From assembly GCA_947034895.1 (NCBI GenBank), contig OX344764.1, positions 64,523,348 through 64,587,347 of the forward strand: DNA of 64,000 nt, in the 5' to 3' direction. The notes under the pieces were generated by a model, which worked only from the letters and a program-made list of their open reading frames with translations, did no database searches and was not told the origin of the DNA. The translations under genes were made by a program, and so were the position numbers. This document shows, one piece after another, positions 1-64,000 of this stretch (position 1 is its first letter; every line of letters begins with the position of its first letter). Origin of the DNA: Rhytidiadelphus loreus (taxonomy: Eukaryota; Streptophyta; Bryopsida; Hypnales; Hylocomiaceae).

Positions 1-217
1 AATCCGATCGCAAGCAAGTGCTCCCACGGATCTGTACACGAAACCAACATCAAATTCAATTAAACTAAAGCTGTTTTATTCTACGCAGGAAAATAGAATC
101 GGCCAAGAGGGAGACTCAAGACTCACGGCGCATGAGTGGAAGCTTGCGCACTCCGTTCGAGTAGAACTGACAGCTCAAGCCCATGATGGCTCCCACCATG
201 GTTGCAGTGGCCACCAT
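1..217 (-). CDS. Small conserved plant mitochondrial-type protein (possible complex I accessory subunit), 5' part
   Basis: Two coding exons are visible on the minus strand and the gene continues off the left edge. Exon 1 is 217-127, starting at the ATG at 217, and ends in a GTGAGT donor with one base left over. Exon 2 starts at 31 after a pyrimidine-rich stretch ending in TACAG. Joined across the intron, the frame stays open and reads MVATATMVGAIMGLSCQFYS, then NGVRKLPLMR and HPWEHLLAIG. The FYSN..RKLPLMRHPWEH signature matches, from memory, a family of plant proteins of under 100 residues found in mitochondrial membranes and reported in plant complex I preparations. I am not certain of the exact subunit name, so no symbol is given. 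A hydrophobic small-residue stretch at residues 3-16 would suit a membrane segment. Exon structure is well supported; function is a weaker inference. Confidence 0.62.
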
Positions 218-1081
218 GGTCGCTAAGGATGATCGTGCTAACAAAGGAAAGGGAAGAGAAACAGAACGAATCCTCAAGACCTCGAGCTCGACCTGCTAAT
301 AATCCTGCAACAGAAAGAGAACCGTCTCCGAAACAAACCCTAACGCCAGAGGAGAGCATGTTCTCGCTTGAGATTCTGCTCCAAGCGAGTCTGCAGAGGA
401 ATTCGATGAATGATATTTGTTGGATTGCGTTCAGTTGGATCGTTCATCGATGACTTTCATTCTGACTTTCATCCGACGGCGAATTCACCCCTAAATGTCC
501 GGATCCTTCTCCAGAATTCAAGATTTGAGAAAAATCATCATAAAGTACTATGTGGACGAATATTTTGGAATTCATATTCAAACAAAATTTGTAGATTTTG
601 AATTTCAGATTCCATCCGTATGGTTAGATTCACCAATGCTATCACCAATATTATTTTTATAAATTTTGAAAGGGAAATTTAAAATTTCTTCTAAATTTGA
701 TTACAAACAAAATATTATCATTTTTTTGAGAAAAACTTGTTGGAATGGATTTGAAATGAGGTTCTCTTTTCTCAATGATTTTTTCAAATTTTTGTGTTCT
801 TTAAATCTATGACCTCATTTTTGCAAATCTAGTTTTGAACTAGAGTTGATGCAATTTGGGCTTGGTTAACCACTTCACATACTTCCACATTTGTAGTTTT
901 AGAAGAAAATGTACTTTAGTAACACCAAATCCAACCATTAGATAGGACAACAACTTAATAAAGTATCTCCACAAATTAGAATGACTTTCATCCAAGCAAT
1001 AATGAGGATGAAACTTGAGTTTCAATTTGTTAGTCGTTTAGAAATTGAACATTGGAGTGCTTCAAGGTTAAACATGGTGAA
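218..1081. other. Gene-free stretch, including putative promoter and 5' leader of the left-edge gene
   Basis: The first 150 bases upstream of the minus-strand ATG at 217 are of moderate GC and probably hold its 5' leader and promoter; no clear TATA box was found. From about 600 the DNA becomes AT-rich with no supported coding sequence. Sequence at 840-1025 recurs in inverted orientation near 39110-39290, so it is a dispersed repeat. Confidence 0.4.
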
Positions 1082-1106
1082 TTAACCCTAGAAGGACATC
1101 CCTACA

Positions 1107-1350
1107 TGACCAAGATAGACACCAAAATAATACTCCAATTTTTGAATCAATAGGTGCATTCTTTATTTTCACAGTTAATAATGAGGTCATCCATTGAATT
1201 GTTTAGGTCCACAACCCTTTAAGAATGTTGAGGACTAAAAGTGTCAAAGGACTAAAAGTGCCTGATGGATGGCTTCATTGTTCATTGTAGAAACAAAGAA
1301 TGCACCTATTGGTTCAATAATGGGAGTAGTTTTGGTAACTACCTTGGTCA
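1107..1350. repeat. MITE-like inverted repeat, TGACCAAGGTAGT family
   Basis: The left arm starts TGACCAAGATAGACACCAAA and the right end, read on the minus strand, starts TGACCAAGGTAGTTACCAAA. The arms stay similar for about 85 bases each, through a shared AATAGGTGCATTCTTT block, and meet near 1200-1270. No coding capacity. Related termini or blocks occur near 2550, 8836, 10268 and 14715, so this is a dispersed family of small non-autonomous elements. Confidence 0.6.
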
Positions 1351-4300
1351 CCGGGGGTTGCATCTTTCAAAGGTTGATTCACGTAAGTCTTTAAGCTTTT
1401 GTCCATAGATGGAGTCCAAATTTCAATTACAGATTATTTTTTAGTTGTAGATAAAATGGAAATCATAAATTAGCCCCTAATGAATTGAATGATCGTTGAA
1501 TGTACGCATGTAATCTTGGGTAGGTGTGCATGAAGTCATTTTTTAACAGATGCTCTTCAAATTTTGATAGAAGGTGTGGACATGTATCCATATAGTGAAA
1601 ATATAAATTTCTTTCCAAATCAAATGCCTAGATCAAAAGTTATGCTACCTTGAAGTTTTTGGGTAGCCTAGGCACCTTTGAGCAACATGTGTAAAACTCC
1701 TCCTATAATTTTGAAATTTGTCACGTATAGAACCAACATGATTCAAGATGAAAAATGTTTTAAAAACCCTATATATAGTGTATAAATCTCACTTTAAAAG
1801 GAGTTGAAGTCTACTAGCCTTATCGAGCAAGATAAGAAAAAAAAAAAAATTCTTCTAACTTCAAACATTGTAATCTTTCCAATTTGTACTATCAAAGTTT
1901 CTGAAAATTTTCCCACACATTCCTATAGTAATCTTGTACAAATTTTTAATGTTGAATTTTTCATTCTTTTTCATTTTTCCGACTACCCTGAAAAGTGGAA
2001 ATTTTTTACAATTTGTGTCCAATTTGTGCTTCAATCCTTTAAGGGTTCAAAAAATTAGGATTTTTGGAGAATTTTTGTATTTTCTATGAATTTTCAAAAT
2101 TAAACCTCAAAGTGCTCTACAGGTGCATATTTGAAGCATTTTAAAAAACCACTAGAAACCATCCTAAAAGTATTCTATTACTTTGTAACCATGTTGTGTC
2201 ATGTGTAAAGTTGGAGACATCCTACATGGATGGTTCAAGGTCATATTTGAAACACTTCATGAGATCCCTAGATTACAAAATGGTGGGGTGGAGAGGAATG
2301 CATACAACTACCTTAGACCCACAATATTGTTTGCAAATTTTTAAATCTAATTAGAGTGGCTATTAATGAAATATATATATATATATATAGTTGCAACTAG
2401 ATGAAAGGGAGTGAATTGGATGATATATGACTAAAAATGAATGAAGATTTTTGGCAATAAAAAATAAAACTATAGTCCAAATTTAGCATTTCTAAAAATA
2501 GATTATGCCATTTAGCAATATAATGCTAGTTAAAGTAAAGGCAACTAGACCATTTACCTCGGTAGTCAAACATGATTTGATTCGTGATTGCATAGGTGCA
2601 TTATTTGTCGCTACAAATATCTTCAATGTTATTCATCATGCCTCCAAAGTTCACAACATTCTTCTAGGATAAATTCTTATGTCTATATTCTGGAAGAAGA
2701 ACATAGTGCATTAGACTTATGTTTCATGAGAGAAAATTTTGTAAACACTAATCATTTTATTAAAAAACTTGGTGCATATTAAAAGTTTGCTAGCTCCACC
2801 AAAATTCCACAATTGGATTCAAAAAGCTTGTAACTACACCAAACGATTGACGTTTGGAATATAGTAACTACACCAAAATTTGACATGTTTGCATATCTGT
2901 CCCATTGGGATTCTTGCCTAAAATATAAGCTTTTTGATGATGAAAGCCTAAGCAGTTAATTTTGGATTTATCTATATAGAACTTTGAAAATGCATGGTTT
3001 ATTTATACGTTGTCTAAAAAGTGTATGAAAAGAAAATCATCCTCAACAAGAGCTATAAAAATTTATTGTTTGAAATCAAAACCATACTCAAAAGCTTAAT
3101 TAGACAACGATAGATGCAACTATCTTACATATTTTCTTTAGCTAATCAACTACTTAATTTATATGTCCTTTATAGATTAATAATTCATATCAATAAAAAC
3201 ACAATAATTATAGTTTATTGTCCTCAAAGGTAGAGTACATGACATTCTTAAATATGGAAGAACTACTCATCGTATCCTATTAGAGAGGGCTCAAACATAA
3301 GAATCCTTACACTAGTTATTGAAAAGAGTATCGTTCTACTTGGATGAATGTATATGCATTTAGATGAATAAATAATTTATCATCAACATTTTGCGTATTT
3401 CAACTATACTTATGGATGTAAAGATCTTCTAAGACTCCACCAAAGATTGCTTTCCTACATTATCTTTTGTAAACAATTTTTTTTCCTACATTGTTCTTTG
3501 ATTGACACTATAAGGGGTTTTATTTCATTATTTTAGGCAAAGAAAAGAGCAATCTTCATTGGAGTCATAAATTTTTTTACTTTTGTATGCATAGATATAA
3601 CAAACAAAATATGGATGAATGCTCATTTAATAATCCAAAATGGAGCAATACCCTACAAAGATTTTGTAACAATTCAACAATTGCACAGAGGGATTATGTT
3701 ACCAAAATATTCTTTAAATTTTTTGTATCACTTTTAAGTAATAGATTGTTAATCCTAGAAGGACATCAAGGACAAAAAGTGCCCTTTGGAAGGTCAAACA
3801 TTTGATTTTTGTGCATAGGAAAGAATTGATGTCACTAGTAGAAAAGGGTTGTTTACCAACCACCAAAACAATGATTGGATGTCGTCAATGACTACTATGA
3901 TTGTAGGGCCAAATATGGGTGCAAAAATGAACTTGGCTTGCATTCTAGTCATATATTAGTGATTTAAATGACTATTGAATGATGTGAAGATGAAACTCAA
4001 AATAAAATCTTCTTTGTTGATGGTTTATCATACATCTTCTATCGCCATTGGTAATGTAGTCATACTATAGTTGTCTAATAATAACTTTTCAAAATCAATC
4101 ACTATTAAATAACTGTCTTATGACAACCGCTGGGACAACGTGGAAATTTTCATCAGCTAGGATATCTATGATTCCAACTTGGCAAATTTGAGTAGGATCC
4201 TTCGTGGTGTAGTTGTCCTACAATCATTGTTTGCCAATTATTGTATTCATAATGTAGTCATTACTTGTCAATCTTTGTAGTCACAATGCAATTATTTTTT

Positions 4301-6642
4301 AAATATGCTAGCTAGTCACAAAACCAATCATATGCCATTGAATCAATGGAGCTTGACATGTGACAAGTTGTGATTGCATCTTGGTGGCAAATGGATTGTT
4401 CAATTTGCATCTTTGGTAGAGAATAAATCCTAGATCACATTTTGGGTTAGCTGCCTTTTCACTTTTGTAGTAGTTGACATGTGGCATGTTCTGAATTCAT
4501 TGATTAGCTATTGATTAGTATCTTCATTGATTAGTTGTTGATTAATCATAGTGCAGTCATAAAATACATTGTAATGATTGTGATGTGGTAGTAATAGGTT
4601 GTATTTGCAGCTACTAAAGATGAATATTAGGGATTTTGTCTATCTCATTTACAATTAGGATTTAAGTTAATCGTTGTTTCTTTAGGTTCGCAGCTGCTTT
4701 CTAAGTATAGATTCTTTTTTTGCTTTTTGTTGATCAATTTCTTCATATTTTTTCCTCTTCTTTATGCTTCAACATATATGTTTATGTGTATGCAACTACA
4801 AAATAACTAATGAATGATTGCATTAATCATATACACAAACTACTATGTAACCAAAATATGAATGACTAAACAATGACTACCATATGATTACCAACATATA
4901 AATGAATGAACAATGATTACTATCCTTCATACCACTTTAGATTGCATATGACTTGTAAACCTTTATTCATCTGTGGAACTTTCCATGTCAATAGCCACAT
5001 TAGAAGACGTGTGTCACATCAACAAAGTTTTATTATCAATTCTGTCCATGTCAAATGGCCTACATCACATCAATCATACCCTATCACTAGATGTATCCAT
5101 GTCAATAATCCAATCAATATCCAGTTGATGAATTTCCACATCAACAAATAGATGAGAAACAATCTTCTTGTTTTAAATCACTCAAATGTTGTGAATAACT
5201 CATCCACAATGACTCTAACCTTGAAATCCTTGTATTAGTCATTTTGTAGTTATATGTGTCTTAAATGATTGAAATCCAATTATTCAATCTAGTTGTTATT
5301 AACATTCCTCTTTCTACCAACAATTTGCAATGAAATTTTGGCACAAAATCTTTATTATTTGTTATTTAAAACTAATTTTTAAATTTTTTCTTTAAAACAT
5401 GATTTTGACAATCAAAATGATTTCTTTTGCTTTTGAGCAAAACTAATAAAATGAAGCTTCAAAAGGGCAATGTCTAATTGGAAATTTTGAAAAATTCTTG
5501 AAAAAATAATCATTTTAGTGAAGTTTGAAGTTGAGGACCTATAACCATGTTTCCAAATATGGAGTGCCATGAAAATTTCTTTATACTATATATGACACTA
5601 TAATGTTCTTTTGTTTTCAAATTTCAAATTTTTTGACCATGATTTGTATTTGATATGAATTTTTCTACATTTTTTCTTCAAAAATTCATGGTAATTTTAA
5701 AATTTAAATGTGTCATATATATTAGACATGTGATTTCATTTAAAAAAAATAAAACCAAAATATTTCACTCATAAATAGCAAAAAAATAGAGGAGAGAGAG
5801 TGAAGGACTTTCAAGTTTGACTACACAGTCATAGGCTTTGTCCTTTAGTGGTTAAAAAAAATCTATATTTTAAAAGTATAAGACTGTTTTTTTGTTTTTT
5901 TGTAACATACATTTTGATCTTTGAAACCATTGGGCTGACAGGGATATGCTCGATGTCATTGGAAAGTCCTTATGGAGTGTGTGTGTGCACTAAGTAAGTT
6001 TTACCACATTTCGACCAATGGGATGAGAGATATTGAATTTTGAAGTTTTTATTGCTCCCAAAATTAGAAGATTGGACAAAAATTAGAAAATTAGTTTTGA
6101 AGAGTCATTAAGCCATCGAGATGTTAAGTATATAGGTTGATGAGCTATAAAACACTTTGCTTGCCACGTCATCGCTTGGATATTTTTACTTTTAAAATAT
6201 CTTAGCCAATACTTTTGCTATTTTTGTATGCTATTTTTTTTAAAACAATGTAATACAAAAATTGATAGTACACTTGTTATTAAATGACAATGCTACCAAT
6301 GGTATGCCATATTTAAAGGATTGAAAAATGGATATAGAAGGCAGTTTTATCCTTTAGCGCTCCAACATTTTAGTTCAAGACAATGAACATAGACGTTCTA
6401 GAGACTCTTTTGACTAAAAAACTTATCATTCATCCAAACCAATGCACTTAATCCATTAATTCTTTAAGAAGTACTTAATCCTTTAAAGTCATTGCAGACA
6501 CTTTTGACTACAAGAATTTTGACGATGAACATAGATGTTCTAGGGACTCTATTGACTACAAGCACTTAATCCTTTAAAGTCATTGCAGACACTAAGTCTC
6601 CAATGGATGACAAAAAACCCTTCTATGTAAGATGGAAGTGCA
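1351..6642. other. AT-rich gene-free stretch with repeat fragments
   Basis: No open frame here looks like a gene: the longest frames are under 90 codons, of low complexity and without recognisable domains. There is an (AT)n microsatellite at about 2371-2390. A copy of the family seen at 7862-8763 lies around 1810-2060. A CACTA-like end (CACTAGTAGAAAAGGG) starts at 3836 and is followed to about 5300 by many short TAGTCAT/ATGACTA motifs, resembling the subterminal repeats of CACTA transposons, but I could not find a matching right end. A TTAA-flanked TIR end (CCTTTAGTGG) lies at 5843-5855. Confidence 0.45.
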
Positions 6643-6648
6643 AATGTT

Positions 6649-6932
6649 CATCCTTTTTGGTATTGTATAAATCATTTGCTTGAAAAAAACAAGAGCACTT
6701 ATTGCACTAGTAGAAAATCTGAATTTTTTGTTGTCTTGGTCGCGTAGATTTGGGTCAATTTTTTGCTGGATTTTGCTGGATTTCAACGGATTTCAACAGA
6801 TTTTTGTCAAAATCAACAAATAATTGACCCAAATCAATGCGACCAAGGCAACAAAAATTTCAGATTTTTTACTAGTGCAATAAGTGTTCTTGTTTTTTTC
6901 AAGCAAATGATTCAGACAATACCAAAAAGGAT
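6649..6932. repeat. Large palindrome enclosing a CACTA-type MITE
   Basis: An inner element at 6705-6877 begins CACTAGTAGAAAATCTGAA and ends in the inverted counterpart TTTTTTACTAGTG. Its arms share a GTTG.CTTGGTCGC block and a TTTGGGTCAATT block. The flanks are themselves inverted copies: 6649-6704 (CATCCTTTTTGGTATTGT) matches the reverse complement of 6878-6932. The structure is therefore a CACTA-like MITE at the centre of a longer hairpin of about 284 bp. It has no coding capacity. Confidence 0.65.
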
Positions 6933-6972
6933 GATTTCCATAATGATTAGCCTGTCCTTTTAGGGTTAACCT

Positions 6973-7713
6973 TTAACCTTGGAACGCTGCGGACGCCATT
7001 CTGTGACATCCGGATGACTTTTTTATGATATGGAAAGCATCTAGAAGTGTTTTTTCATCGCTCCTTCCCTTGTTGACCATTTATATTGGGTTATAAATAG
7101 TATGCAATTAAGTTTGTAGTCTAACTAGTGTTTGTCTTCATATAAATGAGGAGTTATTAAAAAAAACGGATCACAAAATATGCTATTTTAGAGTATTTTG
7201 GAAAATTGTTGCTCCTTGCTCTAAATCTAAAATTTCTCCACAAAAATGATATTTTTTGAGTTTGATTCCAATTAACAAAATGAAGGTCATAAACTCTAGT
7301 TTGTATTCCAATTTGAATTCTGAAAAAATTCCTAATATTGAATATTTTATTGCAATTTGAACTTTGGTTGTATTTTCAATGTCTATTATTTTCTAATTAT
7401 AGAATGATACAAAAATTGAGTTTACACCATGATGTTTGTAATTGTAATATACACACATGGTGAAATTTTCAGATTTTTTGAAATAATTTTCTATTTAATA
7501 TGATTTTTCTTCACTTTTTCTTAAAAAAATCTAAAAATAATCAATTTTCCACAAAAAAATCAATTTTTCTTCAGTGAAGAAGATATGTAATTTCATCTCT
7601 GAAAAATAAATATAATTTTTTTCATACATATCTAGTTGCAAAATGGTAGCAAACTGAGTGATGGGTAGTGAGGCTTCAAATCAGTGGTCATAGGTCTGTC
7701 ATTTAGGGGTTAA
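6973..7713. repeat. TTAA-bounded repeat region, possibly one element
   Basis: The stretch begins TTAACCTTGGAACGCTGCGG and ends CATTTAGGGGTTAA. The terminal similarity is weak, so these may be ends of two different elements rather than one. The start resembles the sequence immediately right of the element at 38139-39060. No gene was found. Confidence 0.3.
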
Positions 7714-7861
7714 AAGACTCCACAACTGTTTTTCGTCCTATGAATGATAGAGAATCCTTCTATGTAGGACAAAAGTGCAACTCTTCATCTTTGAAATTTT
7801 GTTATGAAAAGGGGATGTCTGATACACTAGTTTGACTTCCAATGAGTGTTTTTGCATTTTT

Positions 7862-8763
7862 TTAACTCCTAAAAGACCATTGTCCCTTCGGGGGACAAAT
7901 GGGATTTTAGGGAGTTACCTACAAGCTGGATTTTTGTTATGATTTCTCTAATTTTTTTTTGAAGATAGAAAAAATTGATTAGCTTCATGGAAATAATTTT
8001 TTTTTCCAATTGATGCCTGAGAACAAAAGTTAAGCTCAAAACAAGGGAAAGGGGGTAGCAAAAAAAAATTCAAAAAATTTGAATTTGAATTTTTGAATTT
8101 TTTTTCTCAATAGATTATATTTTTGTCTATATGGAAAGATTTGATTCATTCCATTTGGATTTGTTATGAGAAAGTTATGGACAATCTTGATTTTTAGGCA
8201 ATTAGAGCATCTTCTTAAAAAAATTACTTGTAGGATTAATTTCTTAATGCAATTTTAACAATTTTTCCAAAAATAAAGTTCCTAAAACAATCTCACCATT
8301 GGAATTAGGGTGTTATAATTCCATTTTATAGATATTATTAATTAAAATTTTCTTTCTATCCCATACCTATATCTACTTAATATTTTTTTAAAGAAAAAAA
8401 ATTAAGTTTTTTTGAATTTTTTTTCATTCCTAAACCCTTAACTCAATTCCCCACAATAAAGATTTGAAGTTCAAAACTCTATAGTGCAAAAAATTTAATT
8501 TAAGAAGGTTCAAAGTCAAATAATCTAGTCCCGCTATGTGTTGAAAAACTTGTTTTTTTCACTTTAAATGTAAATATCTTGCAATCTGTGGGGTCAAAAT
8601 TTCTGAAATTTTTTCCACACATTTTCAAATTAGTTAGGTATACAATCCTATGGTTAAATGTGTAAAAACAAAACAAAATTCAAATTTTTTTACTCTTTGC
8701 TATAGAAATGACAATTTTGAATGTTTTTTGGCAGAAAAAGGACTTTGGTCCTTTAGGGGTTAA
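7862..8763. mobile_element. TTAA-flanked non-autonomous DNA transposon, piggyBac-like, copy A
   Basis: The element is about 900 bp, AT-rich and without a gene. It starts TTAACTCCTAAAAGACCATT and ends TTTGGTCCTTTAGGGGTTAA, which are imperfect inverted repeats bounded by TTAA at both sides. It is a reverse-oriented homologue of 38139-39060. Shared blocks include TCCCTTCGGGGGAC near one end and, internally, a stretch around AAATAATCTAGTCCCGC. TTAA target duplication and TIRs starting CCC are typical of piggyBac elements; the family name is inferred from the ends only. Confidence 0.6.
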
Positions 8764-8865
8764 GTCAATGATTCACGTACCCAAAGGAATGATTTCCACG
8801 ATCACCAGCCCATTGTTTTAGGGTTAAAAGATGTGACCTCCATGACCAAGGTAGTCACTAAACTT

Positions 8866-10275
8866 GCTTTGATTAGGGATAGTCACATTTTCTTCACTTG
8901 GCACTTGGAGAATGGAGAATGAGAAGTTGGGGAGGGTTTGGAGGAGCCAATGGAAAGCCGTGGTGGGTAAAGAAGGTGTGACACCCCTAAAAGATGTGTT
9001 GAGAGTGGAGAATGAAAAAAATGGAGAATTCATTTATCTAAATATAAGATTAGACATAAAGTTGGACGAATATCGGCAACAACAAAGGTAAAAGCAACAA
9101 TGAAGAGGTAAAAGTGTAGAGCACAAATGAATATACTTAGTTGGATATATCCTCCGCACTCCCAATCCTCACCTCCCGAAGATATATCTTCTGCACTCCC
9201 AACCTTCACCTCCCGAGGTTGCTTTATACTATGGTGGAGAAGTGCACCGGTCAAGAGTTGTAGGAAAATGGAGTAAATAATATGATTGGAGGAAATTTTG
9301 TTCAAGATTCACTAGATTGGATTTATACTATGGCCAAGACTTGTCCGGTGGAGAACTTCAAGCATAGATGAAAAAATGACATGGTTGTCTATGAGTGGCA
9401 ACACTTTTTGAAAGGGGAGTTTTCCGGAGGTCAAGTTTCTAGGGCGGCCTCAACCTCTTGGACAAAAAACTTGACCTCTGGAGAACTCCAACTTCATTGA
9501 TTGTCATTTCATCGTGACATCTCAATCGTGCAATTGAGGGCTTCTTTTATCTCAAATACCATTATCTCTTTACCTCTTTCTCTTTCACTTCATAGTGCTT
9601 TTGGTAGTGCGGGTGCTCCAACTACAGTTTTCTTTCACTTTCAAATGTTGTGTAGAATAGGCGCATCGATTTTTCATTTTCTCATTGAGCAAACGCATCA
9701 ATCATTTTCATTTTTTTTCCCTTTGAAGGTGTTTCTTGCTTGTATAATCTTTATTTTAGGGTTTCAAATTTAAACAAGTTTGAATAAGTTTTATTGAATT
9801 TATTAGGTACCGGATGCAAAAGTTATGGCTTCTCAAAACTCACTACAATAAAATTAAACGTACAAAATATGTGGAAGTTCCATTAGGGGTTACAATTTCT
9901 ATTATCGTGTGCTATCAAAAAAAATTCCTCTAAGTGAAGTTGTCCATTGGACTTCAGTTTGTGAAGTTGTCCATAAGACTTCTCCGCTTGGTGTTTAGAC
10001 TACAACTGGTCAAGACTTCTTTTTTGAATAGTTTCTTTTTTCTTTTTTTCTTCTTTAATATCCCACTAGGTACCTAAAATAACCATGTCTTGACTGGAAC
10101 TTATTGATCGACCGGAGCACTTCTCCACCATAGCATAAAGCGACCCTAAGAGTGCGGAAGATATATCCAACTAAGTATATTCTACCAACATGAAGTCAAC
10201 CCCAAGCCGCCACGTTTTCATTCTCCAAGTGCCAAGCGAAGAAGGTGTGTGACCCTACCCCTATTCTTTGTTTCT
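8866..10275. repeat. Long inverted-repeat element with internal 37-bp tandem duplication
   Basis: The arms at about 8870-9252 and 10095-10262 are inverted relatives. They share CTTGGCACTTGGAGAATG (8896-8913 against the reverse of 10218-10236), ATATACTTAGTTGGATATAT (9131-9150 against 10161-10180) and CTATGGTGGAGAAGTGC. The left arm holds a direct duplication: 9144-9180 and 9181-9217 are 37-bp copies starting GATATATC. Between the arms, motifs such as TGTCCGGTGGAGAACTTC recur. I saw no transposase gene. It is probably a 1.4-kb non-autonomous DNA transposon. Confidence 0.5.
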
Positions 10276-11893
10276 ACAGTGAACAATGGAAGTCCATCCT
10301 TCGCGGCCTCACTCAGCGTCCTTCACGGGCTACTCCATCCCTGATGACGGAAATTGTTGTCTGCAGCTAGTTTGATTGACATTGCGGAGTTTCTAGGAAG
10401 CGAGAGAGGATCGTTTGCTTCTCTCACGTAGGCTTGGTACTTACGATGGAGGGTGTGAATGCAGAAGAAAATATTGAAGCTCGCCGTTATGGACTTATCA
10501 TCGCACCTGTACACTGGTTGGTCACTTGTGCAGATCGAGACTCAAAGTGCAGCTTACAAAGCTCAGGGAGATCATTTCTTGCTCCACCTTAATTTAGCGA
10601 GCCTCTCACAACTCCTGGGGGGAGATTTCTGCTGAAAAAACCCGTTATAGACAAGATCGGAAGCACGCAAACCCTCACTTGGGGCATAGATCGAGCTAGG
10701 TTTCTTCTTGGAGCTTGGTAGCGGGGAAGCGTAATTAAGTGGTGTGGCCAAGTCCTTACCGACTTTTTTTTGTTTTCAGCTTTTTTTGTTGCAATCGTGG
10801 AAGGTTGGCCGGAGCGGCACTAATTTTGATTTTATGAGAGAATTCATGTGGCGCTCCGTCTTTCAGGTTATCGTGTTACAGGAAGTATCATAGGGAGATT
10901 ATTAATTGATCTCTGGTTCCCCGGATTGCCATTAATGAACTCCCGGCCTTCAGTTTTGAAATCTCGTGCCACTGATTTTGCGGGTAGTCTGTAGCAGCGA
11001 CGACCTCGCCAATGGTGCCGGAAGAATCGCCGGGCGACCCCTGCCGGAAAAGATGAAGTTCATCGGGTAATGGACAGATCGGGGTAACGGACAGGGGTTG
11101 ATCGCTCCTGTTCTTTTGGTTTTATAAAATTAAAAAAAAAAAAAATTAGAACATGGTGGGGGGGATGTCCTTCGTTTGTTGGACGGAATGGAGGGGCAGG
11201 AAGGCGCTCACCCGGCCATTCTTCCGGCAATGGCGACGGACCAAGGTCGTCGCTGCTGCTGCAGGTGTCCCATCAAGGTTAATTTCTCTGTGTTTGTAGT
11301 GACGGCCATTTAGCGGTGTCGCAGAAGTTCAGATGCGTTGATACAGAATGATGATGAGCGGTACCGATGTGAGGAGAGTGCGAGACAGCAGGACCAGAGG
11401 ATTAAAACTCAGAGCAACGTTAAGCTAAGAATTGTTCGTCAACGAACCTGAAAGAAAGAAAACACTAGTCAAGTATGAAATGGGATAATGAAGGAATGGC
11501 TGTCTAAGATATAAAATTATCTGTTTGACCTAGCTCGAAGCCCGTCATGTCTCTTTTGTTTGTCCCCAAGTTATTACTACCTTCAGCTGTATTTTGAATC
11601 ATGGTGTGCTTTGAGCTTGTCAATACTTGTTGCAGTAGTGTGATGCTATGCTATAGTCTAGCCTGTCACTAGAGTTTCATTGATCATTTGTGTGTAATCT
11701 AGTTTAGTATGTGAAGTTGTGGGAAAATGATAGATTTGTAGTTGTGTTGATGTTTCAGGCTTTCGTGGACTTGAACTTTGATGATGATGGCCAGCGAAAT
11801 GGGTATCTCAGCTTTTCATCTCCAGAAATGACTAAGTAAAACATCCTGAAATTCCTCCCAAGTTTTCTTCATTCACCAAGATAGTTAGCGCTT
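10276..11893 (+). promoter_or_regulatory. Upstream region and 5' leader of the kinase-EXO70 gene
   Basis: No supported coding exon was found. A GC-rich inverted repeat has arms at 10994-11036 and 11205-11256; both contain GCCGGAAGAAT and the GCAGCGACGACC block or its complement. An A-run lies at 11130-11146. A possible leader exon begins after the TTTCAG at 11753-11758. It contains a short upstream ORF, ATGATGGCC at 11801 ending in TGA at 11846-11848 (15 residues). A second upstream ORF, at 11894-11998, overlaps the main start. Confidence 0.4.
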
Positions 11894-11998
11894 ATGATCG
11901 GTCCAGTGAGTCCATCAGCAAGCACCAATGGCCGATCACTTCTCTCTAGTTATGAGCTGTATAGATTCTGTGTCAGACAGAGTGCGAGGTGGAAGTAG
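11894..11998 (+). promoter_or_regulatory. Upstream ORF overlapping the kinase start codon
   Basis: An ATG at 11894 lies 34 bases before the main ATG, in another frame, and its reading frame of 34 residues ends at a TAG at 11996-11998, inside the kinase coding sequence. A ribosome starting here would bypass the main start, so the arrangement could reduce translation. Whether the ATG lies in the mature leader depends on the unmapped transcription start. Confidence 0.4.
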
Positions 11999-13528
11999 CA
12001 AAAGATGGCAGTTGAATGAACACCAATGCTCATATTTGGCAGAAGAGCTCTTGAAAGTATCCCAGACCTTGCAAGCGAAGCTGGAGTCTGGAAACTTCAA
12101 GCCTGTTCGAGGCATTCAGAAGATTGTACTCCTCCATTTGCATGCCGCAGTAAAGCGGGCACAATTACTGGTGGAAAGATGCTGCTGTGAGACTTCGGCA
12201 AGTTGGCGTGTGGTCGCCATGACTTCAACAAATATCAAAGAGGAAGTCATAATCATTGTTTTGAATCTCCATCAATGGACATCTATGTTGGACATTGCCA
12301 TTGCTTCAGTGGAGAGAAGACCCTCTAAAGAGAACCTAGAGTTTCTGAAAACTTGGGAAGAAGGCTATCAGAGGTTGTTTAAGAAGCTGCATTCGAGCAA
12401 GCACCCACTCCAAGTTGCAGCACTTCAAGATCAGAAGACATTGCTTGAGAATGTTGCGGAATACTCAGAGGATGAGTATGCTTATGGAGTGTATTTGAAA
12501 TCACGGCTTGCTCCTATGGGAGGAGAAGTCCAGAGTGTTCCACAGTTGAAGGACTATAAAATTTCGCGTGAATTGGGACAAGGTACCAGTGGCATGGTTT
12601 TGGAAGTAACATGGATGGGGCATCAATGTGGTTTAAAAATTTCGAAAGGCAGTGAAAAGACCGAGGCTACCATTCTGGATCGGCTCCATCATCCGAACAT
12701 TGTGCGTTTTTTCCACTATTGGGAGGTTCCTCCTCCGGACCGTAATTCTTACATGGTGATGGAGCTTTTGCCTTCTGACCTGCAGAAGCACATTTTGAGG
12801 GAGTTGAGTCGATCATCAAGCCAGTCTCACAAGAAGAGTGTCGGTGTGCCATTCATTTTGTCTGTTGCAATTGATCTCATGTTTCAAGTGGCACAGGCTA
12901 TGCAGCATGTACATGACCAGAAATTAACTCACAGAGACTTGAAGACTTCCAACATACTTGTGAAGCCGGTGCCGGAAAGTATGAGCGAGTTACACTCCCA
13001 AGGGTATTTGGAAGTGAAATTGGCGGACTTTGGATTGGCAAAAGGATACATGGCTAGCTCAATTTCTGAAGGACTGACTCGCAATATGGGCACAACCGCC
13101 TATGGTGCACCAGAAATATTTGGGCAAGAAGAGACACAGACACACAAGAACTTTCCTCCCAAAGCTGATGTTTGGAGTTTTGGCATGGTTTGCTGGGAAA
13201 TTCTCACTGGACAGGTGCCGTTTTCAGAGGAGAGGTCTAAGGCAAAATTGCACAAGAGAATCAGATTTGAAGGCTTGAGGCCAAGTTTTCCAAAGGACTG
13301 TCGTGCTTATTTGCAATTTTGCATCGCTAGTTGCTGGGAGTTGCAACCTCAACGGCGACCCAATTTTACTGATCTTTGTAGGATGCTTCGGCATGCCCAA
13401 CTTTTGAATTTGGGATTGATTTGTTTGGAGGACACGGGTAATTCGTTTGGATATTCAGATCGAGCAGGTTTAATGAATACGATGAATTTCAATTCAACAA
13501 GTTCTGAAGTGGAATCAACCAAATCATG
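11928..13528 (+). other. Kinase half of the fusion (exon 1), with MLKL/HeLo-like helical N-terminus
   Basis: Exon 1 encodes residues 1-533 plus two bases of a codon. The catalytic features are intact: glycine loop GQGTSGMV (217-224), lysine K237, helix-C glutamate E246, HRDLKTSN (335-342), DFG (367-369), and GAPE for the APE motif (393-396). KADVWSFGMVCWEILTG follows, as in tyrosine-kinase-like/Raf-related plant kinases. The kinase should therefore be active and is cytosolic, as there is no signal peptide or membrane segment. The N-terminal 160 residues consist of predicted amphipathic helices. They resemble the four-helix bundle in front of plant MLKL-like and MCA-type proteins, but this is judged by eye. 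A C-terminal Ser/Asn-rich tail (500-533) leads to the linker. Confidence 0.85.
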
Positions 13529-16500
13529 GTACCTATCTATTTGTCTGCTGAATTGTGTCTTTTTTCTTAGATTGTCTATTCCTTGACGAAATACAATAAG
13601 TTAGTTTAAAACACATAACTTTATAAATTTTCATTTTTCAATACAATTTGGTGTTGTGTATGCAATGATTTTGAAAAGTTTCAGACTTTTGAATATAACA
13701 TTGCTCACTATTGTTTGTCAGGTTTCGAGGTGGAATTGGATTGATTTCAAATTTTCGCAACAAAGGACGTGGATACAAACCAATCCAACATACAGTAGAA
13801 GGTAGTAGAATCACTTTTGCTTGTTATGGAATGAAATTGAATTATGTATATATTTTTGCTTAAAGATTTAGGTGTTAGGTTTAATTGAATTGTTGTCCTT
13901 AATAGTATCATTATTATTTTTAATCTTATTAGTAATAATTTGGAAGAAGCCTGGTAATGTCTAAAGGTGTACTCATGATCAAATTAATCAGTTAGTAAAT
14001 TATTACATTAGTTTCTAATTTATTGAAAATGCATAATGCATTTAAAACATTATATACTATAGAGTGTTTTGAGATAAGGTGGACACGAAATTAAGCATGA
14101 ATTTTTTGTCATTAAACCCTAAGAGAATTGGTTAAGAGAGCTTAAGAGAGCTTGGTAGAAGGGGGCATGTAGATCTGAACTTAAAAACAAACAAACTCAT
14201 ACTCCACCTAGAGGCTGTTGGGGGTCAAAGAATAGCCAGTTCTAGCTTGATGAACATTGGTTGGAGTGATTTTTGGTGAATTATGGTATTAAACTTGTCA
14301 TTTGAAATTTAAAAATAAGATATAAACCCTTTGAATAATCAAATTGATTTATGAAGTGTTTTCAATTTTATGTGATGTTTATGATTATCTTATGAATTTT
14401 GGCAGATTCAAGTAATTTTACGTCACAACCTATTTTGGGGATTGTCAATGAATTTTCAGTTAAAAAAAGAATGAGGATGTGATGGTTAGCTGTTTGCAAA
14501 ATCAAGTTTTCCCAGTTCACATATCAGAGGACATTGAATATAGAAAGTGCACTTAGAGATTGAAAATATAAAAGAATTGAAAGATTGACTTTTATAGATT
14601 GCTAACCACCTTGATGATGCAAATTAGTCTTGTTAAACGATTAAGCTTGATAAAACAGTTATTTAGCAAACCAAATAAATGTTTTTTCAAGCTTAATCGT
14701 TGAAAGAATGGAGCCTGTGACCGAGGTAGTTAGCCAAAACAAAATTGGATGAATAGGTGCATTTTCATTTCTACAGTTCCCTTGAAAGTCATCCATTCGA
14801 TAGTTTTATTCCTCAGCGTCCTTACTTGGTTAATTTGGGACCATGTATGATAACATGTTATTCTTTTATGTTATTGCAGGTTCAAATGATCACACATTAC
14901 AACCTACTCCTGAGATTGTAAGTCAAAAGCCCCCCCAAAAGTAAGACATTGAGGTTTGATCTTTGCAAAATTCCAATGAGGTATATGTTGATTTAACTTG
15001 AACACACAGAAAAATGATGAAAGAAGAAGATTTGAATTTAAAGAGATATAAAGAATCCACAAAATTAATAGTAGTAAAAGAATGGCTCTTAAAGACCATT
15101 AATCAATCTTGTTGTAGCCATTGAAACCTTATCAAATGATAATTCTATTGAGGGAATGTAAAAGGCATGTTAGACTACTATAATTGTACTATATATGGCA
15201 TTGATGTTACTTATTAAACATGAATAAATGATTCTTGTACCCTGCACCAAAAATCGTTTGTATCGTAATCACATTGTTTGTTTTCAACCTCTATTTGACT
15301 GCCAAAGGTACCGATTCTAGGCCAAATCAAAGGGTGGAGAAATCAGGGTGAGATGGAGGAGGTCGGAAGGAAGCAAGCTCGAAACAAGGATATAGGAGAA
15401 GCATTTAATGCAGAGCTTAGGAATGCAGGTCACGAGGCAACTGAAAAAGTAAGCAATTCAGCATGGTTCCCATTATTATATTGGAATTTTTTTGTGGGGT
15501 CATGTTGGTAGTGAAAAGGGGATTTTATATTCTCTTAGAATGCATTTTTTGGATACTGTATGAATAAACTACGAATTCTCAAAGAGCTGAAAATAGGTGT
15601 TCCTAAAAGCGATCATAGAGTCTCATGAATAGTGGGAGTACATTTTAGGCAAGGATCTCTAGTGTGCAATTTTAGAAAGCGTGCGATTTTAGGTGTAGTT
15701 ACCTTGCATTACATTAAAGCAACAAGCTTGAGATAACAAAAAATCCTAGTACACCTTGAAGGCCACCCAAGTGCATTGAAAGATATGATTTGCTGTTGGT
15801 AGTTACGGTGTTGGGGTTCAGTCGAAGGGCTCTTCTAGGGCAAGTTGGGTGTAAGCATGACTTAGCTAGACTTCTATGGCCACTTCTGAATGCGAATGGG
15901 GTTGTTCAACCTCCCACTTTGAAATTGTGTAAGAAATTCATACGCAGCGATAAAAGGTTGGCTCTTGTACCCAACGTGATCTCCAGCTTTTTACAGGTCT
16001 CCCGTTGGAAGCACACAGTTACATATGTTAAATGCTTAAAAGGGATACCAATAGTATCCTAGGTCTACCTTATAACTTTCCCACCGTCGTGCTTTTAGCT
16101 GTAGTTATGGTGGTTAGAAATTTTGAAGAGTACTGCTTGTAAATGGTTCTGTACTTGAGCTAAGAGTGTGAAGGTGAGGAATAGCATGTTTATTTTTCTT
16201 TCTTTGAGGGGAATTAAAACTTAAGGTTGAGTACTGATATGTTTTGACAATGATTGTGTGATATGGCTGTGAATGAAGGTGAAGACACATGCTATCCCAC
16301 CGGCACACATTGACAGCACAATCAAAGCCGCTGAATCTGTGATGGATCAGTTTAATGTTTCTCGTCAGGTAAGGACTGCATCATTTGGCCCTGCATCATT
16401 TGATCGATGTTCGCATCTCAGAATAGAGCAAAGAACATTAACCCTAGAGGATCAAGATTTCATGATTTGATTGATCATGTTGAGGAAAAACATCATTCTG

Positions 16501-19500
16501 GCAGGGCTAAATTTTAGAGCACCCAAATCCATGAAGGACATTGCATGCTTTGGTCATAAAATATGTTAAAATCAACCTAAACAAAATCTTCATATGACCC
16601 ACTCAAAAGTGCTAAAATGATTTGCGGACCAGTTTTGGGCCCTTATTCTACAGGTGCTCAACGTGTGTATTACTTTTGATGACTCTTGATGTACTTTGGT
16701 ATAAAGGTGGAAACGAAGGTGCCTCAAGTACCCAAAAGCTATAGGCGCAAATTTTTGGCTGCCATTGACCAGCTTACTGAGAATCTGATCTTTGATCCGA
16801 GTTTGAAAGCAATGGACATGGCTCTGAGTCATGCGAGGGATTTGAACATTGGTGGAGAGATCCCGGTGCTTCTGGGTCATGCGAGGGATTCGAACCATGG
16901 TCTAGAGTTCAAGGAGCTCCTGACAAATAGCAGGTGTGTCTTGGAGATAGGAACCATCATTTGGCAAATACCTTTGTCTTGGTAGCTGGATTCCGTATGC
17001 TTGTAACGGTTTGTATTTTCCGTTGTTTCCAGATGAATGGAGAATGGGATGATTAGGTACTAGCAAATTCACAATTATGCTTGAGGGTTAATTAATATCT
17101 TGCTGTTTTGTGCCATTGGTAGTAAGCCAATAGATCCCGCAGGACTCCAGACCCTTAATCCACCAGTTCTTCCAGTTCTAATTTCACCAAGAATTGTTCT
17201 TCAACTAGCTGAAATGGCGCAGCTTTTAGTTGGTGCTGACCTTCATCAATGTCTGAAGATCTACAGGTAACGATCATGCATGTTCTATGAATCCTTGAAA
17301 TCTACGGAAAATAGTACAATTACACCTTCTTTGTTAGCACTATTCAACGCCATGTGCATTTTTGTCTAATTTATTATCCCATCCTACCTATACGACCTTC
17401 AATACTACATGCAACGTGCGTAGGCGACGATGGCAATCAAAGCAACACAGTTTATCCTCTATACTGTATGATACACGATTTCATAAGTTCACTACGAATT
17501 CAAACACCGTCTATTTGAGTATCTCTGGATAGATAAGATTCGAATATTAAGTCATTGATGCGGTGGGCGCAGGGATGTAAGAGCTTCCACTTTAGAGACG
17601 AGTCTATCGAATTTGGGTGTTGAAAGACTAAGTGATTATGATATTTTCAAAATGCCGTGGGAGTTGCTGGAAGGCAAGATCAGAAATTGGATTCAGTACG
17701 TGCGCGTTGAGGTAAGCACATCATGCATAACCTTCCTTTTATGGACGTCCATTTTGTGATGTTGGCCTCGGAAATTTTGAGGCAATGAAAGAAAAAAAAT
17801 ATTGTGATTAATCCCTCTTCTATGACTGCTCTCAGGTAATGCTTCTCTTTTGGGCCGAGCGGCAGCTATGTGACCAGATATGGGCTCGCCACCACCCTCA
17901 TGGAGAGAAATGTTTTGCAGACGTGACTGAATACAGCGTTCACATGCTGTTAAGCTTTGGAGAAGCCATTTCCCGGAGCAAACTAGCACCGAAGAAACTT
18001 TTTGCGCTTCTTGATATGTATGTAATTATGGATGACCTTCAGCGTGAGGTGATTGATTCTTATTTCCTCACTCCTCATAATATATGCGTCCAGGGCATAT
18101 CCCATTCACCAAGCATCAGTTGGCAGTCCTCAGGAAGTTTTTTCTAGTTAGTTTGAAGCTTGTAGATCAAATGTCCTCTGGAATTGTCTCATTTCTGTAA
18201 CCCTAAGTGCTCAAGTTGATAAAATAATAATTCCCATTTGAAATCTAATTGTCGATTGTAGTAATGGTCAAAACATATTTCTATTGTTGAAAAATGCAGA
18301 TTATGTTTGTTCCATTTAGTTGGTACATTTACTTACCTTCCTAAATGATCTTATTTCACACTCTCATAGATATGGAAGCAGTCACTTTTACTATTTGGAC
18401 ACTTGGGGATTAAGATCGTTGACAGTACTCGAGAATAAGAGACATGTTGTTTAATGAAAGGCGTACGTCTATCAAATCTTACTCGACCGTTTTACGTTGT
18501 GCTTTGTATCAGATTGAACTAGTGTTTTCAGCTGATGCGGCCACAGGCATGCGGGAAGCATGGACCACACTTTTCAGGCGATTGGGTCAGACAGCTAAAG
18601 ATACTTTAGCAGACTTTGAAGATGTTGTGGACAAAGATCCAAACAAAACGCTTCCTCTCGACGGAATGGTTCATATGCTTACTAGCTATGTCGTCAATTA
18701 TGTCAAACTTCTACTGGAGTAAGTTTCCACCTATACTCTTGTATTGGCTTGAGTTCTCACTTTTTCTTTCAGTACCAAAAAAAACACTTCTTTTGTCATT
18801 AAGCATGAGGATTTTCTCTACATGTTTTGCACATTCTTGCTGCTTCTTCTATCTTAATTCTGGGATTTAATTTATTTTTGGAATTTCTTGTGGTTTGATA
18901 ATTCACCAGTCAGTCGGCCAACCTGATAGTAGAGGATATGAAGCATTAAGCATTTAAACCAATATGTAGGCGTGTGCTTTCATTGAGAGATAACTATAGA
19001 GCTCACTGAAGAGATCTCTTTGGGTTATGGGAACCAAAGCTCTCTTGAGATCAATTTATCTCACTAGGTAAGAATTTCTTATTCAACCATTCAAAGTGGG
19101 AGGTTTAGACCGCTATCAAAGGGCCAGCAGACAGATCCATGTCCACTCAAAGATCACAACTTCTATTTGCTCCGGTGCAGCTATCAGTATACATTAAACA
19201 AGTTGCTCTCGGACGGCACAGTTGACGACAAGACATCAAACCTGGCAGCTGCTATCGTTCGCATAATGTCAGCATTGCAAAGTAACTTAGAGGAGAAATC
19301 GAAGCTGTATGAAGACAAGGGGCTTTCGTACATATTCCTGATGAACAACATCCATTACATGGTGGAATCTGTCCTCAAGTATGGACACATCGCTTCCGTT
19401 CCTAAACTTGCTGCTCATGTGTGCTCAAGCACTTGATATGCTTGCTGTAATTTTCCATAATTTGAGCACCATGGCGTTATGCAGATCAGAAGCAAAGGAT

Positions 19501-20976
19501 ATGTTAGGTGATGATTGGATACAGAAACAACGAAGATTTGTTCAGCAGTATGGCAGTAGTTACCAACAAGCTTCCTGGAGTAAGGTTTGCAACAAGTCCG
19601 AGACTCTGCATAGAATGCATCTTATTCTTGCGCACCATATTAGGCTCTTGTGACAGTGTCTTTGTCTAACTCCTAAAGGACCAAGTATTCACGGTTTAAA
19701 ATTGGATTGATGATGCTGTGAAATATATAATTCAGTAGGGGCCTAACTTTTCACCGCCAGAGTCCGTGAAGAACATTGCATGACTTGGTCAAAGAATGAA
19801 TAAAATTGGACGAAATAAAAGTCCCCTTTTGACATTCTCAAAACTGCTTTGAAAAAAAATAAAAATATGCCTAATTGGGGCCTCGAGGTCCTTTTAAGGG
19901 GTTAAACAATCTCCAGCACAGGTGTAAACAATACCTGAAAGAGAGTGGATTTTCAGGTCTTGCAATACATAACGATATCTGAAGGTGGAATATCCGATGG
20001 TGATAGTGGCATTTCGAAATCCCAGCTTGAAGAAAGGTCAGAAAACATAACTTGAAATGAGCCTTTTCTCACTGACAATGAGCAGTTGTGGATGGTGGTG
20101 AGACTCAATTGTTGGGCTGCTTCTGTTATGCAGGTTGAAAGGATTCAATTCGACGTTTGAAGATGTGCACCTGCGTCAAACGCAATGGGCAATTCCTGAC
20201 AATGAGCTCCGACTTGCAGTTCAAGTGCAGGTTCAAGACATTCTTCTATATGCCTACAGCTCATTCTTGAGGTACCATTCAAATCGATCCCTTGCATTTA
20301 CTTTCCTACCACAAAAGCTCTAATTTCCTTATCTAAGGTACAGGATACCCAAATCCGAAGTACCAGATCCCACCTCTTATACCAACCCCTGTTACTAATA
20401 GCATCTCAGCAATTCATACACTTCGCTAAACCGTTGTGGACCTGATCCTGTCTTGTATACCAACCCCTTGGACTAATGGCAAATCATCTACTCATACACT
20501 TGATTGGTCTTATTTGCAAGGGTTGTAAGCACTACTTGGCCAAATGCATATGGAAACCTATTTTTGAATGGAAATAGAGTAGTCAACTGTCAGTTACAGT
20601 GGTCTACAATATCTGCTTTGAATGATTGCGCAAGTATTTCGTAAATTGTGATACAGATTTGGTCCCAAAAGATTTGGCTCTTGCAACCAAGACCATTCCG
20701 TATCTCTATTTTGATCTCGTGAGTGTATATATATATATATATAATGTTACATGCTTAAAGTGATGCAAATAGTATCCTCTTTTCTGAATAGAACATCAAA
20801 TAGCACATCTAAATTTGCCTTGGCTTTGGCTTTGCAGTATGCCGATTGAGGAGATCCGAGTGCCTATGTACTTGAAGTACAGTACTTATGACTTGCAGCG
20901 TATGTTGCTTGACTTGTTCGCTGGGTCGTTCATGGAGTTGGCCTACGATGCAACAGGCACTCGCAATAGTCTGTGA
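11928..20976 (+). CDS. Helical N-domain / protein kinase / EXO70 fusion protein, 1,177 residues
   Basis: Fifteen exons form one frame: 11928-13528, 13722-13801, 14880-14917, 15308-15448, 16279-16368, 16707-16933, 17123-17266, 17573-17711, 17836-18048, 18513-18718, 19181-19378, 19485-19584, 19957-20036, 20134-20271, 20838-20976. Every intron is GT-AG and every phase matches; the spliced length is 3,534 bases. Residues 1-160 are mostly helical, 210-490 form a Ser/Thr kinase, 535-620 a linker, and 621-1177 an EXO70. EXO70 is the exocyst subunit that binds plasma-membrane phosphoinositides and tethers secretory vesicles. The alternative is two adjacent genes: retaining intron 1 gives a stop at 13584-13586 (552 residues), and EXO70 would then start at an ATG in exon 4 (15353) or at 16273. 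The fusion is favoured because the three linker exons have clean sites and exact phases, and because EXO70 lacks its own normal N-terminus. Translation may be damped by an overlapping upstream ORF. Confidence 0.75.
16279..20976 (+). other. EXO70: EXO70 half of the fusion (exons 5-15)
   Basis: Residues 621-1177 align by eye with EXO70A-type proteins from about residue 54 to the C-terminus. Recognisable blocks are THAIPPAHIDSTIKAAESVM with QFNVSRQ, DVRASTLETSLSNLGVERLS, MPWELLEGKIRNWIQYVRVE, LLSFGEAISRSKLAPKKLFA followed by LLDMY, the DGMVHMLTSYVVNYVKLLLD block, YIFLMNNIHYMV, RSEAKDMLGDDWIQ as K-SEAKDMLGDDWIQ, RQTQWAIPDNELR, and a short C-terminal helix YSTYDLQRMLLDLF. The normal N-terminal ~50 residues of EXO70, part of the helix that packs with other exocyst subunits, are missing and replaced by the kinase linker. 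The region with KNPQKYI in standard EXO70 is shortened. Exon 6 (16707-16933) carries a small internal duplication. The half is otherwise complete, without stops or frameshifts. Confidence 0.92.
19666..19905. mobile_element. Short TTAA-type element in intron 12 of the fusion gene
   Basis: About 240 bp, starting CTAACTCCTAAAGGACCAAG and ending GGTCCTTTTAAGGGGTTAA. The ends are inverted repeats of the same TIR family as 38139-39060; the left TTAA is mutated to CTAA. It lies entirely inside the intron between 19584 and 19957 and does not touch splice sites. Part of its interior resembles sequence near 16530 and 60340. Confidence 0.5.
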
Positions 20977-23414
20977 AGGTAATTCTGTGCATTATGTGGT
21001 TATATTTTAAGTGCATCAAATCTTCGGGATAAAAAATAAGATAGATGACTTTAGGATAGTGGGAGTTGACTCCGAGTGCTTGCATCTACAAAGTTTCAAG
21101 CACGCTGGGGAAGATGATGGTTTTAATTTACATAGCATTCCCAGAATGTCTGCTGTGGGAATTGCATACTGTTAGTAGTTCCTTGCACCAAGGTAATTGC
21201 ACTTAATTGCGTCCAAGGAATCAATTGAACATTGTTCATATTATCAGATTTCCTCAATTTTGTTGGATCTTGTTGGAACTCAAAAGAGTATTTTAGATTC
21301 TCTTCTTAGGTGTACCTGAAAATTAAACGACCTTGGCACTCATGAATAGAGGCAGTACATTATAGGCAATATTTTTTAGGGTTTGGATTTAGAAAAAGGG
21401 TAACAATTAGGTGTAGTAGTCACCCTTTGATCATGTGCAACAGAGAGATAGTTAATAACCCAATCCTTTTGGATTCACACCTTTTTCATGCTTGTATTGC
21501 CGCAACTGCCATATGATTGATGCCATGTTAAGTGATTATTATCGTCCACATAATTATCGATTTGCAACCTGAACTTATTTATTTTTCATCATTATACTCG
21601 ATTCCTTGGACATGTATAAGACTTAAGAGAAGAGTGCATCAAGATTACTTTTGAGATACCAATTGTAATGAAAACATGAGAGGCCTACAGAACTCAATAA
21701 GGAAGTGAGATGGAACTTGTTAAATTTAGTACGAGGTACTCTGCTTCTGAAAATGAAGGAGCTTACCTCAAGGATATTACTTCATATTCTTCAAGTAGTT
21801 TGGATCAACAACCTTGACAACCATGATAAGTCACCTTGACTCTTAGAATATGCTTATAGAAAAAATAGAAAACGTGTTAAACCTTAAAGGACGAAGGAGT
21901 GACCTTGAAAATCATCCCTTTTCATTATGGTGTGAATCGTGGGCTTTAGAAATAGCAAAAGTACTCATTGGAAGCCAAACTACTGTAGAAGACCTCCTCT
22001 CTTTACAACAAAATTTTGAGGATGAATAGTTGTATTTCTGTCATACTACAAGGATTCCTTGTCATCCATTAGATGTCAAATGTTTGTGTCAATGTTTAAG
22101 GGTTAAAAGAGAAGAGGGTTTATGTATTAGAAAAGCTCACATCATTAAAGAAAGCTTTCTAATTTTAACATGCATGCTATCAGGTATTCATTGAAGTAGG
22201 GACTCCCAAATGTGCCACTAACTCAAAAGTGCTATCTTCACTAGATGTACATTCAATTAATCAATATCTATCTCTAATTGAAAAAATGTTATTTCAATTT
22301 TGAAACCTCTACTAATTTTATTTTACCCTTTATAATTTTTATTTGGTGTGCTAAAATCTTCTTTTAGTTGCTAACAAGAAAATATATTAAAATTTTATGA
22401 GTCTAATAATAATAAATATAATATGTAGAAAAAAGTGGTGCTTTTGGAAATCCCTTCTTTAAAGTACATACCAAGTGTTAACCTAGTTTGCCACTAAATA
22501 TGAGTGTAAATTATTTTATTTTACTTTTTAGAGATGGAATCACATACTTTCTATAAGTTGTAAAATTTTCAAATTTTTTTGTGAAAATTTGAAATTCCTA
22601 TGATTTTTACTAATAAGAGAAGAAAATTCATATCAAATACAAAATATGCTTGAAAAATCTGTAAATTTCACTATGGGTGTATAATATAGTATCAAACATC
22701 ATGGTGTTATCCAAATTTCTCTATCATTCTATGATTAGAACATCATTGTATTGTGGTTATAGGTCCAAAAATTAAATAGCTTTACATGTCAAATCTAACA
22801 CTATCAATATTGATGAAAAAAAATATGAAGTTAGATGAAATAATTTATGTGACTATAAATAGTTTCTTCCATTTCAAAACCTACTATACAATTCTTTTTA
22901 CATGAATTTGCAATGTGATTTTTTCCCCCAAAGTTCCAATTGTTAGAGGGGATTTGAGGGCAAAAATAGCTCGTTTCAGGCCTAATCCTGATGATGTTCC
23001 CACAGTAGTAAAAGAATGCGGTGCGTTAAAAAGTTTTTGTTTTTTTATAAAAAAATAAAAAAAAAAGTTGAAAAAATAAAAAATTATTTTCTTAAATGAC
23101 ATGGCACTATCTCCACCACATTAGACTACATTGCTGATAGTGTTTCCAACGCAGTCGAGACAAATTTGAGAGCCGGGAACTCATAGGCTTTCTAATGGAG
23201 TCCTTATCAAGGTTTGCCTCCTCAAGCATTTAACATACTGAAAACTAATTTTGGCATTGTACCCATAATACATAAATTTGATTAAAAAGATCATTAATTA
23301 ATTTTTTCAAAAAAAAATTTATGCTTAAAATACATTTGAGTGATTATGCAAATAAACAACAAATTACAAAATAAATCTATTTGCCATACTTTTATTTACC
23401 TCCAAAGTATTTAC
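20977..23414. other. Gene-free region downstream of the fusion gene
   Basis: No exon-like sequence was recognised. It holds the 3' side of the EXO70 gene and dispersed AT-rich repeats. An element of about 230 bp at 21877-22106 is listed separately. Confidence 0.4.
21877..22106. mobile_element. Short TTAA-flanked element
   Basis: Begins TTAAACCTTAAAGGACGAAG and ends GTTTAAGGGTTAA. TIR similarity is short (about 8-9 bases) and size is close to that of 26697-26925. Non-coding. Confidence 0.4.
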
Positions 23415-24989
23415 TTACTCCCTAAAGGGACCACTAGAAGAAAATGAGGGGTTTTGCAACTACAGTATGCAACTCATTTTGTAGTTGCATAGGACGTTTG
23501 CAACTAGGTGACAATGTAGAGTCCGTAGTTGCAGTGGACAAGTCGCATTAGTTGCAGTCTAGTTGCAAGGTTTTTTGTCATCCGACACCATACAAAGAAC
23601 TTCATCCTTGTGTGCAACTTGTTTGCAACTTGCTTGCAACTTGTAGATTTGTAAATTTTAAAATATAAATCTCAATGATTTGTAGATTTCAAATTTTCAG
23701 ATCTACCTCCTTTCTAGATTTTAGAATTTCAGAACTACCTTTTTCTTAGATTTTTGAATTTCAAATCTACCTTTTTCTAGATTTCAAAATTTCAAATCTA
23801 CCCTCTTCCTAGATTTCAAAATTTCAGATCTACCTTCTTCCTAGATTTCAAAATTCAATTTCCTAGATTATAAAATTTCTTGAATTTTCATAATTTTTTG
23901 AATTCTTATATACAAAATCTACAAATTGTAGAAACCCACAAATTATAGAAATCTTAGAATTCTATCAAAAGAATTCATTACATAAGACTATAACAACTTA
24001 CAAGTCTTATATGTTCAATCTAATGGTACTCTTTACAATTGATATGGGTCAATTGATATAACACGAATGGGAATGAACTTTGAAAGCAACTAGGAAACAA
24101 CTAAAGTGCAACTAAGAAATAACTAGCGTACAATTAGGAAACAACTATGGTCATTTTACAGTTGCATAATAGTTGCATAATAGTTGCATAGGACACTAGT
24201 TGTTTCCTAGTCTTTTTTTGCAACTACAGAATGACTACTTTGCAACTAAAACAATGAATGAATGTTGTAAAACAATGACACAAAACAACTACATTAGATT
24301 TGGTGCAAATAGAGAGGAAACTAGTTGCATGACAGTTGCATAGGGCACTAGTTGCATAGTAGTTGGTTGTGCCGAACGTGTTTTTCTTCTAGTGGACCAA
24401 GGATATTTGAGCATATATAGTTCTTGTTTTTTTGACTAGCACTTGTAAGAAGCTTAATACTTCATTTTTATGGAATAATTTTGATGATTGCCATTGTTGA
24501 AATGAAAGAAGACTTATGTAGCTTTCCTATATTAAAAAAAAATCAATGAAATCGCATAATTTTTGAGAAAATGACACCATTTATAAGATTGATGAAAGAT
24601 GTTTGGTTAGGCTGTACTTTGTACATATGCTGAAATTAGAATGCTCAAACTGGAATGCTCAAAAGTGCTTCAAAAACTTTGATTTTTTCCCACGGATACA
24701 TATTGTCATGATCATTTTGATGTGTAATTCTTTTTGGATCATTTTGAGGTGTGGAAAAAAAGATATGAAGAATGATCTATAATGACGGCCTAGAGGACCT
24801 TTTCTATTCTCCAAAAATTCACCAAAAATCGCACAATTGATCATTTCTTGATCGGATTGTACTGACGGATTCAAGGGAAAAAATTATCTAGGATCTCTTT
24901 GTTGTTCACAGATTGTTAAATGAGGTTCACATTTGCTGCAAATGTAGTTGTAGAAGCCACTTAGTGACCCATGGTCCTTTAGAGGTTAA
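23415..24989. mobile_element. TTAA-type element split by a nested CACTA MITE
   Basis: The left end TTACTCCCTAAAGGGAC runs to 23431 and resumes at 24395 as GACCAAGGATATTTG; the right end is ATGGTCCTTTAGAGGTTAA. Without the insert the element is about 609 bp, and its left end reads like the family consensus CCTAAAGGACCAAGG. The interior right half is AT-rich and non-coding. Confidence 0.5.
23432..24394. mobile_element. CACTA-type non-autonomous element with GAC target duplication
   Basis: The element is 963 bp. It starts CACTAGAAGAAAATGAGG and ends TTTTTCTTCTAGTG, with GAC on both sides (23429-23431 and 24395-24397), the 3-bp duplication typical of CACTA transposons. Both subterminal regions are crowded with TGCAACTA/TAGTTGCA motifs, as expected for transposase-binding subterminal repeats. 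The middle (about 23640-23880) carries imperfect tandem copies of a unit around TTTCTAGATTTCAAAATTTC and AGATCTACC. No transposase gene is present. Confidence 0.75.
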
Positions 24990-25156
24990 CACCAAAAATA
25001 TAATGCCTCAAGCATTTTAAGGATAACCAAAATCTCTCCCCTAAAAAATACGAGAGAGATTTCCCAAAGTATATTACAAGAGGCCCAAGTGTAAAAATCT
25101 TTGGGTTATAAAAAACCCTTGCCAATGCTCTTCAGTATAAGGTAGAACAATCCAAT

Positions 25157-25382
25157 CACTACAAGAGAAAGATTGGGGTGTTTTAAGTGTGTTTTTAAGT
25201 ATAGTCCTAGAGATAATATATTAAGTAATGACCTTTATGTAGATTTTTAGTAAAAATTTACTAAAAGTACACGTATTTTCAGTAAATTTTTACTAAAAAT
25301 CTACACAAAGGTCAACATAAAGGTCATTACTTAATATATTATCCTTAGAACTATACTTAAAACACCCCTTTCTCTTGCAGTG
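25157..25382. mobile_element. Palindromic CACTA-like MITE
   Basis: A 226-bp near-perfect hairpin. It starts CACTACAAGAGAAAGATTGG and ends CCCCTTTCTCTTGCAGTG, and AAT flanks both sides (25154-25156 and 25383-25385). The arms share GATAATATATTAAGTAATGA and the TTTTAGTAAAAATTTACT blocks. Non-coding. Confidence 0.72.
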
Positions 25383-26696
25383 AATGTTGTCAGTCATCTA
25401 ATTCCAACATCTATAGGACCCTCCCATTTGTGCTACAGTAGTCTCCCACCCATTTTTGCAAAGAGCAGAAGTTTTTTTCTTTGGGCAAACAATTGGGTGC
25501 TATTGCCAAAGGACGTCAAATTCACATCTATTTATGGACAATTTAACCCTGAAGTGTCAAGACTCATTGCAGGAGTCAGTGCAACGAGCCGTGCAAAGTG
25601 AAAACATTTGCAAGAACGATGTAGTGAAATTGGTGTGTTGCAAGGACGAAGTAACCGTAGGATCTCTGAGATCAGCATCACAATTGTCAGCAGTGGCAAG
25701 AAAGTAGAACAAAACAGTAGCTCCTGTGCAGATTATAAGGTTTGACCAACACAATTGAGGCGTTGACCTTCACGGGCAGGTGCTCCATTCAATAGAGCTA
25801 GATTATGTGATTGCGGACAGCTAGCTACTTCAAAAATTATGAAGAAAGTTGCAATGCGTAGGACATTATGATAAGAAGGCGACTAGGAATTTCTTAGGGA
25901 CGCTTCTGCCAGCCTGTATTTGGAAATATACAGCTTGCAATGCACATGCTAGCTTGTGAAGAGCAACAAAGCAAACAGGATTTCGACAGAGCTGACCACG
26001 TCTTCTTCACTTGGCCCGGTTGTGAATATACGAGCACATTCCTGGCATGCCCGCATTGACAGAAGCAACGTTGATCCAAGTTCAAAATAATGTTGTATAA
26101 TGGAAGACATGATGTCATCGAACTGAAAGCTTCTGTCATGTTCTGTATTCGAGACTCCATTGGAGTTCGCAATGAAGCATCAACCAATTGCATTCGCAGA
26201 TTTGAAGCCACCGCAAGTGCTCAACCGTTGTTTTCAATTCCACTACTGTAGATTAGAGTATTGCATGTGTTTTTCTTACTGGCACGTGGCTCAATACTAT
26301 TATTTCTTTGTGTTTCGTAGATGAAGTACCATGTTCTTAAACACATTTTTTATGAGCCTGTATTCAATATTTTAGTTTAAGAGAAAACCAGTACGAAATG
26401 CCCCATGCCTACTGCCCCACCGTAAGTTTTGGGTTGGAAAAAATCATTTCAGCACATTTTGCAGGTCGGGAAAGTCCAAATTTTGCAGAAAACCTCACAT
26501 CCTTCAATACTTCCATTTTTCTCTACCAGTTGCAATCACCAATACTGTTGCCAGCACGTTCGATGCAAGCACAACTCATGTCTCTACTCCAGAAAAAATT
26601 GGATGAATGATATTTTGTCTTTCTCTGTCCGCTGTGCCTCTCTGACTTTGTTAGTAGTCCAAAAATGTTCTGGGTTAAGGTTGATAAAAATGTGGT
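25383..26696. other. Gene-free or unrecognised stretch of moderate GC
   Basis: Base composition is closer to that of genes than of the flanking repeats, but open frames (up to about 105 codons, none with a convincing ATG, domain or splice context) overlap each other on both strands. It may be a decayed gene or a non-coding transcript. I assign no product. Confidence 0.3.
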
Positions 26697-26925
26697 TTAA
26701 CCCTTAAGCGCTCCAACGTCCATATTCTGGATGATGAACATAGGGCTTGTAGGCGCTGTTTCATCCAACTACCTTCTCATTCATCCAATGTAACACTTGA
26801 ATCTTGAAAAGACAACCTTCTTTTATGTCCAATTTCATGAAATTTTGGTAAATGATAATACTGTACAAAGATATAAGCAAAAATGTGCCAAATTTTGAAA
26901 AAGGATTGAGGCGTTAAGGGGTTAA
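26697..26925. mobile_element. Short TTAA-flanked element, piggyBac-like
   Basis: About 229 bp with TTAA at both ends. The left end reads CCCTTAAGCGCTCCAACG and the right end, on the minus strand, CCCCTTAACGCCTCAATCC. Flanking bases outside TTAA do not match, which supports TTAA as the target duplication. Similar internal sequence occurs near 6345 and 32500. Confidence 0.55.
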
Positions 26926-28044
26926 TAAACATTAGTTTAAGCTTAGTCATGAATAAATGCTTGTCAGAACAAGTAAGTTGTAGCTTCAACCAATAAATGA
27001 ATTACTTTTAGAATGTTGAACTTGAGCTTTTAAAGCACTCATCAAATGGGATTAGGGTAGTGTGTCACTAATAGTCATGACCCCTACCTACTAATGGTTT
27101 TATATTTTTGCACCAAACATATTTGAAAATTCATATCAATTTCAATTCTTATCAGACTAATATGATTCTTCTATTTCAATCAATTCAACTACTACTTCCT
27201 CTGAAAAAATACAGGCAACAATAAGCACATTGCACAATACACCCAGATTGCAAATCTGGGTGGTCACAAGCTGTTCTATCTTACTTGGCCCTCTCTAGTT
27301 GCACTTGGAGAATTTTGAATTCGCTGGCCTAAAGTGTAAAACGAGTTCAATTGCACAAGATTCTCTTGATTGACATTGCCAGAAATTGTTTACAAGCTAA
27401 AGAGTTTAATATTCAGACATGTTGGTGTATATTGTAACTTACCCACTCCTCTCATGAACTTCAAGAATGATCACCATCAGCCACTGCAATTCCCATCCTA
27501 TCAACTGAGATCAAACTCTGAAACGCCTCCGGGACGTTTCTAATATTATGGAATAAACAAGAGTCGCACTGTCGCACATGAAAGAATTGCATAAGAATCG
27601 TTGAACCTTTTAGATTCTCGTCCTTTAGGACTAATAGTACAGCCTAGGATGGTGCCAAGTGGGACCAAGGTTGGTTAAGCTTCCCATCCACACTTATAAC
27701 AATCTCTTCTTGATTATCCTAGCAGGTAGTTGACTTGCGGTACAGAGGTTCCAATCTGGTGAGCTTTTGCAAAAAAAATCTCTCAGGATCCTTGACCAGG
27801 ACCGAACCTCAGCTATGTTTCATGTTTCATGCACCTCATAGCTATGTTTCACACCTGCGTTTCAGACCACGATGAACTGCTTCTCCATCGCTGATGGTAT
27901 TCATCGGCAGCTAAAAATGAAGGTACATCCCACAGTATATATTTGGGAAGCGCTCACAATGGGAAAAACCATTGTTGGCCTACTTCGAATTTGATTGATC
28001 ATCGATACGAAATCACTCATAGTGAACTTGGACTTGTCGACTCT
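26926..28044. other. Gene-free stretch and 3' flank of the plastid protein gene
   Basis: No coding exon was recognised. The last few hundred bases before 28045 lie downstream of the minus-strand stop codon and probably include its 3' untranslated region. Confidence 0.4.
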
Positions 28045-30963
28045 CTACTTCCGCAAATCCTCCCATTTACAGTATTGTCCACCGGCAAGTGCTCGATAGT
28101 ACCGATCTGAACAATACGCCGGTCTACCATTTGCAGCAGCTGCAGCAGCCGCTGCCATGTCATCGTCATTCATTACTTCCTCAGGAGGATTCAGAATGTC
28201 TACTTTCCTGCAAAAAAACGCGATCTAATTACCAGCCGGGACCTCAGGATGTACGCTAACCCGACATAAATTTGAGGACGTTACAAAATCATCCGATATA
28301 TATGACGCATTTGTTACATAGTTGCAGCGGTGTAAGCAATTCACTATCACTGCCATGGGAATAATTAGAGTGTCAACTCGCCTACAAGCCTGCAATGAAA
28401 TTATTACCTGGAAATGGGTTTATCAGCAGCAATAGCTCCCGTACGATTCCTTGAAGGCGTATACATGACAGTACCCATAGTCTGCTGAGGGGGAAGCAGT
28501 ACCACTAACACTGCGGTTGCTGTGGCCAAAAGCGCTCCTGCCCCTATTAGGGTTTGCTTCAACCGGTTCATTACGGGTTTCACCTGCGGTTCAACCATTC
28601 AAATCACCAACAATTTTAACTCACAAAATGAAATAATTTCTTTGTGCCAACATCAACTGCACGTTGGTGGGTGCCAAACGATTCTCCAAAGATTTGATCA
28701 AGGCACGGGAAAGTCAGAATGACAGGAACAGGGATATGCTGTCCACATCAGACCAAATATGCACAAGTTATTTCACTGCTACCTAAATTCCAGTGCACAG
28801 AACTCATTCACTATAGTCTGCGACATTGGTGCTTCCATGAAATTTTGCAAAATGTTATAAGTACTTTTCTGCAAGGAACGATTCCATTAAACGAGAGATT
28901 GTGTAATTTCATTTTCCTCTAAGGTGATAACAGGACGTAGTGTCAGTGACAACAAGCGGCAATAAGACAACTTTAATGAAAATTAGTTTCATCATCTACA
29001 CTAACAAGATTTCAGTGCAATCTCATCCCAATCTAAACAGTTCACGACAAAATGTTAAAAGGAAACTTCCATGGAAATTTAGATTACAACACTAACCTGA
29101 TAAGAGCCAAGTAAACGGTCTCGAGCAAGAATCTGCCAACCCCCAATCCCCATCCAAAGATTACTTAAGAATGCAAGGTATAAAATGTCAATTCAAGATA
29201 TTCTTCACTTCTAGTCACGATTTAATTATATACAGAACTAGGGTTGCCCATACCTCTGGTGGTTTCACAAAGAGCTGACCATCATACCAGCCAGTCTCCT
29301 CGTATGGAACAACTGCGGAAAGCAGCCGGTCCCCTACGTAGCTCCAACCCTACATTTAAAGATAATCATCATAAAAAATTATGTTGTACTCTCTAACAAC
29401 TTTGCAAGAGTATATTAAAATCATCTACGACACATTGATCACCCTAAAGCAGGAAAGAGACACCCCCCGGTGTAGGATCAGAAAAGGATGCAATTGTAGT
29501 GTTCTGGTCTTGATCACACTTTCTTCTCTCTCTATGAAGCTCCAGAAGCAATCAGTATGCCAAGATTATAACATATAGGGAGAAAAAGCTAGTATAATCA
29601 TCCGAAACATCTGTTACGCTAAGGGAATTTTCAAAGTTCGTGTTGTGAGACCGTAAGAACATGGAGAGGGGGAGGCTACCAAGTACATGCGCAACACCAA
29701 CACTGAAACAGCAAACAACGATCCTGCACCGCCTGCTAAGAAGAATTTCAAAGGTTCCTGCAAACAACAATTCTATTCATATTCAGAAAATGATTGGGCA
29801 AAATAACCAATATAGACAGGCTAAGATTTAAAGTAGCACAACTCGTCTCATAGACCATGGAAGACCTCAATTCAGGCATCTCTAAATTGTGCCACATTCT
29901 AGAAAGGCAACTAGGCCTTCTTCCTACATATGCAACTACTTGGGAGTGCTGTACAAGTATGATCAAAAGAAACAGTCTGAATCAGTTCGAATACCCAATC
30001 CTTCTTAAAGAGTCTCTCACTACTGGGAACTCTCTCGACCAAAAGAAGACCGGAGGGAACATCTACTACGACACATCCTGAAAAAATGGCATCAAGAACT
30101 GAGCTCCTCAAATGATACAACGCGTGTAAATGTCACAATTCCCAATCATATTTACAACTCGATGAAAGCGATTGTTAAAAATGCAAGCAGTAAATATGTT
30201 CCACTGAAATCGCAAAGAATATTTTTTAATGTACGAAACTGTGTGTGAGCAAATAACATCAGGCAAACAGGAGATGATCCACCTTGCTCCACAGTGATCC
30301 GGAATATCCAATCAATATGATATGTTCTCAACGATATTAAGAATCCTCAAGAAAAGTTACAGCATACCCGAGTGGGCTCGAAGCTGGCAGCGGCGATAGG
30401 ACCACCAAGTAGCACAAAGAAAAACAACCAGAGCCCTCCGAGACGAATCCCAAATTCCACCACACTTAATTGTGCCCATGAGTACAGAGCAGCCTCCTTC
30501 AGAGCAGCAAGTTCGTTCACCTGTCACGTCCGAATGCAGATGTTCAGCGCAGAAGAGAAACAAGTTCACCGCCGAACAATTACAAAGTCCTTCACCAGAT
30601 ATCTGCTCAACAAACTTCCAGTTTTACGAAGAGTAGAGAAGAGAAGGAACACACCGGGCGCTGGTCGGAAGGAACCTCAATCTCAAATGAAGGATCCCAT
30701 TGACCGTCATCGTCGCTACTCCATTCGTCCTTGTCGTTAGAAAATGCACGGATTGCGATAGACCGTTGACTACTCAGAGGCGCAAATGTGTATCGAACGG
30801 GAGCCAATTGTCTGCGCATAAAATTTGCGGTCCAAAGGCTACGTGTCTTTAACCTCCCACCTCCAGCCGATATTTTCTGATTATAGCTGGATAATTGGCC
30901 TAGAGATATTAGAGCGGCACCGTTGCCCGCTTCTAACCGTGCATTCACCCCAACCGCTTCCAT
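28045..30963 (-). CDS. CGLD27: Plastid YCF36/DUF1230 membrane protein, CGLD27-like
   Basis: Seven exons read on the minus strand: 30963-30655, 30520-30368, 29757-29680, 29349-29254, 29132-29097, 28583-28408, 28207-28045. All introns are GT-AG, phases match, and the product has 336 residues. The start at 30963 has a good context (GCCATGG). Residues 1-75 are rich in Ser/Arg and poor in acids, like a chloroplast transit peptide. The DUF1230 hallmarks follow: EVPSDQRPVNE, GWSYVGDRLLSA (from 181), EETGWYDGQLFVKPPE, ARDRLLGSYQVKPVMNRLK. Hydrophobic segments at about 133-150, 159-180 and 235-255 suggest a thylakoid or envelope membrane protein. The Arabidopsis relative, CONSERVED IN THE GREEN LINEAGE AND DIATOMS 27, is linked to iron nutrition and photosynthetic acclimation; its biochemical role is not settled. 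The C-terminal tail has an eight-alanine run. Confidence 0.88.
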
Positions 30964-31499
30964 CTTCTGGCCCCGATTTTCAACAGCAAAACCGGAGCCC
31001 GAAAGACTAGTACAATTTACTCTCGAATTCGAAGCCGAATGTAAATATTCAGCTCAAACTTGCAAAACCTGCAGAGCGCCCTCATCTGAATATGTAAGCG
31101 CATCAAAACAAACCGAATACAAGAAAACACGACAAACCACGACTCAAACCTGCAGAGCTCCCTCAGCCGAATACATAAGCTCAGCAAAAACAATCCGACC
31201 ACAAGAAAACGCGAGAAAAACTACCACAACTACTAAAATGACCGCAAAGCAATGCTCACAGTCTTAGCATAAACTACCACAACTGCATTTGCTCCGCGCT
31301 AGTCAACCTTGCGCACACACTCCAGGAAAATTATTCCTCTACTCAAAAACTACCACCGCTTCGTTCACTCCTAGGCCTACTACGCAACTGCAATTCCCTT
31401 GTTAGAGAAAACACAAGAGTCATATTGCTGTTAGAGCAGAAACTATAAACCACTTCGTCCGCTCCATTCACCACCAGCAATTCCCCTGTTACAGTCTAA
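30964..31499. promoter_or_regulatory. Upstream region of the CGLD27-like gene with an imperfect duplication
   Basis: It lies just upstream of the minus-strand start codon and likely holds its leader and promoter. Two imperfect direct copies at about 31065-31105 and 31145-31185 share AAACCTGCAGAG, CCCTCA and CGAATACA blocks separated by AAAACA-rich sequence. A plus-strand open frame crosses it, but its repeated CRAPS-EY motifs simply reflect the DNA repeat. Confidence 0.35.
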
Positions 31500-31537
31500 A
31501 TGAACGAACTCCGAGCTAAGATTCCAACCTTCCTATA

Positions 31538-32071
31538 TCAAATTCGATCCAGATTCGCCACCGTGAATTTCCGCCATACAAAAAAAAGAAAAAACGTCAC
31601 CAACCACAAAAAGGCAATTCGAATTACCTCAATGATCTTCAAAATGCTCCAAAACGGTCTCCCATTCCAGCTGCAGATAGAATTGAACGAACGCACCCTT
31701 GGCCAAACCAAACGCGCATCGGGAATTTGGGATGAATTGAGCGAGAGAGGCCCGAGGATTCCAGGCCTCCACTCACAGGCAGCAAGATTGAAAGCCCGGA
31801 AGCTTGTGGCTCTGGCAGCCCTCGCCTTTGAATGGGGCGGCATGCACAGGCATCCATGGGCCATCATGGATGGGATGGCCATCGCATCCACATGGCGTGA
31901 TCTGCAGCACGGGTCGGAGGCGGGGAGGCCGGGTGGCCCGCTTGGAGCCGCACTCTCAAGGCCGGAGTCAGGCGGCTGTGTGGCGGGAGTGTGGTGGAGT
32001 TGGCGTGCCTGGAGATGGGTGTGAGGTTGCCCACGGCATTCCTTTCCACTGTAAAGGTCCTTCCCAGTCAT
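31538..32071 (-). CDS. Doubtful 177-residue ORF in a GC-rich patch, no recognised domain
   Basis: The ATG at 32071 lies about 40 bases below a TATA-like box, and the frame stays open for 177 codons. The protein has no motif I recognise; a hydrophobic C-terminal segment (IIEVIRIAFLWLVTFFLFFVW region, near residues 150-170) could span a membrane. A plus-strand frame of 174 codons at 31500-32024 overlaps almost fully, so one or both are chance frames caused by high GC. It may instead be an untranslated leader of the CGLD27-like gene located 0.6 kb further on. Confidence 0.25.
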   Translation of the reverse strand: MTGKDLYSGKECRGQPHTHLQARQLHHTPATQPPDSGLESAAPSGPPGLPASDPCCRSRHVDAMAIPSMMAHGCLCMPPHSKARAARATSFRAFNLAACEWRPGILGPLSLNSSQIPDARLVWPRVRSFNSICSWNGRPFWSILKIIEVIRIAFLWLVTFFLFFVWRKFTVANLDRI

Positions 32072-32108
32072 TTTGTAATTTTAATTTCTGAAAATTGTGA
32101 GATTGTGA

Positions 32109-32120
32109 GTATTTATAAGG
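32109..32120 (-). promoter_or_regulatory. TATA-like box on the minus strand
   Basis: On the minus strand the sequence reads CCTTATAAATAC. Transcription would begin about 30 bases away, near 32080, just upstream of the ATG at 32071, and could serve that ORF or a long leader of the CGLD27-like gene. Confidence 0.35.
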
Positions 32121-35100
32121 TGGGCACCCCCCAAACCACCCCTTTTTCTACTATGTCTAGGTACCATTATTAGACTAGTCAAATTTTCATTGATTTTCTT
32201 GGTAGGAAGTGAAAGGAGGTTCCAAGAATGCAGTATTTGGATATCGTATGTAAAAGTTATGAAGGGTCAAAGTTTTTTTGGTCGAGGTTCTAAAATTGTT
32301 TCTTCCACATAGGTAGTTACATATTGATTTTGGAGATGTACTTAGAGTGATGATGGTAGGCTTGGATCAATGGTGCATTTGGAGGGGGCACCTTAACTAG
32401 TACAAGAAATACTTCATCACATCAAAAGGTGGAGTACTTATTTTAAACTTTTGTTTAGAGGGTGGGTTATTTCTTTATCCTACTCGTGGAACTCTTCACA
32501 TCCAACCTTCAATGATCCAAAGTCCATGTTTTGAATGAAGAACATAATGCTTGAGAGCAATTTTTTGTTCAAAAATATTTTTCATACATCCAAAGTAATA
32601 TATGAATCAATAAAAGATAACCTTTCTCTATGACCAATTTTGAGGAAATTGATGGAAGTGATGTATTATTACAAAGATATCAACCCAAATGTGCAAAATT
32701 CCAAAATAGAATTTGGGCAATAAAAAGATAAGTGTCAACCAATTGCACATGGAGGAAATTTTATGAGAAAAAAGTTTGCTCAAAAACAATGTTAAAAAGA
32801 TTTGAGGGAATATTTGGTGATATATCTCCCTTTCTCCAAAGATGAAATTATTAAAATTGCTACAAAATCTTAAGATTGTAGTGTCCTTTTCGAGATCAAT
32901 GTACACATTTTGGGAATGAATAAATTGCATATTTCATTCATGTCTACAGATGTAAATAACTTCATCATTCATATGAAGATAATACCCCAAATAAGTGAAA
33001 TAAAAAACTCTACTCACAAGTTTTCCAATGTGTGAAAGGAAGCAAAGTTGTCATCATTTATTGAGGCTAAGCTAACATACAGGTGAATCCAAGTATCAAT
33101 TGTACACTCTTCATACATTTTTGCCAACGCCTATAGTTTACAATGGTCTCTTTAGTGTATGATAGAATTGATAATTGATTTAGTATTTTAAGACTCAGAT
33201 GTTGCTTCAAAATGTAAACTAGATTGAAGTTTTGACACCCTAGAAAGATTCAATAGAATATATCATGATTTTGAATGACATATGATTAAAATAGCATTTG
33301 AGACTTTGATCATTTGAAATGAATAAATATATAAACAAGGGTCAAAGTTTCTTTTTATGAACATCATTTTTTCAATTTGTTATAAACAAAAGATTTTTTT
33401 TAATTTCCCATTTTCAAACCTTAGATTGCATCTGTTCAATTGAATTCATGATTTTTATTATGAAATAAACATAATTCAATCTACAAACAACTAACATTTC
33501 AAAAACTTATTATTTATAGAAAAAAATTGTTTAAACATTAATCTTCTATTGGATTCATTGGCCAAGAGTATTATAATTTGGAATATATTCAAATACCCAA
33601 ATACGGTTTTCTTTTGGAGCCTTCAAAATTAAGCAAAATTTTAATTGATTTGTTGTAAAATCAAAATTTAGACATTTGAATAAAAAAATAAAATAGTAAA
33701 AATGTGTATATAATTTGAGTAGTGGCATAAATCTTATATGGAGCCAATTACATCCAAAAAATTAAATATGCATTCTTAATATTTTTTATATAGACTGATA
33801 CTTCTAAAATATTTCTATAAAATTGCCACAAAATTCTTGAAATTAGAAAATATCTTGAACTTTAAACAAATATATCTTAGCATGAGTATCATATAAAATG
33901 AAAAACATGGAAGTAAAAATAGGCGACTCAAATATATATAGAATAACAAATAATTCAATTTATAATGTAGATCTCTATGCATTATTTGTCATATTTTCAA
34001 AAATTATAAGCAAGAAATGGAATCTATGGCATTTTATATGCATCATATTTATGTATTAAATTATTTTGGGCCTACAAGTCCAAGTACTTTTCAAAACAAA
34101 TGGTAACCTACTTTACACATTCCCTTCTTCAAAGTAATGGTATCTAGCTCTTTTAATTTATAGATGAGCTTCAAAGTCTCCTATTGTTGTCACTTTTAAT
34201 CCTCAAAAAATCTTTAGTTAGTCACTCAAATATGTAAATTTTTATCTCTAATAGACCAAAATCTTTTCAATGGAGAATTGGAAATTTGAGTAAATTCTTC
34301 TTATTTTAATTTTAAGTATGATTTTCTTAAGACTATGCTAGAGATAATTAAACAAATGAGATTTATAGGAATATAATTTCAATTGGTTACTTGGAGAATT
34401 TTTTTTGATACCCATGCTCAAGCTTGGGAAAATAATAAAAAACAAATTAAATATATATGGTAGAATTTACAATAAACAACACTCTCTAAAGTATTATTGA
34501 TTGTTGGTAATATTGATTGCATACAAACATCATGAATGCCAATGCCCCTCTCTTAATGTAATAAACTCTCTAATGTAATTTGTCTTACTGATCATGGCTT
34601 GACTCTTTATAGAAGTTCTATTGTATAACATTTAAAAAGTGATTTGCCAAAAAAATATTCACATCTAAATACGGAAATTCAAATTATTCTTTTTAGATTA
34701 GAGAATGATGTGAAAATTGTGAAAAGTCTTGTTTTGCAAACAATCAAGACATCTTTTTCCAAAAATATGATTTACCCAATCAACCATTTATGGTCACTAC
34801 CTAACTTTGGGCACTATTTTAGGATGAATTTTTTCTTTCAAAAATTAATATTTTATGTGTCAACCTGATTGGGTTGTTTTTCTATTTTTCTATTCAAAAC
34901 AAAGATTGCTATGGTCAAACAAAAATTATATGAAAAATAGCATAAAGTGTTTAGTATTTGCCTAGTGTTGGAGAGTTCACTATAATTAGAGAAATTGTTG
35001 ATGTTCACATTACTAAATTTTATGTTTTTTTATAACAATTCAATGAGAATTCCAATTTTGACCAATCTTAGAAATTTTCAAATGATGAAGATAGAAATTA

Positions 35101-38100
35101 CACTTTTGGTGAATTTTTGAAGTTATGTCTTCAAAATTCATTTGAAAGAATTTTATAAATTATTTTAAATTTTTAGCCATATGTGTACTTTCTAGTTGAC
35201 TCTTCACACTTCTCATTGTCTTCTTTAATGCAAAACCTCAAAAAATTATAGAATTTATATTTTGTAACACATGTTTGTTTTGTCCAAAATCCTTGGGTCT
35301 TTAGGGGTTAATACATTAGATTATTTTCAATTGCATTGGAGGTCCATTTCAAGTTAGTTCCCTATGTTGGGAACCAACCACTGCTAGCTAGATTATTAAT
35401 TTTTTAATTAATTTAATTTAATTAAATTATTAAAATAAAATATATAAAAAATTATTTAAAAAATTATTTATTAATATTATCTGATGTGGCAATTGCTTTG
35501 CTACATCAAATTGTTGCTATGACTAAATTCCCAAAATCTAAGAACTCAAGGGAACTCGGGGAACTTGTGACTGTATACAGAAGCTAAATCTCATTTGATG
35601 TTAAATTAGGCATATTTCAATTCAATCTTAGTGATTTTATCATTCTTCCATCTTGGTCTTATTTCTAGTTCACAATTTCTTAAAAAATGGAGTTCAAGTT
35701 TTTTTCTTAGAGATATTTTTGTATAATTTAAACTTAATTTTTCAACCTAAAATCTTTTATTTTATAATCTATAGTTCAAAAATTATAAACTTCAAATGAT
35801 TCAAAGTCTAATGATTGAGTATGGTAAGGTACAAAATAAATATTCTTTTTTTTACTTTAAATGCTATTATCTTGCACTTTATGTAGGTCATAGTTTCTAA
35901 AATTTCTTCCAAACATTCTCATGCTAGTCTAGCACAATAGCATAAGGTTGGTGAAAAAATAAAAAATAAATTGTTTTGATTTTTGCATTAGAAATGACAT
36001 CATACAAGTTTTTAGTGCATAAGTCCAATTTTAAGATTCATTGGCTAAGAGTATAATGATTGGATTTAGGTGAAACATAGTCATGAAATTTTAGGAGTTG
36101 AAATATTTGGCACACTTTAGTAATTATTTTTAGCATATTTCATGAGGATTCAAGTTTTTATATATTTTTAAAATATATAGAAATGTTATTATTTCCACAT
36201 TTATTATATGACAAAAATTTACAAGAGTTATATGATGAAAGATGTATCCTTAAAAAACCATCCACATTCTTCAAATACGTAGTATGTGCCTATCGACATA
36301 TGTATACGAGCAATATTAATATTGTTACAAGACATTCTTTATGCAAAACATTACAAAAACTTCTATCTTATGAATTTTGAGAAGACTTTAATGTAATAAT
36401 TCTTGTAATATGACAAAGTCTTGAACAAAAACTTCATTGGTTCAAAATCTCTAGCTCTACAATTTTAGCTAGCACACTCTATAATCTAAAATGCAATTGC
36501 ATTCAACTGTGCATGATGATATGGAGTTAAATTAGTATGAAAAGATTGTAGAAAATCAAAGTTTGGTTTCATAAAACATATTAATTCTTTAATCCACAAG
36601 TAATATTTTAATTTGTACTTAAAAAGTGGATATAGACTAAACCAATTTTTCTTTGCAACATCTTTAATTTGACATACAACATGACTCAAAAATTGAGATT
36701 GCATAATGAGTGACAAATCATTCAATAACTTAAAGCATCAAACTAAAAAGTGATGAATCTTAGATGCTCATTGTGCAAAAATGATAAGTATATTAAAAAA
36801 ATGTATGTCTATTGAAATTTCTTGAGCTCAATGTTGGAAAAAAGTTTGCTAGTGATAGACTTAAGTCAATCATTGGAAGTCACATTAGCAAATTTTATAC
36901 AAATTTCCTAGTATTATTCTATATGGACTCATTCAACGTGACTTGATCATTAGACATAATCTTCTCCTCCAAAGTAGATGAAGATCATCAAATTTCAGAG
37001 ATCTAAAGTTCTTTCAAATAATAGTTTATAACTTATGACTCTTAACCACCTTCTTTCTTTTAAACAACATTAGTTGTCCAATGAAAGTAATAGGAGAATA
37101 CCATATACTATATAATCAATTGAGTTGGGGAGATGTGAGCATGTTGTTGGGAAAAAACCCTTTGAAGAAGAACCAACAACAATCTTGTGATGCAAAATTT
37201 AACAACTCTTTAGGCTTGAAGTTGACAATAGAAAGGAAGATTGCTATTATGTGAACCTAGAAGACTATACACCTATATATAAGTGTCTATATTATAGGTG
37301 TTTACATTATAAGCACCTTCAATGGTTGTAGTATATCTACTTATATATATGCTCAAAGTTCACATGCTTGCATTTCCATACTCACATACTAGCACTGTTA
37401 AATGGGAAGTTACATATGTAAATGTTTGTGTGTATATTCAATGGATATGTGCCACTTTAGGTTTGACAATGACAATAAATGTAATAAGCAATGTTTGTGG
37501 AGAAATTTGAACAAAACCAACCAAAACCTCATGTTCTCTATAATTATGCATTTATTCATTGATATGCTTCAATTATTTTTTGTTTTTTACTTCAATTATT
37601 AATTCAATAAAATATATAGTGTAACATTCTTAACCAAGCTAAGAGCCTCCCACTTAACCTCAACAATACTAGGTATTTAGGGGAATGTGCTTTTAAAAAA
37701 ATGAAGTAGTTACACTTCTTTGACTCACAATAAGGATTCTTATTTTTTTTAAACCTATACTCTTGGGTGCTTCAACAATGTTTTTGGAACCCTTACTTCA
37801 CTAGTTTAGGATGTTATGAAACCAATAATTTGTTTAAAAGCTCTCATTTCAAATTGACTATTTCTGAAAATGAATGCACTCGTCGATAACTACACTCTTC
37901 ATTCTATTTAGTGTTGCTTCTCAAATAGTGCTATTCCTACAAATAAAGAGCCACACTAAATAGAACTTTTATCATCAAATATTGTAGACTATACTTCATC
38001 CCAAGTTTTATCATCAATTAATGTAAACTGTACTTCACCCATAGCAAACACCATAATGACAAAGACCACACTATACAAATAATTATAACACTATTCAATG

Positions 38101-38138
38101 TACAAAGAAGAACTTGATCATTGAGTAGTATGAATTCC
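32121..38138. other. AT-rich gene-free stretch with dispersed repeat remnants
   Basis: About 6 kb without any supported exon; open frames are short and of low complexity. It contains a right end of the TTAA family (GGGTCTTTAGGGGTTAA, 35295-35311) whose left end was not found, and a divergent copy of the 7862-8763 family at about 35690-36000. The composition drops well below that of the flanking genes. It looks like decayed transposons. Confidence 0.45.
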
Positions 38139-39060
38139 TTAACCCCTAAAGGACAAAGGCCTTTTTTTCTGTCACAAAACACTCAAAACGGCTATTTCTA
38201 CAGAAAGAGTAAAAAAATTTGAAAATTACTTTTTTTCCACATCTAACCATAGGATCTTACACCTTACTAGAATAAAAATGTGTAAAAAAAAATTCAAATT
38301 TTTTTACCATACAGATTGCAAGATATCTGCGTTTAAAGTGAAAAAAACAAGTTTTTCAGCACATTGCGGGACTAGATTATTTGACTTTGAACATTTTTAA
38401 CTTCAATTTTTTGCACTACATAGTTTTGAGCTTTAGATAATTATAGTGGAGAATTCCATTGAGAATCTAGGAAAAAAAAGGTTTTAAAAAAAACTTAATT
38501 TTCATTCTTAAAAAAATTGTAGAATAATGGTAGATACAAGATTGAATGAAAATCTATTTTATTAATATATCTAAGATAGAATTAAAATGCACTAATCCCC
38601 ATAGTGAGATTGTTCTAGCAAGCAAACTAAACCATGTGGAACTTTTTTTGTTGAAAAATTGTCAAAATTGCATTCAAAAATGAATCCTACAAGTTATTTT
38701 TTCAAGAAGACGCTCTAATTGCCCGAAAAACAAGATTGTCCATAACTTTCTCATAAAAAATCCAAATGAAATGAATCAAAGCTTTCCAGATAGACAAAAA
38801 TAAAATCTATGAGGAAAATTTTTAGAAAAATAATCAAATTTTTGCAAATTTTTTTAGCTGCTCGGTCTCCCTTGTTTTGAGCTATATGGGCACTACTTTT
38901 GTTCCCGAGCATTGATCGGAAAAAAATTATATTCCCTCAAAGGTAATCAGTTTTTCTATCTTCAAAAAAAGTTTCAAAAAATCAAGAGAAAAATTCAGCC
39001 CGTAGGTACCTGCCCGAAATCCATTTGTCCCCCGAAGGGACTTGGTCCTTTAGGGGTTAA
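38139..39060. mobile_element. TTAA-flanked non-autonomous DNA transposon, piggyBac-like, copy B
   Basis: This is the clearest member of the family at 922 bp. It starts TTAACCCCTAAAGGACAAAG and ends CTTGGTCCTTTAGGGGTTAA, with inverted repeats of about 16 bases inside TTAA. Sequences outside TTAA (GAATTCC left, CCTTGAA right) show no further duplication. It is inverted relative to 7862-8763, and both carry a second inverted block CCCCGAAGGGAC near one end. Non-coding. Confidence 0.65.
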
Positions 39061-39857
39061 CCTTGAACCGCTCCGACGTCTAATTTTTGGGAGGCTAAAA
39101 AATTAAAACTCAAGTTTCATCCTCATTGCTACTTGGATGAAAGTGATCTTAATTTGTGAAGATACTTTATCAAATTGTTGTTTTATCTAATGGTTGAATT
39201 TGGTGTTATTAGAATACATGTTTTTCTAAAATTACAATTGTGGAAGTATGTCAAGTGGTTGATTAAGCCCAAATTGCATTGACTCTAGTTCAAAATTGGA
39301 TTTGCAAAAAAAAGGCCATAGATTTAAAGAACACAAAAATTTCAAAAAATCACCATGTGAAGACAACCTCATTTCAAATCCATTCTAACAAGTTTTACTC
39401 AAAAAATGATAATATTTTGTTTGTAATCGAATTTAGAAGGAATTTTTAAATTTCCCTTTTAAAATTTATAAAAAAGTATTGGTGATAGTATTGGTGAATC
39501 TAACCATATGGATGGAATTTGAAATTCCAAATTTACAACTTTTATTCATTAGATGAGATCGGGGGGGGGATTGGAGGGTCGTTATGGGCTTGTTCCCAGC
39601 TTTGTTCTCTCCAATCTTCTCGAACTCCGGTGTCAGATTTAAAAATAAAGAAATAAATAAATTTAAGTCAAACAAAGTTGAATTTAAGAAAAACAAAGTT
39701 AAAATTTTTTTCTTCAAAAAAATTGACCTCGCCCTCCACAACACACACAAAACACATGTAATGTCATATATTAATTCTAAAATATTCTTCCAAATAGTAC
39801 TTTACAATGATTTTTTCCAAATTGTCAATTTTGAAGAAGACTTTGAGCATTTTGGGA
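39061..39857. other. Gene-free repeat sequence
   Basis: No coding sequence was supported. 39110-39480 is an inverted relative of about 640-1025, so it belongs to another dispersed repeat. A G-run of nine lies near 39561-39569. Confidence 0.4.
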
Positions 39858-40445
39858 TTAACCCATTAAGGACCAGTCAACTAATTTCTGGTTAAGTTCA
39901 ATACTTTTTTGTCTCCTACAATTTGTAGAACATTTGATTTCCAAAAACTTAGAGATGAACGCATTTAAAGTGTCTTCATACACTCTTAACGAAACCAATT
40001 TCAAGAAAATGTGTGCAAAAACGAGTGGGTTGTGTTTATTCAAATTTGAAATGGCCTAACCTTTCATATTGAAGTTTTCAATGAAAAATGCATATTTTTT
40101 TCAAAGGACAATTATATGTGTGTGTGTGAAGGAATTAGTCAAAAGATTTTTGGTTGATTTCAAGAGGATATATGCAAATTTATGCCCAATTGTAGCTAAC
40201 CCCAGTTTTGCACTAGTGCCTAAGGCTGTTTACAACACATCAATCTTTGAAGAGTTATTACAAAGATGTGAACCGTTGGATCACTTTCAATTTTTGTTTG
40301 GTGCAAGAACCTATCCTATGGAATTTATCTATTCAATTTGATCTAAGATTACATCTATTACGAGGGCACAAAATGACACTTTCTCAGAATTGTATACAAA
40401 AACTACGCCTGCCCTCTAAATCGACCATGGACGTTAATGGGTTAA
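39858..40445. mobile_element. TTAA-flanked element with CCCATTAA ends
   Basis: The element is 588 bp. It starts TTAACCCATTAAGGACCAGT and ends CCATGGACGTTAATGGGTTAA; on the minus strand the right end reads CCCATTAACGTCC, giving TIRs of about 13 bases with two mismatches. TTAA lies at both ends. No gene was recognised. Confidence 0.55.
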
Positions 40446-41412
40446 ATCATGAGAGCAACACTAAACAAAATTATCTCAAATACTATAATGGTACCTATTT
40501 AGTAAGACCACACTAAATAGAATGAAGAGTGTAGCTGCCCGGCTTTCACCATATCATGAGTGGAGAGGTCGGTCAGAGAGCGGTAGGTAGGTAACAATTG
40601 TCGGTGAAGATTTGCAAGGTCGCAAACACCGTAAGCGCGGTAAGGGTAGTTCAAATACTTGTGCCTGACGATTTGCATTCATGACCCCAGCTGCACTGCA
40701 CGGAGGCTTCAGTAGTTCCCGGAGAAATTGTTTCGGGAAATTTAGGTTATAACATTGAGAGTTTACGTGGGGACCGAGCGACGTTGTTTGCGATTTTTTA
40801 GCAACGAAATCTCTCCCTGTCCTGAAGAAAGGACGATATTCGGAAAGCGGTGGCGATTGAAGTACGACGGTGAATCATGGCGGTGTGTGGACAGAATGGG
40901 TTTACCTTTGGAATTTGTTTCCTTCGTGCGGTGTGGTGATTTTCGATGATTTGAGGATTTATTTTGTGATGATTTGCGGCGATGGAGTCGTGGATATGGA
41001 GATGGCGACGGAGATGGAGAGTTGCAATGGAGTTGCTCGTGGATTGGGGATTAGGTTAGGGTTTGAGATTGGTGGTTGTTAGGCTGGGGCCCGTTACTGT
41101 GAACTTTAGGTTATAATTTTGAGAGTTTCTTTTGGGACCGAGACGTTGACGACGTTGTTTGCGATTTCTACCTTTCGAGAATCTAGCTTAATGAGTGTGC
41201 GGGGGTTATTTAAACAGGAAATTATTGTTTATGATGAGAATTGTGGCTGCTATGACTCTAAATTTGACGGAGATTTTCGAAGAGTAAATCCGGGCTAATT
41301 GGATTGCAAAGAGAATGTTGCGAGCAGCGGCGTCTCGACTTGCAATGTTGAGGTAGGAAGTCCTCTGCAGCCATTCCGTGCAGTGCCTTTCTGGTACTTG
41401 TGAGCCTTCAAG
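40446..41412 (+). promoter_or_regulatory. Promoter and leader region of the TEBICHI-like helicase gene, with a 60-bp duplication
   Basis: GC content rises from about 40540, as expected for promoter and leader DNA. Two direct copies, 40741-40797 and 41105-41167, share TTTAGGTTATAA, TTGAGAGTTT, GGGACCGAG and ACGTTGTTTGCGATTT. Several short plus-strand frames exist but none looks coding. Confidence 0.4.
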
Positions 41413-44400
41413 ATGCAGGGCCCAAGGAAGCGGCTGGATCAGGTAATTGAGGTTCAATTCCTTTGATTCCTATTTCGTATCTTCACGGTTTATGCTCATT
41501 GCTTGTGGTCGGATAACTTTAATGTGCCGTCATGATCCTTATCATGTGCTGGATTGAAATCGAGCATAGAGAGTAGGTTCATGTTATGTTCAAATTAGGC
41601 CTCTAGCTCTTCTCTCGTAATCAAACTTGATCTTAATTCTTGCTATTGAATGACAGACTTTTCCAGCTCGGAAAGTCACCAGTACTGCTTTTCGGGCAAA
41701 GTCCAAGGTGGACGTGTCCTCTTCTTTAATCGATAAAGAGAATTACTATGTTGGATCCGTTCATCAAAATGGGGCATCGAGAAGAGGTGGTAGCGTTTGC
41801 TTGGGAGAATCTCGGAAAGGTTTTGCTGGGAAGAACAGAGTGTCTGACGTTGCAAAAGTTGAAGACTCTTATGAAAGGAATACGACCGACAGCTGGCTCA
41901 ATAGATGTCAGCCTAGTGTCTCCAAATTTGTTCGTCCAAGACCCATAGAGTCTGAGCTGAAGGACGATAAGCTCAATAGATGTAGGCCTGGTGTTTCCAA
42001 ATTTGTGTCTCCAAGACGCATAGAGCCTAAGCTGAAAGACGATGATTCACGCGAATTCACTAGTCGTAAGCCAGATGGAAGTCCTATTGGTTCTACTATA
42101 TCTTTTCAAGGCCTTGATGATGCACCCATTGAGAAATTTGCAGACAAGCGTAAGCTCCTTGTCGATGAGAACCTCCGAGAGTCGAAGAAGCATAGAGTGG
42201 ATGTCGACTCTGTGGAAGATTTTGTTGCCTGTACGCCGCCCCTGGATGTAACGAATGTAAATATGGGTACTACTGGAAGGTCAGTCAATCAAGATATCTT
42301 CAGCCAAAAAGTGACTGTATCGCAAAGGAGCTTTTGGATAGATGACAGAGAGATCTGTGAGACTCTTTCAGATTATTGTGTTGAAGATCAAATGACCGAG
42401 AGAGAACAACGGATGGAGGAAGACCATTGCGTAGCAAGTAGGTTGTACGAAGTAGACGACATGGGAATGGGAGAAACAGAAAACGGAGCAGATGATCTGA
42501 GTTTGCCAGAAGCGCTGCAGGAAATTTTTAGGGCTTGTGAGGCTGAGAAAGCTCAGGATGAATGTGAAAATGCAGGCCATAATGCTACGCTTGAGACCGG
42601 TGAAGATGTCATCTTCTCTTCCTTACCTGGGTCGCCAGAAGAGAAACTCAATCAAACACTGCGGGCAGTGGACCCTGCGATGTGCGAGTCAGATTTCCAC
42701 TTACGTACTCCTGGTGTCAAAGGAGGTCTATGCTGGATTACACATCCAGGCAATAGTAAAATTTTAGAGGATCAGCCATCCGGTATTTCGAAGTCTGAGG
42801 ATAGTGGTTCGTTGTTCTCACCTGGAGATGCATTCTGGCATGAAGCTTTTGAAGCAGTCGGCGGTATATTGGTTTCAAACGATGATCGTCGGCTGTCAGA
42901 ACAAAGCAGTCCAGGATATCAAAAATCGGTGGGCAGGACCAGAGGTGTAGAGACAATGGAAGTCGATGGACGGCTTTACAGCAGTCAGGTGGTTCAAATC
43001 AAAGAGGTTGAAGATTTCGCTACGCCTGCAATTCAACAGTGCACTTTGCAGGAATCCAGTAATGGTAAATCCGTGCTGGCGTTACATAGCGGTACGAAGA
43101 CAGCTAACAGGGGTACTGCAGGAATGTATTGTGATTTACCAGTACGTCGATTCCGTTTGAGCGACCAAGGAAATCTTCCTGACGAGAGTATCGATAAACT
43201 TGTTAACGAGGAGTTCCCCGACGTCACTCACACCAAAATCCCCTGTCTACCAAATCTTTCCAGTCTAATGCCTCCTAGTCTGACAGATGATGCTAAAGAT
43301 AAGGTCAGGTCAACGTCCTATGATCTTACAGAAACCAACCCAGCTCAGATGCAGGAACAAACATCTAATGGAGTGACTGTCGATCCAGCACCATATCCTG
43401 TGCCGAGAAGTAGCCTCGCTTCAAGAAGTCTTGCAACAGGACCATGTTCCCCATTGGTAGAGCCTTTGATTGAAGTCGACGCTCTAGGAAGTTTATCGTC
43501 GAAAGTCCTGGAGTTAGCATCAACTTGTGCAAAGGGAGGAGTTGAGCCAGAGAATGGAAAGAAGAACGCTTCGATCGTGAAGTCGAAACCTCAATATAAA
43601 GTTGAACTCTCTAAATGGCTTCCTCCTGAAATATGTTCTTTCTTTGCCAAGAAGGGTTTAACAAGGCTTTATCAATGGCAGGTACAAATCATTTCTCATT
43701 GGTGTCTTATAAGCTTATTCTAGATGCTCTAAGATTAGATTTTCCTCTGCGAGTTCACTGGAAACCTGTGAACAGTATGTGCTAACTGCGGGGCAGGTTT
43801 CTGAGAGGGGAAGCTGTAAATTAGAGGTATTTTAAAGTCTAGTGCCTACTTCGACTGAATGCAGGGCTGTTGGTAAGTGCTGAGCCCTTCTAATTTTTGT
43901 CGTTGGGAGGGTAAAGGTGGAGTGTTTGGAGATAGACGGCGTTTTGGATGGCCGGAGTCTTGTGTACTGCGCATCTACAAGGTAATAGCCGTTAAGTTCT
44001 GTTGCCCTGTTGCCCTGTTGTGCTAGTATGTCCACTTCGTATGCATTCTCCCTCTTCGATTGCGCTTGAGATTTTTCCCTTCTCTTTCTTGTTCCTGATG
44101 TTTGTTTATAAAGTTTGGGAAGATCCTTTAACAGCGATGTGGGGCTGTTTGATATGAATAGCTTAGCATGTTTTTTGTGTGTTAATTTCGTGTGGTTGAG
44201 ACAGTGCTGGGAAGAGCCTAGTGGCTGAGTTGCTGATGCTTAGACGAGTTTTGTCAACGGGGAAGAAGGCCTTGCTGGTGCTACCATATGTCTCGCTCTG
44301 CTGTGAGAAGGTGGCACGCTTTGCTCGTGTGATTATTCAACTGCTTTATTTATACTGTTATGCATGCTTGGATTTGAGTACTTATTCAGATTAGTTCAGT

Positions 44401-47400
44401 TCAGTCAAGTAAAATAATTCTGGAGTGATTTTTGTGTCTCCTTGAAACTGTCAGTATTTCCACAACTGGCTTATCTCTTCATGGACAGCAATCACTTTAG
44501 TTGGTTCATAAGTGTCCATGAATCCAATGTATCATGATCAAGGTGCATTCTGCAGGCAACCCATCTTCAGGCAATTTTGCAACCACTTGGCAAACGAGTT
44601 CGAGAATTCTATGGAACACAAGGTGGTTCAAGCCTACCCGAAGACACATCAGTGGCTGTTTGCACAATTGAGAAGGCTAATTCGTTAGTCAATAAGCTGC
44701 TTGAAGAGGGGCGATTATCTGAACTCTGTGTTGTTGTCATTGATGAGCTTCATATGGTGAGTTATCCTTGTGCATCGTTGCAGAAATTTGATATTGAATT
44801 CTAGACCAGCATGACATATCTTATACGCACTACCAGCCCATGAGATGTGTAACCGACGGCCTTTAGCATTTTTTTCGTTACTCCGTCGCGATCCTAGTTG
44901 TTATCAAATTTGATAGATGTTCCAATGTTGGAGCTCGAAGCTGTTCGTAGAAAAGTCCTAGTACAGCCGTTCTTTAGAGACTATCAAAGCAAACATTAAC
45001 TTGGTCCTAAGAGGGGTGAAAATGTATGTGCAGGTTGGAGACAAAGATCGTGGTTATCTGCTTGAGCTGCTCTTGACTAAGATCCGCTATGCAAGGGGCT
45101 GTGAAGAATTCTTACCAAGTAGTAATACACAAGTGAGGACTAGCTCAAGTCCAAAGTCTACTGTGTTGCAGATCGTGGGCATGAGTGCTACGATGTCCAA
45201 TGTGTCTGAGGTTGCTAAATGGCTGCAGGTGCCTCTCTGCCCCAGTCCCATGACCTTTTTGAACTATACGAGGAACAGTACATCGAGCTTTACTTATTGC
45301 AACAGAAGTTTGATGAGTATATTTCGCTTATGCTTTAATCCGTCAAACATCTTATTGTGTATCTCTTTCGGTTTATTATTTCGGTTTCTCCTTTCATTCA
45401 TTCTTACATCTAACCACGGGGAAGAACTATACACTGTAGTTATCCGAGGTTTCTTGGGATGAAATAACATTTCGTGTGGTTGGATATCGTTTGTTTGGTC
45501 AATGCGTCCCACACTAAAATGCAGTCATCGTTGGTATCCTTCAGGCTGCACTATATCAGACAGAATTCCGACCAGTACCTCTGGATGAGTTCTTGAAAGT
45601 TGGTAATACAATTTTCGACAAGAGGATGGAAATTGTTCGAAAGATTAGGGAAAGCGCTGACCTCAATGGCCAGGATCCTGACCACGTTGTCGAATTGTGT
45701 CATGAGGTACTGCTGTCTTCGTTTCTTTATCATTCATTAGTCCTATTGTCAGTCTCCTCGACATCAGCAGCTGTTAGCTTAATTTTGGAAATTAGTGGAG
45801 GAAGTACTTAACAGGCGGTTGTTTGCTAATTAGGTGGTAAGCGAAGGACACTCAGTGCTGGTGTTTTGCTCCAGCCGCAAAGGATGTGAGACATCGGCAC
45901 GTCATATAGCCAAACACCTACCTCCATTTACTGTTAAGAAGAAAAACACCAACGGCCCAATGGATGGGGCTGCAGCTGTTGAAGACTTACGGCGATGCTC
46001 AGTTGGACTTGACCCAGTTTTAGCAGATACGTTGCCAGTAGGGGTCGCGTACCATCATGCGGGACTCACGGTATGACAACTACTGCTAGATTTCATTTGA
46101 CGTTCGACTGTTTTCTTTTGCAAGGTCATGTGTATGAAAATCGCATGAAATTCGAAAAAATTGTTATAGAAAAAATTGTCAATGGAATCACCATATACAT
46201 CCTGACAGAGAGGTTATGGCAAGCAGATTACGGTACTGACACCTTCTTTCGAATTAGGCTGAAGAAAGAGAGGTTGTTGAGACATGTTTCAAGAGTGGTG
46301 TGGTGCGAGTTCTTGTTGCAACGTCCACTTTAGCTGCAGGGGTAAATCTTCCAGCTCGTCGAGTGATTTTCAGGCAGCCAAAAATTGGACGTGATTTTGT
46401 TGATACAACGCGATACCGCCAAATGGCAGGTCGAGCTGGTCGAGCCGGAATTGATTCCAAAGGAGAGAGTGTGAGTTATCTTTTGCATACTGCTGATTCC
46501 GTTGACATAAATGGCTCAGATGGTTACATTGATTGTATTTAGCGTCACTGCAAGAATGTAGCGCTGTGTCCCTAATATTGACAACGACCTATTCTTGTGG
46601 AATACGTGACAGATTTTAATTTGCAAGCCTGAAGAGGCAAAGCGTATAATGGAGATGATGCAGCAGGAGTGCAAGGCGTTGCAATCATGCTTGGCGGATG
46701 ACAAGAATGGAATGATGCGTGCCTTGTTGGAAGTAGTTGCGGGTGGAATTGTGCAAAGCGCGGTTGACGTGCAGCGTTATGTGCGATGCACACTTTTGAA
46801 TGCCACGCAGCCTTTTGAGGAGGTTGTAATTGCCGCACAAGATTCACTGCGGTGGTTGTGTTACAAGCGCTTTCTCGAGTGGAACGCAAGTTCTGAAATC
46901 TATGCCACTACACCTCTTGGTCGTGCTGCGTTTTCAAGCTCACTTAGTCCCGAGGAGTCTCTGGTACGGTATAACGCTCATGATTCCTCTTGTTAGATCT
47001 TATGCTTGCAACAGTCCGCCTTTTTTCCTCCTTTATGGTTTTCTGTCGCTTCCTAGGTCATGGTTGCAAAGGTCATATGTCTTAATGCTCATGCTTTGGG
47101 GCAGATTGTATTCGAAGATCTCGCAAAAGCTAGGGAAGGATTTGTGCTGGCATCTGATTTGCACCTGATCTACGAAGTCACACCCACCTATGTTGATTTA
47201 GAGCCAGATTGGGGCATATTTTTACAACGGTACATGGATCTTTCACCCATTGATCAGGTTAGTAACTCTGGTGACAGAAGATGATTCAAATTTTAATGTT
47301 GTGTCAACTCCGAATCGGCGAATTAATGCAACAATTTGCGCCACAGTAATGGCAAGCTTGAAGCATGACATTATTGTATACTATTGGTTTTTTTCTTCTG

Positions 47401-49160
47401 TTCTGTGGTTTAACTCTTTTCAGAATGGCAAGTTGATGTAGTCGAGCTCCCACAATATCAAGTTCGTGGGTATTACAAAATAACTGCGTAGTAACTACGG
47501 ACACTATTGCTACAGTCTGAGGACGTGTTTGGTGTTCAACCCACCCATTATAGTCTATAAGCATATTAAATTTTCTTCTGAAAGTAGGTCGTTTTAGTGA
47601 GGACAAGCATCATTCATTTTCATAGGATCGTAACGTGAAACGCATCATAATCTAATTCTTAATCCCCAGCAGTTCTTGATCGTTACTGGCTCGGTTTCAT
47701 CTGAAAACAGGCTGTAGGCAACAGAGTTGGCGTGATGGAGGCATTTTTACTTCGCATGGCTCATGGAGCACCAATTTTGCAGCATCGTAGTGGCGGAAGA
47801 TCTCGTGGTGGCAAAGCCGCGAAAGGGAAAGTATCACCTCTTGTACAAAAGTCTAGGTGGAAAAGCCCCAGTGGAGCTCAACTTCCAGTTGATCAGTTGC
47901 TACGAATCTGCAGACGATTCTATGTTGCACTGATGCTCTCGTATCTCGTGCAGGTATTTTGATTGAACTTTCAATTATTTACATCTTTATCTAGAACAAT
48001 GTTTTATTTGCCAAAAATTTCAAAGATTGTCACATGCTCATAAGGCTTACTATCTTGGAACAGGAGGTACCTATGTTGGAGATTTGTGAGCTTTTCAAAG
48101 TGCAGAAGGGAGCATTGCAAGGACTGCAAGACAGTGCTGGAAAGTTTGCTGGCATGGTTGCTGCCTTCTGCGAAAGGTTGGGTTGGAGTGATATGGGAAG
48201 CTTAGTTGACAAATTTCAGAAGCGTGTTTCGTTTGGCGTAAAATCTGAAATTGTGAATCTTACGGAAATCCCCTTCGTGAAGGTGTGGACTGTGAACGTT
48301 GAAAGCTATCTTGCATCTCCTTTCACTAGCTAGAGGGCTTGTTCTTTGATATTTTTTGAAGGAAGGTTTTCGTCTGCTTGCCGCCAGCTGGTTTGACTTT
48401 TTTGTATACTTTAGGAGAATATTGCAGCTTAAGGAATTTTCTTCAAATTGAGGGAAGGTTGGCAAGTTTGTGTTCCCAAGGCTTGTTGCTTACCTACGGT
48501 CCTTGCATTCAGGCGGCAAGAGCCAGAGCACTTTTCAAGGCAGGGCTGAAGAGCATACAGGCAGTAGCTGAAGCTACGATTGACGAGCTCATCAACGCAC
48601 TCTTTTGCAGCACGTCTCGGAAAAGTCAAGGTGGGTACATTATCTATGAAATCGGGATTAATGTTTTCCGTACACTTTAAAGTTTTGTACATGATTAATG
48701 ACCAATTCTATTTCGTACTTGTCTGCAAGCCTCTGATCGCTTTGAATGATTCATTTGCAAAGTTGACGTGCAATAGACGTTCGTTAATGATGAGAATAAA
48801 CCCCATCTCTGTCGTGATTTCCACCCGTAAGACTCGTCGCTGCTTGCAAATTTTATGTGCAACAGTGTAAAAAATAAAGCAGACCACAATTATAATGATG
48901 TGAGAACGCATAGAGTTGTGAATTGACTAGTGTTGCATCTTGCAGATGAGAGCAGTAATGGTCAGCAGTGGCTGCAGGTCGGCGTAGCCCGTAAAATTAA
49001 AAATGCTGCCCGGCGAATAGCATTGGATCGCGCAGAAGAATCTCGAGCAGCAGCCTTTTCAGCTTGTCAGGCTCTGGGTGTTCAAGTGCACGCTGGGCTT
49101 GCATTGCCTTTAGCTGCACCAATCGATGACGAAGAAGGAAATGGCTCTGGAGAGGTTTGA
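41413..49160 (+). CDS. TEB: TEBICHI/POLQ-type DNA helicase without polymerase domain, 1,510 residues
   Basis: Fifteen exons: 41413-41442, 41657-43681, 43917-43981, 44205-44310, 44556-44756, 45034-45228, 45545-45706, 45834-46070, 46258-46470, 46613-46963, 47105-47257, 47711-47953, 48064-48282, 48513-48630, 48946-49160; all GT-AG with matching phases. Residues 1-660 are a poorly conserved, acidic N-terminal extension. The superfamily 2 helicase follows: STSAGKS (705-711), DELH (805-808), SAT (860-862), QMAGRAGR (1062-1069), then the winged-helix and Hel308-like ratchet region and a helix-hairpin-helix (1402-1420). The detailed match is to plant TEBICHI, the POLQ orthologue that acts in microhomology-mediated repair and replication-stress tolerance in the nucleus, through KKIKNAAR-like and AAAFSA..LGV blocks that follow the helicase. 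TEBICHI then carries a long linker and an A-family polymerase; here a TGA follows at 49158 and no polymerase exon was seen before the opposite-strand gene. A possible donor (GAG|GTTTGA) at 49154/49155 leaves open a distant exon. HELQ is the main alternative identity. Confidence 0.85.
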
Positions 49161-50746
49161 AAAGACCCCAAGTTCGGCAACTAATTTGGTCATTATGTCG
49201 GTGATGTGGTGTCACTAATTGGATTTTGGCGTCCATCTTTACTTTTGCACGTCGGTTCAGTGAAGTCAAGGCTGCAGGTTTACTAGTTTCATATGTCATT
49301 TCCAACGAATGCAGCTCTCATTCCGCCAGTATTTAAAAGGGCGGGTATCGTCAGCCAGCATGCACTTACGCACACTAGTGAACACAGGGTTAGTGAACCA
49401 TGATGATTTAAGTCCGCTTGGACAAACCCTTGATATGGATTCAGATCTATTACACCAGGGTTCCTGTTATAGGATGTGACAATTCTGTGAGGTTGTGCAC
49501 TGTGATTAGCAAAAGTTAGAAGACTAGAGATTGTATTACCGGTATTGCTTTAAATGTAAATTTTGAAGGTATAAGGGAATCCATAATTCTGCAACTCTCT
49601 TCAAGGTGCCCCTAATGAATCGAAGATCAAGTTTTATCTCCTAATGTGCTCTCATGTGTGTCAGATTGGGCGAAAAGCAATGGTGATTTACCCCGCAAAG
49701 ATGATACATGTCATCATTGGCTTGGTTGTATCTTCTTATAAATGTGATTCGGAAATGTGGAACTGACCTGTGTGTACACTGAAACAGCTGACAACAAACA
49801 TTGCAAAAAATATGGGTGATCTGAAAAGCCCTGTATTCCAATGACACTAAGTTCACTTTTATAATTATTAGCTACAGCGGTTTCAGTGTGAGGTGCTCTT
49901 GCCTCTGGCTCCGGGTCTTTGCAATTGGGATTTGTCCGAAATCGATCGGGAGGCTAATTGTGGACTCTGCGACGAGGACATCACGTTGGATCATTGAAAG
50001 TACAGTTTGGTTCACAAGCATGCACTCGGCCATGGATCATTTCAAGCGTGCACCGGGTTTGGAATTCTGACAGAGGACTGAGCGTGCCTCACTCGGCCAA
50101 GGTTCTGTCAATGGCATACAAGGCTAGTTTGAAACACATACAACAGAATTCACAGACTGGTCATACACCTTGGAGTGCAAAAACTCGATCAATTATATAT
50201 GGCGCAAAGAATTACGAATGTACATGTACACTGGTAATTCAGATGTGCTCCAGGTGCAATTCATTTGAATGTGCACCACCGGATCCATCATAGAAGCATA
50301 TTTGTATGAATGTCTGTCCTCTTATCACGAACCTCCCTTGCGGAGGAAATGGAGATGCACCAAACTTTGGTACACATTTGGAATTTGATGTTTAAACTTC
50401 ACTAGCAATGCCAAGTCTTTGTGACACTAGTTGAACATAAACCAGAGAGAAAACATAGAAAATCCCAATCCATCAACCTAACCTTATCAGCGAGTACATC
50501 CACAAAAACACCTCATTCAACAATGACATCGAAACAATACAAACAAACATATATTCACGACCAGTGATTCAATCAGGAAGCCATTCTAGACAAGTTTGTA
50601 AGTGAACAAGTATAATTCCATATTTATAAAGAGAAGACCAGAAACATGCTCATACTCAAGTTCAGTAGAGCCTGTAGCTTATTTACGAAAGCTAGATCTA
50701 TATACACTACAAATGTCTGTCTCCTATATAATTTTGTCTAGCTCGG
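49161..50746. other. Region after the helicase stop; no polymerase exons found
   Basis: This region would be expected to hold the linker and polymerase exons if the gene were full length. Short open frames (up to about 110 codons, most without an ATG) show no A-family polymerase motifs. The first part may be 3' untranslated sequence of the helicase gene, and the last part 3' sequence of the convergent zinc-finger gene. Confidence 0.4.
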
Positions 50747-52099
50747 CTAAAAACAAGGAGCCATCTCGATGTCATCCTCTTGCTCTTGCCACTCGTTCCA
50801 GTCACTGACGGAACATTGATCCTCCTCCATCAAGTCTTGTAGGAACGAATAGCACTCGGAGGTTGTGCAGGATGAATCACCAAACGAGATGGTCGAGCCG
50901 GCATTGGAGGAAGAAGACTCGCCAAGCTGCACCGGAGCTACAGGCTTGGAATGGGCCATATCCATAACCTTGCAGCAGGCCGCGGCAGCTTCCAGGTAGT
51001 TAAGACTCGATGGATCTTCAATTTTGTCATTGCTCCATGAGTCAAGCTCAGTTGTCGCAAGTGTCTCCACCGACTGAGGACCGGACACAACCTCGAGATT
51101 GGAGGTGCAATCTGAGTCCATATTGGTCATATTCTCCGAGACCATTTCAGCATCGTTAGACTCATCGGCCCTCATAATCGCATCATTGTCACTCCAGGGA
51201 AGCAAGATGTCGTCGACATTGGCGGTAGAAGAAAAGGTATCAATTTTGGGACCCTCATTCCCGTCTGTCAATAAGTCGGCCTCAAGGAAAGCCAGAAACT
51301 CCGCATTCTTAGCAGCACCCAAAGCAGGAAGCAACCCATCGTCCACATTAAAGGTACAAATGACGGGATCAGCATTGGGAGCCGGCTCATTCTCATCTGT
51401 CAACGACTCGAATTCGAAGAGAGCTGGAAGCTCCGATTCCTCAGCGCTCATCTCTGGAACCAACCCATAGTTGTCGACATTGGCATATTTACAAGAGATG
51501 GGAGAATCATTCGCAGACTCATTCTCGTCTGTCAATTCGGCCTCCAGTAAAGACGCATACTGCACATCCTCCTCACAACTTTCCGGAATCAACCTCGAGT
51601 CGGCCTCAAGTGGCTGGTAGCTCTCTTCGCCAAAGTTGGAAGCATTCGTGAATGCTTCGGGCTCTCTTGGCTTCTTGCAGTGGCGAGTGGCATGCCTCTG
51701 ATTGCCCGAGGTGTGCACCAAACGCATTTCATCGCCATCGCCAGTGCCCATCAATCGCATTTGGAATTGCTTTCCACAGCTTAGGCACTTGAAGCGGGGC
51801 TGCAAGCGGTTGTTGTTATTATAGTACTTGAACACCGCATTGTCGGCCACGCCACAATGGCGACACTGGCGCGACAAGCTCTTTAGCTCCACCGGGTCCT
51901 CATTACGCTTCTTGGCGTAGGTCCTGCCCTGCGGGCGACCATGCCCGCCCAAGGTGAAGAGTTTGTGACACTGGTGGCATTGGTGTCGCGGCTGGTCCAC
52001 CTTCTTATTGTCGAAATACTTGAAAGAGTGGTCAGCGGATTCAAACTGGCAGTAGTAGCAGCGGTACAACTCTGGCACAAGGAGCAAATCGGATGCCAT
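50747..52099 (-). CDS. Tandem Dof-like zinc-finger protein with acidic repeats, 450 residues
   Basis: A single-exon gene; the first true ATG is at 52099, since the longer frame only begins with GTG. It has two Cys2-Cys2 zinc fingers in tandem. In finger 1 the cysteines are at 14, 17, 41 and 44, with KYFDNKKVDQPRH. In finger 2 they are at 79, 82, 105 and 108, with FKYYNNNNRLQPRFKC. The YYNN...QPR core is the Dof signature, but cysteine spacing is 23 and 22 residues rather than 21 and the usual YWT is KLFT in finger 1. Plant Dof proteins bind AAAG DNA sites with one finger. Residues 169-297 are three imperfect 42-43-residue acidic repeats ending in VD(N/D), a likely activation region. The C-terminus is acidic too (EEDQCSVSDWNEWQEQEDD). 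It is probably a nuclear transcription factor; whether both fingers bind DNA is unknown. Confidence 0.78.
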   Translation of the reverse strand: MASDLLLVPELYRCYYCQFESADHSFKYFDNKKVDQPRHQCHQCHKLFTLGGHGRPQGRTYAKKRNEDPVELKSLSRQCRHCGVADNAVFKYYNNNNRLQPRFKCLSCGKQFQMRLMGTGDGDEMRLVHTSGNQRHATRHCKKPREPEAFTNASNFGEESYQPLEADSRLIPESCEEDVQYASLLEAELTDENESANDSPISCKYANVDNYGLVPEMSAEESELPALFEFESLTDENEPAPNADPVICTFNVDDGLLPALGAAKNAEFLAFLEADLLTDGNEGPKIDTFSSTANVDDILLPWSDNDAIMRADESNDAEMVSENMTNMDSDCTSNLEVVSGPQSVETLATTELDSWSNDKIEDPSSLNYLEAAAACCKVMDMAHSKPVAPVQLGESSSSNAGSTISFGDSSCTTSECYSFLQDLMEEDQCSVSDWNEWQEQEDDIEMAPCF

Positions 52100-52402
52100 T
52101 GCGCAGTGAAAAGGCAATGTGCCTATCACAAGTATGAAAGAAGTAACGATAGATTGCTTGAGCGCTAAATACCACTAGCTATTTCCCAAAGCTGCCGTAT
52201 GATAACACGAGTCCCAGAGCCGCTAAGGAGAGAAAATGGCAATGGGAAAATAAGAACTGAGGAGAGAAAACTGCAATGGGAAAAGAAGAACTGAAGAGAG
52301 GAAATAGCAATGGAAAAATGAGAGAAAACGACAATGAGAAAATAAGAGCTGAGGAGAGAAAATAGTACTGAGAAAATAGGAGGTGGCCCGGTCTTATATA
52401 CT
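52100..52402 (-). promoter_or_regulatory. Core promoter and repeat-rich leader of the Dof-like gene
   Basis: On the minus strand AGTATATAAG at 52393-52402 is a good TATA box, placing transcription start near 52365 and giving a leader of about 265 bases. The leader contains five imperfect copies of a 34-bp unit, at 52229-52262, 52263-52296, 52297-52320 (short), 52321-52354 and 52355-52380, each starting AGAG(A/G)AAA on the plus strand. The transcript would therefore be CU-rich here. Confidence 0.5.
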
Positions 52403-55400
52403 TGGGAAGGTGGGCAAGGAGACGCTGGCCAGCGTTCTTACTGGGCGAATCTTTTTGGGATGGCTTTCTACTGGTCCGAATTTTTTTAAATGCGCTATTT
52501 GCGGCATGAAAGGCGCCCATGAACCTCATTGGACGGTGAGGGCCAGGGCATGGATAAATAAACTAGCGGGATGACCCTCCTTTAAAGACCGGGCAGCCGC
52601 ACCGCATGAATCACTCCGGATTAGTTGGTCGTGTCATTTTGGAATGCCACGGTGTGAACTCGATCTGCGGCAGAGCACTCTGTCTCGCAAACTCAAGATG
52701 CTCGCATTGGTTCACGTTCTCACCCCCGACTACTTGTTGCGGAATTGTTGAGTATCATGAGTCGATGCTTCTGTCACAGGTCTGTTCAGCACGGAGGTCG
52801 TTGCAGGATCGAGTTCTGTCGAAAATCATGGTTCGTGGATACATCTTTATAGGAACTCAAGCGTGCATGCAAGCTTCGGAATAGCTCGCTCACGTTTCAT
52901 GTATTGGCAGCCTCTAGATCGAGAATAGATTGATGCTATATATCAAGGTCTACGGACCGAATGGTGAAATGCCAAATTTGTACTTCATCAACCAATTTCA
53001 TGCAAACACTCTGGCGCTAGGGAGGTGACTGCACAGTACATTAGTTTGATTAAATTAAGTTGAGGCGTGCAACGGATATGTAGTTAAAATGGCGGTATTC
53101 TTCCACCATTTTTCCATTCATTTTCTAGGATAGGTGTAGATTTTAGACCACATGGTGTAAAGTCTAGGACCAGTTTACATTTCAGAACACATGATCCAAA
53201 CCTTAAAGTGTCAAGTTTGTGGAGTATTGCCATTTCAACGAAGCATCCGTTGTGCTCGCGCAACTCAGCTTGGTCCACGGACTTGGCTGCATGTTTGAGC
53301 GAGTCTACAGACCATTTTGTAGGAAAAGTGGGGCTTGGGTGTGAACACTTCCTCATATGTGGAAGGCTACATATATAGCGTACCTCTGCGCATCCTTTTT
53401 TGAATGAGGTATAACTCGCTCCTTGCAATATTCCTCGTGTAGATGAGAATTCGAGCGCTATCTAGAGTAAGATCTTCAGGCTGCACACTCAGGATTATAA
53501 ATGTGACCATGTATGTAACCTTAATAGTTTCGAAATCAGACTGCTTTTCTAGAGAAAATCACTTGTAAGATCGATTCTCTGTTCACCCTTCGCTCTTTCT
53601 TTCGTTTCAGGCAATCAGACCGTTCAACAGGTGCTCGTGGGGGCATTCAAGGATTATCAAATTGATGCCGTGCATGACGAGAAATTGAACACTGCAGCCT
53701 ACAAGGGTGAAAACTGTTGGTAAAGACCGCTGCTGTAGACTATGAAGATTGTGCGTGTTGCTGCCTTTATGTGATGTACATGCAGTAAGTGAGGTGTTGG
53801 AAGTCAGGAAGAAGTGCAATGGAAGATTTTGAGAGCATGGACCCGCAACACTAGCTTCGGCAACAATATTCAACAAAGAAACAGAGAAAACAGAGAAATG
53901 GGAACCCGGACTGAGAGCAAGAAGGTCGCTAGGATTGAGCAATCTGTGATTGTTCGTCCATCGCTCGTCAAGCTTTCGTTCATTATTTGACGAACGGTGT
54001 CGATTTCTTGAAGTGTCGTCGACTCATGCACGACGAGAGAGAGAAACAATAACTCCAAGTTGGACATACCCTGAGGAGTCAGATTCAGACATAAATTAAT
54101 TATTTTTTGAAATGTCTGAAGTTCTGAAATAGTGTATGCAAAAGGTTGGAGAATTTATTTTTTCTTTCATATGGTCTATTTTTTGGAATATTTTAAAACT
54201 ATGTAAGAAATTACGGCAAAGTGTAACATTTTCAAGACTAAAACTCTACAAAAAATATTTAATGATCATCAATTCATCATCAAACTGAAAAGACAAAAAA
54301 TTCTAGAATAAATGTGGTAATAAAAATACGTAAATTAGGAAAAGATACAACAAAAAAAAATATTAAAGGTCACAACAACCAAAATTGCAAGAAGAGTTGT
54401 GGTAGACAAAAACAAAAAAATCAATTAGTCTAAAGTGCCAAAATCCTAAAGGGTAATTTTCACCTAGCAGAAACAAAAACCATTAATAGCTTAAAGTGTA
54501 ATCTAGGAAATTAAATCATGGTCTATTGATTTTCTAATTATAGAATATACGATAAATAATTTCACTCCATGATATTCTATTGTATCATACATAGTTATCT
54601 CCATGATATTCTATTGTATCATATATAGTTATGGAAAAAAATTCAAATTCTTTTGAACTAATTTTGGATTAGATATGAATTTTCTTCTTTTTCTTAAAAA
54701 GATCATACTAATTTCAAATTTTCACCCAAAAAATCTTAATTTTTTAAGAATTATAAACAATATGTAATTTCATCCTTAAAAATAAAAATTTCAAGAATAA
54801 ATAGCTACAAAATGAGAGCATACAAAGTTTCCTGATTTTACATTTCATTTTTGTGGTATTTTTTGTGGTATTTTTTAGAGTCAAGATAGGAGTGATTGGT
54901 GAGTACATTGATGCTTATTGTAATAGTTGGTCACAAAAATCGGCATTAAGGAACCTTCTCGCTCTAATTATTCTTTCAAACACATTCCCTAAATTCTAAG
55001 TTTTCTTATTGTATATGATAGATTTAACCCCTATGGTTAAATTTTTGTCCCTCCTAAGGACAAAATGGATTTGAGGTAGGTTCAAACTATCTCAATTTTC
55101 AATGTGATTCTCTTGAAACTTTTCATTAAATAGAAAAATACATTAGCTTTATGGAAATATAATTCTTATTTCTAAATTCTAATGGTGCCCAAAAATAAAA
55201 GTTATGCTATCCTAACTGAAAATTTCAATCTACAAGCAACAAAAAAAATCTACAAAAGAATTAAATTTAAAATTAAAAAATTTATTTCTCAATGATTATA
55301 TATTTTTTTCTTCATGGAAAAATTTAATTCATTCGATTTGGATTACTGATGTGAAAGTTATTGAGTGTCTTGTTTTGCAAGCAATCTTAGCAAATTCTTG

Positions 55401-56500
55401 AGAAAATAACAAATTAGATTTGTTTATAAGGTTCATTTTTCTATGAGCTTTAAATATAAATTCTAGCCATAGTGATTTTGAAAGATTTTTATATTATTAA
55501 TTCAATTTTCACAATTTTCTATAAGTATTTCCACAAGGTTCATAATTTTTTTTTAATTCCACAAGGCTTAATATACTTGATAAAAAAATCTCATTGTTGG
55601 AAATAGTGTGTTTCAATTCATCATAGAGCTATTAATATAGATAGATAAAAGATAAAAAGATAGATAGATAAAAACTCTAGTCTTCAAAGGAAAGCTATTA
55701 ACAATTTAAGTTTTTCTTTCAATTTCATACCTACTTCAATTTAACAATTTTTTAAAGAATGAAAATCATGTTATTGTTTTTGAATTTCTTTTCCTAGATT
55801 CTCAACTCAATCCTTCCATATAAAAAAATTAAAAATAAAATTCTATAGTGCAAAATTTTAAGTTAAGAAGAGTCACATTCTTATAATCTAATCATACAAT
55901 GTGCAAAAAAACATAGTTTCTTCACTTTAAACACAAATACCTTGCAATCTATGCAATGAAAGTTCTTGAAACTTCTTCTATGCATTCTCATACTAGTCTA
56001 GTGCAAGATCTTATTATTAGATATGCAAAAAAATTCTAAACTTTTTTGCTCTTTGGAATAGAAAGGGTAGTTTTAAGTAGACTTTGATGGGGAAAAAAAG
56101 CCTTGGCCTTCGTATTATGAAAATTACAGGCAAGAAGGAAGGTGAATTTTTTTTCCAAACTCTTTGATATAAAAAAATATAAAAAAATTCACAATTTGTA
56201 GTACTTACCAAAATTATAAGTTAAAAGGATTCAAAGCCGTCAACAAAAAATTGTTTTCTTCACTTCAAACACTTATATCTTCTGATCTATAAAATTAAAT
56301 ATTTTGAAATTTCCTCTAAACATTCTCATACTACTGTAGTAGTCTAGTGCAAGATCCTATGATTGGATATGCAATAAAAACAGATGTTTACATTTTTTTT
56401 TGTTCTTTTTCATTGAAACTGGCAGTTTTGAGTGGTTTTATGTGGCGAATTTTGCCATAAATTTTAGCCACGGATCGGACGCTCCGTCCATCAGATGCTT
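52403..56500. other. Gene-free region; moderate GC to 54070, then AT-rich repeats
   Basis: 52403-54070 has gene-like composition but only short overlapping frames, with no recognisable domain. From 54100 the DNA is very AT-rich. A 33-34-bp tandem duplication (CCATGATATTCTATTGTATC unit) lies at 54566-54632, and GATA-type tetranucleotide repeats at about 55641-55675. A degenerate direct-oriented copy of the 7862-8763 element starts with TTAACCCCTATGG at 55024, and another partial copy lies at about 56220-56430. Confidence 0.4.
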
Positions 56501-56526
56501 CATCGGACGCTTTTAGGTTTCGTCGC

Positions 56527-56536
56527 CTATAAATGG
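56527..56536 (+). promoter_or_regulatory. TATA box for the small membrane protein gene
   Basis: CTATAAATGG lies where composition changes from AT-rich repeat to GC-richer gene DNA. Transcription from about 56560 would give a leader of roughly 400 bases before the ATG at 56964. Confidence 0.4.
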
Positions 56537-56963
56537 AGACTCTCGTTTTGGCACAGATGCATATGCCGCCGAGCCCAACGTGGGGCGGCCTGGCCTGGTG
56601 CCTGGTGGGCCAAAAAACGTTTCCGGCGCATCCTAATAACAGCCCTGCTGCCTTGAAGGCTTTGCAGTGAATTTCCAGATCTCACTTCTCCTGGGCACAA
56701 TACCACATCATCAAGATCTGTGCTTGTCGTATTAGTATTGTGCTAGATTGTATATGGTTTCTAGAGATCCGAGGGCAGCTAGTAGTTTCTGCGTTTTGGA
56801 TTCAGTACCACAGTGGTGGATTTTTGAACAGCCGGAAGAGATTGTTGCGAGTTTGTGCACCTCCCTGTTGTGAAGTCGAGGAATGAGTGGCGGTTGAACT
56901 TTGACGTGTGAAGTCGGTGTAGTGTTGGCATTGCCTGTGGTACGTTGCAGAAGACGCTCCATC

Positions 56964-57266
56964 ATGGCGAAGTTTGACATGAGGGCCTTGATCATCATCA
57001 TTCCGTTCGGAGTTGCCTTTCTTCTTGCGTTACTGGTCATCTGCAAACACAAGATTTACTTGTGGACCTTGAAGAATGACGACACTGAGTCTGATACAGG
57101 AGCTAAGGTGGTCACAAGCAATCCTAAGAATGTCAGCAATGGTGCCGGTCAATATCCCGCACCTACAGATCCGGAGCTTGGTAACAGAGGCGCTGAGTGG
57201 GAGTCGGATTCTGGTTTGATTGTGCCGTCCCCAAAAGGTGTCAGCCGAAAATCTTTCTGTGCATGA
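56964..57266 (+). CDS. Small single-pass membrane protein, 100 residues, unrecognised
   Basis: The ATG at 56964 has a purine-poor but acceptable context (ATCATGG). Residues 7-27 form a strong hydrophobic segment (RALIIIIPFGVAFLLALLVI), followed by basic KHK and a polar, Gly/Asn/Pro-rich tail ending in KSFCA. The form, a short N-terminus then a membrane helix and a cytosolic or lumenal tail, is common among uncharacterised plant peptides. A TATA box lies 430 bases upstream. A similar layout is seen in the opposite-strand ORF at 58634-58930, though sequences are not clearly homologous. I cannot name a function. Confidence 0.45.
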   Translation: MAKFDMRALIIIIPFGVAFLLALLVICKHKIYLWTLKNDDTESDTGAKVVTSNPKNVSNGAGQYPAPTDPELGNRGAEWESDSGLIVPSPKGVSRKSFCA

Positions 57267-58633
57267 TCTCTGAGCTCCTCCTAAACCACGACTGGATTCG
57301 GCTATTGGCGTGGAGTTTCATCGAGGAGACCGCGACTTCCCTTCGTCATGTTTACTTGACCTGGACTGCCCTCTCCTTCTTAGATCGTTTGCGGTTTCGT
57401 GATACCTTGCGTGCGCGGAAGACTCGGGGGGAGACTCGGCACGACGCCACCGATTGAGATTTAGGGACAGCTGACCTGAGAAGATGTGGATTCTGCGCAC
57501 CTAGAAAGGTTTTGCTTCACATTTCATAGCAAGAGGTTTTGAACTTGCGTTATTTTATGATCAATAAGAGGAATTTTGGAAATTTACTTGATGGTCGTTT
57601 GAAGAATGTCTTGTCATCTCTGTACGCATGCGAGGGCCCTAAAGATCAACCTAGCTCAGACTCTCGTAAAAATTTTATGCGCGCCATTCGGGATTCTCGG
57701 ACCGAGGTTCCCGGCGGTATTGTAGACGACTAGTATCAGATTCCATGTTTTCCTGTTGAAGAAGGCCATGTAAACTATTCAAATTTCTTGAAATGAACTC
57801 ATCCCGATCTGAGCAATGTCTTTGCAATGCTTGCTGAAATAGTGCATAATCCTGCAACAAAGTGCATTGACGATGCCAGGATATTAGTTCTGGTGTGATA
57901 CTAACTCGGTCGCATTACCATTCCAATCTCTGTTCTTCCATTAATTTTTATTGCAACAGTTTGTATGCGCAGCACCTACTCGTATGCAATGCAATGTAAT
58001 GGCAAAGAGTGTCAAACAGGAAAATTTCACGATCGAGCAACGGCAATCAAAACTACCTGTAATTCTTCGGAGTGTTAACAGTGCTCTCAAGGAACGCTCT
58101 TGAGATTCATGCAAGGAATGCAGAACTAGCAGGGCAGTGAAGAGGTAAGAAGTATTATTTGCAAATGAGGGGAAACTACCCATAAGTCAGACCAGCAGAC
58201 AGTTGGTCCGACTGTATATTTTTGGGCAGTTCACGGTCCATGTTTGCAATGGCCTACCAATTTGGTTGTAAATTAAACTTGAAAAAGGACTATTCTTGAA
58301 CAAAACAATTCAAAGCCGTCACTAGTTTTTACAAGGTCTCACCTGTTGAAAGGGCAGTGGGATTCGGTTTGGACAGGCCCTTCAATCTTATTAAGATCTC
58401 GCCTTCGCTAAATCCTAAACTCACACAGCTTTTTGTGGTCCTGTCTAAAATGTCCTGGACATAGCCAAACCTACATCGTTAACATCCACTCTACTTTCCT
58501 AGCATCCTCTAACACGCAGCTTGTGAAAAAGCAGCCTCAAAATTCAGATGCATGCTTCTAAAGTAACGAATCACCTCATCCGTATTAATGAACTGAGCTA
58601 ACAAAACTTCGGCACTCTGTCGCTACCTTCTTC
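57267..58633. other. Gene-free interval between the two small membrane ORFs
   Basis: Likely 3' untranslated sequences of the convergent small genes plus spacer. Frames present are short, overlap in several phases and have no recognisable content. Confidence 0.35.
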
Positions 58634-58930
58634 TTAGCCGGCTCCTCGCGCGAGCATGGGCAGAGTACCCGCTCCTCGTGACCATTCATCAGCAGGCAAT
58701 ACACTGGAATCTTGCGAACGTTGAACATCCAAGCCATTCCCAGTCTCGAGCGTTCCAGGTTGTTGCGGCGACTTTCTAACATATAGCTGAAATACAGTCG
58801 GGCTCCGTTCGTCGTCGTCACCCTGTGCACACTGAAGCCTTTGTTTGATCTTTACGTAACAGATGCAAGAAAGTAGAAATGCGAAAAAGAGGCAAACAGG
58901 AACCAGAAACAAAATGAGATGAAGATTCAT
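58634..58930 (-). CDS. Small single-pass membrane protein, 98 residues, unrecognised
   Basis: Starting at the ATG at 58930, residues 3-23 are strongly hydrophobic (LHLILFLVPVCLFFAFLLSC), followed by KIKQRLQ and a polar tail. The frame ends at a TAA at 58634-58636. A second minus-strand frame (58585-58830) overlaps the tail and reads RLGMAWMFNVRKIPVYCLLM and then HEERVLCPCS. This looks more protein-like than the first frame's tail, so the true protein may switch frame through a small intron or carry a frameshift. No function can be assigned. Confidence 0.4.
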   Translation of the reverse strand: MNLHLILFLVPVCLFFAFLLSCICYVKIKQRLQCAQGDDDERSPTVFQLYVRKSPQQPGTLETGNGLDVQRSQDSSVLPADEWSRGAGTLPMLARGAG

Positions 58931-60023
58931 CTCCACGGATGCTCGCTGCTTGCCCCCGCTCCACACCTCAAGCTGTATTTGTGAACCCTAAATTCAAGAA
59001 AATTACGCCACTAACCTACTTCGCGATTATCAAAGCAAACTGAAAAGTGCATCAAGAGCTTTGCAACCTCAGGAGACAGAGAAGCCTTTGAGCTAGTCCT
59101 GTGACATTTATTCTGCGAGGCCATAGAACTTTCGCTAAGACAAGTAGCGTATGTCCAAAGCCACGATTCATTTCAGGTGCAGAGAATCAATGTAAGCTTA
59201 ATCAATTCAGTGTCCGTTGAATGCGGCTCCGACAATTAGCCAGAGACTTCGACAGGATGTTCAAAGGCGAGCTAATTTCAGAGATGGAGAATCAATGAAA
59301 GCTTAATGTATTGCAATGTCAGTGGAATCGAGTTGAAATTAGCAGATCTGCAGGGACTCTTGGGATCCGATCCCGCCTGCAATGTGAGGTTGAAAGGAAC
59401 ACTCTTAGGTCATGGAGACATACAGAATATATGCTTGGCGGTGAGGATCCAGTTCGTGCCGTTGAACCTGAGGAAGCGACTGCCATCGCCACCGAAAATC
59501 TTGAGGTCGCCAATTTCCAGGCTGCCAAATAGATTCCGTTTAGGGTTTATACTCACCTACAGCATCGCTACCAACCTCCCCACGCAAATCTCTCATGACG
59601 ACGCTCCTACAGCAAAGAAGACACCATCCCACTCAGGCGGCTTTTGCTGCAAAAATTTCAGAAACTCTTCTTAGAGTGAGATTTTTACATTACACATTAT
59701 TTTTTTGGACATTTGAATCTTCTATTACCAGTATATAAGTTACATACCTACCAAATTTTAGAAGTAGAGGACTCTTGCACACATTGCTCAAGCTGCTTCA
59801 AAAGTTCAAGGCAATATAAATTTTGATTCGGGCATTTGATCAAACAAAAAAAATTATATTTTCACTAAAGGGGTACTTGTTCACACCTTGTGCCAAAATT
59901 TTTTAAGCATCCGACCCAAATTGACTTTGTGCATAACTACTTGAAATCTCTTGCATACATTGAATGGTCATGACTTAGTCCTTTAGGGGTTAAGCCTTAA
60001 TTGTTTTGAGTACACAACAATAC
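58931..60023. other. Gene-free stretch with unclear moderate-GC patch
   Basis: Around 59300-59530 composition is gene-like and frames are open on both strands, but none carries a recognisable domain or convincing splice context. A right end of the TTAA family (GTCCTTTAGGGGTTAA) lies at 59978-59993. Confidence 0.3.
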
Positions 60024-60175
60024 ACTACAAGAAAATGGGGGTATAAATGACTTGTCCACAATGACTGCACTGACAGCAATGACTGCAAATTAGTCATTTT
60101 GAAGTCATTTTGAAGTCATTATTGTCGGTGCAGTCATTGTGGACAAGTCATTTATACCCCCATTTTCTTGTAGTG
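60024..60175. mobile_element. Near-perfect palindromic CACTA-like MITE
   Basis: 152 bp. It starts CACTACAAGAAAATGGGGGT and ends ACCCCCATTTTCTTGTAGTG; the arms match for about 53 bases through ATAAATGACTTGTCCACAAT and GACTGCAC. AATA lies directly on both sides (60020-60023 and 60176-60179). It contains no coding capacity and could fold into a long hairpin RNA if transcribed. Confidence 0.75.
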
Positions 60176-60224
60176 AATACTTAGATCTATAGCATTATTG
60201 AATTTGGATTCAAAATAATTATTA

Positions 60225-60474
60225 CTCCCTCTATCCCAAAATGAGTGTCCATAATTTTTTTTGAGATTTTTTTGTGCCAATTTCATTGATCATGTTGTGA
60301 AAAACAAAATTAAGAATGGTTTCAAGTTTTATATCACTAGAATCAATGAAGAACATTGCATGTGTTCATTGCAACCTAAATAAAATTAGCCACAAGTCTC
60401 CATATGGACCTAGTCAAAACAACCTTCAAAAAACACAACATTCAAAGTGGACAATCATTTGGGGTCGGAAGGAA
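60225..60474. mobile_element. Stowaway-like MITE
   Basis: The left end CTCCCTCTATCCCAAAATGA and right end TCATTTGGGGTCGGAAGGAA are inverted repeats flanked by TA on both sides, the hallmark of Tc1/mariner-derived Stowaway elements in plants. Length is 250 bp and there is no gene. Its interior (GAAGAACATTGCATG region) resembles introns of the kinase-EXO70 gene near 16540 and 19770, so further decayed copies lie there. Confidence 0.65.
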
Positions 60475-62391
60475 TATATAGCATAATCTAGGCATATCAT
60501 TTAAGAATATGTATTTTTTTAAATCATTTTTTTCATAAATTTAAGAAAGGGAATGCACAAAAATATATTAAGAATATACAATTATATATGTTTTTAATGT
60601 AGATTATCATGAATAGTTAGAAGAATGAAATTCATTACAAATAGTTGCATTTTTTATTTACCGTGTCTATTTTATAAAAATGTCTTAGAATACATTTAAC
60701 ATAAATATTCAAATATTTGTATATAACTACCAATTAAAAAGAGATCATATTTTTAAATACTATATATATTAGCAACTTAGGTACTTTACTTGCCTATTTT
60801 TTTTTATGCCACATAAGTTTTTTTAAAGGTTCCATCCAATTAAATGACATATGATCTAGTCTTGTATTCAAGGTACTCAAGATATGATCAAAGCCTCATA
60901 GAATTTGAAATACTCATCAACATATTTATGGTTTCAACTACATTGGTTGCAAAATTTAGGTAGTAGAAACTATCAAATACTCCTTGGGGTACAATATCCT
61001 AATCTTCTCAACGATGCTAGCGTGCAAGCTTGGAGCTGTGAGCCTGTGAGCGTGGAGCCTGGAGCTTGTGAGCCTAGAGCCTAGAACCAAAAAATTCCCA
61101 TTTTTATACCAAAAAAATCAAAAAGTTGAATTTTATTTACTCTTAATGGTAAATTTGCGACCTATAACCGTGTAGCCTATTACCGTGGGTCAGTAAATAT
61201 TTTATGTGGTGTTCAATTCTTTGTAGTACTTAATCTACCAGATAGTGAGATGAGGAGTCATTTCTTGTTGAGGCAAAGGTTTAGGAGAAACCTTAGTTAA
61301 AAAAAAATTAGAAAAGGGAGGTGGTGCCCGCGGTGTTGTCCAAAAAAAATTAGAAAAAGAAATGAGGGGTCAGCTTGAGGGTGGGAGTCATTTCTCATTG
61401 ACGCTAAGGGTTTAGGGTCTGATCGGTCTTACAGTGACGTGTTCCAAAATGCCAATCATTTTGGGACACATGGATAGGAACTTACAACATTGGACTTCTA
61501 CATTTTTAGCACTCATAAGCACTTATCGCTCACGTACTAGCATTGTTGCGTGCAACATATCCCATACCGGTTGTACTTGGCTATGTCAAATGCTATAAAA
61601 GGACTGAGTTCAAATCAACATACATCTACAAGACCAATGGGAAGTCGACTATCACAATTCACTGCATCCGTTGGGCCATGATAATTAATTGTGATTGGAG
61701 CTTTCCATTGGCCATGTAGTTTTAATATGGTGAAATATACATAAATCAAATCAATGTCATCATCATACAAATACAGTCATATGTTTATCATTATTGCATA
61801 GATTGTTAGGGTGACATGATTATTTTAAATCATAGTTGTAGGCATGTTATTGTCATCTTCAAGTGCATTCCTTCATCTCTTCTTATTGGATTTTAAAATA
61901 ACTAAGAGGTGCATTTTATGGGTTTTATTAGGGTAATGGGTTGGCAAATTTTCATTTTCTCTTCATTTGTTTAGCCTCCGGGCTTCGATATTGTTTTGCT
62001 TTAATGCAGTGTGTTTCCCATTTGCTAAAAAACATAAAAAAATAAAGTAAATTGGAAGGGAAAGAATTTTGAATGAAAAACAATGGAAAAAAAGAGCCGA
62101 AAAGAAAAAATGATAATGGAAAAAAATGGGAAATAAAATGAAGAGTCTATTAAATGTGAAAAACAACATTCCTTCATATTCATATATCCTATCTCTAACG
62201 ATATTACAATTCAACCATTCATAACTTCATTTTCATAAAAATGACATTATGAGACATACTCACATGATTCATAAATGCATAGATATTTCGCAATACATTC
62301 GCTAGAAATCATTTCAATTCTAGCAATTGTAATTTGATAACATCAGAATGTAGTATATAAATAATGTACTATATAAATAATGTAGCCATGA
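60475..62391. other. AT-rich gene-free stretch
   Basis: No supported gene. Short direct repeats of a GAGCCTGGAGC-like unit lie at about 61029-61085, and a small ATAAATAATGTA duplication at 62356-62383. The rest is low-complexity AT-rich sequence. Confidence 0.4.
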
Positions 62392-63779
62392 CTACTCTCG
62401 AATTGTAATCATCCCTGCTTTAACCAGTAGAAGCTTCAACTCATTAAAGCTATAACTAGGTGCATGAATGAATTTGTCCTCATGCATATCCATCTTGCAG
62501 AAGTATCGAAATAGGTAGTACAAGTGCTTGCAGTTCACATATTGTTGACGACCTCCAATAGCAGAAATAGACATGTTGATGAAGTCCGGACATGTGCAAG
62601 AGGGATACATACCTACTGTAATTCGATACACATTTCGGTTATGTTCAGCCCCGGTCTCAAGCGACACAATTGCACCTAGCCCTGGAAAGGGCAACAATGT
62701 CACTCCAAGTATTTCTCCTTTGATGTTGCCAGCACTCTCCCACTTGTTCCGTTGTTCTGTAGTAGGCGCACTTGAGATTCGTCGTATGCTTCGGTTGTTT
62801 CGAATTGTTGGATACATATGTGCATCCTTTGGAGGTGATTGATCATAAAATACGCTCTTGAATACATTGGACATACAAAACAAACGCTGAGGAGACAATG
62901 TGGGTTGCTCTTGTAGTTTGAAGCCAGCATGTTGTAGCATTAATGTCTCCTCCCGGCTTAAATTGGTTCCAAGTAGAATGGGCCATATCTCAGGCACCTC
63001 GGGCCAATCTATTACCACTTACACTTAGTCCCTTTCACGCATCGTTCAATGTCATCAGCACAAAACCAGAAATCTGCCAATACCTCTCGTTTACTCCCGT
63101 AATCTTCTTTTTTCCCACGGTAGGTGGGAGAAGGGGTTCCCTTTTGTCTTCTAGAAATTTTGGCCGTGCACCTGATATTTGTCCCGCGTTGTTGAGCATG
63201 ACATTTTACGTTAGATTTCTGGTTAATCCTTGCAATGTGCCACTTTGACGTGTCGCACTCACTTTCAAATGCAATTGCCACGTATGGTGAAGTGATCACT
63301 TCATTTTCTTTACACTTGTCTTTTGAAGAATCAACCAAAAGTGTTGTAGACCGCGTTCGAACACGAGGTTGAGAAAAATTGACTTTATCTGGTCTATGTG
63401 ACTCTCCATCATCGCCAATGGGTACATCGAACTTCCTCTTTGTGCTTCCAAATATTTCTTCTCCTTCCAAATGGGGTATGCGAGTTCCAACACCTTCAAA
63501 TCCAGGTAATGTATTAAGCGCCTCTGCAATTTTCTTTGGATCTCCGCTTCGTCTTGCAGCTCTCAACTTCAATTCTCCCTTCGATGGTCCAGATCCAGAT
63601 GCATGTCCCTTCAAGTAACCGCGATAGTTTGTCATTTGCATCCATGCACGGATACTGTCGTTGCAAGTGGCATCGAATAAATTGTTTTCTCGATTGCCAG
63701 ACATTTGAAGCCATTTGTTATGCACGGTTTCTGACAAGTTGCACGAAGGCATGTCTGCCATCTCCTCCAAACTCAAACT
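62392..63779 (-). pseudogene. SWIM zinc-finger transposon-derived ORF, frameshifted
   Basis: The first part (63779-63012) reads from a probable splice acceptor (TTTTCAG) through NLSETVHNKWLQMSG, NLFDATCNDSIRAWMQ and a basic region to CVKGTKCKW and a stop. The second part (63017-62392) continues at once in another frame with VIDWPEVPEIWPILLGTNLS and carries the SWIM zinc finger CTCPDF...NCKHLYYLF, where Cys-X-Cys and Cys-X-His bind zinc. The protein resembles, by eye, MULE-type or other transposase-derived SWIM proteins that are numerous in some plants. The abrupt frame change, with no gap in similarity, suggests loss of one base near 63014. A splice donor-like GTAAGT near the junction is a weaker alternative explanation. 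Upstream exons, if any, lie to the right. Confidence 0.55.
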
Positions 63780-64000
63780 CTGAAAATCCACCCCCAAAAG
63801 ACACATTTATCTTGTCACATTCAATGGCATTTCACAAAAACGTGAACAATTTCAAATTTAAACATTGCACATCATGTTTGCACTTCAAGATTTAAAAACA
63901 TTTAAAGAATATAACATAAAAAATTCAGCTACTCATGACTTAAACAAACCATTACAACAGAATACGAATTCATGCTAACATTCTCTAATCCATTACACAT

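Follow-up and report, generated by a model that had tools for sequence, protein, structure and literature searches.

A kinase-EXO70 reading frame in the moss Rhytidiadelphus loreus: a possible chimeric gene of an MLKL-like kinase and a diverged EXO70A

The window analysed, a stretch of 64,000 nucleotides of DNA from the moss Rhytidiadelphus loreus, carries on its + strand, at 11928-20976, a protein kinase followed by an EXO70 which can be read as one spliced frame. An earlier note, made from the letters alone, had described such a fifteen-exon frame, and it was reproduced on rebuilding: 15 exons and 14 introns, all 14 of them GT-AG and with matching exon phases, encode 1,177 residues plus stop. 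The parts are as follows.

11928..13528, + strand: exon 1, with a predicted HeLo/MLKL-like four-helix bundle (residues ~1-130), predicted brace helices (~134-194) and the kinase (~210-487)
13529..13721, + strand: intron 1, containing the in-frame stop 13584-13586; donor score 2.98
13722..13801, + strand: linker exon 2, 80 nt, likely a true continuation of the kinase, without codon bias
14880..14917, + strand: linker exon 3, 38 nt, tentative; in frame and GT-AG, without coding signal
15308..15448, + strand: linker exon 4, 141 nt, coding-like, with an in-frame ATG at 15353
16279..20976, + strand: eleven EXO70A exons (Exo70_C, 330 bits; AtEXO70A1 4rl5, E 2.4e-135), nested in moss EXO70A
16279-16368, 16707-16933, 17123-17266, 17573-17711, 17836-18048, 18513-18718, + strand: the first six of these EXO70A exons
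19181-19378, 19485-19584, 19957-20036, 20134-20271, 20838-20976, + strand: the last five
20134..20976, + strand: last two EXO70 exons, encoding a C-terminal tail depleted of basic residues

Left unspliced, the kinase open reading frame ends at the in-frame stop 13584-13586, inside intron 1. In the whole model a Pfam scan (E<=0.01) places Pkinase at residues 210-485, a weak Exo70_N at 634-696 (25.6 bits against a cut-off of 23.9) and Exo70_C at 811-1157 (330 bits), and yields no NB-ARC or LRR match. The presence of both domains, kinase and EXO70, is certainly beyond chance.

For the kinase half, a single chain is predicted in which an N-terminal HeLo four-helix bundle is followed by brace helices and then by a kinase-fold domain; this computed fold, bundle included, matches Arabidopsis MLKL2/MLKL3 (PDB 6lba, 6ka4), in which the same order of bundle, brace and C-terminal kinase is found, a likeness that the earlier note had missed. 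The catalytic motifs K, E, HRD, N, DFG and APE are intact, whereas in AtMLKL3 HRD and DFG are degenerate in the alignment; because the motifs are thus not those of a pseudokinase, the kinase half is here called MLKL-like, not MLKL. The Pfam family DUF1221 has no match at E<=1 in the kinase-EXO70 protein; at this threshold 10 of the 20 rows of kinase alignment A3 match it. With the predicted MLKL fold, an output in immunity or cell death gains plausibility, and wheat Pm13, according to the part of PMC10951266 consulted, is an MLKL-type kinase fusion resistance protein whose kinase residues are likewise intact. Within the PMC literature consulted, no EXO70 partner is described for plant MLKLs.

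Among the matches listed, the closest named relatives of both halves are proteins of Ceratodon purpureus. The kinase half is sister to the Ceratodon tandem kinases P0001-P0004 (support 98/98 in a tree of 20 rows), where it forms a long branch (0.5) and where long-branch joins are also flagged elsewhere. Like the kinase half, these proteins have an N-terminal region, a kinase and a C-terminal extension; the extension carries a second kinase domain in all four, in place of the EXO70 of the present frame. Kinase alignments A3/A4 use 19 of 120 rows (450 found), with P0007, P0012, P0021 and the rows below P0022 left aside, and since the relatives were searched at lengths of 0.55-1.75 times the query, which favours multi-domain proteins, no rate of fusion can be derived from them. 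In more distant relatives from other mosses the bundle-kinase unit seems to be joined to armadillo repeats (P0022, Ceratodon), to a weak VWA match (P0005, Ceratodon) and to a weak Hsp70 match (P0013, Sphagnum); it is possibly a mobile signalling unit of mosses.

The best solved relative of the EXO70 half is AtEXO70A1 (4rl5, E 2.4e-135). In a tree of 22 rows, made with 21 EXO70 relatives chosen among the matches listed (11 in alignment A2), it is nested in moss EXO70A, with 100/99 for the seven-row set; there it joins a Ceratodon EXO70A-type protein, with support of only 90/89, which is also its nearest relative among the matches listed (63% over 88% of the query). With Exo70I/EXO70A exocyst subunits it thus shares the Exo70_C fold and, within moss EXO70A, clade membership, but it differs from them in the loss of the N-terminal helix and of the basic C-terminal tail and in its end branch of 0.53, compared with 0.035-0.18 for the remaining six members of the seven-row moss clade.

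That the EXO70 lacks its normal first ~50 residues had been stated in the earlier note and was borne out by tblastn, for which nine EXO70A N-termini, eight from mosses and one from a liverwort, served as queries: about 53 residues are absent, the + strand of 11928-16400 giving nothing better than E 4 and the whole window a best E of 0.059, on the opposite strand at 58 kb. Exon 4 was considered as a diverged EXO70 first exon and rejected, as shuffled sequences reach its score in 197/500 local and 191/500 global comparisons. The 11 EXO70A relatives compared share 214 invariant sites, of which the EXO70 half retains 154, but in the part equivalent to the first exon only 1 of 16, i.e., the normal N-terminal helix is missing. 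At the other end, the C-terminal tail holds 4 lysines plus arginines (10-13 in the 11 relatives) and has a net charge of -3 (+2 to +4 in the relatives), and the net charge of the C-terminal half is -9 (+4 to +11). The lipid-binding site of Exo70 is presumably located at the C-terminus; its state was judged by the basic residues and charge of the tail as a whole.

Work on Marchantia bears on both losses: according to the part of PMC12626893 consulted, the Exo70 N-terminal domain decides exocyst association, which is exchanged when the domain is swapped, EXO84 is no longer bound once arginines of the N-terminal helix are changed to glutamate, and lipid binding requires conserved lysines of the lipid-binding site. 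As the N-terminal helix and most basic residues of the C-terminal tail are missing, the sequence of the EXO70 half speaks against normal exocyst membership, and we infer that it no longer joins the exocyst. This weighs upon the suggestion of the earlier note that the kinase might act on, or be tethered by, the exocyst, or else contain an integrated decoy; the decoy fits better. It is accordingly very improbable that the kinase is brought to sites of secretion by an EXO70 half still able to join exocyst or membrane: the Exo70_C core is well preserved (330 bits), but the N-terminal helix and most basic residues of the tail are gone, and in the Marchantia work it is the N-terminal domain that decides exocyst association.

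Outside the first exon, 77.3% of the invariant sites are retained in the EXO70 half, compared with 89-99% for the relatives in a leave-one-out comparison; from this, constraint appears to be relaxed or its target changed. Low retention, the long branch and the loss of functional segments would also be expected of a chance transcript or decaying duplicate, that is, of a partial EXO70A copy which landed 3′ of the kinase and drifts without function. Such decay is unlikely nonetheless, as the 557 codons of the eleven exons contain no stop and no frame break, whereas neutral simulations to the same divergence had a mean of 9 stops and at least 2 in each of 300 runs.

Whether the halves belong to one gene depends on the three linker exons, for which the strong rival is a pair of same-direction neighbours: an MLKL-like kinase ending at 13586 or soon past exon 2, and an N-terminally replaced EXO70A which would likely start at the ATG at 15353. 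The open bridge cannot serve as proof of a fusion and was rejected as such: its score of 54.0 lies at chance level. When one, two or three linker exons are allowed, 25, 53 and 90 of the 142 control segments (of which those of high GC may include real exons) score at least as much, as do 1, 3 and 16 of 64 low-GC controls. With three linker exons the interval itself offers a better chain. Its best chains score 38.8, 50.9 and 63.0 with one, two and three linker exons; 48, 60 and 62 of the 142 controls attain these values, and so do 5, 7 and 6 of the 64 low-GC ones. The mild excess over low-GC controls comes mostly, as we read it, from exon 4 and does not distinguish a fusion from a separate EXO70. 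Scoring without a limit on exon number over-spliced, giving a best chain of 20 mini-exons (176.6, reached by 30/100 controls and 0/40 low-GC controls), and was set aside.

Other features of the interval can be read in favour of two genes. Coding signal starts only at exon 4: codon preference is 0.0 bits per codon in exon 2 and -0.08 in exon 3, compared with 0.13-0.43 in the remaining exons, although exon 1 and exons 5-15, with the ten EXO70 introns, served to train the codon and splice models and so score well by construction, while exons 2-4 and their junctions lay outside the training set. Exon 4 has 0.31 bits per codon, a donor of 7.5 and a weak acceptor (0.66), and its in-frame ATG at 15353 lies in a GAGATGG context and could start the EXO70 by itself. 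A TATA-like match lies upstream at 15190, but it is one of 7 in 13587-15354, with a background of ~1.9 per kb at 22-40 kb, and both poly(A)- and TATA-like matches are too frequent in 13587-15354 to decide the number of genes. The GC content of introns 1-3 (0.275-0.308) is below that of every EXO70 intron (n=10, 0.356-0.443) and inside the range of spacers (0.255-0.360); it was not accepted as decisive for two genes, because a recent fusion would make introns of intergenic DNA and predicts the same.

On the other side, exon 4 is not recognisable as an EXO70 first exon, and the pyrimidine tract of its acceptor is in the top 5% of 181 nearby AGs (top 9% of 971 AGs elsewhere). All four sister proteins P0001-P0004 extend past the kinase, and the linker before the extension resembles exon 2 in two of them. 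Exon 2 had been picked without any homology search, before the comparison with Ceratodon. It was tested first by a free local comparison, which was negative (372/2000 reach it), then in a position-anchored alignment, and last by ranking against candidate exons. Anchored by position, it extends the alignment to P0001 (5/1000 shuffles reach it) and P0002 (3/1000), which are near-identical and count as one witness, but not to P0003 (581/1000) or P0004 (501/1000); summed over the four proteins the figure is 22/1000, and for the unspliced kinase tail in place of exon 2 it is 798/1000. Among 21 candidate second exons of the right phase exon 2 ranks first, with all 401 control exons scoring lower; the controls are from chosen stretches outside the gene, on both strands, which possibly include coding sequence. 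Exon 2 is therefore likely a continuation of the kinase, and it independently supports a splice that leaves the kinase exon. Given this homology, it becomes less likely that the kinase ends at 13586, the stop named beforehand in the outcome that would speak for separate transcripts.

Taken together, two neighbouring genes are a serious possibility, yet the balance tips slightly towards a single kinase-EXO70 gene, with the two halves probably sharing one mRNA; we would put it, as a judgement rather than a computed value, moderately above an even chance. The interpretation offered in the earlier note is thereby supported in part.

The reading preferred as a whole, one chimeric gene that would function as a kinase fusion immune receptor, composed of a kinase with the predicted MLKL fold and an EXO70A without its docking parts, is tentative, with a confidence that stays somewhat under an even chance. 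The EXO70A copy has lost the N-terminal helix and most of the basic C-terminal residues which its relatives supposedly use for binding to exocyst and membrane; the fast-evolving EXO70 half might then lure pathogen proteins directed at the exocyst, while signalling or cell death would fall to the intact kinase with its HeLo bundle, each of these immune steps being conjectural. More speculative, and rather doubtful as it stands, is a sensor and executioner in a single chain, in which an MLKL-type death kinase would have a built-in EXO70 decoy, released from the exocyst, and sense an attack on secretion without any NLR. Counted against a chimeric immune receptor are the chance-level bridge, the lack of codon bias in exons 2 and 3, the weak acceptor of exon 4, the spacer-like GC of introns 1-3, the ATG at 15353 with the TATA-like match at 15190, the lack of support for exon 2 from P0003, P0004 and the free local test, the absence of another kinase-EXO70 protein among the matches listed, and the retention of 77.3% of invariant sites, which also fits relaxation without function.

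Both kinase fusion proteins and EXO70 baits have precedents; their pairing would be new. The part of PMC4759884 consulted describes wheat and barley NLRs fused to EXO70, as well as the EXO70/AVR-Pii pair of rice; the Triticeae receptors likewise hold EXO70 as a likely bait in an immune-type protein, but the protein of the present locus is without NB-ARC or LRR match, and its EXO70 is of the A type, whereas the monocot receptors have clade F (PMC12626893, in the same part as above). Moss PNL (protein kinase-NBS-LRR) genes, for which exon shuffling is the probable origin and which have a phase-0 intron between the parts (PMC3352924, as far as consulted), also join a moss kinase to another domain, which is NBS-LRR there and EXO70 here; the last linker intron of the present frame is of phase 0 as well. 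For the kinase domain of a moss NLR, the section of PMC11218826 used here reports a cell-death assay in which the response was modest and variable. No other kinase-EXO70 protein was found among 26 matches to the EXO70 part, nor among the best 120 of 450 or the best 120 of 325 matches; in the searches for EXO70 relatives, scoring was confined to the 7,994 and 7,996 candidates with the most words in common, and a fused protein that annotation had divided would escape protein searches, so that this absence weighs little. Among the titles and abstract starts listed for the open-licence PMC searches nearest to this pairing, there was no kinase-EXO70 fusion protein either.

EXO70 has already been incorporated, as a likely bait, into NLRs of grasses. 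Should a moss have fused it to an MLKL-type kinase instead, two kinds of receptor would have captured one exocyst component independently of each other, and a single chain, testable in a moss, would contain both bait and output. EXO70A, the clade keeping the ancestral exocyst role in the Marchantia work (PMC12626893, same part), would here have escaped the exocyst through the loss of its docking helix and, seemingly, of its lipid patch. Even as separate genes, the EXO70A copy is unusual, likely an escaped paralogue adjoining an MLKL-like kinase whose catalytic motifs are intact.

Upstream of the kinase ATG, the GC content of 10001-12000 is ~0.45, far above that of the AT-rich spacers, and 10001-11927 holds no open frame of at least 100 codons before the kinase; it is possibly promoter and 5′ UTR. 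The locus is flanked by long inverted repeats (581-1071 with 39057-39546, and 8089-8668 with 38232-38831), 78-86% complementary and ~30-39 kb apart, which are likely related transposable elements. A 671-codon open frame at 41708-43723 (+ strand), in which no Pfam match was found at E<=1, is possibly a first exon of the gene that follows just downstream of it. Also on the + strand, 46649-46996 matches Pfam HTH_61 (E 6e-20) and 48378-48680, in the same direction, gives a weak helix-hairpin-helix/DUF7898 match; the two perhaps belong, as exons, to a gene for a DNA repair helicase of the HELQ or POLQ type. On the - strand, 50747-52129 holds the frame of a Dof zinc-finger transcription factor (Pfam, E 7.3e-17).
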